From: Fidelibacterota bacterium
Lineage (GTDB): Bacteria > Fidelibacterota > Marinisomatia > Marinisomatales > Marinisomataceae
Assembly: GCA_028140795.1 (NCBI GenBank)
Contig: JAOIOW010000004.1
Coordinates: 1 to 64,000 of the forward strand
DNA length: 64,000 nucleotides
Reading direction: 5' to 3'
Part shown: positions 1-64,000 of the stretch, piece after piece
How the letters are laid out: each line of letters starts with the position of its first letter
Numbering within the stretch: the first letter of the stretch is position 1
Notes under the pieces: generated by a model
Databases searched by the model: none
Seen by the model: the letters and a program-made list of their open reading frames with translations, nothing else
Told to the model about the DNA's origin: nothing
Translations under genes and position numbers: made by a program

Positions 1-2
1 TG

Positions 3-956
3 CTTGCTAGGTTTGGTAAGGCAAAAGTATCTCTTCCTGGAGGCTGTGCATGGGGTCCTAGACCTGTAGATTTTCATTTGGAGGGACTTAAGGCATTGGG
101 AGTAAAAATCTCCATTGAAAACGGATATGTTGTTGCTGATGGAAGTAATTTGAATGGAAATAAAATTCATTTTCCAAAAATATCAGTTGGGGCTACTGGA
201 AATGTTGTTATGGTTGCAATACTTGCTAAAGGCACAACAACAATAACTAATGCTGCGTCAGAGCCTGAAATTCAACAGTTATGTGAAATGTTAAATAGTA
301 TGGGGGCAAATATCTCAGGAGTTGGATCTAACACCCTCACAATTAAGGGAGTAAGCTCTCTAAACTCTATTTCAAGTATCTCTGTTATTCCAGATAGAAT
401 TGAAGCAGGAACATTCTTAATTGCTGCTGCAGCTGTTGGTGGCGAAGTAGAAATTGCAAATATTATACCTGAGCACTTAGATAGTGTGATAAAATGTCTA
501 GAAAAAGCCAATATACAATTAGAAGTAAAAGATAGCTCAATAGTCGTTAGGTCCAATGCAAATAATATATTTTCCACAAATATTGAAACCAATGAATATC
601 CAGGTTTTCCAACCGACTTACAAGCTCAATGGATGATTTTAATGTGCTTAGCAAAAGGAAATTCGACAATAAAAGAAAATATTTATTACGATAGATTTAC
701 GCACATAATGGAGTTAAACCGTCTAGGGTGTAATATTAAGCTTGAAGATTCGGTTGCAATAATTGAAGGAGATAGAAAGTTGATTGGAGCAGATGTAATG
801 TCAACAGATATTCGAGCATCTGCAGCATTAATTATCGCTGCTTTATGTGCAAAAGGTACTACCAAAATAAGTAGAGTATATCATATCGATAGAGGCTATG
901 ATAAAATCGAAAAAAAATTAACCAATATTGGTGCTGTAATTTTTAGAAAAAAATAA
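3..956 (+). CDS. murA: UDP-N-acetylglucosamine 1-carboxyvinyltransferase MurA, 5' truncated
   Basis: MurA transfers enolpyruvate from PEP to UDP-GlcNAc, the first committed step of cytosolic peptidoglycan precursor synthesis. The reading frame is open from the window edge (first full codon at base 3), and the TTG at 78 is internal, not the start. The first visible residues contain the MurA active-site loop LPGGCAWGPRPVD, whose Cys attacks PEP. Downstream are DRIEAGTFLIAAA, YPGFPTDLQAQ and the C-terminal DIRASAALIIAAL and DRGYDKIEKKL signatures of EPSP-synthase folds. About 318 codons remain, so roughly the first 100 residues lie outside the window. A Trp replaces the more usual Ile after the catalytic Cys-Ala. 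The trk operon follows 50 nt later on the same strand. Confidence 0.96.
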   Translation, partial: LARFGKAKVSLPGGCAWGPRPVDFHLEGLKALGVKISIENGYVVADGSNLNGNKIHFPKISVGATGNVVMVAILAKGTTTITNAASEPEIQQLCEMLNSMGANISGVGSNTLTIKGVSSLNSISSISVIPDRIEAGTFLIAAAAVGGEVEIANIIPEHLDSVIKCLEKANIQLEVKDSSIVVRSNANNIFSTNIETNEYPGFPTDLQAQWMILMCLAKGNSTIKENIYYDRFTHIMELNRLGCNIKLEDSVAIIEGDRKLIGADVMSTDIRASAALIIAALCAKGTTKISRVYHIDRGYDKIEKKLTNIGAVIFRKK

Positions 957-1006
957 CCGAATTTGTATTGTTTTTGAATTAATTCTTTATAGATTTACCT
1001 CCAGAC

Positions 1007-2356
1007 ATGAAAATTGTTATTATAGGCGCTGGTGAAGTAGGGTTTCACGTTGCAAAATCACTAAGTGAGTTAGACTACGATATATCAGTAATCGATATTG
1101 ATCATGCCAAATGCTCAAGAGCAAATGAACATTTAGATGTAATCGTAAATCAAGGTAACGGCTCTGATGAAAAGCTCCTAAAAAATATTAATGTAGCCGA
1201 TGCAGATTATGTATTTTGTTTAACAAATTCAGACGAAACAAATCTTATATCTTCATTGCAGTGTCATAATCTTGGAGCTAAGAAAATAATAGCTCGATTA
1301 AGAGATTTAGACTACTCTAGAAATGGAAACGCCATCCCTCCAGAAAAATTTGGGGTAGATATGGTAATTCATCCTGAGAAAGAGGTTGCAAAAGAAATAA
1401 TTAGACTAGTTAAGCATCCTTACGCAGATAAGTTTTATGAATTTGAGGGTGGAAAAGCTGTTCTATTTTCAAAAAAAATAAACCATAGATCAAAGCTTGC
1501 TGGTATGACCGTTGAAGAATTTCACAAATCTAATGAAGATTTTAAAAGTTTAATAGTTGCTGTAATTAGAGGAGAAAAAATGACAATTCCCTCAACAACT
1601 TTTAAATTTGAACCTGAAGATTATGTCTTCTTTTTTGTTAAATCAAAGAATCTTAATTCACTTCTTGAAACACTTGGGGTAAGTAACTCTGACTCCAAAA
1701 GAGTTATGATAGCTGGCGCGAGCAAAATTGGAAGGCTAGTCTCTTCAATGCTTGAAGATGACATGTCAGTGAGACTGATTGAGAAATCAAAAGAAAAAGC
1801 AACACAAATTGCTAATGAGTTAGATAAAACAATAGTTTTGAATTCAGATGCTACAGATATTGAATTTTTAAGAGGAGAAAATATTTCAGAAGTTGATTCA
1901 TTTGTGGCTGTAACAGAGGATCAACAATTAAATTTATTAGCTGGAATATTAGCTAAACAATTAAAAGTAAAACACTCAATCATTCATGTAACGAACCCCG
2001 ACTATGTTAGAAATATGTCTGACCTTGGAATTGGTTCAATTGTCAGTAAAAATAATGTTAGTGTTAACGCAGTAATTAAATCTATTAGAATTGACCAAAA
2101 AGAGCACGTTATTCAGCTTTTTAGTTCATTAGATATGGAAGCAATTGAACTTGTTGCAGAGAAAGATTCTAAAGCTTCAAGATTGCCAGTATCTAATCTA
2201 AATCTTCCTCATGGATGTATTTTGGCTTTAGTGAATCACAATGGCCATATTAAGATTCCATCTGGAGATTTTCAAATTACTGAAAATGATACTGTCCTCA
2301 TATTTTGTATTAATTCAAAGATAAGGGAAGTAAGTAAAATCTTTAAATCTGAATAA
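1007..2356 (+). CDS. trkA: Trk potassium uptake system regulatory subunit TrkA
   Basis: TrkA is the peripheral cytoplasmic NAD(H)-binding gating ring of the Trk potassium importer. The 449-residue length matches full-length TrkA with two tandem RCK units. The first Rossmann start is IIGAGEVGFHVAKSL near residue 4 and the second is MIAGASKIGRLVSSML near residue 234. Each is followed by an RCK_C-type half, and the protein ends with typical beta-rich ENDTVLIF text. Its stop codon overlaps the trkH start by one base (TAATG at 2354-2358), so the two subunits are translationally coupled in the usual trkA-trkH pair. Confidence 0.96.
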   Translation: MKIVIIGAGEVGFHVAKSLSELDYDISVIDIDHAKCSRANEHLDVIVNQGNGSDEKLLKNINVADADYVFCLTNSDETNLISSLQCHNLGAKKIIARLRDLDYSRNGNAIPPEKFGVDMVIHPEKEVAKEIIRLVKHPYADKFYEFEGGKAVLFSKKINHRSKLAGMTVEEFHKSNEDFKSLIVAVIRGEKMTIPSTTFKFEPEDYVFFFVKSKNLNSLLETLGVSNSDSKRVMIAGASKIGRLVSSMLEDDMSVRLIEKSKEKATQIANELDKTIVLNSDATDIEFLRGENISEVDSFVAVTEDQQLNLLAGILAKQLKVKHSIIHVTNPDYVRNMSDLGIGSIVSKNNVSVNAVIKSIRIDQKEHVIQLFSSLDMEAIELVAEKDSKASRLPVSNLNLPHGCILALVNHNGHIKIPSGDFQITENDTVLIFCINSKIREVSKIFKSE

Positions 2357-3780
2357 TGAGTCTTAGGCCAACATTTAGACTTTTATCTATTTTAATTGCA
2401 GTTTTATCTGTATTTCTCTTAATTCCTGCAACAATAGAATACTATGACTCTTCAAGCTTATATCTTTTTCAAATATCTGCAATTTCAATTTTTTGTGCTG
2501 TGCCAGTATGGTATTTATCAAGAAAAGCTAAGTCTTTTTCGAACAAAGATGTTTTTTTAGTTATTGTTTTATGTTGGATTTCAGCTGCAATTTTTGGTTC
2601 AATTCCATTTTATTTATCTGGAGCATTTAATGGATATTCAAATGCATTATTTGAGGCTGTTTCAGGCGTTACTACTACCGGCGCTACTATCTTAACTGAT
2701 ATTGAAAGTATGCCAAGAAGTATACTGCTATGGCGTTCATTTTTGCAATGGTTTGGTGGTTTAGGAATTGTTATTTTTACAATAGCATTATTACCATTGC
2801 TTGGAGTTTCTGGAGAAAAAATCTTTAATTTAGAATACCCAGGACCTTCCTCTGAAAAAATAACTCCCAGAATTAAAGATACTGCTAGATTGTTACTAAA
2901 ATTTTATATTGGATTTACATTAGCTCTATTTCTTTTATTATCATACAATATGTCTTTTTTTGATGCAATATGTCATGCAATGACAACAATGCCATCTGGA
3001 GGTTTTTCAACATTTAGTGATAGTATAAATGGCCAAAGTGATTATGTAAAATCAGTGATTTTACTTTTTATGTTGATCACAGGAACTAATTTTGCACTTC
3101 ATTTTAGAGCAGTAAATCTAGGTCTTAAATCTTATCAGCGAGATAGAGAGTTTCAGTATTATATTTTTGCTTGTTTATTTTTCATAGGTTTAATTTTTTC
3201 TTTTGGATTCTTTACTAATGGGAATACTTCTCCTTTGGATGTTGCTTTTCAAACTGTTTCAATAATAACAACAACTGGTTATACTTCAACGGATTATAGT
3301 AGTTGGACACCTTTTATTTCACAGTATTTGCTTTACATTTTGATGTTTACTGGAGCAATGGGCGGTTCAACCAGCGGTGGAATTAAAATCATTAGAATTG
3401 TAGCTCTTTATAAATATGTTCGTGTTGAATTAAAAAGAGCTCTTCACGAAAAAGCTATCATTCCTGTTAGAATTGGTAAGAAGGTCTTGTCAGACGAGCT
3501 TATAAGAAAAACGTTAGCGTTTTTCTTATTTTATGTGCTGTTCTTCTTTTTAGCTTCTATCATTTTTGTAATGCTAGGAGATAATTTAGAGTCTTCCATC
3601 GGAGCAGCTGCTTCAGCTATGGGTAATATTGGTCCGTCAATCGGAGAATATGGAGCTATGGATAATTATGACAGCATGCATATAGTTGGTAAATATCTTA
3701 TGATGTTTGGAATGATTTTAGGAAGATTAGAAATCTTTGCAGTTTTAGTTCTTTTTACTAGAACATTTTGGAGATCATAA
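2356..3780 (+). CDS. trkH: Trk potassium transporter membrane subunit TrkH/TrkG
   Basis: This is the ion-conducting inner-membrane subunit of the Trk/Ktr/HKT potassium uptake system. The 474-residue protein is hydrophobic throughout. It carries four pore-loop signatures with the selectivity-filter glycine: TTTGAT (about 106-111), MPSGGFST (about 212-219), TTTGYTS (about 305-311) and MGNIGPS (near 422). The stretch WRSFLQWFGGLGIVIF and the GGSTSGGIKI segment are typical of TrkH. It is coupled to trkA by a one-base overlap. The GGAG at 3770-3773 inside its last codons is the probable ribosome binding site of the next gene, uvrC. Confidence 0.95.
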   Translation: MSLRPTFRLLSILIAVLSVFLLIPATIEYYDSSSLYLFQISAISIFCAVPVWYLSRKAKSFSNKDVFLVIVLCWISAAIFGSIPFYLSGAFNGYSNALFEAVSGVTTTGATILTDIESMPRSILLWRSFLQWFGGLGIVIFTIALLPLLGVSGEKIFNLEYPGPSSEKITPRIKDTARLLLKFYIGFTLALFLLLSYNMSFFDAICHAMTTMPSGGFSTFSDSINGQSDYVKSVILLFMLITGTNFALHFRAVNLGLKSYQRDREFQYYIFACLFFIGLIFSFGFFTNGNTSPLDVAFQTVSIITTTGYTSTDYSSWTPFISQYLLYILMFTGAMGGSTSGGIKIIRIVALYKYVRVELKRALHEKAIIPVRIGKKVLSDELIRKTLAFFLFYVLFFFLASIIFVMLGDNLESSIGAAASAMGNIGPSIGEYGAMDNYDSMHIVGKYLMMFGMILGRLEIFAVLVLFTRTFWRS

Positions 3781-3781
3781 A

Positions 3782-5560
3782 ATTAGTATACAGTCCAAAA
3801 TTTTAGGCCTTCCTAAACAACCCGGTATTTATCAATTCAAAGATAAAAATGGCAAAATTATTTATATTGGAAAGGCGAAAAACCTAAAAAATAGGGTAAA
3901 GTCCTATTTTCAAAAAAAATCTTACAGAACGCCAAAAGAACAATCTTTATTGAAAAGAATAGAGGATTTCGAGTGGATTGTTTGTCAAGATGAAGCTGAT
4001 GCTTTTATTACTGAAGCCACTTTAATAAAAAAGTTTAAACCTAAATATAATGTTCAATTAAAAGATGATAAGTCATTTCCATATTTAAAAATAACCAATG
4101 AACAATTTCCCAAGGTATTTATTACAAGAAAAATATTTAATGATAAATCAAAATACTTTGGACCCTATACGGATGTCAAGTCTATGCGAAGGTTGGTAGA
4201 TGTTTTATACAAGGCATTCCCAATTAGAAATTGTTATATAGAGCTTAATGAGATAGATGAAGAAACAAAGCAGCCTATAGTATTAAAAAATGGACTAGGT
4301 ATAAGGACAATAACAGAAAATGAGTATCAAGAAATGGTTACTGATATGATTTCTTTCCTGAAAGGTGAAACTAAGACTGTCGAAAACAAACTTTCTATGC
4401 AAATGGATTATTTTACTTCAAAAATGATGTACGAAGATTCTGCAAGGGTACGGGATCAATTAAAGGCAATTAATTCATTTAAAGTTGGTCAAAGAAAATT
4501 AGAGGCAGATTTCTCAAATAGGGATGTAATTGGTTATCAAAATAAGGATAAACATTTTGTGGTAGTTATCTTAAGAATAAGAGAGGGAAGAATACTCAGT
4601 AGAGAAAAGATTTCTTTAGACTCTGATGAATCATTAGATAATATTTTAAGATCTGTTGTAATCAATTTTTACATGAATGCAGCTTATATTCCTAATAAGA
4701 TTTATTTTCCTGAACTACCTGATGAGTCCAACGAACTTGAATCTTGGTTATCAGAAAAAGCAGAAAGAAAAGTAGTATTTCATGTCCCCAAACGGGCAGT
4801 GAAGCTTCAGGAATTAAAACTTGCTAATCGAAATGCAAAATTATTACTAAATGAATGGTTGTTAAATATTGAAAAGCGCAAAGATTACATTCCAAAATTA
4901 TTAAATGAATTAAAAGATATCTTAAATCTTAAAAAACCACCTAGACTGATTGAAGCATTCGACATATCTCATTTAGGAGGCACGGATACAGTAGCTTCTA
5001 TGGTAGTATTTAAAGACGGCAGACCGTTTAAAAGTGCCTATAGAAAATATAACATTAATGTTGATAAAGTAGATGATTTTGAATCAATGAGAGAGGTGGT
5101 ATTTAGACGATACAAACGCCAATTAAATGAAAAAAATAAGTTACCTGATCTTGTACTGATTGATGGTGGAAAAGGACAGTTATCTGCTGCTTTGGAATCA
5201 CTTAAAGAATTAAAACTTGATTTACCAATAGTAGCACTTGCAAAACGCTTAGAAGAGTTATTTTTACCAGAACAAAAAGATTCTCTACGAATTGCTAAAA
5301 ATTCACCTGCCTTAAATATTTTAAAACAGTTAAGAGATGAAGCACATAGGTTTGCAATTACATTTCAGAGACAAAAAAGAACTAAAGGTATTGCGAAATC
5401 AAAATTTGAAGATATTCCTGGAGTTGGAAAGAAAACAGTTGAAAAAATATATAAGAGATTTCAAAATATCAGTGACATGAAAGATCTATCAGATAAAGCA
5501 TTATCTTACAAGCTTGGTGTAAGTCGAAAGGTTGCAATAGAAATAAAAAAAATAATTTAA
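3782..5560 (+). CDS. uvrC: Excinuclease ABC subunit C (UvrC), probable AUU start
   Basis: UvrC makes the dual incisions flanking lesions in UvrABC nucleotide excision repair. The frame is open from a stop at 3746, with no ATG, GTG, TTG or CTG before the GIY-YIG domain. A TTG at 3950 would delete that domain. Coding clearly begins earlier: PGIYQF and [18 protein letters not shown] form the N-terminal nuclease. ATT at 3782 is the best start: GGAG at 3770-3773 lies 8 nt upstream, and it leaves 13 residues before PGIY, as in other UvrC. Later come the UvrB-binding UVR helix pair (about residues 190-235), the RNase H-like endonuclease core ([20 protein letters not shown]) and a terminal helix-hairpin-helix ([16 protein letters not shown]). 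Length is 592 residues, normal for the family. It overlaps the convergent cbs gene by 4 bases. Confidence 0.93.
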
Positions 5561-6513
5561 ACAAGGTCATTTTCTTTCATCCAATCGTCTGAAAGAAACT
5601 TTCTCATATAATTTCTAATACTATCAGGTAGTATTACTAAGCAATTTTGCCCTTTTTTGAGCGATTTTGCTGCTTTTAAGGCTGCAAACATAGCTGAGCC
5701 ACATGAACCTCCAATTAATAGTCCTTCTTCGCGAATAAGAGCTCTTGCAGTATTGAATGCTTCTTTATCGTTCACCTTGACAAAATCATCCACATAATCT
5801 TTTACAAATGTTTTTGGAATGAAATCATATCCGATCCCTTCAACTTTATATGCCTGCCCTTTATATTCGTCTTCACCACCAAGAATGGAGCCATAAGGAT
5901 CTGCTCCAATAATTTTAATATTTGGAATTTCTTCTTTGAGTCTTTTACCAATACCAGTAGCAGTACCACCTGTACCAACACCCATAACTACCATATCTAA
6001 ATTTGTACCAAAATCATCAATGATTTCCTGTGCGGTTTCATGATAATGCGCATCTGGATTACAATCATTATTCCATTGATCTAAGATATGACTGTTAGGA
6101 ATTTCCTTATTTAAGCGCGCAGCAACTCCAAAATTACTTTTAGGGTCATCATGAGATGCTTCAGTAGGCGTACGTACTATTTTAGCACCTAATCCATTGA
6201 TTGTTAATTCTTTTTCCATACTCATTTTTTCTGGCATACAAATAATTAGCTTGTATCCTCTTACAGCTGCAGCTAATGCTAGTCCAATTCCTGTATTTCC
6301 TGAAGTAGCTTCAATTAATGTATCTCCTGGTTTAATACGACCTTCTTTTTCTGCTCTATCAATCATTCTAAATGCAGTTCTATCTTTTACAGATCCTCCA
6401 GGATTAAACATTTCAATTTTTGCGTAAAGATTACATTCAAGTTCTTTTCCAATAGAATTCAGTTTGATAACAGGAGTAGATCCTATTGTTTCGAGAATGT
6501 CATTATAAATCAT
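5557..6513 (-). CDS. cbs: Cystathionine beta-synthase (PLP enzyme, catalytic core only)
   Basis: This fold-type II PLP enzyme condenses serine (or O-acetylserine) with homocysteine or sulfide. The PLP lysine lies in [15 protein letters not shown] (near residue 43), the substrate loop is [20 protein letters not shown], and the phosphate-cradle glycines are [12 protein letters not shown]. Several stretches match eukaryotic-type CBS better than Cys[21 protein letters not shown] and the C-terminal [18 protein letters not shown]. At 318 residues it stops after the catalytic core, without the N-terminal heme region or the C-terminal Bateman (CBS-pair) module. Cysteine synthase activity is the alternative. 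It runs convergently with uvrC (4-base overlap) and lies downstream of hsp20 across a terminator. Confidence 0.88.
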
Positions 6514-6532
6514 GCATAGATATTAAAAAAAA

Positions 6533-6558
6533 AGGGGCGAAAAGCCCCTCTTTTTTTT
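6533..6558. terminator. Intrinsic terminator between hsp20 and cbs
   Basis: A GGGGC/GCCCC stem (6534-6538 with 6544-6548, extendable by one A-T pair) closes a GAAAA loop. It has an A-run on the left and a T-run on the right (6551-6558). The T-run on the minus strand (the A-run before 6534) terminates hsp20, so cbs probably has its own promoter or read-through. Confidence 0.85.
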
Positions 6559-6571
6559 CAATCGAATAGAA

Positions 6572-6982
6572 TTATTTTACAGAAATTTTTCTACCGAGTG
6601 ATGATTTTGCTTTTGGAAGTAGAACTTTTAATACTCCATTATCAATTTTTGCAGATATTTTATCTGTTTCAACATTGCTTGGAACACTAAAGGTTCTTTC
6701 CATTTTGCCATATTCATACGAATCATATTTATCAGACTTTCTTTGTCCTGAAATTTTTAAACGATTGCTATCGAATGTTACTTCAATATCGTCTTTGGAC
6801 ATTCCAGGAACATCCATAGTCAAATAATATTCTTTTTCATTTTCATTATAATAATTTGAAACATTATTCGTATTCATCAATGAAAAACGTGGATCATATG
6901 ATAAGTCATTGAAAAATTGATCAATAATATTATCAAATGTATCTATTTCATTGTTTAATGGTTTCCATTTTATTAAACTCAT
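6572..6982 (-). CDS. hsp20: Small heat-shock protein, Hsp20/alpha-crystallin family
   Basis: This is an ATP-independent holdase chaperone that binds unfolding proteins and forms oligomers in the cytoplasm. The 136-residue length is typical. The alpha-crystallin domain spans about residues 40-130, with YYLTMDVPGMSKDDIEVTF, LKISGQRK, the late GVLKVLLPKA strand and a C-terminal ISV motif like the I-x-I/V tail used in oligomerisation. The start has a good Shine-Dalgarno (GGAG, 6 nt before ATG on the minus strand). A perfect sigma-54 type promoter lies about 42 nt upstream, and an intrinsic terminator follows the gene, so it is a monocistronic, specially regulated unit. Confidence 0.95.
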   Translation of the reverse strand: MSLIKWKPLNNEIDTFDNIIDQFFNDLSYDPRFSLMNTNNVSNYYNENEKEYYLTMDVPGMSKDDIEVTFDSNRLKISGQRKSDKYDSYEYGKMERTFSVPSNVETDKISAKIDNGVLKVLLPKAKSSLGRKISVK

Positions 6983-7023
6983 TTTATTCTCCGTTCAATA
7001 GTTAATATTTACAGTATTATAGT

Positions 7024-7040
7024 TGCAAACGGAGTGCCAA
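7024..7040 (-). promoter_or_regulatory. Sigma-54 (-24/-12) promoter of hsp20
   Basis: Read on the minus strand the sequence is TTGGCACTCCGTTTGCA: the TGGCAC -24 box and TTGCA -12 box with exactly 10 bases between the invariant GG and GC. This is the RpoN consensus. The expected transcription start near 7012 leaves a leader of about 30 nt carrying the GGAG ribosome site of hsp20. An enhancer-binding protein site would be expected further upstream on the minus strand (above about 7060), where a loose ATGC...GCAT dyad is seen at 7052-7066. Confidence 0.8.
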
Positions 7041-7132
7041 TTAGAAAGGATATGCAAGTTTGGCATAAATAAATTTTAAGCATTGCCATTTTTTCAAATT
7101 GTAGTAAAATTGTATGAATTTTTGACATAAAA

Positions 7133-8569
7133 ATGAATTTTAAGAAAATATTATCACAAGCAAATAGTAAAGCAGAATGGGTCGGCCTTCGTTATGTTGA
7201 AGAAAAACAAAATATTCTTTCTACTAAAAAGTTTTCTTTAGACAATGTACAGCGCAATGCTACTAGAGGAGTGATGATTGATGTAATGGTAAATGGACAA
7301 TTTTCTTATTACGCCACTCCATTTCTTAATGAAAAACATATTCTTGAATGTATAGATATTGCTGTCAATAATGCCCAGCTAGCATCAAAATTTTCCGTGT
7401 TTAAATTTGATCATGACGAAGTTAGAAAAGGTTATGAAGGTACGTACAAAACAAACCTGAAATCTCCGTTAAGCAATTTATCAGTTAACGATATAAAAGA
7501 TTTAGCATTTCTTGGATCAAAAAACATGATGAATTTTGATAAAAGAATTGTTCATGCAGCTACCACTGTAGAGCTAATTGAGCGTAACACTAGAATTGTA
7601 AGCACAAATGGTGCTGACATAGACCAAAAAATGGATATTGTTTTGGTGGAATTATCCTCAACAGCTCAGGACAAAAATGATTCACAAACTCGTAGTAATC
7701 ATGGAATGAGAGGACATTGTTTTCAAGCTGGCGCTGAGTTTATAGAAGATTATGATATTCAAGCAGAAGCAAAGCAAATTTCTCATCAAGCTATTGAGTT
7801 ATTAGAGGCAGATCAATGTCCAACAGAAGTTTGTGATCTGGTATTAGCTCCTGATCAAATGATGCTACAAATCCATGAAAGCGTAGGGCATCCATTAGAG
7901 CTTGATAGAATTTTAGGAGATGAAAGAAATTTTGCTGGTTCAAGTTTTGTTAACCTTGAAGACTTTGGAACATTGCAATATGGTTCTGAATTGATGAATA
8001 TTGTATTTGATCCTACCGTTGATAACCAGCTGGCATCATACAATTATGATGATGGAGGAATGCCTGCTGCAAAAGAACATTTAATTAAAGATGGTATTCT
8101 TGTTAGAGGGTTAGGTGGTATTGAGAGTCAAATACGTTCTGGAATTGACGGTGTATCAAATCTAAGAGCATCATCTTGGAACAGGATTCCAATTGATCGA
8201 ATGGCAAATATTAACCTCGAGCCTGGAGTTTCAACCAAGGAAGAAATTATCGGAAGTATTGAGCGAGGGGTGTACATGGAAAGCAATCGTTCATGGTCCA
8301 TCGATGACTACAGAAATAAATTTCAATTCGGATGTGAATATGCAAAATTGATTGAAAATGGGGAATTGACCAAAGTTGTAAAAAATCCAAATTACAGAGG
8401 AATCACTAATCCATTTTGGAGAAGTCTTTCTATGACAGGAAATGAGGATACCTATGAAGTGTTTGGTACTCCAAATTGTGGAAAAGGTGAGCCTAATCAG
8501 GTCGAGAGAGTTGGACATGCTTCTCCGTTATGTAAATTTGATAAAGTTCAAGTATTTGGAGGAACATAA
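7133..8569 (+). CDS. tldD: Metalloprotease TldD
   Basis: TldD is the zinc-protease subunit of the TldD/TldE heterodimer, which degrades unfolded peptides and matures some ribosomally made peptides. The family zinc motif HESVGH is present at residues 248-253 (HExxxH). It is followed by LELDRILGDERNFAGSSF and NLRASSWNRIPIDRMANINL, both typical of TldD. At 478 residues it is full length. It is co-transcribed with tldE, whose start overlaps its stop by one base. ATG at 7133 follows a 150-nt intergenic region shared with the divergent hsp20. Confidence 0.95.
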   Translation: MNFKKILSQANSKAEWVGLRYVEEKQNILSTKKFSLDNVQRNATRGVMIDVMVNGQFSYYATPFLNEKHILECIDIAVNNAQLASKFSVFKFDHDEVRKGYEGTYKTNLKSPLSNLSVNDIKDLAFLGSKNMMNFDKRIVHAATTVELIERNTRIVSTNGADIDQKMDIVLVELSSTAQDKNDSQTRSNHGMRGHCFQAGAEFIEDYDIQAEAKQISHQAIELLEADQCPTEVCDLVLAPDQMMLQIHESVGHPLELDRILGDERNFAGSSFVNLEDFGTLQYGSELMNIVFDPTVDNQLASYNYDDGGMPAAKEHLIKDGILVRGLGGIESQIRSGIDGVSNLRASSWNRIPIDRMANINLEPGVSTKEEIIGSIERGVYMESNRSWSIDDYRNKFQFGCEYAKLIENGELTKVVKNPNYRGITNPFWRSLSMTGNEDTYEVFGTPNCGKGEPNQVERVGHASPLCKFDKVQVFGGT

Positions 8570-9909
8570 TGAAAAAAGAAATTTTTCAAGAAATTTGCTC
8601 ACAAGTATTTAGTTCTTTAGAAAATAATGAACAATTAACTATTTATTTAGAAGGTGAGAACTCACAGTATTTTCGTTTTAATGATTCAAAGTTGCGTCAA
8701 AGTGGAATTATCGAAGATTATGCAGTGACTATTTCACTTTTTTCAGGTAAAAAATCACTTCAAGCTGCAACTACTGTATCTTTAGATATTGAAAGTTCTG
8801 TAAATAATTTAAGAAATGAAATTCATGCACTTAGAGATCCTTTATCTCTTATACCAGAAAATGAGTTTACAAGTTTTCCTGATAGCTTTGAATCCGTAGA
8901 AATGATCAAGTCTGGACAATTACCAGACAGAAATGAAATATTGGAAGCTTTAATGGATGTTATTACTAAAGATTATTTGACTGGAGTTTGGACTTCTGGC
9001 AAGATTTTTAGAGCATGTTCTACTTCAGAGGGTACAAATCATTGGTTTGAAAAAGATTCATTTATTTTTGACTTTTCTTTAATAGATGAAAAAGAAAATA
9101 TGGTAAAAGTTCTTTTTCCAGGAAGTTCTTGGGATAAAAATAAGTTTGATGCAGCATTCGAGGAAGCATCTAGTAAGCTGAAGCTCATGAATAAGCCAAA
9201 AATGGAGCTGAAGCCAGGAAAATACAGAGTATGGTTTGAACCAAATGCTGTAGCAGATTTTGTTGATATGTTTAATTGGAATGGAGTAAGTGAATCTTCG
9301 TTTAGAAACGGATCAAGTTGTTTATTAAAAATGAGAAATTCTGAGCAAAAATTATCACCTTTATTTTCCTTAAATGAATCTTTCTCTTCAAGAGCAACAG
9401 CTCCTTTTAACTCCAGAGGAGAGGTTTCAAAGGATGTAAATATTATTAATAAAGGTGAACTTAATAATACTTTAATTAACTCTAAAACTGCTTTAGAGTA
9501 CGGAATATCATCTAACTTTGCAGAAGAAGCTAATTCATGGGGCATGGGAGAATACATGAGATCACCTTTTATGGAGCCAGGAGACATTGATAAAGATGGT
9601 CGTTTGCAAAAATTAGGAACAGGTATTTTTATATCAAATATCCATTATCTTAATTGGAGTGATTCTCTCGGAGGGAGAATTACTGGTTTGACTAGATATG
9701 CGTGTTATTGGGTTGAAGATGGTAAAATGGTTGCCCCAATTAAAACAATGAGATTTGATGATTCGTTTTATAATTTTTTTGGAAGTAATTTAGAAGGCGT
9801 TGGAAAAGAGATTTTAGCACGACCAGTAATAGAAACTTATGACGGAAGAAATCCTGGAGAAACCACTTGTCCAGGTATACTGGTTAATGATTTTGAATTA
9901 ACTCTCTAA
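8569..9909 (+). CDS. tldE: TldE/PmbA subunit of TldD/E protease
   Basis: This is the non-catalytic partner of TldD (PmbA in E. coli), required for the peptide-degrading complex. The 446 residues align in character with the family: an N-terminal beta-rich domain, then KPGKYRVWFEPNAVADFVDMF, FNSRGEVSKDVNIINKGELNNTLINSKTA and the C-terminal GTGIFISNIHYLNW and MRFDDSFYNFFGS. The TldD HExxxH motif is absent, as expected. It overlaps tldD by one base (TAATG). The tRNA-Cys gene begins 30 nt after its stop. Confidence 0.92.
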   Translation: MKKEIFQEICSQVFSSLENNEQLTIYLEGENSQYFRFNDSKLRQSGIIEDYAVTISLFSGKKSLQAATTVSLDIESSVNNLRNEIHALRDPLSLIPENEFTSFPDSFESVEMIKSGQLPDRNEILEALMDVITKDYLTGVWTSGKIFRACSTSEGTNHWFEKDSFIFDFSLIDEKENMVKVLFPGSSWDKNKFDAAFEEASSKLKLMNKPKMELKPGKYRVWFEPNAVADFVDMFNWNGVSESSFRNGSSCLLKMRNSEQKLSPLFSLNESFSSRATAPFNSRGEVSKDVNIINKGELNNTLINSKTALEYGISSNFAEEANSWGMGEYMRSPFMEPGDIDKDGRLQKLGTGIFISNIHYLNWSDSLGGRITGLTRYACYWVEDGKMVAPIKTMRFDDSFYNFFGSNLEGVGKEILARPVIETYDGRNPGETTCPGILVNDFELTL

Positions 9910-9939
9910 ATCTCTATATTTCGACGCTATTTTAAAATT

Positions 9940-10013
9940 GGCGTCGTACCCAAGTGGTTTAAGGGACCGGTTTGCAAAACCGTTATTCGTCGGTTCGAAT
10001 CCGACCGACGCCT
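9940..10013 (+). tRNA. tRNA-Cys (GCA)
   Basis: A 74-nt cloverleaf. The acceptor stem is GGCGTCG/CGACGCC, the anticodon loop TTGCAAA gives anticodon GCA, and the T arm is GTCGG-TTCGAAT-CCGAC. The discriminator is T, and no complete CCA is encoded. The outermost base pair of the anticodon stem is a C-T mismatch. It forms a unit with the tRNA-Leu 9 nt downstream. Confidence 0.95.
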
Positions 10014-10022
10014 CAATGTGTT

Positions 10023-10108
10023 GCCCGGGTGGTGAAATTGGTAGACACAAGGGACTTAAAATCCCTCGGAGATAATACTCCGTGCCGGTTCGAGTCCGGC
10101 CCCGGGCA
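10023..10108 (+). tRNA. tRNA-Leu (UAA)
   Basis: An 86-nt class II tRNA. The acceptor stem is GCCCGGG/CCCGGGC, the anticodon stem-loop AGGGA-CTTAAAA-TCCCT gives anticodon TAA, there is a long variable arm, and the T arm is GCCGG-TTCGAGT-CCGGC. The 3' end is followed by CA rather than CCA. The next ORF starts 8 nt later. Confidence 0.96.
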
Positions 10109-10116
10109 CAAATCTT

Positions 10117-10869
10117 ATGAATCACTTTATTTTTTTTCATGGAGTAGGCATTCGCTCTCATTTCTGGCACATAATAGTACCAAAGCTTGAAGAAAAATCT
10201 ATAGAGTATTCACTCGTAGATTTAGACTTTTCTTCATTAGATAATGCATTTGAATCTTCAATACGGTCAGTTAAAGAAATTATGAAAAAGTATCCTGATA
10301 GAAACTTTGTACTCGTCGGACATAGTTTAGGAGGATTATTTGCAATTTATGTAGCTCAACAGCTTGGAGATGTAATTCATAAGTTAATTTTTGTTAATAC
10401 AGGTCTTGCACCAAAGAGAGTGGCTATGAAAGCGATGCAGCAGATGCAAATCAATCGTATATCAAAATTTATTAAAAAGATTGGAATGAGAATGCTTTTT
10501 AGTGGAAAGTTGCCTAAATGGTTGACCAGATCGCTTTATTTTACTGATAAAACACCTGAACATATAAAAATGGAATTGTCAAAACATAAAGTGCGTGAAA
10601 GTCGTGCATTTCTAATGGAGCATTTCAATTCAAAAAGTATATGGAATTCACATTTAGAGCGTATACATTTTAGCGGTCCTGATAATGTTCTTTCAGTATT
10701 TGGAAGCAAGGATAAAACTACCCCCAAGAGAGCATTTATGTATCTTGTTAAAAAACTTAATGCATCGTTTAGCATTTATCAGGGAAGTGGACATAATGAT
10801 ATTATTACTGCGCCTAAATACAATGATAAATTCGTTGAAGAGATAATTTTATTTGCTGATAATGTTTAA
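10117..10869 (+). CDS. Alpha/beta hydrolase
   Basis: A 250-residue alpha/beta-hydrolase fold protein of unknown substrate. HFIFFHGVGIRSHFW near the N-terminus supplies the HG oxyanion motif. VGHSLGGLFAIYVA (near residues 69-82) is the nucleophile elbow GxSxG. FGSKDKTTP carries the likely acidic residue, and GSGHNDI (near 230) the catalytic His. No signal peptide is seen, so it is probably cytosolic. The ATG lies 8 nt after tRNA-Leu with no Shine-Dalgarno, so the message probably comes from the tRNA transcript. Esterase or lipase-like activity is all that can be inferred. Confidence 0.85.
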   Translation: MNHFIFFHGVGIRSHFWHIIVPKLEEKSIEYSLVDLDFSSLDNAFESSIRSVKEIMKKYPDRNFVLVGHSLGGLFAIYVAQQLGDVIHKLIFVNTGLAPKRVAMKAMQQMQINRISKFIKKIGMRMLFSGKLPKWLTRSLYFTDKTPEHIKMELSKHKVRESRAFLMEHFNSKSIWNSHLERIHFSGPDNVLSVFGSKDKTTPKRAFMYLVKKLNASFSIYQGSGHNDIITAPKYNDKFVEEIILFADNV

Positions 10870-10947
10870 TTTAGCTAAATATGTTAAAGTGCTACTTTAA
10901 ATATAAATTTAAACACTATTATAATCATATAATCCTTGGATTGATAT

Positions 10948-11382
10948 GTGCAATTTACTAATATTGTTATAATGAGACCTTTCCATTTAGCCTTTCCGGT
11001 TACAGATTTGAAATCTACTAAATCCTTTTATGTAGATATATTAAAATGTGAAGTTGGAAGATCATCTAATGCATGGATTGACTTCAATATGTTTGGCCAT
11101 CAAGTAGTAGCTCATCTTGTAGATAAAAACAATCATCCAGCCTCAAATAGTGTTGATGGAGATGAGGTTCCTGCCTCTCATTTTGGAGTAGTATTAACCA
11201 TGTCCCAGTGGAAAGATTTAAAAAATCATTTACTAGAGCAAAAAATTCAGTTCATTATCGAGCCTAAAATTCGTTTTAAAGGTGAAGCAGGTGAGCAGGC
11301 TACAATGTTTTTTAAAGACCCTTCTGGAAATGCGCTTGAATTTAAGGCATTTAATGACGATAATCAGATCTTTGCAAAGTAA
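10948..11382 (+). CDS. VOC (glyoxalase/dioxygenase) superfamily protein
   Basis: A single-unit vicinal oxygen chelate protein of about 144 residues. RPFHLAFPVTDLKSTKSFYVDILKCEVG is the classic first beta-alpha-beta module. HFGVVLTMSQWKDLKNHL and FKDPSGNALEFKAF form the second, with the metal-ligand His and Glu positions preserved. These proteins bind a divalent metal and act on glyoxal adducts, aromatic diols or antibiotics; which one cannot be told from sequence. GTG 10948, with GGA about 8 nt upstream, is used as the start. ATG 10972 (protein beginning MRPFHLAF) is equally possible. Confidence 0.8.
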   Translation: MQFTNIVIMRPFHLAFPVTDLKSTKSFYVDILKCEVGRSSNAWIDFNMFGHQVVAHLVDKNNHPASNSVDGDEVPASHFGVVLTMSQWKDLKNHLLEQKIQFIIEPKIRFKGEAGEQATMFFKDPSGNALEFKAFNDDNQIFAK

Positions 11383-11396
11383 GGAGAATATGAGTA

Positions 11397-12098
11397 ATGG
11401 ATAAAACAGCAGTTGCGCACTGGGCGCCTGAAATTGGAGGTCAGTTTTGGTGGAATGGTGTATTCTTTGTTTTAATTTTTGTTCCATTTATGCTGTTTAT
11501 TGGTAAGAAATTATCTTCTAAGCAACGTGATTTTATGTTGTATGGAATGGGGGCCTATCAGCTAATAAAAGTATTTGCTGTTCAAATGTCCCATATTTTG
11601 TCAGATAATTATATTTTAGCGACTCATCTTCCTCTGCAATTATGTGGGATGTCAGGAATTCTTGCTGGAGTTGTAGTTTTTTATAGAAAGCAAATACTTT
11701 TCGAATTTTTATACTATTTTGGTATTGTAGGATTTATTCATTCGATTTTAACTCCAGAATTTACTGGAGGAACATCTTCTTGGAACATTTTTGATTATTA
11801 TGTTGGGCACTCAATGTTGCTAATTGTTCCAGCTTGGCTTATGATGTATTATGATCAACGACTAAGACATAATGCCTGGTGGACAAGCTTTATTTATTTA
11901 CAACTTCTTGTAGTGTTAGTTTCGCAGGCCAATTCTATCATAGGTAATGGTGCTAATTATATGTATTTAGCTAAGGCTCCAATAGCCGATAATCCATTAG
12001 TTTTACAAGACCCTTACCACATAATTGGTTTTGAAATTTTTGCAATTATTCATTTTTATGTTCTTGACGTTATAGCAAGGCGGATTTTCGATAAATGA
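11397..12098 (+). CDS. TIGR02206-like (YwaF/TMEM164-type) integral membrane protein
   Basis: A polytopic inner-membrane protein of 233 residues with about seven hydrophobic segments. The stretch HLPLQLCGMSGILAG and the later DYYVGHSMLLIVPAWLMMYYDQRLRH match my recollection of the TIGR02206/YwaF family, related to eukaryotic TMEM164, where a conserved His and Cys sit in the membrane. Bacterial function is unknown. GGAG lies 10 nt before ATG 11397. The stop overlaps the following CNNM gene by ATGA, suggesting co-translation. Confidence 0.75.
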   Translation: MDKTAVAHWAPEIGGQFWWNGVFFVLIFVPFMLFIGKKLSSKQRDFMLYGMGAYQLIKVFAVQMSHILSDNYILATHLPLQLCGMSGILAGVVVFYRKQILFEFLYYFGIVGFIHSILTPEFTGGTSSWNIFDYYVGHSMLLIVPAWLMMYYDQRLRHNAWWTSFIYLQLLVVLVSQANSIIGNGANYMYLAKAPIADNPLVLQDPYHIIGFEIFAIIHFYVLDVIARRIFDK

Positions 12099-13102
12099 CA
12101 CTACTCTTAGCATACTTCTTCTTGGCATTATTTTTATCTTTTTTATGCTCGCTACTTGAGGCAGTTCTGCTTTCTACGCCTGCGTCATATTCATCTATTT
12201 TATCCAAACAAAATGCTTCTCAAGGAGATCGCTTAGAACGTTTTAAAGAAAACATTAATCGTCCTCTTGCAGCAATTTTAACACTAAACACATTTGCTCA
12301 CACATTAGGTGCTGCCGGAGTTGGAGCTCAAACCTTAGAGCTGTATGGGGAAAGCTCTGTGGCTGTTGCCTCGGGAATTTTGACTTTATTGATATTAGTG
12401 TTTTCTGAAATTATCCCAAAAACCATTGGGAGCGTTTATTGGAGAGGGTTAATCGGTAATACAACGTTGATCATAGAAGTATTAATATTTTTTACATATC
12501 CATTAGTATTACTAGCAGAATATATCTCAAACTTCGGCGAAGATGAAGCTACTGTAACCAGAGAAGAAGTGATAGCAATGGCAGAAATGGGTGAAGATGA
12601 AGGTGTTCTTGAAGAACAGGAAACTGATATTATTGAAAACACTTTAAAACTTAAAGATGTTAAGGTGAAAGATATCATGACCCCTCGGTCTGTAATATTT
12701 GCGGTAAATAGCGATTTTACGGTTGGTCAAGTGCTTGAGGAGCATGAAACATTGGATTTCACCAGAATTCCCATTTTTGAAGGTAATTTGGACGCTATAA
12801 AGGGTATGGTTAATCGATATGAAATCATTAATCGTAAGGCTGAAGATCAGTTTAGTACAAGAATGCATGAAATTTCACAAGAAGTTCCATTTGTTAATGA
12901 AAACGACCCAATTGATAAGGTTTTGGAATTGTTTATAAAAAATCGTGATCATATGGCGTTAGTAAAGGATAATGATCATATCCTTACCGGATTAATCACC
13001 CTAGAGGATGCAATAGAAACCATTCTTGGGCAAGAAATTGTCGATGAACATGATTCAGTAGTTGATATGAGAGATTTGGCTGAATCAAAAGAGCAAGAAT
13101 AA
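12095..13102 (+). CDS. CNNM/CorB-type (DUF21 plus CBS pair) membrane protein
   Basis: A member of the hemolysin C/CorB/CNNM family, linked to magnesium and cobalt transport. An N-terminal DUF21 transmembrane domain of about 140 residues includes NTFAHTLGAAGVGAQ and VFSEIIPKTIGSVYW. It is followed by an acidic linker and two CBS motifs: VKDIMTPRSVIFAV (residues about 190-250) and a second ending in MALVKDNDHILTGLITLEDAIETILGQEI. At 335 residues it lacks the C-terminal CorC_HlyC domain found in longer paralogues. It starts within the stop of the preceding membrane protein (ATGA). Confidence 0.88.
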   Translation: MTLLLAYFFLALFLSFLCSLLEAVLLSTPASYSSILSKQNASQGDRLERFKENINRPLAAILTLNTFAHTLGAAGVGAQTLELYGESSVAVASGILTLLILVFSEIIPKTIGSVYWRGLIGNTTLIIEVLIFFTYPLVLLAEYISNFGEDEATVTREEVIAMAEMGEDEGVLEEQETDIIENTLKLKDVKVKDIMTPRSVIFAVNSDFTVGQVLEEHETLDFTRIPIFEGNLDAIKGMVNRYEIINRKAEDQFSTRMHEISQEVPFVNENDPIDKVLELFIKNRDHMALVKDNDHILTGLITLEDAIETILGQEIVDEHDSVVDMRDLAESKEQE

Positions 13103-13157
13103 ATAATTAATTAAATATTTGAGTTTTTAAAATCCTACATTAACTTCACCATCAGTT

Positions 13158-13688
13158 ATGGCAAAAAAACAAACATTTACATCAAAGCTAAGTAAGCAAG
13201 GCAGCAACTTTAAATATGTAAAACATATTAAGTCTGTCATTTCTGAAGATACTGGTCATACCAAGTTTTTAGAAAACATGGTCAGATTAGAAGAAAACGA
13301 AAATCTTGATCAGGCTTTGAAAAGAATGGAAGAAGAATCCAAACAAGTTCTATCGTTTGGAGAAGTTCTTGAAGAGGCGTCTACGGAAGAACAGCCTTCA
13401 GAAGAAGCTCTTGTAGAGGAAGCGCCGCCAGCAGAAGAAGAATCAAAAGAAGAAGCTCCTGCGGAAGAAGAATCAAAAGAAGAAGCTCCTGCGGAAGAAC
13501 CTACAGAAGAAGCACCAGCTGAAGAACAGCCTACAGAAGAAGCTCCTGTAGAGGAAGCGCCAGCAGAAGAAGAATCAAAAGAAGAAGCTCCTGCGGAAGA
13601 ACCTACAGAAGAAGCACCAGCTGAACAAGCTGAACCGGCAACTGAAGACGAATCAGCTGAACCAGCTGAAGAATCCTCCGATAAATAA
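13158..13688 (+). CDS. Hypothetical protein with Glu/Ala/Pro-rich repeat tail
   Basis: 176 residues. The first 60 or so are basic to mixed (MAKKQTFTSKLSKQGSNFKY...) and resemble no family I can name. From about residue 75 to the end the protein is a low-complexity E/A/P/S/T tail built from EEESKEEAPA and EEPTEEAPAE units. The tail is very acidic and probably disordered. No membrane segment or signal peptide is seen. It may be a small nucleic-acid or protein binding domain with an acidic tail, but that is inference. The tail repeats are near-identical at DNA level. tRNA-Ser(GGA) begins 5 nt after the stop. Confidence 0.75.
   Translation: MAKKQTFTSKLSKQGSNFKYVKHIKSVISEDTGHTKFLENMVRLEENENLDQALKRMEEESKQVLSFGEVLEEASTEEQPSEEALVEEAPPAEEESKEEAPAEEESKEEAPAEEPTEEAPAEEQPTEEAPVEEAPAEEESKEEAPAEEPTEEAPAEQAEPATEDESAEPAEESSDK
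13431..13625 (+). repeat. In-frame tandem repeats inside the acidic-tail gene
   Basis: A 30-nt unit coding EEESKEEAPA occurs at 13431-13460 and again at 13461-13490. A larger 63-nt block at 13461-13523 recurs at 13563-13625 with a single visible difference near its start. The periodicity is a multiple of three, so copy-number changes would keep the frame. Recent duplication or slippage explains it best. Confidence 0.85.
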
Positions 13689-13693
13689 TTTTT

Positions 13694-13778
13694 GGAGAGG
13701 TGGCCGAGTGGCTTAAGGCGCACGCTTGGAAAGCGTGTAGAACGCAAGTTCACGCAGGTTCGAATCCTGTCCTCTCCG
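13694..13778 (+). tRNA. tRNA-Ser (GGA)
   Basis: An 85-nt class II tRNA. The acceptor stem is GGAGAGG/CCTCTCC, the anticodon stem-loop CACGC-TTGGAAA-GCGTG gives anticodon GGA, and there is a long variable arm. The T arm is GCAGG-TTCGAAT-CCTGT, with a G-T closing pair. The discriminator is G and CCA is not encoded. Confidence 0.96.
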
Positions 13779-13794
13779 CAAAAAAAATACAAAA

Positions 13795-14606
<812 letters not shown>

Positions 14607-14615
14607 TATTTTGTA

Positions 14616-15071
14616 ATGAATTCCATTAAAAAAATCAAAACAATAGGTAATCTAGAATTTTTTACCGTCTCTGTAGATTCAAAAAAAGAAATACCTTTTA
14701 TAGATACTATGGTGTCTGCAGGGTTTCCTTCGCCGGCAGACGATTATTTAGATTTACCAATTGATTTAAACGAATATTTAGTAGAAAACAGCGCTGCAAC
14801 ATTTTATATCAGAGTTTCTGGTAATTCTATGCAAGACGAAGGAATTGATGATGGAGACCTGCTGGTAGTTGATCGATCAAAAAATCCTAAGAATAATGAT
14901 ATTGTCATTGGTGTATTGAACGGTGAATTCACCGTGAAAAAAATTCAAAAAACAAAAACCAAATTATTTATGGTTGCAGCAAATAAAGAGTATAAGAAAA
15001 TTGAAATTACTGAAGAGATGGATTTCTCTGTTTGGGGAGTTGTAACCTATGTCATCCACAAAACAAGATAG
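14616..15071 (+). CDS. umuD: UmuD-like SOS mutagenesis protein (S24 peptidase)
   Basis: UmuD is self-cleaved under RecA filament control to give UmuD', the partner of UmuC in translesion polymerase V. The 151 residues show the cleavage site Ala35-Gly36 in VSAGFPSPADDYLDL, the nucleophile Ser71 in VSGNSM and the general base Lys108 in GEFTVKKI. The Ser-Lys spacing of 37 and cleavage-site spacing match E. coli UmuD. It overlaps umuC by 23 bases. No clear LexA operator is seen in the 9-nt gap upstream, so control may come from further up. Confidence 0.92.
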   Translation: MNSIKKIKTIGNLEFFTVSVDSKKEIPFIDTMVSAGFPSPADDYLDLPIDLNEYLVENSAATFYIRVSGNSMQDEGIDDGDLLVVDRSKNPKNNDIVIGVLNGEFTVKKIQKTKTKLFMVAANKEYKKIEITEEMDFSVWGVVTYVIHKTR

Positions 15072-16326
15072 TTACATAGCTATTGTTGATTGTAACAACT
15101 TTTACGCTTCATGTGAGAGAGTTTTTAATCCTGCATTAAACAACAAACCTGTTATTGTTTTATCCAATAATGACGGATGTGTTATTGCGCGCTCACAGGA
15201 GGTAAAAGATTTAGGAATCCCTATGGGAATTCCAGTTTTTAAAATTAAACATCTTGTTGAGATTCATGACATCCAGATTTTTTCATCAAATTTTGCATTA
15301 TATGGGGATATCTCTAATAGAATTATGAATATCATTCGCTCAGGTAACTCTGAGATGGAGGTATATTCTATTGATGAAGCATTTGTCACTATTAATCCTC
15401 GCTATACAGATCCCATAGATTATGCTACAACACTTAGAAACAAGATTTATCAATGGACCGGAATACCGGTATCAATTGGAATAGGAAAAACCAAGACCTT
15501 AGCTAAAGTAGCCAACCATTTATCCAAAAGAGGTGTAGGAAAGAATAATGTTTGTTTAATTGATAGTACCAATGATCAGGATTTGTTGCAGAAAGTTAAA
15601 GTACACGACATCTGGGGAGTTGGAAGAAGAAAGCAAAAATTTTTGAAGATTAATGGCATTTATAATGCCTATGATTTGAAACAGGCTAATCCAGAGTGGA
15701 TTCAAAAACATATGACTATTATTAGCAGGCACACCGTAGATGAGTTGAATGGTAGGAAAAAAATAGAGTTAGAACGTGAATTTGCTACTAAAAAGAGTAT
15801 TTCAACTTCTAGGTCATTCTCTAGGATGATTTCTGATCTTAATACCTTGAGAAATGCTATTTCTTCGCACGCTTCTAGATCTGCTGAAAAGCTACGATCA
15901 CAAAATAGTTTTGTAAACTCGATTGGGGTATATTTATGTACTAATCGTTTCCGCGCTGATTTGCCTCAATATCGTCGTTATATCAACGTTCAGCTGCCTG
16001 TTGCTTTAAATGATACCAGTGGCATCATAAACGCTGCTTTAGAAGGATTATATGCGATTTATAAAAGTGGATATGAGTATAAGAAATGCGGAGTAATCTT
16101 AAATGACTTAGTACAAGCAAATGAGGTGCAACAATCACTGTTTTACAACCGTAGAGATAAGGATGAACGTATTAGCGCATCTATTGATCAAATTAATCAA
16201 GCTTTTGGGTCAGATACTATTAGATACGCTGTGCAAGGAGAGAATGAATCTTGGTCAATTAAAAGAGAAAAACTTTCCCCAAGCTACACCACAAATTGGA
16301 ACGAATTTTTAACATTGAAGGTTTAG
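15049..16326 (+). CDS. umuC: UmuC, Y-family DNA polymerase V catalytic subunit
   Basis: Error-prone translesion polymerase of the SOS response. 425 residues with IAIVDCNNFYASCERVFNP (first metal-site Asp), the catalytic YSIDEAF motif near residue 105, GIPVSIGIGKTKTLAKVANHLSK, and the UmuC-type C-terminal little-finger region with SISTSRSF. Length is the normal 420-425. It begins inside the end of umuD (23-base overlap), the standard umuDC arrangement. ATG 15049 adds about seven residues before the conserved IAIVD compared with E. coli UmuC. Confidence 0.95.
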   Translation: MSSTKQDSYIAIVDCNNFYASCERVFNPALNNKPVIVLSNNDGCVIARSQEVKDLGIPMGIPVFKIKHLVEIHDIQIFSSNFALYGDISNRIMNIIRSGNSEMEVYSIDEAFVTINPRYTDPIDYATTLRNKIYQWTGIPVSIGIGKTKTLAKVANHLSKRGVGKNNVCLIDSTNDQDLLQKVKVHDIWGVGRRKQKFLKINGIYNAYDLKQANPEWIQKHMTIISRHTVDELNGRKKIELEREFATKKSISTSRSFSRMISDLNTLRNAISSHASRSAEKLRSQNSFVNSIGVYLCTNRFRADLPQYRRYINVQLPVALNDTSGIINAALEGLYAIYKSGYEYKKCGVILNDLVQANEVQQSLFYNRRDKDERISASIDQINQAFGSDTIRYAVQGENESWSIKREKLSPSYTTNWNEFLTLKV

Positions 16327-16349
16327 TAAGCATATACTAAACTCTAAAA

Positions 16350-16814
16350 ATGAAGCACTATATCATAATACTAATATTGTTTAGTACTTTTTCTTTAGCT
16401 CAAGAAGCATCAACGGGAAACATCTTAGAAGATCATGATAAGGCAGTTAAAGGAATTCTATCAGATGAGATTAAAAAGCAAACTGAGATTATTAATAAGT
16501 CACTAGCAAAGCAAAGCAATGATGTATTATTTTCCCAAGCAGCCTATTCTTTTTTAGGAATAGTTGGAACTATCATTTTTGAAGCCAATAATGAGAGTAA
16601 CCCTGCAAACTTTATACCTATGGTTCTAGGGCATACTATTGTTCCAGTATTAGAGATGAGAGATATTAATAATAGCAATGAGCCTGAATCATTAAAAAAA
16701 ATGCGCAAAAGTAGGGTAAGAGTAAATAGCATGCTTGGTTCCGTTCCGATAGCAAAATGGATTATTGTTTCGCTAAGAATGCCAAAAGCGCTGTTTGATA
16801 GCATTTTCAAATGA
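16350..16814 (+). CDS. Hypothetical secreted protein
   Basis: 154 residues with a clear Sec signal peptide (MKHYIIILILFSTFSLAQ, cleavage likely after Ala-17 or Gln-18). A mature part of mixed alpha character follows, with one moderately hydrophobic stretch (FSQAAYSFLGIVGTIIF) and a basic segment SLKKMRKSRVRVNSM. I do not recognise a family. It overlaps the next gene by ATGA at 16811, so it may share a transcript with yjjX and umuDC. Confidence 0.7.
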   Translation: MKHYIIILILFSTFSLAQEASTGNILEDHDKAVKGILSDEIKKQTEIINKSLAKQSNDVLFSQAAYSFLGIVGTIIFEANNESNPANFIPMVLGHTIVPVLEMRDINNSNEPESLKKMRKSRVRVNSMLGSVPIAKWIIVSLRMPKALFDSIFK

Positions 16815-17329
16815 AAAAAGTACTTATAGCGTCAAGGAATCCAGTAAAAATCAATGCCACAAAAAAGGCTTTTGAAGAAGTCTTTACTGATCGTTTTGAA
16901 TTCGAAGGAGTGTCAGCCGATTCTTTGGTTTCAGATCAACCCATGTCAAATGATGAAACCTTAAAAGGGGCAACAAATCGACTTCAAAACATTCAACATC
17001 TTGAGGCTGATTATTTGGTTTCTATTGAGGGTGGAGTAGACTTGCTTGATAATAATTATGAAGCATTTGCATGGATCGTTATTTCAGATAAGCAAAAAAT
17101 TGGTAAAGCAAAAACAGCAACATTCCCATTGCCAATAAAAATTTCAAATCTTATCAAAGAAGGATATGAGCTTGGAGACGCTGATGATATAGTTTTTAAA
17201 CGCTCGAATTCAAAGCAAAAAAATGGAGCAGTTGGAATCCTTACAGATAATTTAATTAATAGAACTGATTATTATTCTCATGCAATTATTTTAGCATTAA
17301 TTCCTTTTACAAATACAAAACTTTATTAA
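16811..17329 (+). CDS. yjjX: Inosine/xanthosine triphosphatase (YjjX/DUF84 family)
   Basis: A house-cleaning phosphatase for non-canonical purine nucleotides (ITP/XTP), keeping them out of DNA and RNA. 172 residues. The N-terminal IASRNPVKINATKKAFEEVF, the DQPMSNDETLKGATNRL motif, the SIEGGVDL loop with the acidic metal-binding residue, and GAVGILTDNLINRTDYYSHAI are all typical. It overlaps the upstream secreted-protein gene by ATGA. Its proximity to umuDC puts mutagenesis and nucleotide-pool sanitation together, though this may be chance. Confidence 0.9.
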   Translation: MKKVLIASRNPVKINATKKAFEEVFTDRFEFEGVSADSLVSDQPMSNDETLKGATNRLQNIQHLEADYLVSIEGGVDLLDNNYEAFAWIVISDKQKIGKAKTATFPLPIKISNLIKEGYELGDADDIVFKRSNSKQKNGAVGILTDNLINRTDYYSHAIILALIPFTNTKLY

Positions 17330-17347
17330 AAGTTATTATATTCACCC

Positions 17348-17533
17348 ATGTTTAAAGTTCTTCACGAATTACGCACTAACACCAAAGAGTCTGGATTAAG
17401 ACAAGCAATTAAGATGATGTTTAAAAAATATGGTTGGAAAGTGGGCTTAGCCATATTTATGTATTATTTAATTAGAGATGTTACTCTTTATATAATTTTA
17501 CCTTATCTGATTATGAAAGGATTCTTTAGTTAG
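17348..17533 (+). CDS. Small single-pass membrane protein, hypothetical
   Basis: 61 residues. A basic N-terminal half (MFKVLHELRTNTKESGLRQAIKMMFKKYGWK) is followed by a hydrophobic region of about 30 residues to the end (VGLAIFMYYLI, YIILPYLIMKGFF). An N-in membrane orientation is likely by the positive-inside rule. No family is recognised. It sits 18 nt after yjjX and faces the convergent yceI gene. Confidence 0.6.
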   Translation: MFKVLHELRTNTKESGLRQAIKMMFKKYGWKVGLAIFMYYLIRDVTLYIILPYLIMKGFFS

Positions 17534-17554
17534 TGAAGTATTGTTATCAAAAAA

Positions 17555-18286
17555 TTATTTAGATAACATTCCAGGAAGAGATACTATATTGAAATTAATT
17601 TCAATCATATCTCTAATCACCTTGTCTTTAGCAGCATCTCTTGAGGTTTGAACCTTGTTCCAAAAAGAATTTGGATTATCTAAGTGCATTTCAGAGCGAT
17701 ATTCTACACCAAAAGCACTTCTATCAAATGATAGTTTTCCTTGAGCAGTTTTAATATCTGAATCAAGATCTACAATAGCCTCAAAATTGATAGGATTAGT
17801 TTTATCTTTTATTGTCATATCTGCATTAATCAGCATTTTGTATTTACCACTTTCAAGCTTTTCAAGTATTTTGCTTGATTTAATATTCAGCTTTGCTTTC
17901 GGAAATTTTGTGACATGAAAAAAATCAGGACTTTTCAAGTGACCAATTAATCTTTCTTTTGAGCCAGCAGATAGGTCATTATTTGTCATAGAGCTCATAT
18001 CCATTACCACAGTTCCTGATATAATATTATTTTTTAATGAAATATTTCCGTTAGACATTTTTAATTCACCATCATGATTTGAAACAGCAAACTTTAACCC
18101 TCCGAGCCAAGCAATCTTGCTTCTAGCGGTGTCAAGAATAATTCTAGAATCTATATTTGTTTCATTCATTTTAAGAGCAGATATGTTTAAAGATTTTTTT
18201 AAAGGTTTGAGTTCAGGCTCTTGATTATTTAATAGCTGTCCAAACATTAAATTGCTTAATAAAATAATAAATAAAATTTTTTTCAT
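17555..18286 (-). CDS. yceI: YceI-family periplasmic lipid-binding protein
   Basis: YceI proteins are secreted lipocalin-like beta barrels that bind isoprenoid or polyprenyl lipids. 243 residues with a signal peptide (MKKILFIILLSNLMFGQ). An extra linker of about 35 residues precedes the YceI domain (from about residue 48), which shows KIAWLGGLKFAVSNHDGEL, GTVVMDMSSMTNNDL, LIGHLKSPDFFHVTKFPKAKL and FDRSAFGVEYRS. The substrate is not evident. Its start faces a 150-nt AT-rich intergenic region shared with tRNA-Ser(UGA). Confidence 0.9.
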   Translation of the reverse strand: MKKILFIILLSNLMFGQLLNNQEPELKPLKKSLNISALKMNETNIDSRIILDTARSKIAWLGGLKFAVSNHDGELKMSNGNISLKNNIISGTVVMDMSSMTNNDLSAGSKERLIGHLKSPDFFHVTKFPKAKLNIKSSKILEKLESGKYKMLINADMTIKDKTNPINFEAIVDLDSDIKTAQGKLSFDRSAFGVEYRSEMHLDNPNSFWNKVQTSRDAAKDKVIRDMIEINFNIVSLPGMLSK

Positions 18287-18435
18287 GAGTACTTTGTTTC
18301 CTTTTTAATATTTTTGAAAATATATTTCGTTGCAAAAATTAATATATTTAGTTTTTAACAACAAGTAAGCATATAATTTTACATAGTAATTATCTTTTAT
18401 TTTCATTTATAATTGATAAATTACATTGTTTTTTT

Positions 18436-18522
18436 GGAGGCATGGCAGAGCGGTTGAATGCACTGGTCTTGAAAACCAGCAAGGGTGCAAGCCCTTCAGA
18501 GGTTCGAATCCTCTTGCCTCCG
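18436..18522 (+). tRNA. tRNA-Ser (UGA)
   Basis: An 87-nt class II tRNA. The acceptor stem is GGAGGCA/TGCCTCC, the anticodon stem-loop CTGGT-CTTGAAA-ACCAG gives anticodon TGA, there is a long variable arm, and the T arm is GAGG-TTCGAAT-CCTC. The discriminator is G, with no encoded CCA. The gltX start codon begins only 2 nt after the discriminator. Confidence 0.96.
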
Positions 18523-18524
18523 CA

Positions 18525-19937
18525 ATGAAGAATCCTCGTGTAAGATTCGCACCAAGTCCTACTGGCTATTTGCATATTGGTGGTGCAAGAACAGCTTTAT
18601 TTAATTGGCTTTTTGCAAAACAGAATAAGGGTCAGTTTTTGTTACGAATTGAGGATACTGATCTAGAGCGATCCAAAACTGAATACGTCGATCAAATTAC
18701 CGATGCTTTATCTTGGCTAGGACTTAATTGGGATGAAGACATTGTACTTCAATCTAATAACAAGTCAAGACATGAAGAAATGGTAGCAAAAATGCTTGAT
18801 AATGGTACAGCTTATCGTTGTTTTCTTCAAAAAGAAGAGCTTGATAAGTTGCGATTGGCATCTGAACAAAAAAAAGAAGTTTTTCGTGTACCGCAAACGT
18901 ATAGAGATTTATCAGAAGATGAAGTCAAAGAATTGCTCAATCAAGGCAAATCATTTACTGTCAGATTAAAAGTTCCAGAAGGCGAAACAGAATTTACTGA
19001 TTTAGTGTATGGTACAATCAAGGTTCAAAACAAAGATTTAGATGACTTTATCATTGCGAGATCAGATGGATCGCCCACCTATAATTTTGTGGTAGCTATT
19101 GATGATTCAGATATGAATATTTCTCATGTTGTTCGAGGAGATGATCATTTAGCAAACACTCCAAAACAAATACTTGTATATAGAGCTTTAGGTCTAGATG
19201 AACCTATTTTTGCTCATTTACCAATGATTTTAGGTTCTGATAAAAAAAGATTGAGTAAAAGGCATGCTGCAACCAATGTACAAGAGTACAAGGATAAAGG
19301 ATTTACTGCTACTGCAATATTGAATTATTTGTCTTTATTAGGGTGGAATCCTGATTCTGATAAAGAAATTTTTAATCAAGAAGAGTTGATAGAAAGTTTT
19401 CAATTTGATCAAGTTCAAAAAAAATCAGCCGTATTTGATGAAAAAAAATTATTGTGGATCTCGCAACGACATTTAACAGATATGAGTGTCAGAGATACCA
19501 TGAATGAAATTTATAAACTAAATCCTGATTGGGGAGATGGTCTTGATTGGAATTATTTAAAAGAAATTGTAAAGCTTATTAAAGATAGATCAAAAACAAT
19601 TACAGAAATTGCTGAGATGTCAGGACTATTTTTTCAAGAATCACTTGATTACGATCAAGATTTAATATCTAAAACGTTCAATGAAGAAGCTGTTGCTATT
19701 TTAGCAGACTTTAAAAGCGCTTTGGAGGGTTGTGATACATGGAATAGATCTGAAATTGAACTTATTTTTGACAATTTAATGGCACAGCATGATGTGCAGA
19801 TTGGAAAAGTAATGAAGCCTATAAGGGTTGCGCTTACAGGTATTGCTTTTGGTCCTGGCATTTTCGATTTAATACTATTACTAGGGAAAGATATTTGTTT
19901 GAAACGTACTCGTAAGCTTTTGTCTATTTTAGACTAA
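18525..19937 (+). CDS. gltX: Glutamyl-tRNA synthetase
   Basis: Charges tRNA-Glu (and possibly tRNA-Gln if the cell uses the amidotransferase route). The 470-residue class Ia synthetase shows RFAPSPTGYLHIGGARTALFNWL (HIGH-type motif), LRIEDTDLERS, the DDHLANTPKQI loop and the KMSKS-type SDKKRLSKRH. The Cys zinc site of some GltX proteins is absent, as in many bacteria. The frame stays open back through the tRNA gene, but the homologous start is ATG 18525. No Shine-Dalgarno exists because the preceding bases are the tRNA acceptor stem. Confidence 0.96.
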   Translation: MKNPRVRFAPSPTGYLHIGGARTALFNWLFAKQNKGQFLLRIEDTDLERSKTEYVDQITDALSWLGLNWDEDIVLQSNNKSRHEEMVAKMLDNGTAYRCFLQKEELDKLRLASEQKKEVFRVPQTYRDLSEDEVKELLNQGKSFTVRLKVPEGETEFTDLVYGTIKVQNKDLDDFIIARSDGSPTYNFVVAIDDSDMNISHVVRGDDHLANTPKQILVYRALGLDEPIFAHLPMILGSDKKRLSKRHAATNVQEYKDKGFTATAILNYLSLLGWNPDSDKEIFNQEELIESFQFDQVQKKSAVFDEKKLLWISQRHLTDMSVRDTMNEIYKLNPDWGDGLDWNYLKEIVKLIKDRSKTITEIAEMSGLFFQESLDYDQDLISKTFNEEAVAILADFKSALEGCDTWNRSEIELIFDNLMAQHDVQIGKVMKPIRVALTGIAFGPGIFDLILLLGKDICLKRTRKLLSILD

Positions 19938-19996
19938 AAATTTATCAGGTTGAAGCTCTGATATTTGATTGATAACTTCTTAACTGATTTACATAT

Positions 19997-20070
19997 GCGC
20001 CCGTAGCTCAATTGGATAGAGCGTCTGGCTACGGACCAGAAGGTTGTGGGTTCAAGTCCTTCCGGGCGTA
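19997..20070 (+). tRNA. tRNA-Arg (ACG)
   Basis: A 74-nt tRNA. The acceptor stem is GCGCCCG/CGGGCGT (one G-U pair), the D arm is AGCTC...GAGC, the anticodon stem-loop TCTGG-CTACGGA-CCAGA gives anticodon ACG, and the T arm carries TTCAAGT. A34 of this tRNA is the canonical substrate of TadA, whose gene starts 3 nt downstream. CCA is not encoded. Confidence 0.96.
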
Positions 20071-20073
20071 CTA

Positions 20074-20562
20074 ATGTCTGATAACAATCTAACTCAAACC
20101 TCCCATGAAGATTGGATGAGAAAATGCTTGAGATTAGCAACAAAAGCTATGCTTGAGGATGAAGTTCCAGTTGGCGCCATTGTTGTGCATAAAGGGAAAA
20201 TTATAGGCCAGGGATACAATCAATGTAATTCGCTAAATGACGCAACAGCTCATGCTGAAATGCTGGCGATTACTGCAGCTTCAAACACTATAGGAGACTG
20301 GAGATTAAACGATTGCACCATGTATGTTACTAAAGAGCCTTGTCCAATGTGTGCTGGAGCGATAGTCAACAGTCGAATTGAATTTTTATATTTTGGCTGT
20401 TATGATGAAGATTATGGAGCTTGCGGTTCAAAGTTTGAAATTTGTGGCAATGTCAGTTTAAATACACCTGCTGTAGTTCGAGGAAATTTGCTTGCAGGTG
20501 AATCCCTTGCTTTACTTCAAGAATATTTTTTTAAAAAAAGACAGAAGAAAAAAGAATTTTAA
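20074..20562 (+). CDS. tadA: tRNA-specific adenosine deaminase TadA
   Basis: TadA converts A34 to inosine in tRNA-Arg(ACG), allowing one tRNA to read CGU, CGC and CGA. 162 residues with the deaminase zinc motif H60-A-E62 (proton shuttle Glu62) and P89-C90-P-M-C93, preceded by EVPVGAIVV. The frame is open into the tRNA gene, but ATG 20074 gives a normal-length TadA. Its substrate tRNA gene ends 3 nt before this start, so both are probably made from one transcript. No ribosome binding site is visible. It overlaps the convergent reductase gene by 4 bases. Confidence 0.95.
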   Translation: MSDNNLTQTSHEDWMRKCLRLATKAMLEDEVPVGAIVVHKGKIIGQGYNQCNSLNDATAHAEMLAITAASNTIGDWRLNDCTMYVTKEPCPMCAGAIVNSRIEFLYFGCYDEDYGACGSKFEICGNVSLNTPAVVRGNLLAGESLALLQEYFFKKRQKKKEF

Positions 20563-21305
20563 ATAATAAATGGAAAGATTGCTTTTCTGTTTTTTGGATA
20601 AGACTCAAACTTGTTATGATACCATTGATGTCCCTTAATAGCTCTTGGAACGAGATTTGCCATGGTCCAAATCATAAATGACAGTCCAGCAAGAGACCAG
20701 GTCATTATAGCAAAAGCCATCCATTCAAGAATTTCTCCGAAATAGTTTGGAAATGAGACATATCTAAACAAAAAGCCTTTAGGAATTTTGTATTCACCTG
20801 ATTTAGATCGTAATGACAATAAAATATTGTCAGATTTTATATTGATATATGCACCGATTATAAATAAGCACACACCTACAATAAAATTCCAATTTGACAT
20901 GTATTCAGCAGAATATTCCTGAATGCTACCAAAATAAGTACCATTAATGTATCCATTCATCACATTAAACAGGAATGCAAGCACTGCAATAATTAGTGGC
21001 ATTTGAGCAGGATTATTCTGTCTTAAAGGGTAAATTACACTTCTATTAAAGTAGTGAAGCGTCCACAATGATATAAAAGTAATGTTTGTTGGTGTCTTTT
21101 CTATATTTCCATTTAAAAAGAAATATAGCAAGGCAAGAGGAGAAATAATCTCCATGACTATCCATCCAAGTTTACTTGGAATCATTGGACCCCAATTGGT
21201 TTTTGAAAATTTGCCATAGGGTGCTGGAATTTTTAACAGGGTAATAAAGGTGATAAAGCCTATACCCAGCCAAATTAGAACTATTGATTCAAAATTTTGT
21301 AACAT
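20559..21305 (-). CDS. Steroid 5-alpha-reductase-like membrane protein
   Basis: An integral membrane protein of about 248 residues with six or so hydrophobic segments. The C-terminus (RYVSFPNYFGEILEWMAFAIMTWSL, then RAIKGHQWYHNKFESYPKNRKAIFPF) matches the 3-oxo-5-alpha-steroid 4-dehydrogenase C-terminal domain. That domain also occurs in bacterial reductases of enoyl lipids and in isoprenylcysteine-type methyltransferase relatives. The substrate is unknown; NADPH use is expected. I place the start at 21305 (MLQNFESIV). The longer frame begins at 21374 but would overlap the divergent SDR start by 23 bases. Confidence 0.82.
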   Translation of the reverse strand: MLQNFESIVLIWLGIGFITFITLLKIPAPYGKFSKTNWGPMIPSKLGWIVMEIISPLALLYFFLNGNIEKTPTNITFISLWTLHYFNRSVIYPLRQNNPAQMPLIIAVLAFLFNVMNGYINGTYFGSIQEYSAEYMSNWNFIVGVCLFIIGAYINIKSDNILLSLRSKSGEYKIPKGFLFRYVSFPNYFGEILEWMAFAIMTWSLAGLSFMIWTMANLVPRAIKGHQWYHNKFESYPKNRKAIFPFII

Positions 21306-21351
21306 CGATAATAATTTATGAGTAATATTTAATTCTTCAAATATCAGATAT

Positions 21352-22191
21352 ATGCAGCACAAAAATATTATCATTACAGGAGCAACAGATGGAATTGGCT
21401 TAGCAGCTGCTAAATCTATTGCTAAAAAAGGCTATCATGTTAATTTAGTTGGAAGAAATCCCGATAAAGGTAAAAAAGCTCTTGAAGCAATCATTGCACA
21501 TTCTGGCAATGAAAATTTAGACTTTTTTGAATGCGATCTTAGTTTAGTTGCTAATGTGAAAGATTTAGCAGACAGAATCAAACAAAAGCACAGCAAAATT
21601 GATGTGCTGTTAAATAATGCTGGTGGAGCAAATAAAACAAAGCAGATCACATCCGAAGGACTTGAAAAAACATTCGCCACCAATCAAATGAATTATTTTG
21701 TTCTTTCTACAGAGTTATTAAATATTCTCTCAGAATCGAATGATGGAAGAATAGTGAACGTTGCTTCCAATGCGCACATTGGCGCAGAAGTTGATTATGA
21801 GAATATCAATTCTGAAAAAAGCTTTTCTGCCTGGACTTCGTATTGTGTTTCAAAGCTGATGAATATTATGTTTACGTATCAATTGTCAGCGATGCAAGAT
21901 AGGGTTTCAGTCAATGTATTACATCCCGGTTTTGTAGATACCAATATTGCAGGTAATGAAGGAAATTTGATAAAATATATTGTAAAATTTGGAGCAAAAA
22001 TGTTTGCTAGAACTGTTGATAATGGCGCAGACTCCAGTATTTATTTGTCAACCTCTGATGAGGTGAAGGGTGTATCTGGTAAGTATTTTTTTAAATGTAG
22101 AGAAATTAAATCTTCTAGAGCTTCTTATAGTCAAGAGGATTGGAAAAAAGTTTGGGACTTGTGTGAGGATTTCAAAAAAAAGCTAATATGA
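21352..22191 (+). CDS. SDR-family oxidoreductase (retinol-dehydrogenase-like)
   Basis: A 279-residue classical short-chain dehydrogenase/reductase. The nucleotide-binding motif is ITGATDGIGLAAAKSIAKKG (TGxxxGIG), followed by an NRxx-type RN after the second strand (VGRNPDKG, suggesting NADP preference), LLNNAGG, catalytic Ser in NVASNAHIG and the YCVSK catalytic pair. The substrate is unknown; the sequence resembles retinol dehydrogenase or WW-domain oxidoreductase-like members. It overlaps the next thioesterase gene by 4 bases, which suggests a lipid-related operon. Confidence 0.9.
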   Translation: MQHKNIIITGATDGIGLAAAKSIAKKGYHVNLVGRNPDKGKKALEAIIAHSGNENLDFFECDLSLVANVKDLADRIKQKHSKIDVLLNNAGGANKTKQITSEGLEKTFATNQMNYFVLSTELLNILSESNDGRIVNVASNAHIGAEVDYENINSEKSFSAWTSYCVSKLMNIMFTYQLSAMQDRVSVNVLHPGFVDTNIAGNEGNLIKYIVKFGAKMFARTVDNGADSSIYLSTSDEVKGVSGKYFFKCREIKSSRASYSQEDWKKVWDLCEDFKKKLI

Positions 22192-22628
22192 AAAAAAAGA
22201 TTTTAACTAGAAGCGATTACGACTTTTTTACAACAGCAGAAACCAGGTGGAGGGATGTAGATACATTAGGACACATTAATCACACGGTTTACCTCAGTTT
22301 GCTTGAAACAAAACATAAAGATTTTATTGATCATATTTACGGGGAAACTACTTATGATCTGGGATTAAATAGCACCGCAGCAGGGTTACTAGCTTCCATG
22401 GATGTAACCTACATCAAGCAAGTTCATCATCCTGTTAAACTTGATATTGGATGTCGTATTACTAGGGTAGGAAGCAAAAGCTATGACGTGCACCAAGGTA
22501 TTTTTGTTGAAGGAGAGCATGACCCATCTTTTCAAACGATTCATACCTTTGTAATGTTTAACTTTGTGCAGCAGAAATCAATTCCAGTGCATCAAGTAAT
22601 AATAGACAATTTAAGGGAGTTAAAATGA
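22188..22628 (+). CDS. Hotdog-fold acyl-CoA thioesterase (4HBT family)
   Basis: 146 residues forming a single hotdog domain. FTTAETRWRDVDTLGHINHTVYLSLLETKHKDFI carries the catalytic Asp and the GHxNH-type motif of 4-hydroxybenzoyl-CoA thioesterase relatives. MDVTYIKQVHHPVKLDIGCRI is the central strand pair. It likely hydrolyses acyl-CoA esters in the cytosol; chain specificity is unknown. It overlaps the SDR upstream and yaaA downstream by 4 bases each (ATGA), so the three are translationally linked. Confidence 0.88.
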   Translation: MKKKILTRSDYDFFTTAETRWRDVDTLGHINHTVYLSLLETKHKDFIDHIYGETTYDLGLNSTAAGLLASMDVTYIKQVHHPVKLDIGCRITRVGSKSYDVHQGIFVEGEHDPSFQTIHTFVMFNFVQQKSIPVHQVIIDNLRELK

Positions 22629-23389
22629 TTACATTATTATCACCATCAAAAAAGTTAAATTTTAAACATCAAGATGCTGTTTCAGCATTTACACAATGTG
22701 ATTTTATTGAAAGCGCACAAGAGCTTGTTAACAAAGCCAAAAATTTAACATCACAAGATTTAAAAGATTTAATGAAAATTAGCGATTCACTGGCAGATTT
22801 AAATAAAGAACGTTTTAATAATTGGTCTTTGCCATTTAATCAAGATAATGCAAAACAAGCTATTTTAGCTTTTGATGGAGGGGTTTATTCAGGATTACAA
22901 GCAGAAACATTTAACCAAAATGATTTAGAGTTTGCTCAAGATCATTTGCGAATTCTTTCTGGGTTGTATGGAGTATTAAAACCTTTAGATCTAATTCAAC
23001 CATATCGACTTGAAATGGGAACAAAATTTGAAAATGCCAAAGGAAAGAATTTGTATGATTTTTGGAGCAATCAAGTGACTAGTAATCTTAATAAAAACAT
23101 TAAAAAACATGAAAATAAGACCATTATAAATTGCTCTTCAAATGAATATTTTAATGTTATCAATCAGAAAAATCTTGAAGGGAACATACTAAATACAGTA
23201 TTTAAGGAATATAGGGGTGGTGAGCTTAAATTTATTTCGTTTAATGCAAAGAAAGCTCGTGGTTTATTAGCAAAATTTGTAATTAACAATAAAATCACCA
23301 GAAATAAAGATTTAAAAGACTTTGACTTAGAAAATTACAAATTTGATTCATCTTTGTCAGATGATTCAACATTTGTTTTTACAAGATAA
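22625..23389 (+). CDS. yaaA: Peroxide stress protein YaaA (UPF0246)
   Basis: YaaA limits intracellular iron and DNA damage during peroxide stress and has a DNA-binding fold. The 254 residues begin MITLLSPSKKLNF, and contain AILAFDGGVYSGLQAETF, LRILSGLYGVLKPLDLIQPYRLEMGTKF, LYDFW and INCSSNEYFNVI, all characteristic of the family. It starts with an ATGA overlap to the thioesterase. A strong ribosome site for the next gene (GGGAGG) follows directly. Confidence 0.93.
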   Translation: MITLLSPSKKLNFKHQDAVSAFTQCDFIESAQELVNKAKNLTSQDLKDLMKISDSLADLNKERFNNWSLPFNQDNAKQAILAFDGGVYSGLQAETFNQNDLEFAQDHLRILSGLYGVLKPLDLIQPYRLEMGTKFENAKGKNLYDFWSNQVTSNLNKNIKKHENKTIINCSSNEYFNVINQKNLEGNILNTVFKEYRGGELKFISFNAKKARGLLAKFVINNKITRNKDLKDFDLENYKFDSSLSDDSTFVFTR

Positions 23390-23401
23390 AGGGAGGAAAT
23401 A

Positions 23402-24856
23402 ATGAAAAGAATATTAATATTACTTTCATTTTTAGCTATTAGTTGTCAGTCTAACTCTGGCGAAATGCCAAGACAAGTTGGCCAAGCTTCAAATGAATTA
23501 ATGGATGGATTAGAAGCAATGCATCATGTTCGTTTTGCTGAAGCAAGAGCATTGTTTTTAGAGGGTATTGAAAAAGATCCAAATTGTGCTTCATGTTATT
23601 TGAATCTAGGGTATGCTGAGCAAGATAGAGTTTTAAGAAGAGAATATCTTGAAACTGCCTTAGATTTAGCTAAAAAAGGGCATCCTGAAACAAAGTTGAT
23701 GGAAGCAGCTGTAAACTGGATTAACGGTGAAAGTGGTAGATTTGACGCTCATCCTGATTTATATAAAAAATATAAAGGTGATAAATTTCTAGCTTCAGGA
23801 GCATACAGATATCTTCAGTTCAATGATCGTATTGATGAAGGTAGAGAGTTATTATTAGAAGCAGGCGAGAGATTAAAAGCAGGTCATTTATACAATCTTT
23901 TAGCTTATTCTTACTTTTGGAATGCTGAAAGCGATGAGGAATATGATAAAGGATTACCATTTATTGAAAAATATATTGAGTTAAATCCAAATGAAGCAAA
24001 CGCATATGATTCATTAGCTGAATTTCACCTCAATAAAGGTGAGTATGACAAAGCTATAGAAAACTATCAATTAGCGTTTGAAGTTGATCCTGAATTTGAA
24101 TGGGCAACAAGAAATCTAGCATTGGCTAAATATCAAGAGAAAATGGCTAGTGATGATGCTAAAATAATGCAATGGACCAGTGAATCTGATGAAGCTAAAT
24201 CCGCATTTAATACAGGCATGTGGCAGTTCTACAATCTGGAATGGGAGAAGGCTAATGAGTCATTCTCAAATGCGATTGAAACAGATGAAAGCTTTGCTCT
24301 TGCTTATGCAATGAGAGCTAGAACACATCGTCTTATGCAAAACCAAAGCTCTGCTAATGAAGACTTAGATGTAGCTGTTAGTATGTCTTTAAATGCTTCT
24401 GTGGAAGAGAAAAAAATGATACTTACGCTATATGATGATAATCAGCTTGGCACTAATTCTTTTGATAGAGTCGTTGAAAGGTTAGTAAGAAAATATCCAG
24501 ATGGATCATTTTTGAGAATGGAATCAATTTTTGCTACAATGAGCGATATTGGACCTGACATGATCTTACGTAGAGGAAAGGAATTGTACGCAATGAATCC
24601 CAACTTTACGCCGGCGTTAAATATTATGGGTTATGCTTACATGCAAAAAGATGAGATGGACTTAGCTAAAGAAACTCTTCAAGAGCAAGTAAGAAGGCAG
24701 GCTGGAAAAGCAAATCCTTATGATTCTTTAGGAGACTATTATTTAGAGGTCAATGATAACGCTATGGCGTTAAAATACTTTGAACAATCTTCAAAGATGG
24801 GACTAAAAGCTAGCGACTCAAAAGTTGATAGCTTAAAATCTCTTTTAAGCGACTAA
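23402..24856 (+). CDS. TPR-repeat lipoprotein
   Basis: 484 residues. The signal sequence MKRILILLSFLAISC has a lipobox ending at Cys15, so the protein is probably lipid-anchored facing the periplasm or outer surface. The rest consists of tetratricopeptide-like helical repeats (for example ASCYLNLGYAEQDRVLRREYLETALDLA, NAYDSLAEFHLNKGEYDKAIENYQLAFEVDP and PYDSLGDYYLEVNDNAMALKYFEQS). These suggest a scaffold for protein complexes; partners are unknown. A strong GGGAGG ribosome site lies 6 nt before ATG. An intrinsic terminator follows the gene. Confidence 0.88.
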   Translation: MKRILILLSFLAISCQSNSGEMPRQVGQASNELMDGLEAMHHVRFAEARALFLEGIEKDPNCASCYLNLGYAEQDRVLRREYLETALDLAKKGHPETKLMEAAVNWINGESGRFDAHPDLYKKYKGDKFLASGAYRYLQFNDRIDEGRELLLEAGERLKAGHLYNLLAYSYFWNAESDEEYDKGLPFIEKYIELNPNEANAYDSLAEFHLNKGEYDKAIENYQLAFEVDPEFEWATRNLALAKYQEKMASDDAKIMQWTSESDEAKSAFNTGMWQFYNLEWEKANESFSNAIETDESFALAYAMRARTHRLMQNQSSANEDLDVAVSMSLNASVEEKKMILTLYDDNQLGTNSFDRVVERLVRKYPDGSFLRMESIFATMSDIGPDMILRRGKELYAMNPNFTPALNIMGYAYMQKDEMDLAKETLQEQVRRQAGKANPYDSLGDYYLEVNDNAMALKYFEQSSKMGLKASDSKVDSLKSLLSD

Positions 24857-24902
24857 TAAATAGATCTGAAATAAGTTTAAAATCATATTTGATTTAAAAA
24901 AG

Positions 24903-24936
24903 GAGCGTAGAGTTATTATAATTCTACGCTCTTTTA
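24903..24936 (+). terminator. Intrinsic terminator after TPR lipoprotein gene
   Basis: A 9-bp stem GAGCGTAGA/TCTACGCTC (24903-24911 with 24923-24931) closes an AT loop and is followed by a short T-run. It separates the yaaA region from the dnaX operon. Confidence 0.85.
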
Positions 24937-24974
24937 ATATGTTTGATTAAATTCTGCAAAATAAAGGAAATAAA

Positions 24975-26525
24975 TTGTCAGAAAATTACCAAGTTTTAGC
25001 TCTTAAATGGCGTCCAAAACAATTCAAAGATGTTGTTGGTCAAGAACATATTACTGCTACACTTCAAAAGGCTTTTGAAAAAAATCGAATCGCCCAAGCA
25101 TTTTTATTTGCTGGACCAAGAGGGGTAGGTAAAACAACAACAGCTCGTCTAGTAGCTATGTCTTTAAATGGTGCAGATACACCAACTACAGACTATGATT
25201 TAAAATCTGAGTCTGTTTTAGATATTATTGATGGTAAATCTATGGATGTGATTGAGATTGATGGAGCCTCAAATAGAGGAATTGATGAAATACGCGAATT
25301 GCGAGAAAATATCAAGTTTATGCCTGTTTCCGGCAAATTTAAGGTTATTATCATTGATGAGGTTCATATGCTTACTACACAAGCATTTAATGCTTTATTA
25401 AAGACATTAGAAGAACCTCCTCAACATGTCAAATTTATTCTGGCAACTACAGATGTACATAAAGTACCGCAAACGATTATTTCAAGATGTCAAAGGTTCG
25501 ATTTTTTACCACTTTCAAACACTACAATAAGTGATAGATTAAAATATATTACAGAAAATGAAAACCAATCAATTGACGAGAAGTCGTTATCAATGATTGC
25601 CTCTAAATCTGAAGGAAGTATGCGAGATGCATTAAGTTATTTAGATCAAGTCCTTGTTTTAGGAAATGACATCACTTTTGATATTGTACAGGATTTGCTT
25701 GGAGTAGTTCCTCATGAAATTTTATTTAGTATCTCTGATGCTTTACATGAAAGAGACGGAGATAAACTCATGGCTGATTTAGAGGTTATTAGAAACAAAG
25801 GTTATATAGTTGAAGATTTATTAAAAGATCTTATTCTGCATTTCAGAAATTTATCTGTATTAAATTTTAAAAACGGATTAAAGCTTGCAGGGATAGATTC
25901 GGAACTTTCTAAAAAATATAATCAATTAAACTACGCTTGGAGTCACAAAGATATAATTAGACTATCAAATAATCTTTCAACACTTTATGCTTCAATACGA
26001 CAATACTCTGATCAATATTTATTATTAGAAATGAATTTAATCAAGCTCTTAGAATTTGATTCAAGCGTTGATATTGAAGAATTTTTAAAAAAAGAAATTT
26101 CACAGGAACAAGAGGTAGAAACTCCAAAAGCAAAAATGAAAAATAAAACTCCTGACGTAACATCTAAAAAAAAAGAGAAAAAAATAGACTTAAGTGAAGA
26201 ATTATTGAAAAATGATTGGAATCAAATCGTTAAAGAAGTTTCAAAAAAAAGGGGATCAATCGGAGCGCAGTTATCTGGATGTATTCTTGGAGATTTAAAA
26301 GGTAACAATCTTGAGGTGATTTCTTATGATAGCTCCGAATTCAATCAAAAACTATTACAGGAAGGTTTGGAGCTTGTAAAGTCAATTATTGATGAAAAGT
26401 ACGGCTCCAATATTAATGTTAGCTTGGTGGTTGATACTGAGGTTGAAAAAATTGAAGATAAAAAAGAAGAAAAAGTAAATGAAGATGATATTGTATCTCT
26501 ATTTGATGGAAAGGATATGTTGTAA
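24975..26525 (+). CDS. dnaX: DNA polymerase III subunit gamma/tau (DnaX), zinc-module cysteines absent
   Basis: Clamp-loader ATPase that assembles the beta clamp and organises the replisome. 516 residues starting at TTG 24975 with AAAGGA 6 nt upstream. The N-terminus is YQVLALKWRPKQFKDVVGQEHI, Walker A is GPRGVGKTT (47-55), Walker B is IIDEVHML, the SRC sensor is IISRCQRF, and the arginine-finger region is SEGSMRDALSYLDQ. Between the Walker A helix and DVIEIDGASNRGIDEIREL most DnaX proteins have a four-Cys zinc module. Here residues about 63-90 contain no Cys. An A9 run near codon 398, at the junction to the tau-specific tail, could generate a gamma form. It heads the dnaX-ybaB-recR unit. Confidence 0.96.
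   Translation: MSENYQVLALKWRPKQFKDVVGQEHITATLQKAFEKNRIAQAFLFAGPRGVGKTTTARLVAMSLNGADTPTTDYDLKSESVLDIIDGKSMDVIEIDGASNRGIDEIRELRENIKFMPVSGKFKVIIIDEVHMLTTQAFNALLKTLEEPPQHVKFILATTDVHKVPQTIISRCQRFDFLPLSNTTISDRLKYITENENQSIDEKSLSMIASKSEGSMRDALSYLDQVLVLGNDITFDIVQDLLGVVPHEILFSISDALHERDGDKLMADLEVIRNKGYIVEDLLKDLILHFRNLSVLNFKNGLKLAGIDSELSKKYNQLNYAWSHKDIIRLSNNLSTLYASIRQYSDQYLLLEMNLIKLLEFDSSVDIEEFLKKEISQEQEVETPKAKMKNKTPDVTSKKKEKKIDLSEELLKNDWNQIVKEVSKKRGSIGAQLSGCILGDLKGNNLEVISYDSSEFNQKLLQEGLELVKSIIDEKYGSNINVSLVVDTEVEKIEDKKEEKVNEDDIVSLFDGKDML
26166..26174 (+). other. A9 candidate slippage site in dnaX
   Basis: Nine consecutive A bases fill codons 398-400. In the -1 frame translation would stop at TGA 26195-26197, and in the +1 frame at TAG 26185-26187, so either slip gives a protein of about 400-407 residues ending after the ATPase and oligomerisation domains. 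This mirrors the transcriptional slippage that makes gamma from dnaX in Thermus. It could also be just a chance A-run in AT-rich DNA. Confidence 0.45.
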
Positions 26526-26839
26526 TGTTTGGAAATATGAAAGAAATGCTTAAACAAGCTCAAAATATGAAATCTCAAATGAAAAAAATTAAGAAAGAGT
26601 TAGAGAGCATAGAAGTAGAAGGAGTATCTGCTAATGGTGCATGCAAGGTTACTATGACAGCAGATATGAAAACTCAAAATGTAGAAATTGATGAAACGCT
26701 TTTAAGTAGCGAAGCTTATGTAATTGAAAATGCTATAAAAGTCGCTGTAAATAATGCTCTTGAAGATGCTAAAGATACATCAGCTAAGAAATTAAAAGCT
26801 GTAACTGGTGGTTTAACTGATGGATTACCAGGATTTTAA
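26525..26839 (+). CDS. ybaB: YbaB/EbfC nucleoid-associated protein
   Basis: A small dimeric DNA-binding protein often encoded between dnaX and recR. 104 residues with the hallmark N-terminus MFGNMKEMLKQAQNMKSQMKKIKKELESIEVEG and a C-terminal region rich in Gly (TGGLTDGLPGF). It is coupled to dnaX and recR by one-base TAATG overlaps on both sides. It likely binds DNA non-specifically or helps recombination repair. Confidence 0.95.
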   Translation: MFGNMKEMLKQAQNMKSQMKKIKKELESIEVEGVSANGACKVTMTADMKTQNVEIDETLLSSEAYVIENAIKVAVNNALEDAKDTSAKKLKAVTGGLTDGLPGF

Positions 26840-27438
26840 TGGCAAATGCTACTAAATATATTGAAGTATTAATTGATTCTTTGACCAAGTTTCCCGGAAT
26901 TGGAAGAAAAGGAGCAGAAAGAATAGCATATTTTATCGTAAAGTCCGAAAAGTCATTGGGTAAGAACTTGATTAGCGCCTTAAAAGAGGTTGATGAAAAG
27001 CTTGATATTTGTCCAGATACGGGGATGGTGTTACTTAAAGGTGAAGAATCTCCATTAAGCAGTGACGCTAGAAATTCTGAAATTTTATGTGTTGTTGAAA
27101 ATATGGAAGATGTTATTAAAATTGAAAACACCAACAGTTTCGATGGATTATATCATGTGCTTGGTGGAGCTATTTCTCCATTAGATGGTATTGGTCCATC
27201 AGATCTATCTTTTGACAAGCTTTTAAAAAGAATTAATTCAGGGCTTAAAGAAGTTATTATTGCAACTAATCCTAGTACGTCTGGAAATGCCACTGCGCTT
27301 TATCTCGAAAAAATTTTAAAAGATAAGAACGTTGAACTATCCCGGCTTGCTGTTGGTTTGCCAGTTGGTAGTAATTTGGAATATATCGACGACAAAACTA
27401 TTTCTTCAGCTATTTCAGGAAGGGTAAAGTTAAGTTGA
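26839..27438 (+). CDS. recR: Recombination protein RecR lacking the zinc finger
   Basis: RecR works with RecO/RecF to load RecA at gaps. 199 residues. The N-terminal HhH is LTKFPGIGRKGAERIAYFIV. The Toprim domain has LCVVENMEDV, YHVLGGAISPLDGIGPSDL and a near-normal ATNPSTSGNATALYLEKIL. The C-terminus is LAVGLPVGSNLEYIDDKTISSAISGR. Where most RecR proteins have a CxxC...CxxC zinc finger (about residues 56-76), only Cys58 remains and the rest reads PDTGMVLLKGEESPLSSDARN, so zinc cannot be bound in the usual way. It is coupled to ybaB by TAATG and to pgsA by TTGA. Confidence 0.93.
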   Translation: MANATKYIEVLIDSLTKFPGIGRKGAERIAYFIVKSEKSLGKNLISALKEVDEKLDICPDTGMVLLKGEESPLSSDARNSEILCVVENMEDVIKIENTNSFDGLYHVLGGAISPLDGIGPSDLSFDKLLKRINSGLKEVIIATNPSTSGNATALYLEKILKDKNVELSRLAVGLPVGSNLEYIDDKTISSAISGRVKLS

Positions 27439-27938
27439 AATTTTTTCTCAATTTCCTCACTTATTCTAGAATTCTGCTAACCCCATTAATCATTTATTTA
27501 ATTTTAAATGACAATTTTCTTTATGCTGGTATAATCTTTGCATATTGCAGTTTTAGCGATGTTGCTGACGGTAAAATTGCTAGAAAATATGATTTGGTTT
27601 CAGGTCACGGTAATTATATGGATCCATTGGCTGATAAAGTTTTAATGATAGGAGCACTATCAGCGCTATTAGTATTAGATATAATACAGCTATGGCCTTT
27701 CATAATCATAATTGGTAGAGATATAATTATTACATTATATAGAAACTATCTGATTGCGAAGAATAAACCGCTTGAAACATCAAAATTTGGAAAGCTAAAA
27801 ACAGTGTTTCAACACGGTATGGTTTTAATAATATTGCTTGTAAATCCATCACAAGTTATAGTTGATCTTATTGTCAATATTAATGCAATCTATGCCGCTG
27901 CAACTGGAATTCATTATTTTGTTAAAAATGGATTTTAG
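27435..27938 (+). CDS. pgsA: CDP-diacylglycerol-glycerol-3-phosphate 3-phosphatidyltransferase
   Basis: Makes phosphatidylglycerol phosphate in the inner membrane, the committed step to PG and cardiolipin. 167 residues with the CDP-alcohol phosphatidyltransferase motif DVADGKIARKYDLVSGHGNYMDPLAD (D-x2-D-G-x2-A-R-x8-G-x3-D-x3-D) and four or so further hydrophobic helices. The start is TTG 27435 in a TTGA overlap with recR. The next enzyme of the pathway, PgpA, overlaps its 3' end by 11 bases. Confidence 0.92.
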   Translation: MKFFLNFLTYSRILLTPLIIYLILNDNFLYAGIIFAYCSFSDVADGKIARKYDLVSGHGNYMDPLADKVLMIGALSALLVLDIIQLWPFIIIIGRDIIITLYRNYLIAKNKPLETSKFGKLKTVFQHGMVLIILLVNPSQVIVDLIVNINAIYAAATGIHYFVKNGF

Positions 27939-28452
27939 TAAAGGATTTAATGTTCAGCTTGCCACATTATTTGGCATTGGAAAAATTCCCGGAGGAGGTA
28001 CTTGGGCTTCCCTTATAGTTTTGTTTATTGCATTATATGAACAAAACGCAGAAACAGCTTCTTTTCTAGCATTTTTTACTCTAATTATCGGTCCAGGTGC
28101 TTATAGAAAGCTTACCGCTCTTGTTGAATCTGAAGATCCCAAAGAATATGTTTTAGATGAGGTTATAGGAATGGGTATTGCTATTTCTGGTGTCTATATT
28201 TTTACAAGCATATTTGATCAGCTTTCGTTTAATCTTATAGAATCTCTTTCCGCAACAAGTGAGCTTTTCATATTAACATTTATAGTTTTTAGATTTTTTG
28301 ATATTTCTAAGATTGGTCCAGTCGGATGGGTTGAAAGAAATCCAAAGGAAAAAGCATACAATAGGGTTATAGGAGATGATATTATGGCCGCACTTTTGTC
28401 CATAATTGTTGTAATAATTTTTTTAAGTGTTAACTTATGGATACTGCAATGA
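27928..28452 (+). CDS. pgpA: Phosphatidylglycerophosphatase A
   Basis: Dephosphorylates phosphatidylglycerol phosphate to PG, directly after PgsA. 174 residues from ATG 27928. Motifs are ATLFGIGKIPGGGTWASL, DPKEYVLDEVIGMG (catalytic-region acidic residues), FRFFDISKIGPVGWVERNPKEKAYNRVIGDDIMAALLS and hydrophobic helices, as in the PgpA family. The frame extends upstream to a TTG at 27862, but that would sit inside pgsA. It ends in an ATGA overlap with cinA, so lipid synthesis and DNA repair genes share one transcript. Confidence 0.92.
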   Translation: MDFSKGFNVQLATLFGIGKIPGGGTWASLIVLFIALYEQNAETASFLAFFTLIIGPGAYRKLTALVESEDPKEYVLDEVIGMGIAISGVYIFTSIFDQLSFNLIESLSATSELFILTFIVFRFFDISKIGPVGWVERNPKEKAYNRVIGDDIMAALLSIIVVIIFLSVNLWILQ

Positions 28453-29729
28453 GAGTTGGAATTATAACAATTGGAAATGAGTTATTAAGTGGTTTTACGG
28501 TAGATCGTAATGCTGCTTGGATAGGACAACAACTACTTTCTTCAGGAATTAAAGTCAATGTTCATCATACTATTCCAGATGATTTTGGTGTTATTTATGA
28601 CACCTTAGAGTATCAATTTAGGGAATGGAGGTGTGATCAGATTATTGTTACAGGAGGTCTTGGGCCAACGGTCGACGATATTACAGTGTCTTCATTCCTT
28701 GAATACTTCGATGATTCACATGAATTTGATAAAGAGTATTGGGAAATTTTATCAGAAAGATTCAAAAGATTAAACTTCAAAATGCCAAATCTTAATAAAA
28801 ATCAGGCATATAAATCTAAAAGAGGAATTATGATTCCTAATTTGGTTGGTACTGCAAGAGGATTGCATTACACTAAAAAACATGATTCGGTTTTAAAAAG
28901 TGTTAAAGGTTTAATTACAGGAGATAAAAATAGAGTCAATTTTTTTGCACTTCCAGGAGTTCCCAAAGAAATGAAATCTATGTTTACAAATTATGTGTTA
29001 CCAGAAATTGAAAAATCATTAAAGAATAAAGTTGTTTGTAAAAGCATTAGAACAACAGGGGTTCCTGAATCCATTCTTCAAGAAAAAATTACAGATATCA
29101 TTGATGCTAATAAGGAAAAATGTGATATTGCATTCTTGCCTCATAGGATGTTAGGAGTTGATATACGTCTCACATCATCAAATAATCAATTAGTTGAAGA
29201 TTTAATTAATTCAATAGTTCCAAGAATTAAAAAATATGTATATGGTTATGATAACGATAAGTTGGAACAAGTAATAGCTGACCTGCTTATTCAAAATAAT
29301 CTTACAGTAAGTACTGCTGAATCATGCACTTCAGGTTTGCTTGCATCAAGATTAACAGATGTTCCTGGAAGTTCTCAATATTTTAAAGGTGGAAGTGTTT
29401 GTTATAGCAATAAGTTAAAAATTAATGATATTGGTGTAGATAAGGATTTGATAGAAAGATATGGCGCAGTAAGTGAGGAGGTTGCAGAATCTTTAGCAAA
29501 AAATATAGCTAAGAAAAATAATACAGATATAGGAATCGGGATAACTGGAATAGCTGGTCCAGGTGGTGGAACAGAAAAAAAACCAGTTGGATTAGTATTT
29601 GTTGGAATATTTTATAAAAATAATTTATATATTAAGAGGTATAATTTAACACCTGACAGGATCACAAATCGTGAATTAACTGTTACCTTGTGTCTTAATG
29701 AAATACGAAAAATTTTAAGAAATTCATAA
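28449..29729 (+). CDS. cinA: CinA: competence/damage-inducible protein, NMN deamidase
   Basis: A two-domain enzyme of pyridine nucleotide recycling. The N-terminal MoCF-like (COG1058) pyrophosphatase starts at VGIITIGNELLSGFTVDRNAAWI and has VTGGLGPTVDD. The C-terminal PncC NMN amidohydrolase has VSTAESCTSGLLASRLTDVPGSS and GITGIAGPGGGTEKKPVGLVFVG. 426 residues. ATG 28449 is preferred because it forms ATGA with the pgpA stop and leaves MRVGIITIGNE; an in-frame ATG at 28437 lies upstream. recA follows 19 nt later, the common cinA-recA pairing. Confidence 0.94.
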   Translation: MRVGIITIGNELLSGFTVDRNAAWIGQQLLSSGIKVNVHHTIPDDFGVIYDTLEYQFREWRCDQIIVTGGLGPTVDDITVSSFLEYFDDSHEFDKEYWEILSERFKRLNFKMPNLNKNQAYKSKRGIMIPNLVGTARGLHYTKKHDSVLKSVKGLITGDKNRVNFFALPGVPKEMKSMFTNYVLPEIEKSLKNKVVCKSIRTTGVPESILQEKITDIIDANKEKCDIAFLPHRMLGVDIRLTSSNNQLVEDLINSIVPRIKKYVYGYDNDKLEQVIADLLIQNNLTVSTAESCTSGLLASRLTDVPGSSQYFKGGSVCYSNKLKINDIGVDKDLIERYGAVSEEVAESLAKNIAKKNNTDIGIGITGIAGPGGGTEKKPVGLVFVGIFYKNNLYIKRYNLTPDRITNRELTVTLCLNEIRKILRNS

Positions 29730-29748
29730 ATATTAAAGGAAAGTCGTA

Positions 29749-30738
29749 ATGGCAAAAAATGTAGATAAAGCGTTAGAAGCAGTTCAATTAGATATTAATA
29801 AAGAGTATGGAGATGGATCCATTATGAGATTGGGTGGAACTGCCAATCTTGATGTAGAAGCAATTTCAACTGGATGTCTTTCACTTGATATGGCTTTAGG
29901 AGTTGGTGGTGTACCAAAAGGGAGAATTATTGAAGTGTTTGGACCTGAATCTTCAGGAAAAACCACTTTAGCTTTACATATTGTTGCTGAATGTCAAAAA
30001 AATGGTGGAAAAGCAGCGTTTATCGACGCTGAAAATGCATTAGATCCAGAATATGCCAAAAATCTTGGATGTAACGCAGAAGACTTATTGGTTTCACAAC
30101 CAGATTCTGGAGAGCAAGCACTCGATATTCTTCAAAAGTTGCTTGAAACAGCTGCTTTGGATGTTATTGTTATTGACTCTGTAGCTGCATTAGTGCCTAA
30201 AGCTGAACTTGATGGACAGATTGGTGATGTTACAGTTGGTTTACAGGCAAGATTGATGTCACAAGCACTAAGAAAGCTTTCTGGTCCAATTAACAAATCT
30301 AGAACATGTGTAGTTTTTATTAATCAAATTAGAGAGAAAATTGGTGTAATGTTCGGTAGTCCAGAAACAACTCCTGGTGGTAGAGCGTTGAAATTTTATT
30401 CATCAGTAAGATTGGATATTAGAAGAATAGCTGCTATTAAAGAAGGAACTGATATGACTGGAAATAGAACCAGAGTAAAAGTTGTAAAAAATAAAGTAGC
30501 TCCACCTTTTAAAATGACTGAATTTGATATTATGTACGGTAAAGGAATCTCATATGCTGGAGATTTACTGGATTTAGCTTTACAAGGTGGTGTTGTTGAA
30601 AAAATGGGCTCTTGGTTCTCTTACAAAGGTGATAAGATTGCTCAAGGACGAGAAAAAGTTAAAACTTTACTAGAAACTGATGACAAGCTTATGAAAAGCG
30701 TATTATCTGATGTTAAAGATTATTTAGAGTTGAGTTAA
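29749..30738 (+). CDS. recA: Recombinase RecA
   Basis: Forms the ATP-dependent filament on ssDNA for homologous recombination and triggers LexA/UmuD self-cleavage. 329 residues with Walker [32 protein letters not shown] (Walker B and following), [32 protein letters not shown] (L1/L2 loops) and a C-terminal domain ending LKDYLELS-like. It lacks the extended acidic tail of E. coli RecA. It follows cinA and faces the convergent suhB (4-base overlap). An AAAGGAAAG purine-rich ribosome site is seen. Confidence 0.98.
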
Positions 30739-31517
30739 GATTCTTTAATAATTTTTAAAAAATCTTTGTGAACTTTTTTGTTAGAAGCGACGATACATTT
30801 ATCAAAATTATATTGATTTCCGTCTTCATTTGAAACAGATCCGCCTGCTTCAGAAATAATGATATTACCGGCTGCTGTATCCCAAGGTTGTAAATTGTAT
30901 TCCCAAAATCCTTCAACAATACCTTTAGCTACATGACACATATCTAAGGAAGCTGCTCCCAACCTTCTAACACCATGTGAATTAAGATTGATATTCTTTA
31001 TTACTTGCAAATTTTTATCAATATAATTTTCATCGTATGGTATAAAACCAGTAACATATAACCCTTCATTAAAATAATCTTTATCTGAAACAGATATTGG
31101 AGAATCATTACTAAAAGAACCACCGCCTTTAGAAGCAAAAAACTTTTCGTTATTGGGGATATCATAAACAACCCCAACCAGCGGTTTACTTTTAAAGAAA
31201 ACTCCTATAGAAACAGCAAAAGAAGGATAATTGTGTACAAAATTGTTGGTGCCATCAATTGGGTCAATGTACCAGGTATAATCTGAACTCAAATTATTTG
31301 ATCCTAATTCTTCTGAAACAATATTATGTTCAGGAAAAGAATCTTTAATTTTTTTGGTGATAAGTTTATCAGCCTCAATATCAGTTTGAGTTACAAGGTT
31401 TGAAATTTCTCCTTTAGACTTAAAAGATTTAATTTTTTGAGAAGATAAACGAATAAGTTCAGCAGCTTGATCTGAAATTTCTAATGCGGTATCAAGAATG
31501 TGATTAGTACTTTTCAA
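30735..31517 (-). CDS. suhB: Inositol-1-monophosphatase family protein (SuhB-like)
   Basis: A Mg-dependent sugar-phosphate phosphatase fold, 260 residues. The metal-binding motifs are [25 protein letters not shown] (first Glu) and [16 protein letters not shown]. The protein may dephosphorylate inositol phosphate or act in rRNA processing like E. coli SuhB. The only plausible start is TTG 31517, giving a 14-base overlap with the 3' end of agcS upstream on the same strand. Confidence 0.92.
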
Positions 31518-33081
31518 AGTATTTAGAGGAAATATCTTTTAACTTGGTACTTAAAAGAATGATCGCAATAAGGTTAGGGAAAGTCATAAAAGCAAGGGCA
31601 GCATCACCAAGATTCCAAACTTGTTTTAAAGTTAATAGTGAGCCAAAAAAGACCATCATAACATAAACATATCTATAATATGTAATATAACTAGATCCAA
31701 ACAAATACTCAGTTGCTCTATCACCATAAAATGACCAACTTATAGCAGTTGAAAGAGCAAAAAGAACAACAGCAATGGTAACCATTTCACTACCAAAAGG
31801 AATTCCTTGTGAAAAAGCATAACTAGTAAGTAATACACCTTCTTTTAATTCAACAATTGATGAATCAATTCTTAGGGAATAAAACTCAGTAAATTTCCAT
31901 GAACCAGTAACCATAATTACTAAGCCAGTTAATGTACAAATTATAATAGTATCAATATATGGCTCTAATAAAGCGACAACACCTTCTCTAGTTGAGTACG
32001 GTGTTTTTGCTGTTGAATGAGCAATGGCAGCTGAACCTTGACCAGATTCACTTGAAAATAAACCTCTTTTTACACCCATTAACATTGTATTTAAAAATGC
32101 TATAAATGCTCCTGAAGCAACACCAGTAGCAGGAACTAGCAAGGATGGTGGATTAAATGCCATGGTAAATATGGTATTGAAAGAATTACCAACCTGATCA
32201 AAGTTTGTTATCACAATAAATAAAGCACAAAAAACATAAATAGCAGCCATAATAGGAACAAGAAAACTTGTAAAATTACCTATTCTTTTAATTCCACCTA
32301 AAATAACTGAACCAACAATTGCAGCACAAATTAGACCAATTGCAACATGCATAATAGATATATTTGAAACATCACCTAATAAAGCAACTTCTTTAGTAGA
32401 CATTAAAAAATTATCTGTTCCAAAAATAGAAGCTAATTGACTGTACAGCTGCTGTGTAAGGGTATTCGATTGAATAGCATTTCCTGTAAAGAAAGAGCAA
32501 ATAATTGTAAAGCATGCAAATACTACTGCTAGCCATCTCCAATTAGGACCTAAACCATTTTCTATAGTATACATTGGTCCTCCCGCAGTATTTCCTTGAG
32601 AGTCTGTTTCTCTGTATTCAACCGCGAGAGTACATTCAGCATACTTTAAAGCAGTTCCAAAAAAAGCTGTAATCCACATCCAAAATAATGCACCAGGTCC
32701 ACCAATTTGAATTGCAATAGCTACTCCAGCAATATTTCCAATACCCACAGTAGCTGCTAAAGCAGTTGAAAGTGCTTTAAAATGATTTAAATCTCCTTCA
32801 TCTTCCGTGCTGTCGTAGTCACCTCGAGTAACTCTTATACCGTGCATAATGCGTGTTAATTGTGGAAATCCTAGCTTAAAAGTCATGTACATACCAGTTC
32901 CCAATAGAGAAATAACCATTAGAGGTATGGTAGCTAAGGGAAATGATTGTTTGAAGTCATCTGAAAAAAGATTTCCTGGAAAACTCCAAATTTGTTCAAA
33001 AAAGTGAACTCCATATCCTGGGATCAATAGTAAAATTCCTATGATTGAAAAAACTAGAAGCGTATACTGATTTTTTGACAT
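31504..33081 (-). CDS. Sodium:alanine/glycine symporter (AgcS family)
   Basis: An inner-membrane amino-acid:cation symporter of about 525 residues with 11 or so hydrophobic segments. Family signatures include GTGMYMTFKLGFPQL, ATVGIGNIAGVAIAIQIGGPGALFWMW, NTAGGPMYTIENGL and GLFSSESGQGSAAIAHSTAKT. It probably imports alanine or glycine with sodium. ATG 33081 is used; a GTG two codons earlier (33087) is the alternative. An alanine dehydrogenase gene elsewhere in this window (48923) could use its product. Confidence 0.93.
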   Translation of the reverse strand: MSKNQYTLLVFSIIGILLLIPGYGVHFFEQIWSFPGNLFSDDFKQSFPLATIPLMVISLLGTGMYMTFKLGFPQLTRIMHGIRVTRGDYDSTEDEGDLNHFKALSTALAATVGIGNIAGVAIAIQIGGPGALFWMWITAFFGTALKYAECTLAVEYRETDSQGNTAGGPMYTIENGLGPNWRWLAVVFACFTIICSFFTGNAIQSNTLTQQLYSQLASIFGTDNFLMSTKEVALLGDVSNISIMHVAIGLICAAIVGSVILGGIKRIGNFTSFLVPIMAAIYVFCALFIVITNFDQVGNSFNTIFTMAFNPPSLLVPATGVASGAFIAFLNTMLMGVKRGLFSSESGQGSAAIAHSTAKTPYSTREGVVALLEPYIDTIIICTLTGLVIMVTGSWKFTEFYSLRIDSSIVELKEGVLLTSYAFSQGIPFGSEMVTIAVVLFALSTAISWSFYGDRATEYLFGSSYITYYRYVYVMMVFFGSLLTLKQVWNLGDAALAFMTFPNLIAIILLSTKLKDISSKYFEKY

Positions 33082-33143
33082 GGACACATATTAATTATTT
33101 TTTTAAAAGATGTACATTGATTTTTTATTATTAATTTTAAAAT

Positions 33144-33695
33144 ATGATTATTGCAGGCGTTGATGAAGTGGGTAGAGGTTGTTTAGCTGGTCCAGTGGTA
33201 GCTGCAGCAGTAATACTAAATAACTCAATTGATTCACTAAATGATTCAAAAAAATTATCTAAAAAGAAGAGAGAAGTTTTATATATCAAGATTTTAGAAA
33301 ATGCTATTTCAGTTGCAGTTGGAGTTAAATGGAATGATTATATTGATAAGCATAATATTAAGATTGCATCTGAAGATGCTATGAAAGATGCAATAAGCTC
33401 ATTAAGCGTTAGGCCAGATAAAGTTTTAGTTGATGGGTTTTCATTAGACATTCAAATTGAAAATGAAGGTATTATAAAAGGCGATCAAAAATATGAGCAA
33501 ATTATGGCTGCTTCAATTATAGCAAAAGTAACAAGAGATGAAATAATGCGATCATTTCATTATATTTATCCACAATATGATTTTATATCAAATAGCGGAT
33601 ATGGAACAAAAAAACACTTGGAAGCATTAGACAAATACTCATATACACCAATACATAGACTAACCTTTAAGCCAATATCATCCAATATTAAATAA
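33144..33695 (+). CDS. rnhB: Ribonuclease HII
   Basis: Removes ribonucleotides and RNA primers from RNA/DNA hybrids. 183 residues with IAGVDEVGRGCLAGPVVAAAVIL (catalytic Asp-Glu pair), SLNDSKKLSKKKRE, VLVDGF, IKGDQKYEQIMAASIIAKVTRDEIM and YGTKKHLEAL. It is complete and of normal length. It is coupled to lepB by a one-base TAATG overlap. Confidence 0.97.
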   Translation: MIIAGVDEVGRGCLAGPVVAAAVILNNSIDSLNDSKKLSKKKREVLYIKILENAISVAVGVKWNDYIDKHNIKIASEDAMKDAISSLSVRPDKVLVDGFSLDIQIENEGIIKGDQKYEQIMAASIIAKVTRDEIMRSFHYIYPQYDFISNSGYGTKKHLEALDKYSYTPIHRLTFKPISSNIK

Positions 33696-34669
33696 TGCAA
33701 AACTTCATTAAAGAAATAAAATCACTTTCTGTTTTAATCTTGGCTATCCTTTTCTTGAAAGAAACAGTTGTAGAGCTTTATATCGTACCAACAGGAAGTA
33801 TGGAAAAGAATATATTAAGAGGAGACATGCTTGTTGGAAGTAGATATATCTATGGTATGAAAGTTCCTCAAAAAATTTGGGTTCCATTTACAGCTGTAAG
33901 TATTCCTACATTTCTGCCTGATTATAGATTTCCTGCATTTAAAGATGTAGAAAGAGGAGATGTAGTAGTTTTCGAATATCCTAGAGATAATGTATATAAA
34001 TATGTAAAAAGATGTATTGGTTTACCTGGTGATCATGTTAGAATTGAAAATCGAAAAGTGTTTGTTAATAATGAAGAGTACTTATTACCTGAAGGTGGTC
34101 AATTTTTATCGCAAGAACCCTCATCAGAATCCTATATTGATGACAGTATATTTATGAATCTTGGAAATAAAGATAATATGAAAGAGCTTAAAATCCCGAA
34201 AAGAGGTGATACATATATAATTAATGAGGACATGAATTGGGAGCTAATTATCCCTTTACTATTATTTGAAGGAAATAAAGTTGAATTGGTTGTTAACGAT
34301 CAAAAGCTAACATTTACTAATGAAGATCCGTACGACTTATATAGAAGAACAGGTGATAGGAAAGTATTTGATAATTATGTTCCGCAACCTAATGCTTCAT
34401 TAATTAATCCATGGATGTCAGTAATGAAAAAAGAATATTTAAAATATTTAAAAATAAATGATAAAGGTATTAGTGAGATTGATACATATTCTTTAAAACA
34501 AGATTATTATTGGATGATGGGAGATAATAGAGATAATAGTGAAGATTCAAGATTTTGGGGTTTTGTTCCCAAGAGTCATATTCTTGGACAACCAGTTATT
34601 ACTTGGTTTTCATTAGACTTAGAAAATTATTTACCCAGACTTTCCAGAATTGGAAATATTCCTAAATAA
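33695..34669 (+). CDS. lepB: Signal peptidase I
   Basis: Cleaves Sec/Tat signal peptides on the outer face of the inner membrane. 324 residues with one N-terminal membrane helix (SLSVLILAILFLKETVVELY), the catalytic Ser35 in VPTGSMEKNILRGD, the catalytic Lys in VYKYVKRCIGLPGDHV (near residue 108) and the box E motif MMGDNRDNSEDSRFWGFVP. An insert of about 100 residues separates boxes D and E, as in other long type I peptidases. It overlaps rnhB by one base. Confidence 0.96.
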   Translation: MQNFIKEIKSLSVLILAILFLKETVVELYIVPTGSMEKNILRGDMLVGSRYIYGMKVPQKIWVPFTAVSIPTFLPDYRFPAFKDVERGDVVVFEYPRDNVYKYVKRCIGLPGDHVRIENRKVFVNNEEYLLPEGGQFLSQEPSSESYIDDSIFMNLGNKDNMKELKIPKRGDTYIINEDMNWELIIPLLLFEGNKVELVVNDQKLTFTNEDPYDLYRRTGDRKVFDNYVPQPNASLINPWMSVMKKEYLKYLKINDKGISEIDTYSLKQDYYWMMGDNRDNSEDSRFWGFVPKSHILGQPVITWFSLDLENYLPRLSRIGNIPK

Positions 34670-34740
34670 AAAAAATGTTTTCATATTGAATTTTCATTCA
34701 TTAGTTTCTTTGGACTAAAAAAACAATTGAGGTATTTATT

Positions 34741-35217
34741 ATGTTATCTAGTACAGAAAAGATTTTAAGTGTTGTTGTTCTTGCTTTGACTCTAGCAGTT
34801 GGTTTTTCATTAATGCAATATGGATCAGCTATGGATGAAATGGCTCAATTAAGAAGTGAGCAAGCAGAGCATGTAGATATGGTAAATAAAGAATTTAAAC
34901 AAAGAGTTAAAGCTGTTGAGTTAGAAAATATCGGCCAAGGTAAAGAGATTAAAAGAGGTCAAGATATGATTCTAGCAAATACTAAGTTAATTTATGCTAA
35001 GGCTGACTCTCTTGGAAATTTAATCGATGACCTAGCGTACGAGATTAAAAGAGTTGATAGAGACTTAACAAAAAGAATTAAAAATGTTCAACGTGATCTT
35101 GAAGGGTTAGAAGATAACTTTGATTCAGAAAAGCGTAGAACTCGAAGAGACCTATCAGATATTAAGAAACAGTTAAAAAAACTTAATGATGAAGTCTTCC
35201 CTCCAGAAGAGGAATAA
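34741..35217 (+). CDS. Membrane-anchored coiled-coil protein, hypothetical
   Basis: 158 residues. An N-terminal hydrophobic helix (ILSVVVLALTLAVGFSLMQYG) is followed by about 130 residues of charged heptad-like sequence (ELENIGQGKEIKRGQDMIL, DLTKRIKNVQRDLEGLEDNFDSEKRRTRRDL), so a single-pass anchor with a long periplasmic or cytoplasmic coiled coil. I recognise no family; it resembles cell-envelope spacer proteins only in shape. A 71-nt AT-rich gap precedes it and a strong terminator follows, so it is probably monocistronic. Confidence 0.75.
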   Translation: MLSSTEKILSVVVLALTLAVGFSLMQYGSAMDEMAQLRSEQAEHVDMVNKEFKQRVKAVELENIGQGKEIKRGQDMILANTKLIYAKADSLGNLIDDLAYEIKRVDRDLTKRIKNVQRDLEGLEDNFDSEKRRTRRDLSDIKKQLKKLNDEVFPPEEE

Positions 35218-35230
35218 GTTTAATTAGTTA

Positions 35231-35262
35231 AAAAAAAGGGCTTTTTTAAGCCCTTTTTTTTT
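35231..35262. terminator. Bidirectional intrinsic terminator
   Basis: The stem AAAGGGCTT/AAGCCCTTT (35235-35243 with 35248-35256) has a T4 loop, a leading A-run and a trailing T-run. It ends the coiled-coil gene on the plus strand and can end tRNA-Leu(CAA) on the minus strand. Confidence 0.9.
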
Positions 35263-35263
35263 G

Positions 35264-35347
35264 TACCGAGGGTCGGGCTCGAACCGACATGAGATTACTC
35301 TCACTGGTGTTTGAGACCAGCGCGTCTACCAATTCCGCCACCCCGGC
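35264..35347 (-). tRNA. tRNA-Leu (CAA)
   Basis: An 84-nt class II tRNA on the minus strand. The acceptor stem is GCCGGGG/CCTCGGT with two G-U pairs, the anticodon stem-loop CTGGT-CTCAAAC-ACCAG gives anticodon CAA, the variable arm is long, and the T arm is GTCGG-TTCGAGC-CCGAC. CCA is not encoded. A TTGACA at 35384-35389 (minus) is a plausible -35 box. Confidence 0.95.
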
Positions 35348-35354
35348 AAAGATG

Positions 35355-35389
35355 TTGACAAATTTCAGATAAAGTATGTAGTTTGTCAA
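35355..35389. promoter_or_regulatory. Divergent promoter region with inverted repeat
   Basis: Perfect 8-bp arms TTGACAAA (35355-35362) and TTTGTCAA (35382-35389) lie between tRNA-Leu(CAA) and the acyl-CoA synthetase gene. Each arm supplies a TTGACA -35 box pointing outward. For the plus strand a TAGTTT -10 lies 18 bases later. The -10 box for the tRNA is unclear. The symmetry may be an operator or simply two opposed -35 boxes. Confidence 0.4.
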
Positions 35390-35415
35390 TAACCAATATT
35401 AAAAGGAGTGTAATA

Positions 35416-37287
35416 GTGTCATTTAAAACAGTACCACAAATGTTTCAACATTTAGTAAGCGAAAGACCAACCTTAAAAACTTTTTATATAAAAACTGAAA
35501 ATGGTTGGGAAGGTGTAGAGTTAGCTGATCTTCAAGTGATGGTTGAAGATTTTGCAAATGGATTAAAAAATTTAGGAATAAATGATAATGATAAAGTTGC
35601 TATCATTGGCGCAAATTCCCGTAAATGGGCAATATCGGACTACGCAATTGCTCATATTAGAGCTGTATCTGTTCCAGTTTACCCAACGCTTATTCCAACC
35701 CAATCTCAATATGTTGTTGAACATTCAGAAAGTAAAATAGCTATTGTTCAAGATGAGGTTCAATTAGACAAGGTATATCCTTTAATTAATGACGCTAATT
35801 CAAATTTAAATACCATTATTATTATGGATGATGAATATAGTGGCGGAAAAGATAATGTTATAAAATATTCTGATGTCTTTAATATGCAAGACACTCAACA
35901 CGATATTAGAGCAATTTCCGCAACAGTTGAAGAAAATGATTTATTAACACTTATTTATACAAGTGGAACAACTGGAAATCCAAAGGGAGTTATGCTTAGC
36001 CACTCGAATATTTGCAATAACCTTCTTTCAATTGATAGTACTATAAAAGCAGCTATGGAGCTTAATCCTGAATTAAAACCTGCTGATGGTATAGAAAGGT
36101 TTGTTTCGTTTTTACCAATTAGTCATAGTTTCGAAAGAGTAGGTGGTCATTATTCAATTTTCAGCCAAGGAACTTCTATTTATTACGCTGAAATGAATTT
36201 TACTCCAGAAATTCTTTTTGAAAATATTAGAGAAGTTCGACCAACTTTTTTAACTGCAGTACCAAGAATTTTTGAAAAAATTCATGCTAAGATCTTAGAT
36301 ACAGTTTCATCAATGACTGGAGTTAAAAAGAAACTTGCTGAATGGTCGATATCTGTTGGGTTGCAAACTGTACCTTATCGTACAACTAATCGAGACTTAC
36401 CATTTGTTCTTGGTTTAAAATATAAAATTGCTGATAAGTTAGTGCTTAATAAATTTAGAGCTGCATTAGGTGGTAAGGTCAGAGCTTGTTCTTCTGGTGG
36501 ATCAGCATTATCAAAAGAAGTGGGATCGTTTTTCTGTGGAATTGGAATCTCTATTATTGAAGGATATGGTTTAACAGAAACTAGTCCAGTTATGACTATA
36601 GGACATCCTGATCTTTTTAAATTTGGTACTGTTGGAAAAGCAATACCAGGCGTTGAAGTTAAAATCCAACCTGATGGTGAAATTGTTTGTAGAGGTCATA
36701 ATGTTATGATGGGTTATTATAAAAATGAAGAAGCTACTAATGAAGCAATTATTGATGGATGGTTTCATTCAGGCGATATTGGTGAATTTGATGAAGATGG
36801 TTTATTACGCATCACTGATAGAAAAAAGAGCTTGATTGTAACTTCAGGAGGTAAAAATGTTGCCCCTCAACCAATGGAAGTTTCGCTTACATCAAATAAA
36901 TATATCGAACAATGTAATGTTGTAGGAGATGATAGGAATTTCATTTCAGCATTGATAGTTCCAAATAAAGAAAATCTTTTAGCTTGGGCAGAAGAAAAAG
37001 GTTTATCAGGTTTAGATTATAATGCCATATGTGCGCATGAACTTGCATATGACTTATTTGATGCCATTGTTAAAGATACAATGACAAACTTTTCAAGATA
37101 TGAATCGGTAAGAAAATTCACTTTAATTGCAGATGAATGGACCGTTGATAGAGGAGAATTAACTCCAAAAATGTCTATAAAGAGAAAAGTAGTTGTTGAA
37201 AAACATAAAGCTGAAATTGACGCAATGTACAATTCACCAAATACACCCGTAACATCATCCGATGATGAACTTCAACTTGGTGGTTAG
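35416..37287 (+). CDS. Long-chain acyl-CoA synthetase (AMP-binding)
   Basis: Activates fatty acids to acyl-CoA through an acyl-AMP intermediate. 623 residues from GTG 35416, which has GGAG 7 nt upstream; the in-frame TTG at 35383 lacks one. The P-loop is LTLIYTSGTTGNPKGVMLSH. Later motifs are VSFLPISHSFERVGGHY, EGYGLTETSPVMT (A5), GWFHSGDIGEFDEDGLLRITDRKKSLIVTSGGKNVAPQPME (hinge and A8). Length and the linker match FadD15-type bacterial long-chain ligases. The following gene starts inside its 3' end (26-base overlap). Confidence 0.94.
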   Translation: MSFKTVPQMFQHLVSERPTLKTFYIKTENGWEGVELADLQVMVEDFANGLKNLGINDNDKVAIIGANSRKWAISDYAIAHIRAVSVPVYPTLIPTQSQYVVEHSESKIAIVQDEVQLDKVYPLINDANSNLNTIIIMDDEYSGGKDNVIKYSDVFNMQDTQHDIRAISATVEENDLLTLIYTSGTTGNPKGVMLSHSNICNNLLSIDSTIKAAMELNPELKPADGIERFVSFLPISHSFERVGGHYSIFSQGTSIYYAEMNFTPEILFENIREVRPTFLTAVPRIFEKIHAKILDTVSSMTGVKKKLAEWSISVGLQTVPYRTTNRDLPFVLGLKYKIADKLVLNKFRAALGGKVRACSSGGSALSKEVGSFFCGIGISIIEGYGLTETSPVMTIGHPDLFKFGTVGKAIPGVEVKIQPDGEIVCRGHNVMMGYYKNEEATNEAIIDGWFHSGDIGEFDEDGLLRITDRKKSLIVTSGGKNVAPQPMEVSLTSNKYIEQCNVVGDDRNFISALIVPNKENLLAWAEEKGLSGLDYNAICAHELAYDLFDAIVKDTMTNFSRYESVRKFTLIADEWTVDRGELTPKMSIKRKVVVEKHKAEIDAMYNSPNTPVTSSDDELQLGG

Positions 37288-38191
37288 GTTATTATTAGTT
37301 TTATCGATTTCATCGCTATTTTATAGTTTTACCTATATAAAAGAGCAGCCATATGTTGTAATTCTAGGAATTGCACAAGACGGTGGTGCTCCTCATGCTG
37401 CTTGTCAAAAAACTTGTTGTATTGATAAATGGAACGATCCAAATCTTCACAACAAAGTCTCAAGTATTGGTATTGTTGACCCTGTTTCAAATGAAGTTTG
37501 GATGATTGATGCAACGCCTGATTTTGCTGAACAGTTACATTTGTTAACCAATAACAATAAAAGGGAACTTAAAGGAATTTTTTTAACGCATGCTCACATA
37601 GGACATTATACTGGTTTGATGCATTTAGGAAGAGAGGTTATGGGTGCAAAAAGTACTATAGTTAATGTCATGCCTAAAATGGAAAGTTTTTTAAGAAATA
37701 ATGGTCCTTGGAGTCAATTGGTTGATTTAAAGAATATTTCCTTATCAGGTTTAAGTCACAATAAAAAAGTTCAACTAAATTCAAGACTATCTATTATTCC
37801 ATTTAAGGTACCTCATAGGGATGAATTTTCTGAAACTGTAGGTTTCAGAATAGAAGGACCATCAAAATCTTTAGTTTTCATTCCAGATATTGATAAATGG
37901 AGTAAATGGCAGACAGATATTATAGATATTGTAGAAAATTCAGACTACAGTTTATTAGATGGAACTTTTTATGATATCAATGAACTTCCAGGCAGAGATA
38001 TGTCTCAAATTCCTCATCCTTTTATAATCGAAACAATGAAATTATTTAAACATTCTGATAAAAAAGATTCTATATATTTCATTCATTTAAACCACACAAA
38101 TCCTGCGTTAAATAAGGATTCGCTTGAGTATAAAAAAATAATCGGTAATGGGTTTAATATAACTGAAAGAGGTAACAAATTATCACTTTAA
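37262..38191 (+). CDS. PqqB-like MBL-fold metallohydrolase, exported
   Basis: 309 residues. A hydrophobic leader (LVVRLLLVLSISSLFYSFTY) predicts export or membrane anchoring. The metallo-beta-lactamase fold is related to PqqB: YVVILGIAQDGGAPHAACQKTCC near the start, the metal motif FLTHAHIGHYTGLMHLG (HxHxGH variant), VPHRDEFSETVGFRIEG, and VFIPDIDKW with a metal-bridging Asp. No other PQQ biosynthesis genes are nearby, so a role in PQQ synthesis should not be assumed. The start (37262 or 37265) overlaps the acyl-CoA synthetase by 26 bases. Confidence 0.88.
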   Translation: MMNFNLVVRLLLVLSISSLFYSFTYIKEQPYVVILGIAQDGGAPHAACQKTCCIDKWNDPNLHNKVSSIGIVDPVSNEVWMIDATPDFAEQLHLLTNNNKRELKGIFLTHAHIGHYTGLMHLGREVMGAKSTIVNVMPKMESFLRNNGPWSQLVDLKNISLSGLSHNKKVQLNSRLSIIPFKVPHRDEFSETVGFRIEGPSKSLVFIPDIDKWSKWQTDIIDIVENSDYSLLDGTFYDINELPGRDMSQIPHPFIIETMKLFKHSDKKDSIYFIHLNHTNPALNKDSLEYKKIIGNGFNITERGNKLSL

Positions 38192-38260
38192 TTAGCTATT
38201 ATATTACTTTTTTTGTTAAAAATAATTAAGATTAAAGGTTATTAACAAAATGGAGGGAAA

Positions 38261-38974
38261 ATGAAAATAATATTATTAATGATAGTTTTTTCAACTTTAG
38301 CTTTCTCACAAACATACAACATGCAAATTCAAATTGGTGTTCAAGATGGTGTAAAAGTTTCTGATTATGAAAAAGCTATGATACAACACAATAAGGCACA
38401 TGCGACAGATCTTGGTGCTGCAACTACTTACCAAATTATCAATGGTCCAGATGCAGGAGATTACATAAGAATGCCAAAATCTATATTTACTTCAGCAGAT
38501 ATGATTGATGCCGTCTTTAATGAATGGCAAAATCATGATCCTGTTCCTTATGACAAATTTGACGGTAAAATGGTTGAGGGACGAAATGGAACTGTGTTTT
38601 ATACTTTGAGACCTGATTTAAGTTACAATCCTCAAGTGAAAACTTGGAAATATCTTAGACAAAGTAAATGGAATGTAAGGCAAGGCGGTCAATCTAACGC
38701 AGAATCAATTTTTAAACTTGCAAATGAAATTCGAGACGAATTAGGTTCAGATGAACATTTTGTCTGTATGGTTTCAAATACTGGTCAACCTTTCAATGAG
38801 TATGTATTCGTTTCTGGACATGATACACTTTCAGAGGCCTTAGATCAATCTGCCTTTCTAACATTGCTTGGCGAAATGAGTAAAAGAATGCCTGATTGGG
38901 AATCTACTTGGGGTCAAAGCGCTTGGAATGGTATTAGTCAAGTATCAGTTCATAGACCTGATTTAAGTAATTAA
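38261..38974 (+). CDS. Hypothetical secreted protein
   Basis: 237 residues with a Sec signal peptide (MKIILLMIVFSTLAFSQ), then a soluble mature domain starting TYNMQIQIGVQDGVKVSDYEKAMIQHNKAHATDL. The two halves look weakly alike in strand-helix pattern (possible duplicated ferredoxin-like or antibiotic-monooxygenase-like folds), but I cannot name a family. A strong ribosome site (GGAGGG) lies 5 nt before ATG, and a terminator follows, so it is a monocistronic unit that may be well expressed. Confidence 0.75.
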   Translation: MKIILLMIVFSTLAFSQTYNMQIQIGVQDGVKVSDYEKAMIQHNKAHATDLGAATTYQIINGPDAGDYIRMPKSIFTSADMIDAVFNEWQNHDPVPYDKFDGKMVEGRNGTVFYTLRPDLSYNPQVKTWKYLRQSKWNVRQGGQSNAESIFKLANEIRDELGSDEHFVCMVSNTGQPFNEYVFVSGHDTLSEALDQSAFLTLLGEMSKRMPDWESTWGQSAWNGISQVSVHRPDLSN

Positions 38975-38996
38975 TTATTACTTTAATGAATGAAAA

Positions 38997-39029
38997 GAGC
39001 CTATTATTTATTGTTAATAGGCTCTTTTT
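38997..39029 (+). terminator. Intrinsic terminator
   Basis: A 10-bp stem GAGCCTATTA/TAATAGGCTC (38997-39006 with 39015-39024) is followed by TTTTT. It ends the transcript of the secreted-protein gene 22 nt after its stop. Confidence 0.9.
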
Positions 39030-39045
39030 CTATTAACATTCCAAT

Positions 39046-40083
39046 ATGTACAATAAAAAGTCAAAAATTGAACTAAAAAAAAGCTTAAAAAGAGAAAGTT
39101 TTAATAGGTTAACTTATTCTTTTTATAAGTATTGTTTTATTGATAATCCTGAAGATTTACGCAACAAATTATTTTTAGATCTAATTGAACAGGATATACT
39201 TGGTAGAATATATGTTTCAAAAGAGGGAATCAATGCGCAAATAAGCATTCCTGAACATAATGTAGAAGATTTTAAATCTTACATACATTCCATTAATAAA
39301 TTTAGCGATATTCAATTTAAACATGCTGTTGAAGAGGGTACATCTTTCTTAAAATTAAAAATTTTAGTTCGTGATGAGATTGTTGCTTATAAAGTACCTG
39401 AAGAATCCTATGATATGAATAAGACAGGAGTGCACCTAAAACCGGTTGATTTTAATAGTTCAATCAAAGAAAAGGATTCAATCGTTGTGGATATGAGGAA
39501 TTATTACGAAAGTGAAGTAGGTAGATTTAAAAATGCTATTATTCCTGATGCGCATTTTTCAAAAGAATTATTACCAACCGTTGCTAAAGCTTTAGAAGGA
39601 AAAGAGGATAAAAAAGTACATCTTTACTGCACAGGAGGTATACGATGCGAAAAAGCTAGTTCGTATCTAATTAAAAAAGGTTTTAAAGAGGTGTATCAAC
39701 TCGAAGGTGGAATCATTCAATATGCTCACGATATGAAGGAAAATGATTTGAAATCTGAATTTATTGGTAAGAATTTCGTGTTTGATGATAGAATGGGAGA
39801 ACGTGTAACAAATGACATTATTGGTAAATGTCATCAATGTAAGACACCATCAGATGATCATAAGAATTGTAAAAATAATGCATGCCATTTATTATTCATT
39901 CAATGTGATAAATGTGCTGAAAAGTATAATGATTGCTGTTCAAACGCCTGTAATGAATTTTTACAACTGGATATAGAGACTCAAAAAAAATTAAGAAAAG
40001 ATAAAAATAAAAAGGTTTCAAGTGCTAAATTATCAACTAAATTTAGACCCAAACTTTATAAACTGTTTAATTACTGGAAATAA
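39046..40083 (+). CDS. trhO: tRNA uridine(34) hydroxylase TrhO (rhodanese family)
   Basis: TrhO (YceA) uses oxygen to form 5-hydroxyuridine at the wobble base of some tRNAs. 345 residues. The N-terminal ferredoxin-like domain has GRIYVSKEGINAQIS and FKHAVEEGTSFLKLKILVRDEIVAY. The rhodanese domain carries the catalytic Cys in YCTGGIRCEKASSYL, followed by VYQLEGGIIQY. The C-terminal Cys-rich stretch (CHQCKTPSDDHKNCKNNACH and following CxxC pairs) may bind a metal. It starts 22 nt after the preceding terminator and is close to the next gene. Confidence 0.93.
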   Translation: MYNKKSKIELKKSLKRESFNRLTYSFYKYCFIDNPEDLRNKLFLDLIEQDILGRIYVSKEGINAQISIPEHNVEDFKSYIHSINKFSDIQFKHAVEEGTSFLKLKILVRDEIVAYKVPEESYDMNKTGVHLKPVDFNSSIKEKDSIVVDMRNYYESEVGRFKNAIIPDAHFSKELLPTVAKALEGKEDKKVHLYCTGGIRCEKASSYLIKKGFKEVYQLEGGIIQYAHDMKENDLKSEFIGKNFVFDDRMGERVTNDIIGKCHQCKTPSDDHKNCKNNACHLLFIQCDKCAEKYNDCCSNACNEFLQLDIETQKKLRKDKNKKVSSAKLSTKFRPKLYKLFNYWK

Positions 40084-40087
40084 TACA

Positions 40088-40723
40088 ATGATAGACAAAT
40101 TTCAAAATTTTATTTTAACACCTATTAAGGTTAGCTATAAAGACAGATCGGACTATACACCGATTGAAAATTTCATATTAAACCCTATTGTTCTGGCATT
40201 AATTGTATTTCTAGTCACTTACCAAGCTTTTTCTTTAAATGATGATCCAAAGCCGTCTGCTTCAGATGCAGCACTAAGCAATGCAATGATTTACTTTGAA
40301 AAAGCAGATTTTGACAATGCTGTTTTACAGCTTGAGGCTGTTGTAGATAACTTTTCTGGCACTAAAGCTGCTCATCAAGCTAAGTTTTATCTTGGAAGAA
40401 CCGCATTTATCAATGGAAATAATGATAAAGCGCTTGTTTATTTATCTGAAAGCGTTTCTAAAATGAAGTATGATAATCTTAAAAAAGAAGGATATATCAT
40501 GCTTGCAGAGTTACAAAACGACACAAAAATGTTCGACAAGGCAATGAAGTTTACTGATTCTGAAAATGAAATTAAATATATCAGTATTCTTAAAGCTAAA
40601 AAACTAGCCCAAAATGGCCAGACTGATCAGTCTTTAATGCTTCTCGAGTCCTTAGATGTCGATAACCCGGCATATAATCAGCTTTTTGAAGAAGTTTATG
40701 GATACGTATTAAGTATTAACTAA
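40088..40723 (+). CDS. TPR membrane protein (YfgM-like)
   Basis: 211 residues. A cytoplasmic N-terminal segment is followed by one membrane helix (NPIVLALIVFLVTYQAFSL, about residues 36-54) and then a periplasmic TPR-like domain (SNAMIYFEKADFDNAVLQLEAVVDNFSGTKAAHQAKFYLGRTAF...). The layout matches YfgM, an ancillary factor of the Sec translocon and periplasmic chaperone network. ATG 40088 is preferred; the frame continues upstream into trhO. A terminator hairpin follows and separates it from nusA. Confidence 0.78.
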   Translation: MIDKFQNFILTPIKVSYKDRSDYTPIENFILNPIVLALIVFLVTYQAFSLNDDPKPSASDAALSNAMIYFEKADFDNAVLQLEAVVDNFSGTKAAHQAKFYLGRTAFINGNNDKALVYLSESVSKMKYDNLKKEGYIMLAELQNDTKMFDKAMKFTDSENEIKYISILKAKKLAQNGQTDQSLMLLESLDVDNPAYNQLFEEVYGYVLSIN

Positions 40724-40767
40724 GATACTTGTTAATACGATATTAATTAAATATATTCCAATGAATT

Positions 40768-40789
40768 AAATGGGCTACGGCCCATTTTT
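40768..40789 (+). terminator. Intrinsic terminator with UACG tetraloop
   Basis: The stem AAATGGGC/GCCCATTT (40768-40775 with 40780-40787) is closed by the very stable C(UACG)G tetraloop and followed by Ts. It lies just before the nusA operon. Confidence 0.85.
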
Positions 40790-40818
40790 GTTATAATGAA
40801 AAAAATTGAAGGGTTATT

Positions 40819-42291
40819 ATGATTAATAGAGATTTAATTGAAATTTTTATTGAATTAGCAAGAGAAAAGAATATCGAGCGTTCAGAGCTTGGCACAATAA
40901 TTGAACAATTATTCTTATTTATTATTGAGAAAGAAACTGGTGAATCTGATAATTGTAGTGTTATTGTTAATCTTGATAAAGGTGAAATTGAAATTTATGT
41001 TGAAAAAACAATTGTAGAAGAGGTTGATGACGATCACTTTGATATTACCTTAGAAAGAGCTGTAGAGCTTGAACCAGATTTGGCTGGTGAATTAAAGTTA
41101 GGAGATACTTTTGTAGAGGTGATCGATCCTGCGCGTTTTGGTAGAAGATTGGTTGCAAATGCGAGACAATTTTTGAACAAAAGAACTAGAGAAGTTCAAC
41201 AACAGTACATTTATGAGGATTATGTTCAGAGGATAGGAGAAGTTATCATCGGGACTGTTCATCAAGTGCATCGTGAAAATACTTTTGTAAATATTGAGCA
41301 AACAGAGTTAAGAATGCCTAGGAATGAACAAATTTATTCTGAAAGATTTAGAAGAGGCGATACAATTAGAGCCCTAGTTAAATCAGTCGAAGTAACTCCA
41401 AAAGGTCCAGATATTTTAATATCTCGAAGTGACGATCTTTTCCTTTACAAGCTTTTTGAAATGGAAGTCCCAGAAATTGAAGATGGGATTATTGAAATTA
41501 AAGGAATTGCAAGAAAACCAGGAGAAAGAAGTAAAATTATAGTCCATTCTGTTGATAAACGAATTGATGCAGTTGGTGCATGCGTGGGTATGAGAGGAAG
41601 TAGAATTCAATCAGTTGTGAGAGAGCTTAATAATGAAAAGATTGATATTGTTAATTATACAGAGAAGTCTGAAGTATTTATCACCAGAGCTCTTTCTCCA
41701 GCAAAACCAGTTGATTTATATATAGATGATGATAGAAAATATTGTGTTGCAATATTTGAAGAAGGTGGTCTTGAAAATGCTGTTGGAAGAAGCGGTGTAA
41801 ATATTAATCTTGCTTCAAAGTTAACAGGGTATACAATTGATGCTTACACTAAATCAGAATATGATGAAGTGCTTATAAATCAGAAAACAACACTTGAATC
41901 ATTAGACGGAATTACAAAAACGTTGAGTAACAAACTTGCTAAAGCGGATATTGTTTCAGTTGCAGATTATTTAAACGTAAAAAAATATATTCTAACCGAA
42001 AAGCTAGAACTTAATGAAAAAGACATAACTTCAATAAGTGATGCAGTAAATTCATTTATAGAAATTACGCATAACAAAGAAGAAGAAGTTGATGAGGTAA
42101 TTGAAAGTACTGAAGATAGTGTTGAGTTAGATTTAACTGATACAGAACAAAATATTGAAGCAGTTGAAGACAATAGCGAAGAAGCTGACCCTACTGATGA
42201 AGAGCCAGCTGAAGAAGTAGAATTACCGAAAGAAGAAGTCGTTGACTCTGAACAAGATTCTGAAGCAAATATTGAGGAAAAAGAAGAGTAA
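40819..42291 (+). CDS. nusA: Transcription termination/antitermination factor NusA
   Basis: Binds RNA polymerase and controls pausing, termination and antitermination. 490 residues. The N-terminal domain is residues about 1-130, the S1 domain about 134-200 (IIGTVHQVHRENTFVNI), and the KH domains follow (GERSKIIVHSVDKRIDAVGACVGMRGSRIQSVVRELNNEKIDIV and DRKYCVAIFEEGGLENAVGRSGVNINLASKLTGY). A helix-hairpin-helix repeat comes next (SLDGITKTLSNKLAKADIVSVADYL), then an acidic tail of about 70 residues. It heads the infB-rbfA-truB-ribF-rpsO-pnp cluster. The usual first gene rimP is not present here. Confidence 0.97.
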   Translation: MINRDLIEIFIELAREKNIERSELGTIIEQLFLFIIEKETGESDNCSVIVNLDKGEIEIYVEKTIVEEVDDDHFDITLERAVELEPDLAGELKLGDTFVEVIDPARFGRRLVANARQFLNKRTREVQQQYIYEDYVQRIGEVIIGTVHQVHRENTFVNIEQTELRMPRNEQIYSERFRRGDTIRALVKSVEVTPKGPDILISRSDDLFLYKLFEMEVPEIEDGIIEIKGIARKPGERSKIIVHSVDKRIDAVGACVGMRGSRIQSVVRELNNEKIDIVNYTEKSEVFITRALSPAKPVDLYIDDDRKYCVAIFEEGGLENAVGRSGVNINLASKLTGYTIDAYTKSEYDEVLINQKTTLESLDGITKTLSNKLAKADIVSVADYLNVKKYILTEKLELNEKDITSISDAVNSFIEITHNKEEEVDEVIESTEDSVELDLTDTEQNIEAVEDNSEEADPTDEEPAEEVELPKEEVVDSEQDSEANIEEKEE

Positions 42292-42294
42292 TTA

Positions 42295-44643
42295 ATGTCT
42301 GATTCAATAAGAATATTCCAGTTAGCAAAAGAGCTAAATATATCTCATACTGATATTTTAGACTTTTTAAAGTCAAAAGATATTTCTGTATCTAGTCATA
42401 TGTCTCCAATTGACGGTAAAACACAACAATTAGTTTATACAGAGTTTGCAAAAGATCGTCAATCTGCAGAAAGAGACAGAAAAGAGCAGGTTAGAAAAGA
42501 GATTCATGACTCAAAAGTTGTCATGAAAACAAAATCTGTCAAAAAGTTCAAAATTATGTCTGTTGAAGATCAACGTAAATCAGAGAAGAAAAAAGCTGAA
42601 GAGCCAATTAAGGATGAAAAAGACAGTAAAAAGACTGAAGCAAAAAAAGAGGCTCCTGTTGAGAAAAAACCAAAGAAAAAATTAAGAAAAATCTCTTTAC
42701 GTGAACCAGAAAAGAAAGAGGATAAAAAGCAGGCTAAAAAACATAGAGATGAACTGAAAAAAGATAGTTCTGCTGTTAAAAGATTGAAGAAGACACTTGC
42801 TTCTATGGATTCAAGTCCTAAGAAAAAATCATACAAGAAATCGAAAAAAGATGTTGAGCTAGAAGATGGAGATCAAAAAAGATCAATTGAGCTTGCTGAA
42901 TATGCTAGTATTGATGAAATAGCTAAAGTTTTAGACGTATCAACTAGTGAAGTAATTGGTAAATGCTTACAAATGGGTATTTTAGCAACTGTAAATCAAA
43001 GACTTGAATGGGATGTCATAGAATTAATTGCTGGAGAATATGATGTTGAATTGAAGAAATATGAAGAAGTTGTTGATGACTTGTTTGTAACGTCTCACTC
43101 AGAAGAAGAATTATCAAATGCGATAGAAAGAGCTCCGGTTGTAACAATTATGGGACACGTAGACCATGGTAAAACGTCCATTTTAGACTACATAAGAAAA
43201 ACAAAAGTTGCTGCAGGGGAATCAGGAGGAATAACACAAAGAGTTGGAGCTTATCAGGTTTTACATAATGATAATAAAATTACTTTTTTAGATACACCTG
43301 GACATGAAGCTTTTACTGCTATGAGAGCAAGAGGTGCTCAATCAACAGATATTGTTATTCTTGTAGTTGCTGCTGATGACAGTGTTATGCCTCAAACAAT
43401 TGAAGCTATTAATCATGCAAAAGCAGCGGAAGTCCCAATCGTAGTAGCTATTAACAAGATTGATAAGCAAGGCGCTAATCCTGATATTGTTAAAAGAGAA
43501 TTATCTGAAAAAGATGTTTTAGTGGAAGACTGGGGAGGTAAAATTCAATCTGTACATACGTCTGCTCAAACAGGTGAAGGTATAGATGATTTAATGGAAG
43601 CAATTTTACTTGAGGCGGAAGTATTAGACCTGAAAGCAAATCAAGATATTGATTGCAAAGGTATTGTAATAGATTCAAGATTAGATAAAGGATTAGGTCC
43701 AGTTGCAACCGTCTTAATTCAAAAAGGTACTTTAAGCATAGGAACTCCATTCATTTGTAATAATCACCCTGGTAAGGTTCGAGCAATTATGAATGAAAAC
43801 AATGAAAGAATCACTGAAGCTAGACCATCAGATCCAGTCCAAATTCTAGGTTTTGATCAAGTTCCTCAGGCTGGAGATATTTTTGCAGAAGTTGAAAATG
43901 AGTCAGATTTAAAGAAAATAGCTAATGAACGTCAGAGAATTAAACGTGAAATTGATCTTCAGATGGTTCAAAAAACATCATTAGACAGTATATCAGCTCA
44001 GATTAAGGAAGGTGATATTAATAATTTAAATATCATTATTAAAGCCGATTCTGATGGTTCAATTGAAGCTTTAATACAAAGTATAGAAAAAATCAACAAT
44101 GATGAAGTTGGTGTAGATATTGTTCATAAAGGGGTTGGTAATGTTACCGAATCTGATGTTTTGTTAGCACAAGCTTCACAAGCAATTATTATTGGCTTTG
44201 GAGTTCAAATTCCATCAAATACCAAGCTATTAGCTAGTCAAAACAATGTAGAAATTAGAGCCTATAGTATTATTTATCAGATTGTTGAAGACGTTAAGAT
44301 GGCTGTTGAAGGATTATTAAAGCCAGATATGGTTGAAGAAGTTATCGGTGTTGCAGTAGTTAAAGAGTCATTTAAAATTCCTAAAATTGGTTTTATCGCT
44401 GGATCTCAAGTAGAATCTGGTAAAATTACACGTGATTGTTTTGTTAGGCTTATTCGCGAAGAAGAGGAGCTTGTTTCGAAAGGTTCAATTACCTCATTAA
44501 AGCGCTTTAAAGACGATGTAGCATCTGTTGATTCAGGTATGGAATGTGGAATTTCCGTTGAAGGTGTGAAAAAGTATTTTGAAGGCGACAGAATTGTTGC
44601 GTATAAAATAAATGAAATTAAGAGAACATTAGCAGACAGTTGA
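42295..44643 (+). CDS. infB: Translation initiation factor IF-2
   Basis: GTPase that delivers fMet-tRNA to the 30S subunit. 782 residues. The N-terminal IF2N motif is IRIFQLAKELNISHTDILDFLKSK, followed by a long Lys/Glu-rich linker (about residues 60-190) and a second IF2N-like segment. The GTPase domain has VTIMGHVDHGKTS (near 285), DTPGHEAFTAMR and NKID. The C-terminal domains end in GMECGISVEGVKKYFEGDRIVAYKINE. It starts 3 nt after nusA and ends in a TTGA overlap with rbfA. Confidence 0.98.
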   Translation: MSDSIRIFQLAKELNISHTDILDFLKSKDISVSSHMSPIDGKTQQLVYTEFAKDRQSAERDRKEQVRKEIHDSKVVMKTKSVKKFKIMSVEDQRKSEKKKAEEPIKDEKDSKKTEAKKEAPVEKKPKKKLRKISLREPEKKEDKKQAKKHRDELKKDSSAVKRLKKTLASMDSSPKKKSYKKSKKDVELEDGDQKRSIELAEYASIDEIAKVLDVSTSEVIGKCLQMGILATVNQRLEWDVIELIAGEYDVELKKYEEVVDDLFVTSHSEEELSNAIERAPVVTIMGHVDHGKTSILDYIRKTKVAAGESGGITQRVGAYQVLHNDNKITFLDTPGHEAFTAMRARGAQSTDIVILVVAADDSVMPQTIEAINHAKAAEVPIVVAINKIDKQGANPDIVKRELSEKDVLVEDWGGKIQSVHTSAQTGEGIDDLMEAILLEAEVLDLKANQDIDCKGIVIDSRLDKGLGPVATVLIQKGTLSIGTPFICNNHPGKVRAIMNENNERITEARPSDPVQILGFDQVPQAGDIFAEVENESDLKKIANERQRIKREIDLQMVQKTSLDSISAQIKEGDINNLNIIIKADSDGSIEALIQSIEKINNDEVGVDIVHKGVGNVTESDVLLAQASQAIIIGFGVQIPSNTKLLASQNNVEIRAYSIIYQIVEDVKMAVEGLLKPDMVEEVIGVAVVKESFKIPKIGFIAGSQVESGKITRDCFVRLIREEEELVSKGSITSLKRFKDDVASVDSGMECGISVEGVKKYFEGDRIVAYKINEIKRTLADS

Positions 44644-44987
44644 ATAATAAACCGTTTTCAAGATCAGAGAGAGTATCACAACAAGTTTTAAAAACCATTA
44701 ATGATATCTTAACTAGAGAGATGGATTTAAGGAAATATGGTTTTATCACTTTTTCTTCAGTTAAAATGACAGCTGATTTAAAACATGCAACTTTATATTA
44801 TAGTGTTTTAAACCCTACAAAAAAGATAGAAATTATTAACGAAGAACTGAACTTGCTTGTGCCGGTTTTTAGAAAATTTTTATCAGCATCTTTAAATTTA
44901 AGATCTACTCCAACATTAAAATTTTTCTATGATGATTCATTTGAGCAATTTGAAAAAATTGATAAGCTAATAAAAAAGATAGATTAG
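44640..44987 (+). CDS. rbfA: Ribosome-binding factor A
   Basis: A small KH-like factor that matures the 30S subunit by acting on the 5' end of 16S rRNA. 115 residues with SERVSQQVLKTINDILTREM, the central FITFSSVKMTADLKHATLYYSVL, and a C-terminal LRSTPTLKFFYDDSFEQFEKIDKLI, all standard. The start is TTG 44640, overlapping the infB stop (TTGA). truB begins one base after its stop. Confidence 0.93.
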   Translation: MNNKPFSRSERVSQQVLKTINDILTREMDLRKYGFITFSSVKMTADLKHATLYYSVLNPTKKIEIINEELNLLVPVFRKFLSASLNLRSTPTLKFFYDDSFEQFEKIDKLIKKID

Positions 44988-44988
44988 T

Positions 44989-45630
44989 ATGATTTACAAC
45001 ATATATAAGCCAAAAGATTTGTCTTCTTTTTCAATTGTTAAAAAAGTAAAAAATATTACTAAAGAAAAGGTTGGACACTCAGGCACTTTAGATCCATTTG
45101 CAGACGGAGTGTTAGTGTTAGGTATTGGAAAATCGACCAAAAAATTATCAAATATCATACAATTTGATAAGACTTATGAAGGTATAATCAAATTAGGAGA
45201 AAAAACGGATTCAATGGATTTAACAGGCAACATTGTTGAAGAAAAAGAAGTTTGTGAAATTTCTGAACAAAGTTTAATTGATTGCGAGAATAAGTTTGTT
45301 GGAGAATTATTACAAAGAACTCCTATGTACTCAGCAAGGAAAATTAATGGAGTTCGACTCTATAAGCTTGCAAGAAAAAATATTGAAATCAAAACAAATC
45401 CAAAGTTGATAACTATTAATAGCTTAAAAATTGAATCATTAGATGAAAATACTTTAAAAATCACTGTGGATTGTTCATCTGGAACTTATATAAGGGTGTT
45501 AGCAGAGGATATAGCAGAATATTTAGGTACTGTAGGTCATTTGATAAGCTTAACACGATTAAGTGTTGGTGAATATAGATTGAATGAATCGGTTACAATA
45601 GAAAAATTTGAGGACAAATGGAAATCATAA
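44989..45630 (+). CDS. truB: tRNA pseudouridine(55) synthase TruB
   Basis: Makes pseudouridine 55 in the T loop of tRNAs. 213 residues, a short form consisting of the catalytic core without a C-terminal PUA domain. The N-terminal YNIYKPKDLSSFSIVKKVKN, the catalytic-Asp motif VGHSGTLDPFADGVLVLGIGKSTK, QRTPMYSARKINGVRLYKLAR and DCSSGTYIRVLAEDIAEYLGTVGHL are diagnostic. It overlaps ribF by 13 bases. Confidence 0.96.
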   Translation: MIYNIYKPKDLSSFSIVKKVKNITKEKVGHSGTLDPFADGVLVLGIGKSTKKLSNIIQFDKTYEGIIKLGEKTDSMDLTGNIVEEKEVCEISEQSLIDCENKFVGELLQRTPMYSARKINGVRLYKLARKNIEIKTNPKLITINSLKIESLDENTLKITVDCSSGTYIRVLAEDIAEYLGTVGHLISLTRLSVGEYRLNESVTIEKFEDKWKS

Positions 45631-46568
45631 AATCATTAAAAGATTTTAAAAAGTTATCAAATTCAGTTATAACTGTTGGTAATTACGACGGTATTCATAA
45701 AGGTCATCATGATGTACTATCTTATATTGTTGAAGAGGGCAAAAAAAGAAATATACCGTCTTGCTTAATTACATTTGATCCAAATCCTTTTTATGTGCTT
45801 TCTGATAAACCAGATTCAATAAATCTCCATAGTTTAGATGAAAAACTGGAAACTTTAAAAGAGATAGGTTTAGATATTGTGTTAATAATACCATTTGACA
45901 AAGAGTTTTCATTAATGTCAGCTCAAATGTTTGCAGATACTGTGTTAAAAGATTTATTTAATCCAACTTTAATTTCTGTAGGTACAAATCACTATTTTGG
46001 ACATAAAAAAGAAGGAGATTTTGAATTTTTAAAAGCTTTTTGCAGTGACAATAATATAGAACTTCATACGCCTGTAATGAGAGAACATAAGGGCAGTACC
46101 ATATCTAGCAGCTTAATTAGATCATTGATTTTAGATGGAAACTCAAGCAAGGTATATGATTATTTAGGAAGATTTTATGGATTTAATGCAACTGTTGTTT
46201 CTGGTTCAAATCGCGGAAAAACAATGAATTATCCAACAGCAAATTTTATTCCAACTTTTGAAAATCAGTTACTTCCGAGCACTGGAGTATATTTAACTAG
46301 GGTTTTCTTAGACGGAGAATGCTATTTTGGAATGATGAATGCTGGTGTCAGACCAACTTTTAATGAAAAAAAATTTGTTATGGAAGTTCACATTTTATCT
46401 GATAAATTCGGCAATCTATACGATAAGAATTTTTATATCGAGTTTTTAGATAAAATTCGAGATGAAAAAAAGTTTGAAAGTAAAGAATTACTAATCAAAC
46501 AAATTGAAAAAGATAAAGAAGTATGTATTGAATTAATAGATACTTTTAAGGAGAAATATGAAATATAG
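45618..46568 (+). CDS. ribF: Bifunctional riboflavin kinase/FAD synthetase
   Basis: Converts riboflavin to FMN and FAD. 316 residues. The N-terminal nucleotidyltransferase domain has VITVGNYDGIHKGHHDVLSYI and ISSSLIRSLILDGN. The C-terminal riboflavin kinase domain has GSNRGKTMNYPTANFIP, LPSTGVYLTRVFLDG and MMNAGVRPTFNEKKFVMEVHILS. The placement between truB and rpsO is the classical one. It overlaps truB by 13 and rpsO by 11 bases. Confidence 0.97.
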   Translation: MEIIKSLKDFKKLSNSVITVGNYDGIHKGHHDVLSYIVEEGKKRNIPSCLITFDPNPFYVLSDKPDSINLHSLDEKLETLKEIGLDIVLIIPFDKEFSLMSAQMFADTVLKDLFNPTLISVGTNHYFGHKKEGDFEFLKAFCSDNNIELHTPVMREHKGSTISSSLIRSLILDGNSSKVYDYLGRFYGFNATVVSGSNRGKTMNYPTANFIPTFENQLLPSTGVYLTRVFLDGECYFGMMNAGVRPTFNEKKFVMEVHILSDKFGNLYDKNFYIEFLDKIRDEKKFESKELLIKQIEKDKEVCIELIDTFKEKYEI

Positions 46569-46827
46569 TAAAGAAACAAGTACACTTCTTCAAGACGCAG
46601 GTCTTGATGCAAAGAATGTCGGTAGTAGTGAAGCGCAAATTGCACTTCTAACTGATCGAATTAGATCATTGACAGAGCATGTAAAGATGCACAAGAAAGA
46701 TGTTCATTCAAAACATGGTTTAGTTAAGTTAGTGTCACAGCGAAAGAAGCTATTGAAATATTTAAGAAAAACTAAACTAGATAGTTATGATGAATTAATA
46801 AAGAAACTATCGATAAGAGGAAGATAA
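46558..46827 (+). CDS. rpsO: 30S ribosomal protein S15
   Basis: 89 residues, full-length S15, a primary 16S rRNA binder. DAKNVGSSEAQIALLTDRIRSLTEHVKMHKKDVHSKHGLVKLVSQRKKLLKYLRKT is the family signature region. AAGGAG precedes ATG by 4 nt inside the end of ribF. It is followed closely by pnp, as in many bacteria where rpsO-pnp is one operon. Confidence 0.97.
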   Translation: MKYSKETSTLLQDAGLDAKNVGSSEAQIALLTDRIRSLTEHVKMHKKDVHSKHGLVKLVSQRKKLLKYLRKTKLDSYDELIKKLSIRGR

Positions 46828-46835
46828 AGAAGAAA

Positions 46836-48914
46836 ATGATAAAAGTAGAAAAGAATATAGCGGGAAGACCGCTTAAAATAGAATCTGGACAAATCGCTAG
46901 ACAAGCTGGTGGTTCCGTATTTATTAGTTATGGAGAAACAGCAATTTTAGCAACAGTATGTTGTTCATCTGAACCAAGAGAAGGCATTGACTTTTTACCA
47001 ATGCAGGTTGAATACAGAGAAAAGCATTATGCGGGTGGAAAAATACCTGGAGGGTTCTTTAAAAGAGAGGCTAAACCTACAGATGCTGAGGTACTGACTT
47101 CACGTCTAACAGATAGACCTATTAGACCCTTAATACCTAAGAATTACAGGCATGAATTGCAAATTATGTTAACTACAATGTCATATGACGGTGTAAATAC
47201 ACCAGATGTTGTCGCTGCTATTGGTGCTTCAGCAGCCTTATTATTGTCACCAGTACCATTCGATGGTCCTATTGCTTCAGTAAAAGTTGGATTAATTGAC
47301 GGAGAATATGTTTTAAATCCAACACATGAACAAATGGAATCATCAGATTTAGACTTAATGGTAACTGGAAAGAAAGATAAAATTTGTATGATTGAAGGTG
47401 GATCTAATTTTGTTCCGGAAAAAACAATTTTAGAAGCATTAGATGTAGCAATGGATGGAATTAACGACATTGTAGATCTTCAAATGGAGTTTTCAGAACA
47501 TTTTGATAATTCTTATGAAATTGTTGATACAAAAGTTATAACAGAAGATATTGAAAAGTCTTTAGACGATGCTTACTTGTCAAAAATGGAAAAGATTTTT
47601 GATTTAGATACGAAGCAAGCAAGAGACGATGAATTTAATGCGATTGAGAAAGAAGCATTAGAACCATATCTTGAAGATGAAGAAATGTATCCAGAAGTTA
47701 AGAATCATATCAAAAATATGTTCAAAAACACAGTTAGAAAAACTGTTCTAGATAAAAAAGTTAGAGTTGATGGTAGAGGATTGGAAGATATTAGAGATAT
47801 TAGCGTTGTAGAATCTATCCTTCCAAGAGTTCATGGATCTGCATTGTTTACTCGCGGAGAAACTCAGTCTATTGCCGCTTTAACTTTAGGATCTAGTAGA
47901 GATGAGCAAATTATTGATTCAATGGCTAGTGATTATAAAAAATCATTCTTATTGCATTATAACTTTCCTCCATATTGTGTAGGAGAAACAGGTAGAATTG
48001 GTTTTACTAATAGACGTGAAATTGGTCATGGTCATTTAGCTGAAAGATCATTAAAACCTATATTACCATCTTTGGAAGAATTTCCATATACAGTTCGTAT
48101 TGTATCTGAAATTACCGAATCAAACGGTTCTTCCTCAATGGCATCTGTTTGCGGCGGCTCATTAGCAATGATGAATGCTGGTGTTCCTATTAAAGAGCAT
48201 GTGGCAGGTATTGCTATGGGTTTAATCATGGAAGATGATGATAATTACGCAGTTTTAAGTGACATCTTAGGTACCGAAGACTTTCTTGGAGACATGGATT
48301 TCAAAGTAGCTGGTACAAAAGATGGAATTAGTGCAATTCAACTTGATTTAAAAGTTCCTGGTCTTTCTATGGATGTATTATCAAATGCACTTGAACAAGC
48401 AAATAAAGGTAGATTGCATATTTTAGGTGAAATGAATAAAGCAATTGATAAACCGAATGCATTGTCCCAATATGCGCCTCAAATTGAATCTTTTAAGATT
48501 GACAAAGATAAGATTGGTGCGTTGATTGGTCCTGGAGGTAAAAATATTAAGGCTCTTCAGGAAAACGCAGAATGTGTTATTAATATTGAAGATGATGGTA
48601 CTGTCAGTGTATCAGCAGAAAACAAAGCAAAATTAGATAACGCAATATCTCAAATTAAAGCTGTAGTTCAAGATCCAGAAGTTGGAACTGTTTTCGATGG
48701 TAAAGTGACTAAAATTTTAGACTTTGGTGCTTTTGTTGAATTTGCTCCAGGAAGAGAAGGGCTAGTACACATTTCACAACTAGCATGGGAACGTGTTAAT
48801 AAAGTTGAAGATGTGCTTTCTGAGGGTGATGAAGTTAAGATAAAGCTATTTGAAATTGATAAACAAGGTCGTTTAAATTTCAGTATTAAACTTTTAACTG
48901 AAAAACCTGAATAA
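46836..48914 (+). CDS. pnp: Polyribonucleotide nucleotidyltransferase (PNPase)
   Basis: A phosphorolytic 3'-5' exoribonuclease of RNA decay. 692 residues. The first RNase PH domain has GETAILATVCCSSEPREGIDFLPMQVEYREKHYAGGKIPGGFFKREAK. After the helical linker, the second has RVHGSALFTRGETQSIAALTLG, the SMASVCGGSLAMMNAGVPI catalytic region and LGTEDFLGDMDFKVAGTKDGISAIQLD. The KH domain is IDKDKIGALIGPGGKNIKALQE and the S1 domain is GTVFDGKVTKILDFGAFVEFAPGREGLVHISQL. Complete. Confidence 0.98.
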   Translation: MIKVEKNIAGRPLKIESGQIARQAGGSVFISYGETAILATVCCSSEPREGIDFLPMQVEYREKHYAGGKIPGGFFKREAKPTDAEVLTSRLTDRPIRPLIPKNYRHELQIMLTTMSYDGVNTPDVVAAIGASAALLLSPVPFDGPIASVKVGLIDGEYVLNPTHEQMESSDLDLMVTGKKDKICMIEGGSNFVPEKTILEALDVAMDGINDIVDLQMEFSEHFDNSYEIVDTKVITEDIEKSLDDAYLSKMEKIFDLDTKQARDDEFNAIEKEALEPYLEDEEMYPEVKNHIKNMFKNTVRKTVLDKKVRVDGRGLEDIRDISVVESILPRVHGSALFTRGETQSIAALTLGSSRDEQIIDSMASDYKKSFLLHYNFPPYCVGETGRIGFTNRREIGHGHLAERSLKPILPSLEEFPYTVRIVSEITESNGSSSMASVCGGSLAMMNAGVPIKEHVAGIAMGLIMEDDDNYAVLSDILGTEDFLGDMDFKVAGTKDGISAIQLDLKVPGLSMDVLSNALEQANKGRLHILGEMNKAIDKPNALSQYAPQIESFKIDKDKIGALIGPGGKNIKALQENAECVINIEDDGTVSVSAENKAKLDNAISQIKAVVQDPEVGTVFDGKVTKILDFGAFVEFAPGREGLVHISQLAWERVNKVEDVLSEGDEVKIKLFEIDKQGRLNFSIKLLTEKPE

Positions 48915-48922
48915 TAAATGAT

Positions 48923-50020
48923 ATGAAAATAGGTATTCCAAAAGAAATTATTTCTCAAGAATATCGCGTTTCTATCAATCCAGAAACAGCAAAAATGCTT
49001 CTTCAAAGCTCTCATGAGCTATATGTTCAATCTGGTGCAGGTCAAGATAGTGGTTATAAGGATGAGGATTACTCATCTTTAGGGTGTACAATCGTTGATT
49101 CTGCGTCAGAAGTTTTTGACAGATCAGAGTTGATTGTTAAGGTTAAAGAGCCATCATTAGAAGAAGTTGAAATGCTTTCAAATAAGGTAATTTTTACTTA
49201 TTTACACCTAAGTTCATCAAAAGAATTAACACAGAAGCTTATGGAATGCAATGTTACTGGATTAGCATATGAAACTGTGGTTATTAACAACCAAACTCCC
49301 ATGTTAAAACCGATGAGCGAAATCGCTGGAAGACTATCTTTATTAGACAGTATAGAGCTTTTAAAGAAGAGTAAAGGTGGAAAAGGGAAGTTGATTGCTG
49401 GTACAAGCCTAGCTGATCCTGCAAATGTATTAATTATTGGTGGTGGTATCGTTGGATTAAATGCTATGCAGATGAGTTTAGGATTAGGTGCTAGTACAAC
49501 ATTGTTAGATGTAAATAACGAACTATTGAATGATATTAAAAGTAGATATCCAGCAGTAAATGTTGGCGAATCCTCCAAACAGGTTATTGAGGGAATTTTA
49601 CCTATGGTAGATATTGTTGTTGGAGCTGTTTTAACTCCAGGAGGGAAACCTCCTACAGTTGTAACAAGAGATATGTTAAGTTTAATGGAACCCAAATCCA
49701 TTTTATCTGATGTATCTGTTGACCAAGGTGGATGTTTTGAGACCTCTAAACCAACTACACATGGAGATCCAACATATGAGGTGGATAACATTATTCATTA
49801 TTGTGTTAAGAATATTCCTTCAGCAGTTCCATTTACAGCAACTAATGCACTTAATGAAGCAACAAAGCCATTTATCCTTAAATTTGCTAATTCTGGATTG
49901 CATGGCATATTTAATGATGATAAACTTCTTATGGCCTTAAATACATATAACGGTAAGCTTACAAATGAAGAAGTTGCTGTTGCTCATTCGTTAGAATATT
50001 CCGATCCAAAATCACTTTAA
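48923..50020 (+). CDS. ald: Alanine dehydrogenase
   Basis: NAD-dependent interconversion of L-alanine and pyruvate plus ammonia. 365 residues. MKIGIPKEIISQEYRVSINPETAKMLLQSSHELYVQSGAG is the N-terminal domain. VKVKEP and FTYLHLSSSKELTQ hold catalytic Lys/His positions. The NAD fold is NVLIIGGGIVGLNAMQMSLGLGASTTLLDVN. The late VDQGGCFETSKPTTHGDPTYEVDNIIHYCVKNIPSAVP is diagnostic. It lies 8 nt after pnp. It may serve catabolism of alanine imported by the AgcS symporter. Confidence 0.95.
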   Translation: MKIGIPKEIISQEYRVSINPETAKMLLQSSHELYVQSGAGQDSGYKDEDYSSLGCTIVDSASEVFDRSELIVKVKEPSLEEVEMLSNKVIFTYLHLSSSKELTQKLMECNVTGLAYETVVINNQTPMLKPMSEIAGRLSLLDSIELLKKSKGGKGKLIAGTSLADPANVLIIGGGIVGLNAMQMSLGLGASTTLLDVNNELLNDIKSRYPAVNVGESSKQVIEGILPMVDIVVGAVLTPGGKPPTVVTRDMLSLMEPKSILSDVSVDQGGCFETSKPTTHGDPTYEVDNIIHYCVKNIPSAVPFTATNALNEATKPFILKFANSGLHGIFNDDKLLMALNTYNGKLTNEEVAVAHSLEYSDPKSL

Positions 50021-50081
50021 ATATCTTTATTTATTATTTAAAGTATCACTTTAATTATATTTTTTATATATTATTAAAGCG

Positions 50082-50429
50082 ATGCTTGAATCAAATTCAA
50101 AACTATATTATAGTATAAAAGAAGTAAGTGAAATGACAGAGCTTAAGCCTTATGTTTTAAGGTATTGGGAATCTGAATTTCCGTCATTAAAACCAGCAAA
50201 AAATAAGGCTGGAAATAGAACCTATAAAAAGCAAGACATTCAAGTAATACTTGATATTAAGAAATTACTTTATGATAAAAAGTTTACTATTAAAGGGGCG
50301 GTTGAAGAGCTTAAAAACAGATCAACTAATACTTTACCAGAAAAAACATTATCTAATACTCAAGTATCAGCTTTAAATGAGATTAAAAACGAATTAAAAA
50401 ATATTTTAAATATACTTAATAGGCACTAA
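50082..50429 (+). CDS. MerR-family transcriptional regulator
   Basis: 115 residues. The N-terminal winged helix-turn-helix is YYSIKEVSEMTELKPYVLRYWESEFPSLKPAKNKAGNRTYKKQDIQVILDIKKLL, the MerR type that recognises RYWE-containing sequences. A short helix follows with no obvious ligand-binding or metal Cys motif. Such short MerR proteins accompany many housekeeping operons in FCB bacteria; the target is unknown. A terminator lies 30 nt after the stop. Confidence 0.88.
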   Translation: MLESNSKLYYSIKEVSEMTELKPYVLRYWESEFPSLKPAKNKAGNRTYKKQDIQVILDIKKLLYDKKFTIKGAVEELKNRSTNTLPEKTLSNTQVSALNEIKNELKNILNILNRH

Positions 50430-50459
50430 GGGTAAGAGTCTATTATGGTAGCCACCAAA

Positions 50460-50486
50460 GCCTCTCATTTATTGAGAGGCTTTTTT
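50460..50486 (+). terminator. Intrinsic terminator
   Basis: The stem GCCTCTCA/TGAGAGGC (50460-50467 with 50473-50480) is followed by TTTTTT. It ends the transcript carrying the MerR-like gene. Confidence 0.9.
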
Positions 50487-50568
50487 ATTTATTTAATTTA
50501 TATTTTTTCTTAATTTTTTAAGTGAAAATGCGAAATATTAAAAGAATTTTTATTAAGAAAGATTAATT

Positions 50569-50706
50569 GTGCGTATTTTCAATACAATAATTGTTGGTTT
50601 CGGTATATTTTTGGCATCTTTTCTAATACCAGTAATCGGTGCAGTTGTCTCGATTCCAATGAGTATTATAGGAGCATACTTTTATTATACATATGATAAG
50701 AATTAA
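50569..50706 (+). CDS. Small membrane protein (45 aa), hypothetical
   Basis: A short frame from GTG 50569 encodes 45 residues with two closely spaced hydrophobic segments (IIVGFGIFLASFLIPVIGAVV and IPMSIIGAYFYYTY) and a charged DKN end, so a two-helix hairpin or single long membrane segment is likely. The upstream AAGAAAG is a weak ribosome site. It overlaps the msrA start by 14 bases, which suggests translational coupling. No family is recognised. It is a prediction based only on an open frame, hydrophobicity and overlap. Confidence 0.45.
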   Translation: MRIFNTIIVGFGIFLASFLIPVIGAVVSIPMSIIGAYFYYTYDKN

Positions 50707-51235
50707 AACATATTTAGTAATTTTTATTTCAATAACGGGGTTAGTAATGGCAAATAACACAGAAAATAAAAAAGCTGTATTTGCAGCTGGTTGTTTTTGG
50801 GGAGTTGAATCCACATTTCAACAAATGGATGGAGTGAAATCTACAACAGTAGGATATATTGGTGGAAAAGTTAAAAATCCTTCATATGAACTGGTATGTA
50901 CTGGATTGACAGGACATGCCGAAGCAGTAGAGATTGTTTATAATCCTAATGAAGTTACTTTTGAAAAGCTGGTAGATACTTTCTTTGAGCTTCATGATCC
51001 TACCACATTAAATCGTCAAGGCCCAGATATAGGTACTCAATATCGTTCAGCTGCATACTTTTCGAACGATGATGAAAAGCAAATTATTGAAAACAAAATT
51101 AATACATTAAACGAATCAGGGAAATTTACTTCAAAAATCGTAACAGAGATTGAAGCTATTTCTGATTTTTACAATGCAGAAGATTATCATCAAGATTATT
51201 ACAAAAAAAGGGGAATAGACGGATGCGCTATTTAA
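50693..51235 (+). CDS. msrA: Peptide methionine sulfoxide reductase MsrA, exported
   Basis: Reduces the S-epimer of methionine sulfoxide. 180 residues with the catalytic Cys in AVFAAGCFWGVESTFQQMDGV, then TTVGYIGGK, GHAEAVEIVYNP, LHDPTTLNRQGPDIGTQYRSA and a resolving-region Cys near the end (GIDGCAI). The N-terminus MIRIKTYLVIFISITGLVMA is a likely signal peptide, placing it in the periplasm, unlike cytosolic MsrA of E. coli. The start overlaps the 45-aa ORF upstream. Confidence 0.93.
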   Translation: MIRIKTYLVIFISITGLVMANNTENKKAVFAAGCFWGVESTFQQMDGVKSTTVGYIGGKVKNPSYELVCTGLTGHAEAVEIVYNPNEVTFEKLVDTFFELHDPTTLNRQGPDIGTQYRSAAYFSNDDEKQIIENKINTLNESGKFTSKIVTEIEAISDFYNAEDYHQDYYKKRGIDGCAI

Positions 51236-51246
51236 TGGAGAATACA

Positions 51247-51768
51247 ATGAAACTTAAAAACTATACATATCTACTAGCTTTATTAATGTTATTTGTCTTT
51301 ACGACAGACCTGAATGGACAGTTTAGAAGAAAAAAAGTAAAACTTAGCCAGACTAATAAAATTGAAGAATTTATTAATGACTATATTCAAGATCCTTTTA
51401 TGATTGAACATATACAGTCATTACAATCTGAATTAGTAAAAATAGGTTTTGAAATATTACCTCCTGAAACAGATGGAGAAATGGAAGTTTTAATTAACTT
51501 TGAAGATTTTAATTTCGACCCATATTATGGTTCAACTGCAGATCCAAAAACTTCATCAATTATCTTTAGAGATCCAAAGACCAAGAAAGTATTTGCAAAA
51601 TTTCAAGCAAATCAAGTGCTTGCAGACGATGAATATAGTGGACCAATGACCAATGCTTTTGGAAGCACAACTTCAAATAATATGGGCTATGGCTCCTCAA
51701 ACGATCAACCAATTGATGTAAACGCAATTATTCTTGATTGGATGCAACAAATTAAGAACTTCTATTAA
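51247..51768 (+). CDS. Hypothetical secreted protein
   Basis: 173 residues from ATG 51247, chosen because GGAG sits 6 nt upstream; an in-frame ATG at 51223 lies inside msrA. The signal peptide is [24 protein letters not shown]. The mature part has [42 protein letters not shown], a central beta stretch ([35 protein letters not shown]) and a Gly/Ser/Asn-rich region. I recognise no family. leuS starts 2 nt after its stop, so the two are likely co-transcribed. Confidence 0.7.
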
Positions 51769-51770
51769 AT

Positions 51771-54212
51771 TTGAGCTACGATCATAAATCCATAGAGAGT
51801 AGATGGCAAAAATTTTGGTCTGAAAATCAAACTTTTAAGTCCGAGGATATCTCTACCGATAAACCTAAATATTATGTTTTAGATATGTTTCCTTATCCGT
51901 CTGGGGCAGGACTACATGTCGGTCATGCTTTAGGGTATGTGGCAACAGATATAGTAGCTCGTTATAAGCGCATGAAAGGTTTTAATGTGCTTCATCCTAT
52001 GGGTTGGGATGCGTTTGGACTTCCAGCAGAGCAATATGCGATAAAAACAGGTACTCATCCGAAAGAAACAACTCATCAAAATATTTCAAATTTTAAAAAA
52101 CAGATTAATAGCCTTGGATTTTCTTATGATTGGTCAAGAGAAATTAATACAACCGATCCTAATTATTACAAATGGACTCAATGGATTTTTATGCAACTTT
52201 ACAATAAAGGCTTAGCTTATGAACAAGAAGTTGCTGTTAATTGGTGTCCTGAGCTAAAAGCAGTCCTTGCTAACGAAGAAGTTGTTAACGGAAAATCAGA
52301 TATTGGCGGACATCCTGTAGTAAGATTACCAATGAGACAATGGATTTTAAAGATTACTGACTATGCAGAGTCATTACTTGATGGATTGGATGATTTAGAT
52401 TGGCCAGAAAATATTAAAGAACTTCAAAAAAATTGGATTGGTAAATCAGAGGGAGTAGAATTAGGGTTTGATATTGATGGACATAATGATACTATCAATG
52501 TATACACTACAAGACCTGACACTCTTTTTGGAGCATCTTATATGGTTTTAGCTCCAGAGCATACCTTAATTCATTCAATTGTCACAGATGAGCAAAGATC
52601 AAAAGTGGAAGCTTACATTGAGGAAACAAAAAAGAAATCAGATTTTGATAGAACAGAAGTAAATAAGGATAAAACTGGTGTTTTTACTGGAAGCTATGCA
52701 ATAAATCCTTTCAGCAAAGAAAAAATTGAAATATGGATAGCTGACTATGTACTGATTAGTTATGGAACTGGTGCTATTATGGCTGTTCCTGGTCATGACG
52801 AAAGAGATTGGGAGTTTGCATCAAAATATAATCTTCCTATAGTAGAAGTTGTTGAGGGAGGCGATGTATCAAAAGCTGCATACACTGCAAAAGGAAATGC
52901 CAAAATTATAAACTCTTCAAACGATAAAACATTATCCATGGATGGTTTAAGCGTAGATCAAGCAATAAAGGAAGCAATTTTATTTATTGAAAAAAATTCA
53001 ATCGGAAAAGCCACTGTTAATTATAAATTAAGAGATTGGTTATTTTCAAGACAAAGATATTGGGGAGAGCCATTTCCATTAATTCATAAAGACGATTCAG
53101 TAGAGTTGATTCAGGAAAAAGATTTGCCAGTAATGCTTCCTGAAGTTGAAAATTATAAACCATCAAATGATGGTAAGTCTCCATTATCATTAGTTAAAAA
53201 TTGGGTTGAAGTAAAAGATGAAAGTGGTAATATTATTGGACTTAGAGAAACTAATACTATGCCTCAATGGGCTGGATCTTGTTGGTATTTTTTAAGATTT
53301 ACAGATCCTAATAACACAATTGAAGCATGGTCAAAAGAAAGAGAAAACTATTGGATGCCAGTAGATTTATATATTGGCGGACAAGAGCATGCAGTACTTC
53401 ATTTATTGTACGCAAGATTTTGGCATCATGTATTATATGATTTAGACCTAGTATCGACTAAAGAACCATTTAAAAAACTATATAATCAAGGAATGATTTT
53501 GGGAGATGATGGCACAAAAATGAGCAAATCTCGAGGAAATGTAATAAATCCAGAAGAGATTATGGATGAATACGGTTCAGATTCTATGAGGCTTTATGAG
53601 ATGTTTATGGGGCCATTAAACAAATCAAAACCTTGGAGCACTAAAGGTTTGCAAGGATGTTATAGATTTGTAAATAAATTATGGTCAATTATAGTAGATG
53701 AAAATGGTAATTTGTCCTCGAAGATTGTTGATAATGATGAAGAGGATAAAGACACATTATTTTTACACCATCAAACAATTAAAAAATTAGGCGAAGATAT
53801 TGAAAACCTACATTTTAATACTGCAGTATCTCAACTCATGATTTATTGCAATCATTTGCAGAAATGTAGTACAGTTTCTAAAAAGCTTATCGAGGAGCTG
53901 GTTATTATACTAAGCCCATTTGTTCCTCATCTTTCTGAAGAGTTTTGGAGTTTGCTAGGTCATTCTGAAACCATTACATATCAGCCATGGCCACAGTTTG
54001 ATGAAAGTTTGATACAATTAGATGAAGTTACTATTGCTGTTCAGGTAAATGGCAAGCTTAGAGCTAATATTAATATAGCTAAAGATTCAGATGAGAAAGA
54101 TGTTATTTCTGAAGCAATGTCATTAGAAAATGTTAAAAAATTTACTTCCGATGGTAACATAGTTAAAACGATTTATGTTCCAAATAGACTCTTAAATTTT
54201 GTCGTTAAGTAG
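51771..54212 (+). CDS. leuS: Leucyl-tRNA synthetase
   Basis: Charges tRNA-Leu. 813 residues. HIGH-type motif: [24 protein letters not shown]. The CP1 editing domain has [21 protein letters not shown] and [13 protein letters not shown]. Catalytic-domain motifs are [19 protein letters not shown] and [15 protein letters not shown]. The KMSKS motif is [16 protein letters not shown], and the C-terminal domain ends in [13 protein letters not shown]. The start is TTG 51771 without an obvious ribosome site, 2 nt after the upstream stop. It overlaps the convergent DUF998 gene by 21 bases. Confidence 0.97.
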
Positions 54213-54860
54213 ATCTGTACCTTTTGACATAATCCAGATTGTACCAAGTAAACTTAACACAGCAACCTTTTGATATGTTGCGTGAAGAGTTAAAGTTTCA
54301 ATAGATTTCCAAGGAGGAGGTCCTATTTCAAGAAATACTATATATCCTAATACAACTATTGAGCATAATAAAAGGGAGTAAGTAACGTTTTTTAGGCCTT
54401 TTGTATAAAAAAGATAACCATATATACTTAAAGTCACAAAAGAGCAGTTAAATACCGAATTTGCAAATAAAATATGAAGAAAATACAATGAAGGAACATC
54501 TGCAGGGGTTAAGATTACCCCAAGTAAGCTAATAGATCCAATTGCAGCGGAAATCTTAGCCAAAATAGTTATTTTTGGTTTATCATTTTTAAAATAATCT
54601 GCTGCATTGTATAAAAAATAGAAAGCACCAAATACTTGAATAAGCATACCAATTATAAAAAAAGATAAAGATATAGTATTATCGTCACCAGAATGGCTAG
54701 TAGTTCTTCCTAAATCGCTTATAAAATTAGTAAAGAAATTATAGTAGGGTGTTTGTTTATTAATATAATTACCGCCACCATAAAAAATTGCAGCAGTAGT
54801 TAGACAACCGAGGAAGGATAGAATAATTACTCTTGAATTTTTTCCTAAGTTTTTTCTCAT
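54192..54860 (-). CDS. DUF998-like integral membrane protein
   Basis: 222 residues with about six hydrophobic segments. [20 protein letters not shown] and the spacing of polar residues between helices resemble DUF998 (a family of unknown function). No enzymatic motif is evident. It converges on leuS with a 21-base overlap and is separated from the restriction-modification island by about 38 nt on the same strand. It marks the left edge of that island and may not belong to it. Confidence 0.7.
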
Positions 54861-54898
54861 ATTTATCTAATTATACATAATATATATTATGCGCAAAA

Positions 54899-56500
54899 TT
54901 ATATATTATCTAAATATTTCTCCTTATATGTTTTGTTATCATCAATATTATTATAATTTTTAACTAAATTTAAAAAATCTACAGTTTCTAAAGCTTTCAC
55001 AAAAACACTATCCGTTCTATGCTCAAATGTAATGAAGTTAAGAAATCTGTTTGTATCTTCATGTATATATGGAGCAATTAAATTTAAATGCTTTTCTTTA
55101 AATTCTGAAAATTCATTATCATCTAATAAATGTCTAACTATCGATGTTGTTTCATTGTTTAATTGCTGTTTTTTTGAAGTGATCAAAGTAACTTCAACTA
55201 ACCAATAAATTTCTTTTGAATTATTTGAATAAACATAAATATCGCCCTGTCTGCTTGCATAATGAAGAGGAATTCCTTTTGAATCTGTTTTGTAACTTGG
55301 TTTTATATAAAATTGATCTCCATACTTAATATAAAGCAAAAGAGATATTAGAAGCTCAAACAACAATGGAGTTCTTTTTAATGAAACTGGATTTTTTCTT
55401 TTTAGTGTCTCTATAGGAAAATACTTATTAAACTTTCCTCCATTGCTAATATATTTAATTGCTTCAATTAATTGATCTTCATCTACATTGAATTCTCGAA
55501 CTAAATTATGTAATTGAGTATTAACGTCAATTATGTCTGGTTCTGGAACTTTTACATCAAAGATATCTTTAAATTCTCTACTGTAAGTTCCTAGTTTTTC
55601 AAAATATAATTTTTTATCGGTTTTTTCTTCTTCAATTAGAACGAAATCAATTTCTGCAAGCTTTTCAATCATTTCTTTTTGATTATCATTTAAACTGTAA
55701 ACATATTGATTATTTGTAATAAAACCGCAAATAGTAAGCATTCTTAATATAGAGTCCGGATAGTCTTTATAATATGTTGTTTCACTCAGGATTTTAAAGT
55801 GACTTCCAATATCATTTTGTATATCTAAAAGTAAACTTTTTAGCGTATCACTGTCGGGAATTGTATTTTCTTCGATTGTTTCTAAAAAATCATCGACATC
55901 GCCATCAATTGAAAATGTTGAAAGAACAAATTGATTATATGACAACCTATTTGTCTCTTTTTGCAACAAAACTTTTAAAAGAAATCTAAAATAATTAAAA
56001 TCATTACCAATTTTAGATGATGCCCTGTATGGATTCCTCCTATTGTGCTTTATTGCCTGCATTGCAAAAACTTGCTGTTCAGTTAATTCGTTATTTATAA
56101 ACATATTTCCAACTTCAGAAAATTCAAGGATTCCATTGTACTCAGCATATATCAATCCAAACTCACGAGGAATCCAAGTATAATTATGAAATCTTGCAAT
56201 ATGTCCCCTACCTGTACTTTCACCTGGAAAACCACCAATTGCTTTTCTACCTGAGTGAATATTAATCACCCTATCTCTAATACTATCAATTGTATCTTCA
56301 TCGGTTAGTTGCAAATGATCAGAGCTTGGAAGGAATGGATTATTTCTTGATTCTAGCATTAATTTACATACAATATTAGTTATAGTTTCATCATCGAGAG
56401 TTTGACCATCATATTCTTTAATTATTGTTAGAATGTCTTTAAATCTCTCAGGATTTCTCATTGATGTATCTAAAGATAGCTGTTTATAAGGATGTGGCAT
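54899..56500 (-). CDS. Type IIS restriction/nicking endonuclease (AlwI/Nt.BspD6I family)
   Basis: 533 residues. An N-terminal DNA-recognition region begins with LDTSMRNPERFKDIL, like the NPER/SPEK start of AlwI-type enzymes. The C-terminal PD-(D/E)xK cleavage domain has E382 in FELLISLLLYIKYG, D420 in RQGDIYVY, E436 in LVEVTLITSKKQQ and E450 followed by TTSIVRHLL. This pattern and its spacing agree with what I recall for Nt.BspD6I/Nt.BstNBI (PD...GEVTTSK...E..VTRHYL). It should cut or nick a few bases outside an asymmetric site. It is last of five overlapping minus-strand genes that include two adenine methyltransferases. Confidence 0.85.
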   Translation of the reverse strand: MPHPYKQLSLDTSMRNPERFKDILTIIKEYDGQTLDDETITNIVCKLMLESRNNPFLPSSDHLQLTDEDTIDSIRDRVINIHSGRKAIGGFPGESTGRGHIARFHNYTWIPREFGLIYAEYNGILEFSEVGNMFINNELTEQQVFAMQAIKHNRRNPYRASSKIGNDFNYFRFLLKVLLQKETNRLSYNQFVLSTFSIDGDVDDFLETIEENTIPDSDTLKSLLLDIQNDIGSHFKILSETTYYKDYPDSILRMLTICGFITNNQYVYSLNDNQKEMIEKLAEIDFVLIEEEKTDKKLYFEKLGTYSREFKDIFDVKVPEPDIIDVNTQLHNLVREFNVDEDQLIEAIKYISNGGKFNKYFPIETLKRKNPVSLKRTPLLFELLISLLLYIKYGDQFYIKPSYKTDSKGIPLHYASRQGDIYVYSNNSKEIYWLVEVTLITSKKQQLNNETTSIVRHLLDDNEFSEFKEKHLNLIAPYIHEDTNRFLNFITFEHRTDSVFVKALETVDFLNLVKNYNNIDDNKTYKEKYLDNI

Positions 56501-57234
56501 TATTTATTAAGTTCTATTATAATATCTTTCATATCCAAGGACTTCGAAAATGGTATAACTAAATATTCTGATTTTTTATTGATTAATTCAAGGCTATAAA
56601 TATCTTGTGGTACAAAATCTTTTTTTATAGATATTTCTCTGTCACCCATCATAGTCCATGTCGCTCCTCCTGTAAGATAAACTTCAAGATTGTTAGATTT
56701 GAGTTTTTTATAAAATAAATCAACAGAAAATGGATAAAGTACTCTACCGTAAAAATCTTTTTTAATTTCATTCGGTTTATATTCATTTACATAAGGTCCA
56801 ATAACATCAAATTGATACTTAGGGTGGCATAAAGCAAATTCCAAGCCTTTAAATGGAAAGGAAGATCTAATTTCCATGGTCTTGTTGGTTTTTACAATTT
56901 TAATATCTATCTGATTATTAGGATCATCATAAATTGTAGATTCTGCAATTATATTCACCTTATTTAAAAAATGAATCCATAATTTTTCAGCTAAAATTCC
57001 GGCAATTGAATTCATAAATACTTGAGTGCTACTTCTACTGTATGTACTTAAGTTTGCTGACTTAGGATTAACTGCATTGCTCAACTCTTTCGCATCATCA
57101 ATACAATTATCTAAGAAAGTTTTGTCTTCTTCATCCTGATAGTTAAAAATATATTCAATAACAGTAAATGGATGTTTACGCATAGAAGATTCACTGTACT
57201 TTAAACAATCAATTTTTTTCGATGAAAATTTCAT
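56500..57234 (-). CDS. Putative restriction-system nuclease subunit (PD-(D/E)xK-like)
   Basis: 244 residues, no family recognised by name. Residues 79-123 read as a degenerate PD-(D/E)xK core: Glu83 in AGILAEKLWIHFL, Asp110 in NQIDIKIV and Glu121-Ile-Arg123 in TMEIRSSFPFKGLE, with Arg in place of the usual Lys. It is locked by one-base overlaps between the AlwI-like endonuclease and a methyltransferase. Heterodimeric type IIS enzymes (BspD6I, BsrDI, BtsI) use a second, smaller nuclease subunit to cut the other strand. This protein may play that part, although it does not look like the known small subunits. Confidence 0.6.
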   Translation of the reverse strand: MKFSSKKIDCLKYSESSMRKHPFTVIEYIFNYQDEEDKTFLDNCIDDAKELSNAVNPKSANLSTYSRSSTQVFMNSIAGILAEKLWIHFLNKVNIIAESTIYDDPNNQIDIKIVKTNKTMEIRSSFPFKGLEFALCHPKYQFDVIGPYVNEYKPNEIKKDFYGRVLYPFSVDLFYKKLKSNNLEVYLTGGATWTMMGDREISIKKDFVPQDIYSLELINKKSEYLVIPFSKSLDMKDIIIELNK

Positions 57235-58139
57235 TAATAATTTGTTACAAGAACCTCTTTAAATGATTTAATACTATTATCATGATAAGCGATGTAATTA
57301 CTCTTAACATTGTGAGAATTATATTGTTTACTCCAGCTCAAGAATGATTCATTTATTCTTCCTTTGTAATGAGTAACATTTGATATGGCAAATCGAATAC
57401 CTTTCTCATTTAATTTATCTAATAAGTTAAGCAGTCTCTCCTCCTCTTCTTGATTCCAATATTTATTGTACTCACTAAATGTTATAAGATATGGAGGATC
57501 TAAATAAATAAAATCTTTATTAGATAAAGTAATTTTATCAAAAAATGACTCAAAATCTAATGAATACCAAGTTATATCTTTGGTTGGAATAGTATTAAAA
57601 TATCCATTTAAAGCATTGTAAACATTTGAATTAAAATCAACATTACCAACAGGAATATTAAAATTACCTTCTTTATTAAATCGCAACATACGATTAAAGC
57701 CATAAATCATTAAAATATAGAGCTTTAAGAGATCAACCTTATCACTTGTATTAAAATTGTTTTTTAAGCGGTTATACCCTTCTTTATTAAATTTTGAATA
57801 ATATGTCTTTACAAACTCTTTCTTTAGTTTGATTGGAACAATATCTTTTAGGTAAGAGTGAGATAATCCGTATTCCATAATGATTTTTTCTACATTTTTA
57901 AAAAATAGCTCTGGGTTAACAGATTGTTTTGATAAATATTGATGAATATCAATTACTGTATTATCAAGATCGTTTAATAAATATTTTTTTGCATTGACGT
58001 TTAGAAAAACTGATCCACCGCCAACAAAAGGCTCAATGAATTGATTAATATCGTTAGGGAAATAGGTAGTTATTTCAGGTAATAATTTATATTTATCACC
58101 AACATAAAATAGCGGAGATCTTAAAAATTTATTTTTCAT
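57234..58139 (-). CDS. D12-class N6-adenine DNA methyltransferase (Dam-like)
   Basis: 301 residues. AdoMet-binding motif X/I: PLFYVGDKYKLLPEI and FIEPFVGGGSVFLN (residues about 36-46). The catalytic motif IV is YLDPPYL (DPPY 214-217), in the alpha-group order of Dam and M.DpnII-like enzymes. It should methylate adenine in one strand of the restriction site. Overlaps are one base with the putative nuclease and 11 bases with the second methyltransferase, so all are co-translated. Confidence 0.9.
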   Translation of the reverse strand: MKNKFLRSPLFYVGDKYKLLPEITTYFPNDINQFIEPFVGGGSVFLNVNAKKYLLNDLDNTVIDIHQYLSKQSVNPELFFKNVEKIIMEYGLSHSYLKDIVPIKLKKEFVKTYYSKFNKEGYNRLKNNFNTSDKVDLLKLYILMIYGFNRMLRFNKEGNFNIPVGNVDFNSNVYNALNGYFNTIPTKDITWYSLDFESFFDKITLSNKDFIYLDPPYLITFSEYNKYWNQEEEERLLNLLDKLNEKGIRFAISNVTHYKGRINESFLSWSKQYNSHNVKSNYIAYHDNSIKSFKEVLVTNY

Positions 58140-59136
58140 TTACTTTCGTTATAAATAGATATTCTTTATGATCTTTAAAATCAGTTTTTCCTGCATTAAA
58201 AAATTTATGAGGAGCATTAAAAACTTTGGTTTGTCCTTTACTTTTAAGGACTTCTTTAATTTCTTCAAGTTTAATTTTGTTTTCTGAAGAACTACTCTTT
58301 GATGAATATGTGTTATTGTATGAAACAACTAAGTATTTTGCATTCAAGTCATTAACAAGCTCCTTAAATGCATTTAAAGCAGTAATTCTACAATACTTAC
58401 TCATATTTTCTGCTTCGGGTTTTAAAGCTACACCAAAGAGTTCGGGTTTTTTCCATTGAACAAGGTTCTCATAAATATGATAAAAACGACTATATTGTCT
58501 TGAATTATAAGGTGGGTCTATATAAACAATATCAGTATTAATTTTCTTTGCTAAAATATTTGCATCCTCTCTAAAAATTTTGACATTCCTAACTTTCCTT
58601 GAATTTATACTTTTAAAAACTAATTCTCTTTTTGGAATTGGTTTTTTTATATAAGCATCAAAATGACCAACTGTATTTGATACTCTATCAATATTATAAA
58701 TTAATGTAGTAAGCAAGATTGAAAGCTCTTTATTATTAAATTTTGATTTATTTTTGTTTATTTCTTCACGAATAAACCCAATTTTTTTTGCATGATTATG
58801 GTCAAAAAATTTTCCTCCAAAATTTTTAGAAAAATAATTCTCTGAAATTTTATCACTTTCAATAGAGTTCCAACGATCAATTAATTTATTGATTTTAAGT
58901 TTATCATAATTTTCATTATCAAAAAATGCATTATAGAATACCTCGTTTGAAAAAAGAAAATCATTTATAATTACTTTTTCAAAAATTTCTATAGCTTTTT
59001 TTGAAACAATACCAGTTCCAGCAAAAATATCACAAAAGGATTTACAATCACGAGTCTGGCTATTTATGCATTCAAATATCCAATCAGATAGTTGAGTTTT
59101 ACTGCCAATATATCTTCTATTTTCAATTTCAATCAT
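58129..59136 (-). CDS. Second D12-class N6-adenine DNA methyltransferase
   Basis: 335 residues. RRYIGSKTQLSDWIFECI and FCDIFAGTGIVSKKA (FAGTG 38-42) form the AdoMet site, and VYIDPPYNSRQYSRFYHIYENLV carries DPPY 207-210. The extended RQYSRFYH segment is typical of M.FokI/M.HgaI-like adenine methylases that recognise asymmetric sites. Having two different adenine methylases in one operon is how type IIS systems protect both strands. It overlaps its neighbours by 11 and 8 bases. Confidence 0.9.
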   Translation of the reverse strand: MIEIENRRYIGSKTQLSDWIFECINSQTRDCKSFCDIFAGTGIVSKKAIEIFEKVIINDFLFSNEVFYNAFFDNENYDKLKINKLIDRWNSIESDKISENYFSKNFGGKFFDHNHAKKIGFIREEINKNKSKFNNKELSILLTTLIYNIDRVSNTVGHFDAYIKKPIPKRELVFKSINSRKVRNVKIFREDANILAKKINTDIVYIDPPYNSRQYSRFYHIYENLVQWKKPELFGVALKPEAENMSKYCRITALNAFKELVNDLNAKYLVVSYNNTYSSKSSSSENKIKLEEIKEVLKSKGQTKVFNAPHKFFNAGKTDFKDHKEYLFITKVNEK

Positions 59137-59611
59137 ATTTATTTGGTTTTACTCCGTAAATCTCATGATGAATATGGTAACCTTTATTAAAAAGCTCAAA
59201 ATGTATTTTATTTAATTTTTTAAATTTATTATCGACTTTTACAGCATCTTCTTTTGAATCGCTTGATAAAAATCTATAAAAACATCTTTCTAAATTTATG
59301 GAAACATCCTTTCGTTTCTCATTATTATTTCTACCTGATCTAACGCCACCATAATCATATAATACAAGCGTATTCATTCTTGATAATGCATTTTTGCTTT
59401 CTCCGAACAATAATGGAACAAATCTATTTTCAATTTTTAAGAATAATTCATAAACGCCTGGACCTTCTTTTATATCTTGATCCCTCAATAAATCTTTTAG
59501 ATTTCTGAATTTTGGATTAGGAAACTTTTTTTTATGCGACCAGGGTAAATTATTCAATTCATTTAATAAATCCTTAAAATCCTTATCTACTAATGTTGGG
59601 TGTTTTAACAT
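59129..59611 (-). CDS. Degenerate GIY-YIG domain protein of the R-M operon
   Basis: 160 residues. PGVYELFLKIENRFVPLLFGESKNALSRM aligns with a GIY-YIG nuclease core: GVY at 52-54, LFG at 68-70 in place of YIG, and Arg78 at the conserved Arg position. A later NLERCFYRFLSSDSKEDAVKVDNKF could supply the Glu. It is the first gene of the overlapping operon (8-base overlap with the methyltransferase). It may be a nickase, a repair nuclease acting on deaminated or mismatched sites as Vsr does, or a catalytically dead regulator. The assignment rests on pattern only. Confidence 0.55.
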   Translation of the reverse strand: MLKHPTLVDKDFKDLLNELNNLPWSHKKKFPNPKFRNLKDLLRDQDIKEGPGVYELFLKIENRFVPLLFGESKNALSRMNTLVLYDYGGVRSGRNNNEKRKDVSINLERCFYRFLSSDSKEDAVKVDNKFKKLNKIHFELFNKGYHIHHEIYGVKPNKYD

Positions 59612-59640
59612 TATAAATTTAAAAATTACCTGATATTTTT

Positions 59641-59688
59641 AGTACCTGTTGCAAAATTGGAGAGAAACAAAAATCTACAACAGGTACT
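59641..59688. repeat. Perfect 11-bp inverted repeat between R-M operon and unknown module
   Basis: AGTACCTGTTG (59641-59651) and CAACAGGTACT (59678-59688) are separated by 26 nt. They lie in the 108-nt gap before the R-M operon start and after the stop of the 362-aa gene. No T-run follows on either strand, so a standard terminator is unlikely. An operator for autoregulation or a hairpin in the leader are the main options. Confidence 0.7.
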
Positions 59689-59719
59689 TTTCCATGGATG
59701 TGTGGCACTATGGTTGGCA

Positions 59720-60808
59720 TTAATCGTTAGCTTTATTATTTTCAATGTGATTAATTAAAGTATCTATTTTTTTCTCCAATAATTGGTTACGATTTTTAAG
59801 ATCTAAAAATGTTTTTTCAATTTTTTCTTCAAAAGTTTTCTTTAGATTTTTTTCTGATTCAAACACAGATTTTGTGATAATATTATCATTAATTTGATTT
59901 TTTAAATCATCAATTTTTTTTAATGATTTTTTATCAATCTTTTTAAAATTACCTTCCAAATTTTCTTGATTTTTTTTACGAAAATGAAACTCATAATTCT
60001 CAATAAATCTTTTTAGTGACTTACTTATAGAATCAGTTATTTTATCGAAATCCTCAATATTATAATTATAGGTTCTGCTATTAGCTGGATTAAGAAAATT
60101 ATTAAAGCTCTCTATTCCTTTTTTAACTCTTTCAAGTCTTTTGTTTGATATTGCTTTAAATCTTTCATATTTAAATGTATCGTCGGAGTGGAAAATTGTA
60201 TTTGAAATTACATTACATTCAAACATTATTTCTAAATCTGAATCTTTATTCGAAGCTTTAAAATCATATCTATTTATTTTTCCATTATTTTTTTTAACAA
60301 CATCTTGTTTTACTTCATCAAATAAATATTCAAGGACATATTTGACCTTATTTTCCATTATATCTGATGCTTCTTGATTCCAATACTCTTTATTTTCATG
60401 ATCTGACATTCCTAAAGTTATTATAATCACATTTTGTCCAATTGGATGAAGATGAATATTTGGATTGCTAGTATCTTTTGATCTAAGTTTTTTTATCATC
60501 ATTTTAATATAATGCATAAACATTCTTACTTCTGTATTAAGTGATAATTGCTCATCAAACTCTTTTTTACCGTCATGAAATGGAATCTTCATATCAGGAT
60601 TATTATAAAAAGAATAAAGTTTTCTAAAATCCTTGGTTGTAATATGTAAATTTTGATTATTTCTATCAAATCCGTTATCTGAAGCATTTGAAATTTGATT
60701 GTCACCAAAAAAGAATGCTTTATTTTTATTATTTCTTTCCATTATTGAAGAAATTCTTTTTTTTATATCTACTTTGTTTGTCAATTTACCTGTTGCGCTA
60801 TTAATCAT
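59720..60808 (-). CDS. Unknown protein with C-terminal coiled coil (362 aa)
   Basis: No family recognised. Residues 1-120 are hydrophilic with an FFFGDNQISNASDNGFDRNN stretch. Residues about 115-215 form the most structured part, with alternating strands (NIHLHPIGQNVIIITLGMSDHENKEYWNQEA, DSDLEIMFECNVISNTIFHSDDTF). From about 280 to the end it is a Lys/Glu-rich heptad-like coiled coil (LKKIDDLKNQINDNIITKSVFESEKNLKKTFEEKIEKTF). No signal peptide or membrane segment. It overlaps the upstream 75-aa gene by 8 bases. The position next to a restriction system suggests a defence or mobile-element role, by inference only. Confidence 0.7.
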   Translation of the reverse strand: MINSATGKLTNKVDIKKRISSIMERNNKNKAFFFGDNQISNASDNGFDRNNQNLHITTKDFRKLYSFYNNPDMKIPFHDGKKEFDEQLSLNTEVRMFMHYIKMMIKKLRSKDTSNPNIHLHPIGQNVIIITLGMSDHENKEYWNQEASDIMENKVKYVLEYLFDEVKQDVVKKNNGKINRYDFKASNKDSDLEIMFECNVISNTIFHSDDTFKYERFKAISNKRLERVKKGIESFNNFLNPANSRTYNYNIEDFDKITDSISKSLKRFIENYEFHFRKKNQENLEGNFKKIDKKSLKKIDDLKNQINDNIITKSVFESEKNLKKTFEEKIEKTFLDLKNRNQLLEKKIDTLINHIENNKAND

Positions 60809-61028
60809 TTAATCTGTTCTCCTCAATTAATTCATCTATATCAAAAATTTTGTCTCTCCTATATCTTGCAAGTAAATCTTCAATCATTTGATTCATTAAT
60901 CTTATATCGCTATTATCTTTTAAATCAGCTAAAAGATTTAATGATTCTAATTTGTATTGCAAACCGTACATAATAACTCTAAGAGTTAAACCTTTTTTGA
61001 CTTCATCTTTTATTATTTTTGTTTCCAT
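60801..61028 (-). CDS. Small unknown protein (75 aa) paired with the 362-aa gene
   Basis: 75 residues, predicted mostly helical (RVIMYGLQYKLESLNLLADLKDNSDIRLMNQMIEDLLARYRRDKIFDIDELIEENRL), acidic at the C-terminus, no Cys or His motif. A strong GGAGG ribosome site lies 7 nt before ATG on the minus strand. The 8-base overlap with the following 362-aa gene makes a two-gene translationally coupled unit. The short-helical-protein-first layout resembles antitoxin-toxin or adaptor-effector pairs, but no homology is recognised. Confidence 0.65.
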   Translation of the reverse strand: METKIIKDEVKKGLTLRVIMYGLQYKLESLNLLADLKDNSDIRLMNQMIEDLLARYRRDKIFDIDELIEENRLND

Positions 61029-61279
61029 CTATTTCCTCCAATTGTTTATTTATCTACGAGATTAAATTTTTTTTGTTCCCAATTTTATTGTTATTTATAT
61101 AAAATAATAAATAATGAGAAAAAAAAATTACTATTCTATTGATTTTTTATATCCAGATTAATATATTTTTATCTCGACAAATTTAATTTTGATTCATTTT
61201 TAAATAAATTTCAAAGTTAAATCTGATATGCAAATTATTATTATTTTACAAAGTAATCAAGATATATTTTTACTCAAAA
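61029..61279. other. AT-rich intergenic region, probable promoter of the two-gene module
   Basis: 251 nt of almost pure A and T with long homopolymer runs and no convincing ORF or RNA. On the minus strand it must hold the promoter of the 75-aa/362-aa pair, but many TATAAT-like strings prevent choosing one. GAGAT-type half-sites near 61059 and 61172 form a loose dyad of uncertain meaning. Confidence 0.5.
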
Positions 61280-61630
61280 TCAATTTTTTTTAATTTTTAA
61301 TGGTTTTTCTAATGTTAATTCCAAAAATCTTCTTTGTCCTGGTATTCTATACCCTTTCGCAATAGACCGTATTTCTGTTATTCTAAATATTGCTTTGGGT
61401 CCTGATTCATATCTGCAAATAAATTGAATAGTCCAATTTTCTTTCTTTAATGTTTGTCGTGAAATTAGTTCGTAAGGAAATTTTGCATGTGATCCACATT
61501 CACACCCAAAACCAGTATCAATTAATAGCTTTGCACTACCTTTATTTTTAACCTCTTTTATTATGTTGAATCTTTTTTCCCATAACATAAGACCATACTT
61601 TAAGTTTAAATTATCTATGAATAAATCCAT
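61280..61630 (-). CDS. Unknown 116-aa protein downstream of a structured RNA
   Basis: No family recognised. The protein has an N-terminal helix-rich part (LFIDNLNLKYGLMLWEKRFNIIKEVKNKGSAKLLI), a GFGCECGSH segment that could bind metal or form a tight turn, then beta-rich basic text (ENWTIQFICRYESG, FRITEIRSIAKGYRIPGQRRFLELTLEKPLKIKKN) suggesting a small barrel or nucleic-acid binder. An excellent ribosome site (AAAAGGAG, 5 nt before ATG). An RNA with its own promoter and terminator ends about 30 nt upstream, so expression needs read-through or a second promoter. Confidence 0.7.
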   Translation of the reverse strand: MDLFIDNLNLKYGLMLWEKRFNIIKEVKNKGSAKLLIDTGFGCECGSHAKFPYELISRQTLKKENWTIQFICRYESGPKAIFRITEIRSIAKGYRIPGQRRFLELTLEKPLKIKKN

Positions 61631-61659
61631 TCTTACTCCTTTTGTTAGTCAGAACGGAA

Positions 61660-61775
61660 ATAAAAAAGCCCTCATCAGAGGGCTTCAGATATTTTCAGCA
61701 TTGCTGCTCATCTGTCACTTGACAAACCACCGTGGCTAAAGCTCGGTTGGTGGGATTACTCCCGTCCTGATGATA
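61660..61775 (-). ncRNA. Structured RNA (~115 nt) or leader ending in an intrinsic terminator
   Basis: On the minus strand a TATAAT box (61782-61787) predicts a transcript starting near 61775. Visible helices: GGGA-gtaa-TCCC; an imperfect CCACC...GGTGG arm with inner CCG/CGG pairing; CAGAT...CAGC-aat-GCTG...ATCTG; and a terminator GCCCTC-tgat-GAGGGC followed by TTTTTT (61661-61683). The 5' end TCATCAG (61767-61773) is perfectly complementary to CTGATGA (61672-61678) in the terminator loop and arm, so an alternative antiterminator pairing is possible. It does not match tmRNA, SRP RNA, 6S or a riboswitch class I can recall. A riboswitch-like attenuator or a stand-alone regulatory RNA fits best. 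Confidence 0.65.
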
Positions 61776-61781
61776 GTCAAT

Positions 61782-61787
61782 ATTATA
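61782..61787 (-). promoter_or_regulatory. -10 box of the structured RNA
   Basis: Exact TATAAT on the minus strand, with a poor TTGCAA -35 candidate about 15 bases upstream (near 61803-61808). The initiation point about 7 nt downstream coincides with the 5' end of the structured RNA. Confidence 0.45.
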
Positions 61788-61863
61788 AATTATGGAACAT
61801 TTTTGCAATTGAATTGTAATGAAATTGAGAAAGAATTTTGAGGATAACTCAAAAGGAGCTTTA

Positions 61864-62250
61864 ATGCTAACAAATCTATATATCTTTCTTGCCTTCTACT
61901 CTTCTGACTTAAATGATAATCAACGTATTGATAGTGATGGAATGATTGAACGAACCTATTACTTTGAACAATACCGCAAAGAAGATCAAACTTCCTTTTC
62001 AGAAGCCTTTAGAGCTGCACGTAAAGAATTAGGTCCTGGTAAAATTTTCATGTGGAATAATCGATACTTTACTACCAATTTTTATTATGAAACTGTAATT
62101 GTCATTGCAGATGAGGTGGTAGATGTCAATAAAGAGAATAAAACTTATGCTTCCGAAGAGACATTGGGAGATGTTGTAGCAGTAAGATCGTATAAAGACA
62201 GTGATAGATACGAGATTAACTATACGTTTTTAAATAAAATCGCTAAATAA
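61864..62250 (+). CDS. Hypothetical protein with AR-ELGPG-W motif
   Basis: 128 residues from ATG 61864, chosen for AAAAGGAG 5 nt upstream; the frame extends to an ATG at 61819. The N-terminus is mildly hydrophobic (MLTNLYIFLAFYSS), possibly a weak signal. The central part has TSFSEAFRAARKELGPGKIFMWNNRYFTTNFYYE, a motif shared with the incomplete protein at 63622. The C-terminus is beta-rich. The motif resembles short domains seen in hypothetical proteins of Bacteroidota-like genomes, with no known function. It converges on the SDR gene with a 2-nt gap. Confidence 0.7.
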   Translation: MLTNLYIFLAFYSSDLNDNQRIDSDGMIERTYYFEQYRKEDQTSFSEAFRAARKELGPGKIFMWNNRYFTTNFYYETVIVIADEVVDVNKENKTYASEETLGDVVAVRSYKDSDRYEINYTFLNKIAK

Positions 62251-62252
62251 TA

Positions 62253-63248
62253 TTATAAAAGCTGTTTTATTTGAGCTGCTGCTTCTAAAACACCTTGTTC
62301 AGCGCTTCTTGGTTTCCATCCAAGGATATTCTTGGCATTATTAGAGTGGTAAATTCTTGTGATATCAATATCTGCTGTTAAATGCCTTACCTGCTTATCG
62401 AAGATTGCATATAACCTTACAAGAAATGATGGAAGTTCAATTCTAGGCGCATTATATCCATTTTCTCTTAATAATTTGGCTAGCTCTGGAAACCAAATAT
62501 GTCTGGTTGATGCTATAAATCGTTTTCCCACTGCTCTGTCATCTGTCATAGCTTGCACATGCAAGTCAGCAATGCATTTAATATGAACAATATTAATACA
62601 GATATTAGCAGCAAATGGCAATGATCCATCAATCATGCGTTTTACCACTAAATTAGACGTTCCAACATCATTAGATAAAGATTCTCCAACAACAAGAGAA
62701 GGATTAATAGCTACAGCCTGCATGTCAGTTTTATCTTTATTCTTTTCCATAAAATCCCACAAAAACTTTTCAGCTTTAGTCTTACTAGTCTGATATGGTG
62801 CTACGTTCATGTTTAAATCAGTCCAATCAGTGTCATCATATTCATTTTTATGATTAGACCCACCTACAGCTGCAACTGAGGACGTCATTACAAAACGTTT
62901 GATATTATTCTTTAAAGCAGCTTCTAGACACCTTCTAATACCATTTACAGCTGGCTTAACAACCACATCATAGTCATTGGAATGACTTGTAGGTATTGGT
63001 GAGGCAATATGTTGCACATAATCACATCCAGCAACTGCATCATCCCACCCTTCATCTTTTAACAGATCTAATTCACAGAATTCAAGCATTCCTGCTGTGG
63101 AAACTTCTTTTTCCACCGCATCAATTACTTCTTGTTTTCGATCTAATGAACGAAGAGACGTACGTACCTTATAGCCCTCTTGAATGAGCTTTGAAATTAG
63201 ATGTAGTGAGATAAATCCAGATCCACCACTTACAAAAACTTTTTCCAT
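62253..63248 (-). CDS. Extended SDR, dihydroflavonol-reductase/epimerase-like
   Basis: 331 residues. The Rossmann start KVFVSGGSGFISLHLISKLIQEGYKVR has GGSGFIS in place of the usual TGxxGFIG. Then DLLKDEGWDDAVAGCDYVQHIASPIP, the catalytic-region TSSVAAVG and PYQTSKTKAEKFLWDF (YxxxK with Gln-Thr-Ser inserted between). The C-terminal part resembles NAD(P)-dependent aldehyde/ketone reductases of the dihydroflavonol-4-reductase type. The substrate is unknown. It is followed upstream on the same strand by a small membrane protein gene. Confidence 0.88.
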   Translation of the reverse strand: MEKVFVSGGSGFISLHLISKLIQEGYKVRTSLRSLDRKQEVIDAVEKEVSTAGMLEFCELDLLKDEGWDDAVAGCDYVQHIASPIPTSHSNDYDVVVKPAVNGIRRCLEAALKNNIKRFVMTSSVAAVGGSNHKNEYDDTDWTDLNMNVAPYQTSKTKAEKFLWDFMEKNKDKTDMQAVAINPSLVVGESLSNDVGTSNLVVKRMIDGSLPFAANICINIVHIKCIADLHVQAMTDDRAVGKRFIASTRHIWFPELAKLLRENGYNAPRIELPSFLVRLYAIFDKQVRHLTADIDITRIYHSNNAKNILGWKPRSAEQGVLEAAAQIKQLL

Positions 63249-63256
63249 CTTAAGTA

Positions 63257-63538
63257 TTATTCAGGTTTTGGATACCAAATCATTACCATTTGATAACCAA
63301 TGATAAATAAATGTATTGCAAATACTAACCCTTGACTCCAAACATCTAGCCATAAATGAGTTTGCATAAAAAGCAATCCCACGATAATACAAAAAATAGA
63401 AGTAAACGCTTTAGCAATTGGTCTTACTGTATCCCCATTATTTATTGCAACTCTTAAAGATTGAGCCAAATCAAAAGATTTGATTGTTAATAAAGCCCAA
63501 ACTATGAGATATGCTGATACTGCTATTGTTTCTTCCAT
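63257..63538 (-). CDS. Small multi-pass membrane protein, hypothetical
   Basis: 93 residues from ATG 63538 (MEETIAVSAYLIVW...). Three hydrophobic segments: AVSAYLIVWALLTI, AFTSIFCIIVGLLFM and LVFAIHLFIIGYQMVMIW. No family recognised. A longer frame starts at 63616 and adds a hydrophobic leader, but that would leave only 5 bases between the two divergent start codons, so the shorter form is preferred. It is 8 nt upstream of the SDR gene and probably in one operon with it. Confidence 0.6.
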   Translation of the reverse strand: MEETIAVSAYLIVWALLTIKSFDLAQSLRVAINNGDTVRPIAKAFTSIFCIIVGLLFMQTHLWLDVWSQGLVFAIHLFIIGYQMVMIWYPKPE

Positions 63539-63621
63539 GGTATAAATATATGAAAACTTTGAAACAAAAATAAAAACTAAATGTATATAGGGTATGAAAG
63601 AGACATTAAGAGGCATAACAA

Positions 63622-64000
63622 ATGGAGTTTAAAAATATGTATAATAATGTTGAAAAATTCGTGTTAGCAGGTGTAATTTTGTGTATCGGTTCCTTGTTTT
63701 TTCTAATGGATCAATCCGAAGAAGTAGAACTGTCCGATAATATCTCAGAAAGCTTTAGCAATGAAGGCACTGTGGATGTAGAGATTACCTCATTAGTTAA
63801 TAACACCAATATGGGTAATTCAGTCAATGATGAAGCCATGGCTACAGAAACAGTGCCAACATTTAGTGATAATGTTGAATCAATTGAAGTAATTGAAACT
63901 ACCCCTGTACCCTCCTTTAACGACGCATTTTTAGCAGCTAGGAATGAACTAGGTCCTGGAAATACGTTTGAATGGAATGGAAATCTTTATTCTACCAATT
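63622..64000 (+). CDS. Membrane-anchored protein with AR-ELGPG-W motif, 3' truncated
   Basis: Open frame from ATG 63622 to the window edge (126 codons, no stop). AAGAGG lies 8 nt upstream. An N-terminal membrane anchor or signal (FVLAGVILCIGSLFFLM) is followed by an acidic, Ser/Thr/Asn-rich linker of about 70 residues. Then comes SFNDAFLAARNELGPGNTFEWNGNLYSTN, which repeats the motif of the protein at 61864. The motif stretch probably continues past the edge. Function unknown. Confidence 0.7.
   Translation, partial: MEFKNMYNNVEKFVLAGVILCIGSLFFLMDQSEEVELSDNISESFSNEGTVDVEITSLVNNTNMGNSVNDEAMATETVPTFSDNVESIEVIETTPVPSFNDAFLAARNELGPGNTFEWNGNLYSTN

Follow-up and report, generated by a model that had tools for sequence, protein, structure and literature searches.

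A Type IIS-like restriction-modification operon with an added, predicted nuclease in a SAR406-type marine bacterium

Here, we describe a five-gene operon found in a 64,000-nucleotide stretch of DNA (the window) from a SAR406-type marine bacterium. It is best explained, with moderate confidence, as a Type IIS-like restriction-modification (R-M) system that was horizontally acquired and carries an added nuclease module, S. Computation gave the gene content and overlaps, the families of the endonuclease R and the methylases M1 and M2, the gene neighbourhoods, and, for S, a predicted fold with conserved residues; the functions of all operon proteins we infer. Judged by sequence, two nuclease-like genes, S and G, are added here to a known kind of R-M system, consisting of two adenine methylases and an AlwI/BspD6I-type cutter.

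The operon and its genomic island

The five open reading frames form a minus-strand run (54899-59611) with successive overlaps of 1, 1, 11 and 8 bases, and their positions agree throughout with those given in the preliminary description of this DNA (Table 1). Close upstream lies an inverted repeat with the arms GTACCTGTTG at 59642 and CAACAGGTAC at 59678, possibly an operator or a terminator. The gene order M1-M2-S-R was found again in two Flavobacteriaceae genomes, Nonlabens and Tenacibaculum (L015, L016), and thus the arrangement is more than chance.

Table 1. Features of the operon and its surroundings, in window positions
Feature	Position	Strand	Description
Variable island carrying the operon	54899..61784	.	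Congener DNA comparison and GC content
R	54899..56500	-	AlwI/Nt.BspD6I-type restriction endonuclease, 533 aa; catalytic quartet E382, D420, E436, E450
S	56500..57234	-	Uncatalogued nuclease-like protein, 244 aa; predicted PD-(D/E)XK-type fold; invariant E83, D110, E121, R123
M2	57234..58139	-	D12, Dam-subfamily adenine methylase, 301 aa
M1	58129..59136	-	D12 adenine methylase, 335 aa
G	59129..59611	-	GIY-YIG-like protein, 160 aa; Asp127 where the catalytic Glu is usual
Inverted repeat	59642..59687	.	10-bp perfect arms, read from the sequence

The operon is part of a 6.9 kb island that adjoins leuS and has a GC content of 26.0%, compared with 32.4% in bases 1-54000. DNA conservation with congeners stops at about 54897-54921 and resumes at about 61785 in two of them. 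The leuS side is a hotspot, which carries other cargo in congeners and is empty in one. Horizontal acquisition of the operon is the best explanation and shares the joint confidence stated above.

Endonuclease and methylases

The assignment of R to the AlwI/Nt.BspD6I-like enzymes, proposed in the preliminary description, is borne out by a profile of R and its homologues (A5), which matches BspD6I at 1.2e-25, and by the close homologue in L015, which is 34% identical to R over the full length. R also matches the PADLOC model REase_II (5e-26). The proposed catalytic pattern E382-D420-E436-E450 is invariant across the alignments of AlwI-family homologues (A5) and pairs with E418-D456-E469-E482 of Nt.BspD6I. 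The suggested check against Pfam gave a mixed result: the L015 homologue matches PF09491 (AlwI) with 190 bits, whereas R itself matches no Pfam family at E<=1, PF09491 included. On this sequence evidence R is an AlwI/BspD6I homologue, and the direct Pfam miss counts against the best explanation. A FokI-type match was not seen in the family searches of R.

Both methylases carry the motifs that had been read from them, FAGTG and DPPY in M1, FVGGG and DPPY in M2, and both match PF02086 (130 and 117 bits, respectively; cut-off 22), in good agreement with two D12 adenine methylases. M1 further matches PADLOC MTase_II (8e-130), and M2 matches TIGR00571 with 147 bits, which is over the cut-off, and T4 Dam at 5e-43. 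With two D12 adenine methylases present, the natural inference, as proposed earlier, would be an asymmetric site in which both strands contain an adenine.

As a guess, the recognition site may be GCATC/GATGC, for which SfaNI is the prototype, or, as second choice, GGATG/CATCC. An AlwI-family system that methylates GCATC/GATGC has been described (PMC10030836). Observed and expected counts in the window are 81/94 for GCATC, 92/84 for GGATG and 67/60 for GGATC, and thus near expectation; since the island is recent, such site-avoidance counts are uninformative. In FokI-like two-methylase systems (GGATG/CATCC), the likeness lies in the methylases: the fused PADLOC methylase models PDLC03287 and PDLC03292 are matched half by half, and in the same order, by M1 and M2, while R is of the AlwI/BspD6I type.

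R, M1 and M2 together support the earlier reading as a Type IIS-like R-M operon, and the core of the operon, as far as homology tells, is a divergent system of this type. The AlwI-family Type IIS system of S. xylosus TMW 2.1324 likewise combines an AlwI-family endonuclease with a DNA adenine methylase and a Dam-family methylase, but its methylase is fused (PMC10030836), whereas M1 and M2 are separate chains. The plasmid-borne AlwI-type sets L008-L010 hold the same three proteins as the window; compared with these, R is divergent (only 20-25% identity to the plasmid members), and S and G are extra.

Protein S and the neighbourhoods of its relatives

No family match was obtained for S in the copies of Pfam, NCBIfam and PADLOC searched, and a profile built from its alignment A4 matches none of the PDB sequences, the BspD6I small subunit included. 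The AlphaFold (AF2) model of S (pLDDT 86, pTM 0.86) has a PD-(D/E)XK-like topology, and its top Foldseek matches are PD-(D/E)XK nucleases, but these are weak (E>=0.07). The four residues listed in Table 1 are invariant across the 17 sequences of A4. S carries an Arg at the position where the PD-(D/E)XK motif usually has a Lys. The predicted fold and the invariant acidic residues uphold the view that the operon encodes a second nuclease-like protein.

An origin of S or G as phage genes was considered and rejected: neither matches phage records, and single-protein viral scans were empty. Two S loci lie on phage-tagged contigs and were found only by the profile scan.

In 19 of 24 loci, S is located directly behind a methylase gene, with five kinds of partner; its start there ranges from 23 nt inside the methylase gene to 90 nt past it. 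Besides the present arrangement, these include Type III (mod-S-res), EcoRI-type, IIG-like and single-methylase loci, and within the S tree the methylase partners have changed. The Type III Res partners retain their own nuclease domain. In L003, L024 and L029, no nuclease other than S is evident beside the methylase. Apparent minimal methylase-S pairs occur, for instance, in Ignatzschineria and Helicobacteraceae. Three loci, among them Runella and one Saprospiraceae genome, have S and no nearby methylase. The sets L008-L010 are complete for R, M1 and M2 and have no S, so that S is dispensable for that kind of system.

That S is the nuclease partner of R, as assumed earlier, holds for its nuclease-like character but probably not for a dedicated partnership, because most of its relatives accompany methylases of other R-M types without an AlwI-type enzyme and because it has no detectable kinship with the BspD6I small subunit. 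In one form of such a partnership, known from BspD6I, BtsI and BsrDI, R and S would make up a Type IIT heterodimer: R would cut one strand and S, as an obligate small subunit, the second. R and the BspD6I large subunit have the fold and the catalytic quartet in common, two nuclease proteins are encoded together in both cases, and restriction endonucleases with large and small subunits and two methylases are known (PMC4081073, PMC2909958). The genes of S and R share one base in the window, and in L015 and L016 they likewise adjoin or overlap each other; in Lactococcus S lies convergently beside an AlwI-type set. In the profile search, however, R's catalytic domain shows kinship with the BspD6I small subunit (6.5e-12), but no PDB sequence is matched by S, for which reason homology of S to this subunit was rejected; 2p14 is absent among the Foldseek matches listed for S. 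In addition, S is widespread without an AlwI-type partner, most S loci lacking such an R, and AlwI-type systems without S exist. We therefore regard S as a BspD6I-type small subunit as possible but disfavoured, and the heterodimer as unlikely.

The almost gapless position of S behind methylase genes of several classes, with partners swapped in its tree, would also fit a nuclease subunit that itself has no specificity and relies on docking to the adjacent methylase, which recognises the DNA. This is in agreement with L042, where S accompanies an M2-like methylase with 63% identity to M2 of the window, and neither R nor M1 was found in the stretches that were read. Structurally, however, the partner methylases (D12, EcoRI-type, N6_N4, large N-6) are so diverse that a shared docking surface is doubtful, and the three loci without a nearby methylase speak against it as well; we consider docking improbable.

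The coexistence of S with complete Res or AlwI-type nucleases, and its solitary occurrence in Runella, could moreover indicate that S, with a fold derived from nucleases, serves in regulation, repair or guarding and moderates R-M systems instead of acting as a restriction nuclease. We give this little credence, since the acidic active-site residues are invariant across the 17 S sequences and S, as sole evident nuclease beside the methylase in L029, L003 and L024, takes part in a two-gene R-M layout.

Protein G, proposed mechanism and significance

The GIY-YIG character claimed for G stands in part. A two-sequence profile reaches the UvrC GIY-YIG domain (E=7e-4), and GVY...LFG...R is present, but Pfam finds no match and Asp127 replaces the catalytic Glu (alignment A8). 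An AF2 model computed without an alignment was uninformative (pLDDT 40). Taken together, these data weakly suggest a GIY-YIG protein. Across about 640 genomes from the Bacteroidota and the phylum to which the window belongs, a search gave a single clear relative, and none was found in the plasmid and phage collections. The gene of this relative is flanked by res and mod in a Type III-like operon (res-G-mod). Relatives of both S and G thus occur within operons that are Type III or Type III-like, whereas the system described here combines D12 methylases with an AlwI-type nuclease and has neither Mod nor Res. An additional gene beside mod, of unknown role, has been described (PMC8259958); it encodes a helicase-like ATPase, whereas S and G are nuclease-like.

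In the Type IIS-like system with an added nuclease that we favour, M1 and M2 would methylate adenines of an asymmetric site, each acting on one of the two strands, while R, probably as a dimer, would recognise the unmethylated site and use its AlwI/BspD6I-type catalytic domain to cut beside it. S would be translationally coupled to the methylase genes. Provided that it is active and blocked by methylation, this predicted nuclease would most likely cut DNA without the adenine mark and add to R or back it up. This role is proposed because relatives of S are found together with Type III Mod-Res and, elsewhere, in apparent minimal methylase-S pairs. G may be an optional GIY-YIG accessory that stems, like S, from one pool of accessory R-M genes.

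From its neighbourhoods and modelled fold, S is best seen as a putative portable accessory nuclease of adenine-methylase systems. Against the best explanation counts that one 244-aa nuclease would serve methylases of unrelated specificity, which needs explanation, and so do the S loci without a nearby methylase (Runella, Saprospiraceae). The weak Foldseek matches of S, its Arg in place of Lys and the single clear relative of G also count against it. More tentatively, S may represent a class of portable nucleases, not described so far, that cooperate with the N6-adenine methylases of Type II, IIG-like and III systems alike; they may sense adenine methylation themselves or leave recognition to the methylase.

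R-M types are normally defined by a single nuclease matched to its methylase. If the S family is a nuclease that recurs directly behind adenine methylases of several types, annotated systems would miss a second effector; the Type III and AlwI loci have a complete restriction nuclease besides S. As the family is absent from the copies of Pfam, NCBIfam and PADLOC searched, defence annotation built on them overlooks it. Should S indeed be a portable class, R-M systems would gain a second, shared cutting arm outside the current classifications.

Endonuclease and methylases of the operon

The operon comprises five minus-strand genes with overlaps of 1, 1, 11 and 8 bases, just as reported in the preliminary description: the GIY-YIG-like protein G, the D12 adenine methylases M1 and M2, the second, nuclease-like protein S and the endonuclease R. 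The functions of all these genes are inferred.

Coordinates of the operon and of associated features (L numbers denote comparison loci)
Feature	Sequence	Position (strand)	Remarks
Operon	window	54899-59611 (-)	5' to 3': G (160 aa), M1 (335 aa), M2 (301 aa), S (244 aa), R (533 aa)
Defence-gene hotspot of the genus	window; L064-L069	54899-61784 (window)	between DUF998-like gene adjoining leuS and SDR gene
Overlapping 362-aa and 75-aa genes of uncharacterised role	window	59720-60808, 60801-61028 (-)
Uncharacterised 116-aa ORF	window	61280-61630
Terminator-like hairpin	window	61665-61686	accompanies riboswitch
SAM-I/IV riboswitch	window	61680-61778 (-)	above gathering threshold; upstream of 116-aa ORF
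Type III-like operon	L038 (Bacteroidota)	2479-9234	res - GIY-YIG-like - methylase - AbiGi-domain gene
S of two Runella species	L018, L022	7001-7798	between SDR gene and DUF3800 gene
DUF5655 protein, AlwI-type S locus	L016	9298-10203	after nuclease gene
DUF5655 protein, Type III S locus	L020	10575-11486	after nuclease gene

R alone found no match in Pfam or PDB searches, and the AlwI family PF09491 was reached only via its Tenacibaculum/Nonlabens homologue (34% identity over the entire length), which scores 190 bits. R itself matches the PADLOC model REase_II at 5e-26 and, as a tblastn query, recovers plasmid genes annotated as AlwI family. The previously noted residues E382, D420, E436 and E450 are invariant across R and six aligned homologues and coincide with E418, D456, E469 and E482 of BspD6I; the profile built from this alignment reaches Nt.BspD6I at about 1e-25 and, at 6.5e-12, the BspD6I small subunit. 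The invariant quartet, the BspD6I profile match and the PF09491 score of the homologue identify R as a divergent AlwI/BspD6I-type enzyme, in agreement with the original reading.

Both methylases had been correctly assigned to the D12 family: M1 and M2 match PF02086 with 130 and 117 bits (cut-off 22), and the 0.92-Mb, 12-contig genome gave no D12 matches besides these two. For the Dam subfamily TIGR00571, M2 also scores above the curated threshold (147 versus 114.85), and it matches T4 Dam at 5e-43. In T4 Dam, Met, Arg and Pro read the ATC part of GATC and Arg130 the first G. The alignment shows the former three retained in M2 and Val at the Arg130 position, which suggests xATC rather than GATC as the M2 target. 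Methylation at GCATC/GATGC is described for an AlwI-family system of Staphylococcus xylosus (PMC10030836), and at GGATG/CATCC for FokI-like two-methylase systems of Prevotella (PMC5608340). From the xATC reading and the AlwI-family precedent, GCATC/GATGC is our first guess for the recognition site, made with low confidence.

AlwI-family R with M1 and M2 but without S occurs on plasmids of Leuconostoc, Staphylococcus and Helicobacter, whose methylases are about 45-53% identical to M1 and M2. The core system R, M1 and M2 is a divergent addition to an already known type of system.

The protein G and the genomic setting

The single clear relative of G (111 aa, 37% identical) is encoded in a Bacteroidota genome, flanked by a Type III-like res of 1031 aa and a methylase gene of 865 aa, in a gene set whose last member has an AbiGi domain. 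A profile of the two sequences matches a UvrC GIY-YIG domain at 7e-4, which favours the earlier GIY-YIG label. Pfam returned no match for G, and in the alignment Asp stands where UvrC has glutamate. G is probably kin to GIY-YIG proteins. M1 lacks an adjoining G in Nonlabens (L015) and Tenacibaculum (L016), and a G relative was found in neither genome; G is thus optional to the system.

Searches did not find R in 23 congeners, or S and G in the congeners covered for them. DNA conservation with six congeners stops at ~54897-54921, just upstream of the DUF998-like gene, and picks up again at ~61785 in two of them; the island has a GC content of 26.0% versus 32.4% for bases 1-54000. The equivalent site is essentially empty in the congener G202 (L066). 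Elsewhere the cargo, R-M or related, differs from congener to congener: GIY_YIG_2 together with either an m5C methylase or a NucS/McrB-like gene, a Type I system, or a set of D12 methylase and helicase. The 362-aa and 75-aa genes, which gave no match in family searches, recur as a pair in the island of congener L064, which is otherwise different (37% and 65% identical).

The nuclease-like protein S and its partners

S returned no meaningful E-value against Pfam, NCBIfam, PADLOC or PDB sequences and only insignificant matches in PHROGs. Relatives were obtained from plasmids, a genome scan and two phage-tagged contigs. S is rare: leaving the seeds aside, a search of 199 genomes from the phylum of the window turned up one more carrier, and S was found in 0 of 396 Bacteroidota and 0 of 200 Pseudomonadota genomes drawn.

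The AlphaFold model of S, built with 17 sequences, is confident (pLDDT 86, pTM 0.86). A long helix holds E83, D110 directly precedes a strand, and E121-x-R123 lies in the following strand, a predicted placing that matches the expectation for a PD-(D/E)XK active site. E83, Q108, D110, E121, R123, S124 and S125 are invariant among the 17 sequences. Foldseek places I-Ssp6803I and DpnI in its first four ranks and, lower in the list, HindIII, a Holliday junction resolvase and influenza endonuclease; none of these has an E-value better than 0.07. Residue arrangement, invariance and these weak matches make a PD-(D/E)XK fold likely, not proven.

Gene arrangements at S loci (mod and res, Type III methylase and restriction genes)
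Arrangement	Loci
M1-M2-S-R	window, Nonlabens (L015), Tenacibaculum (L016)
S convergent, adjoining M1-M2-R	Lactococcus (L007)
M2-like methylase and S	phage-tagged contig L042 (R not found on contig, nor M1 in portions read)
Type III mod-S-res	L017, L020, L021, L025, L026, L041; L027 (partial mod)
Type III res-mod-S	L023
Type III S-mod-res	L004
EcoRI-type methylase-S	L003, L028, L029, L030
Single N6_N4 methylase-S	L024
Large N-6 methylase-S	archaeal plasmids L005, L006
S without nearby methylase	L018, L019, L022

A methylase gene adjoins S in 21 of 24 loci (L031, cut by a contig end, is left out, and L012 duplicates L026), and in 19 of the 24 the start of S falls in the interval from 23 nt within a methylase gene to 90 nt past its end. 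The PF19778 endonuclease domain is retained by all seven complete Res proteins scanned from mod-S-res loci, and by Res of the S-mod-res locus. In the S tree, many inner branches of which are weakly supported, Type III partners fall into more than one group, as do EcoRI-type partners, and L003 (EcoRI-type) joins L024 (N6_N4) at 100/99. This scatter indicates that S has exchanged partners over time. The DUF5655 gene is another gene common to different R-M types. In Runella, the predicted catalytic residues of S are intact.

S could be a second-strand subunit of the BspD6I type. This obvious reading is disfavoured, since S and the BspD6I small subunit share no detectable sequence relationship, the majority of S genes have no adjoining AlwI-type R, and AlwI-type sets exist that lack S. 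The simplest account makes S a nuclease that accompanies adenine methylases as an accessory, and through this module the whole operon becomes a variation on known systems.
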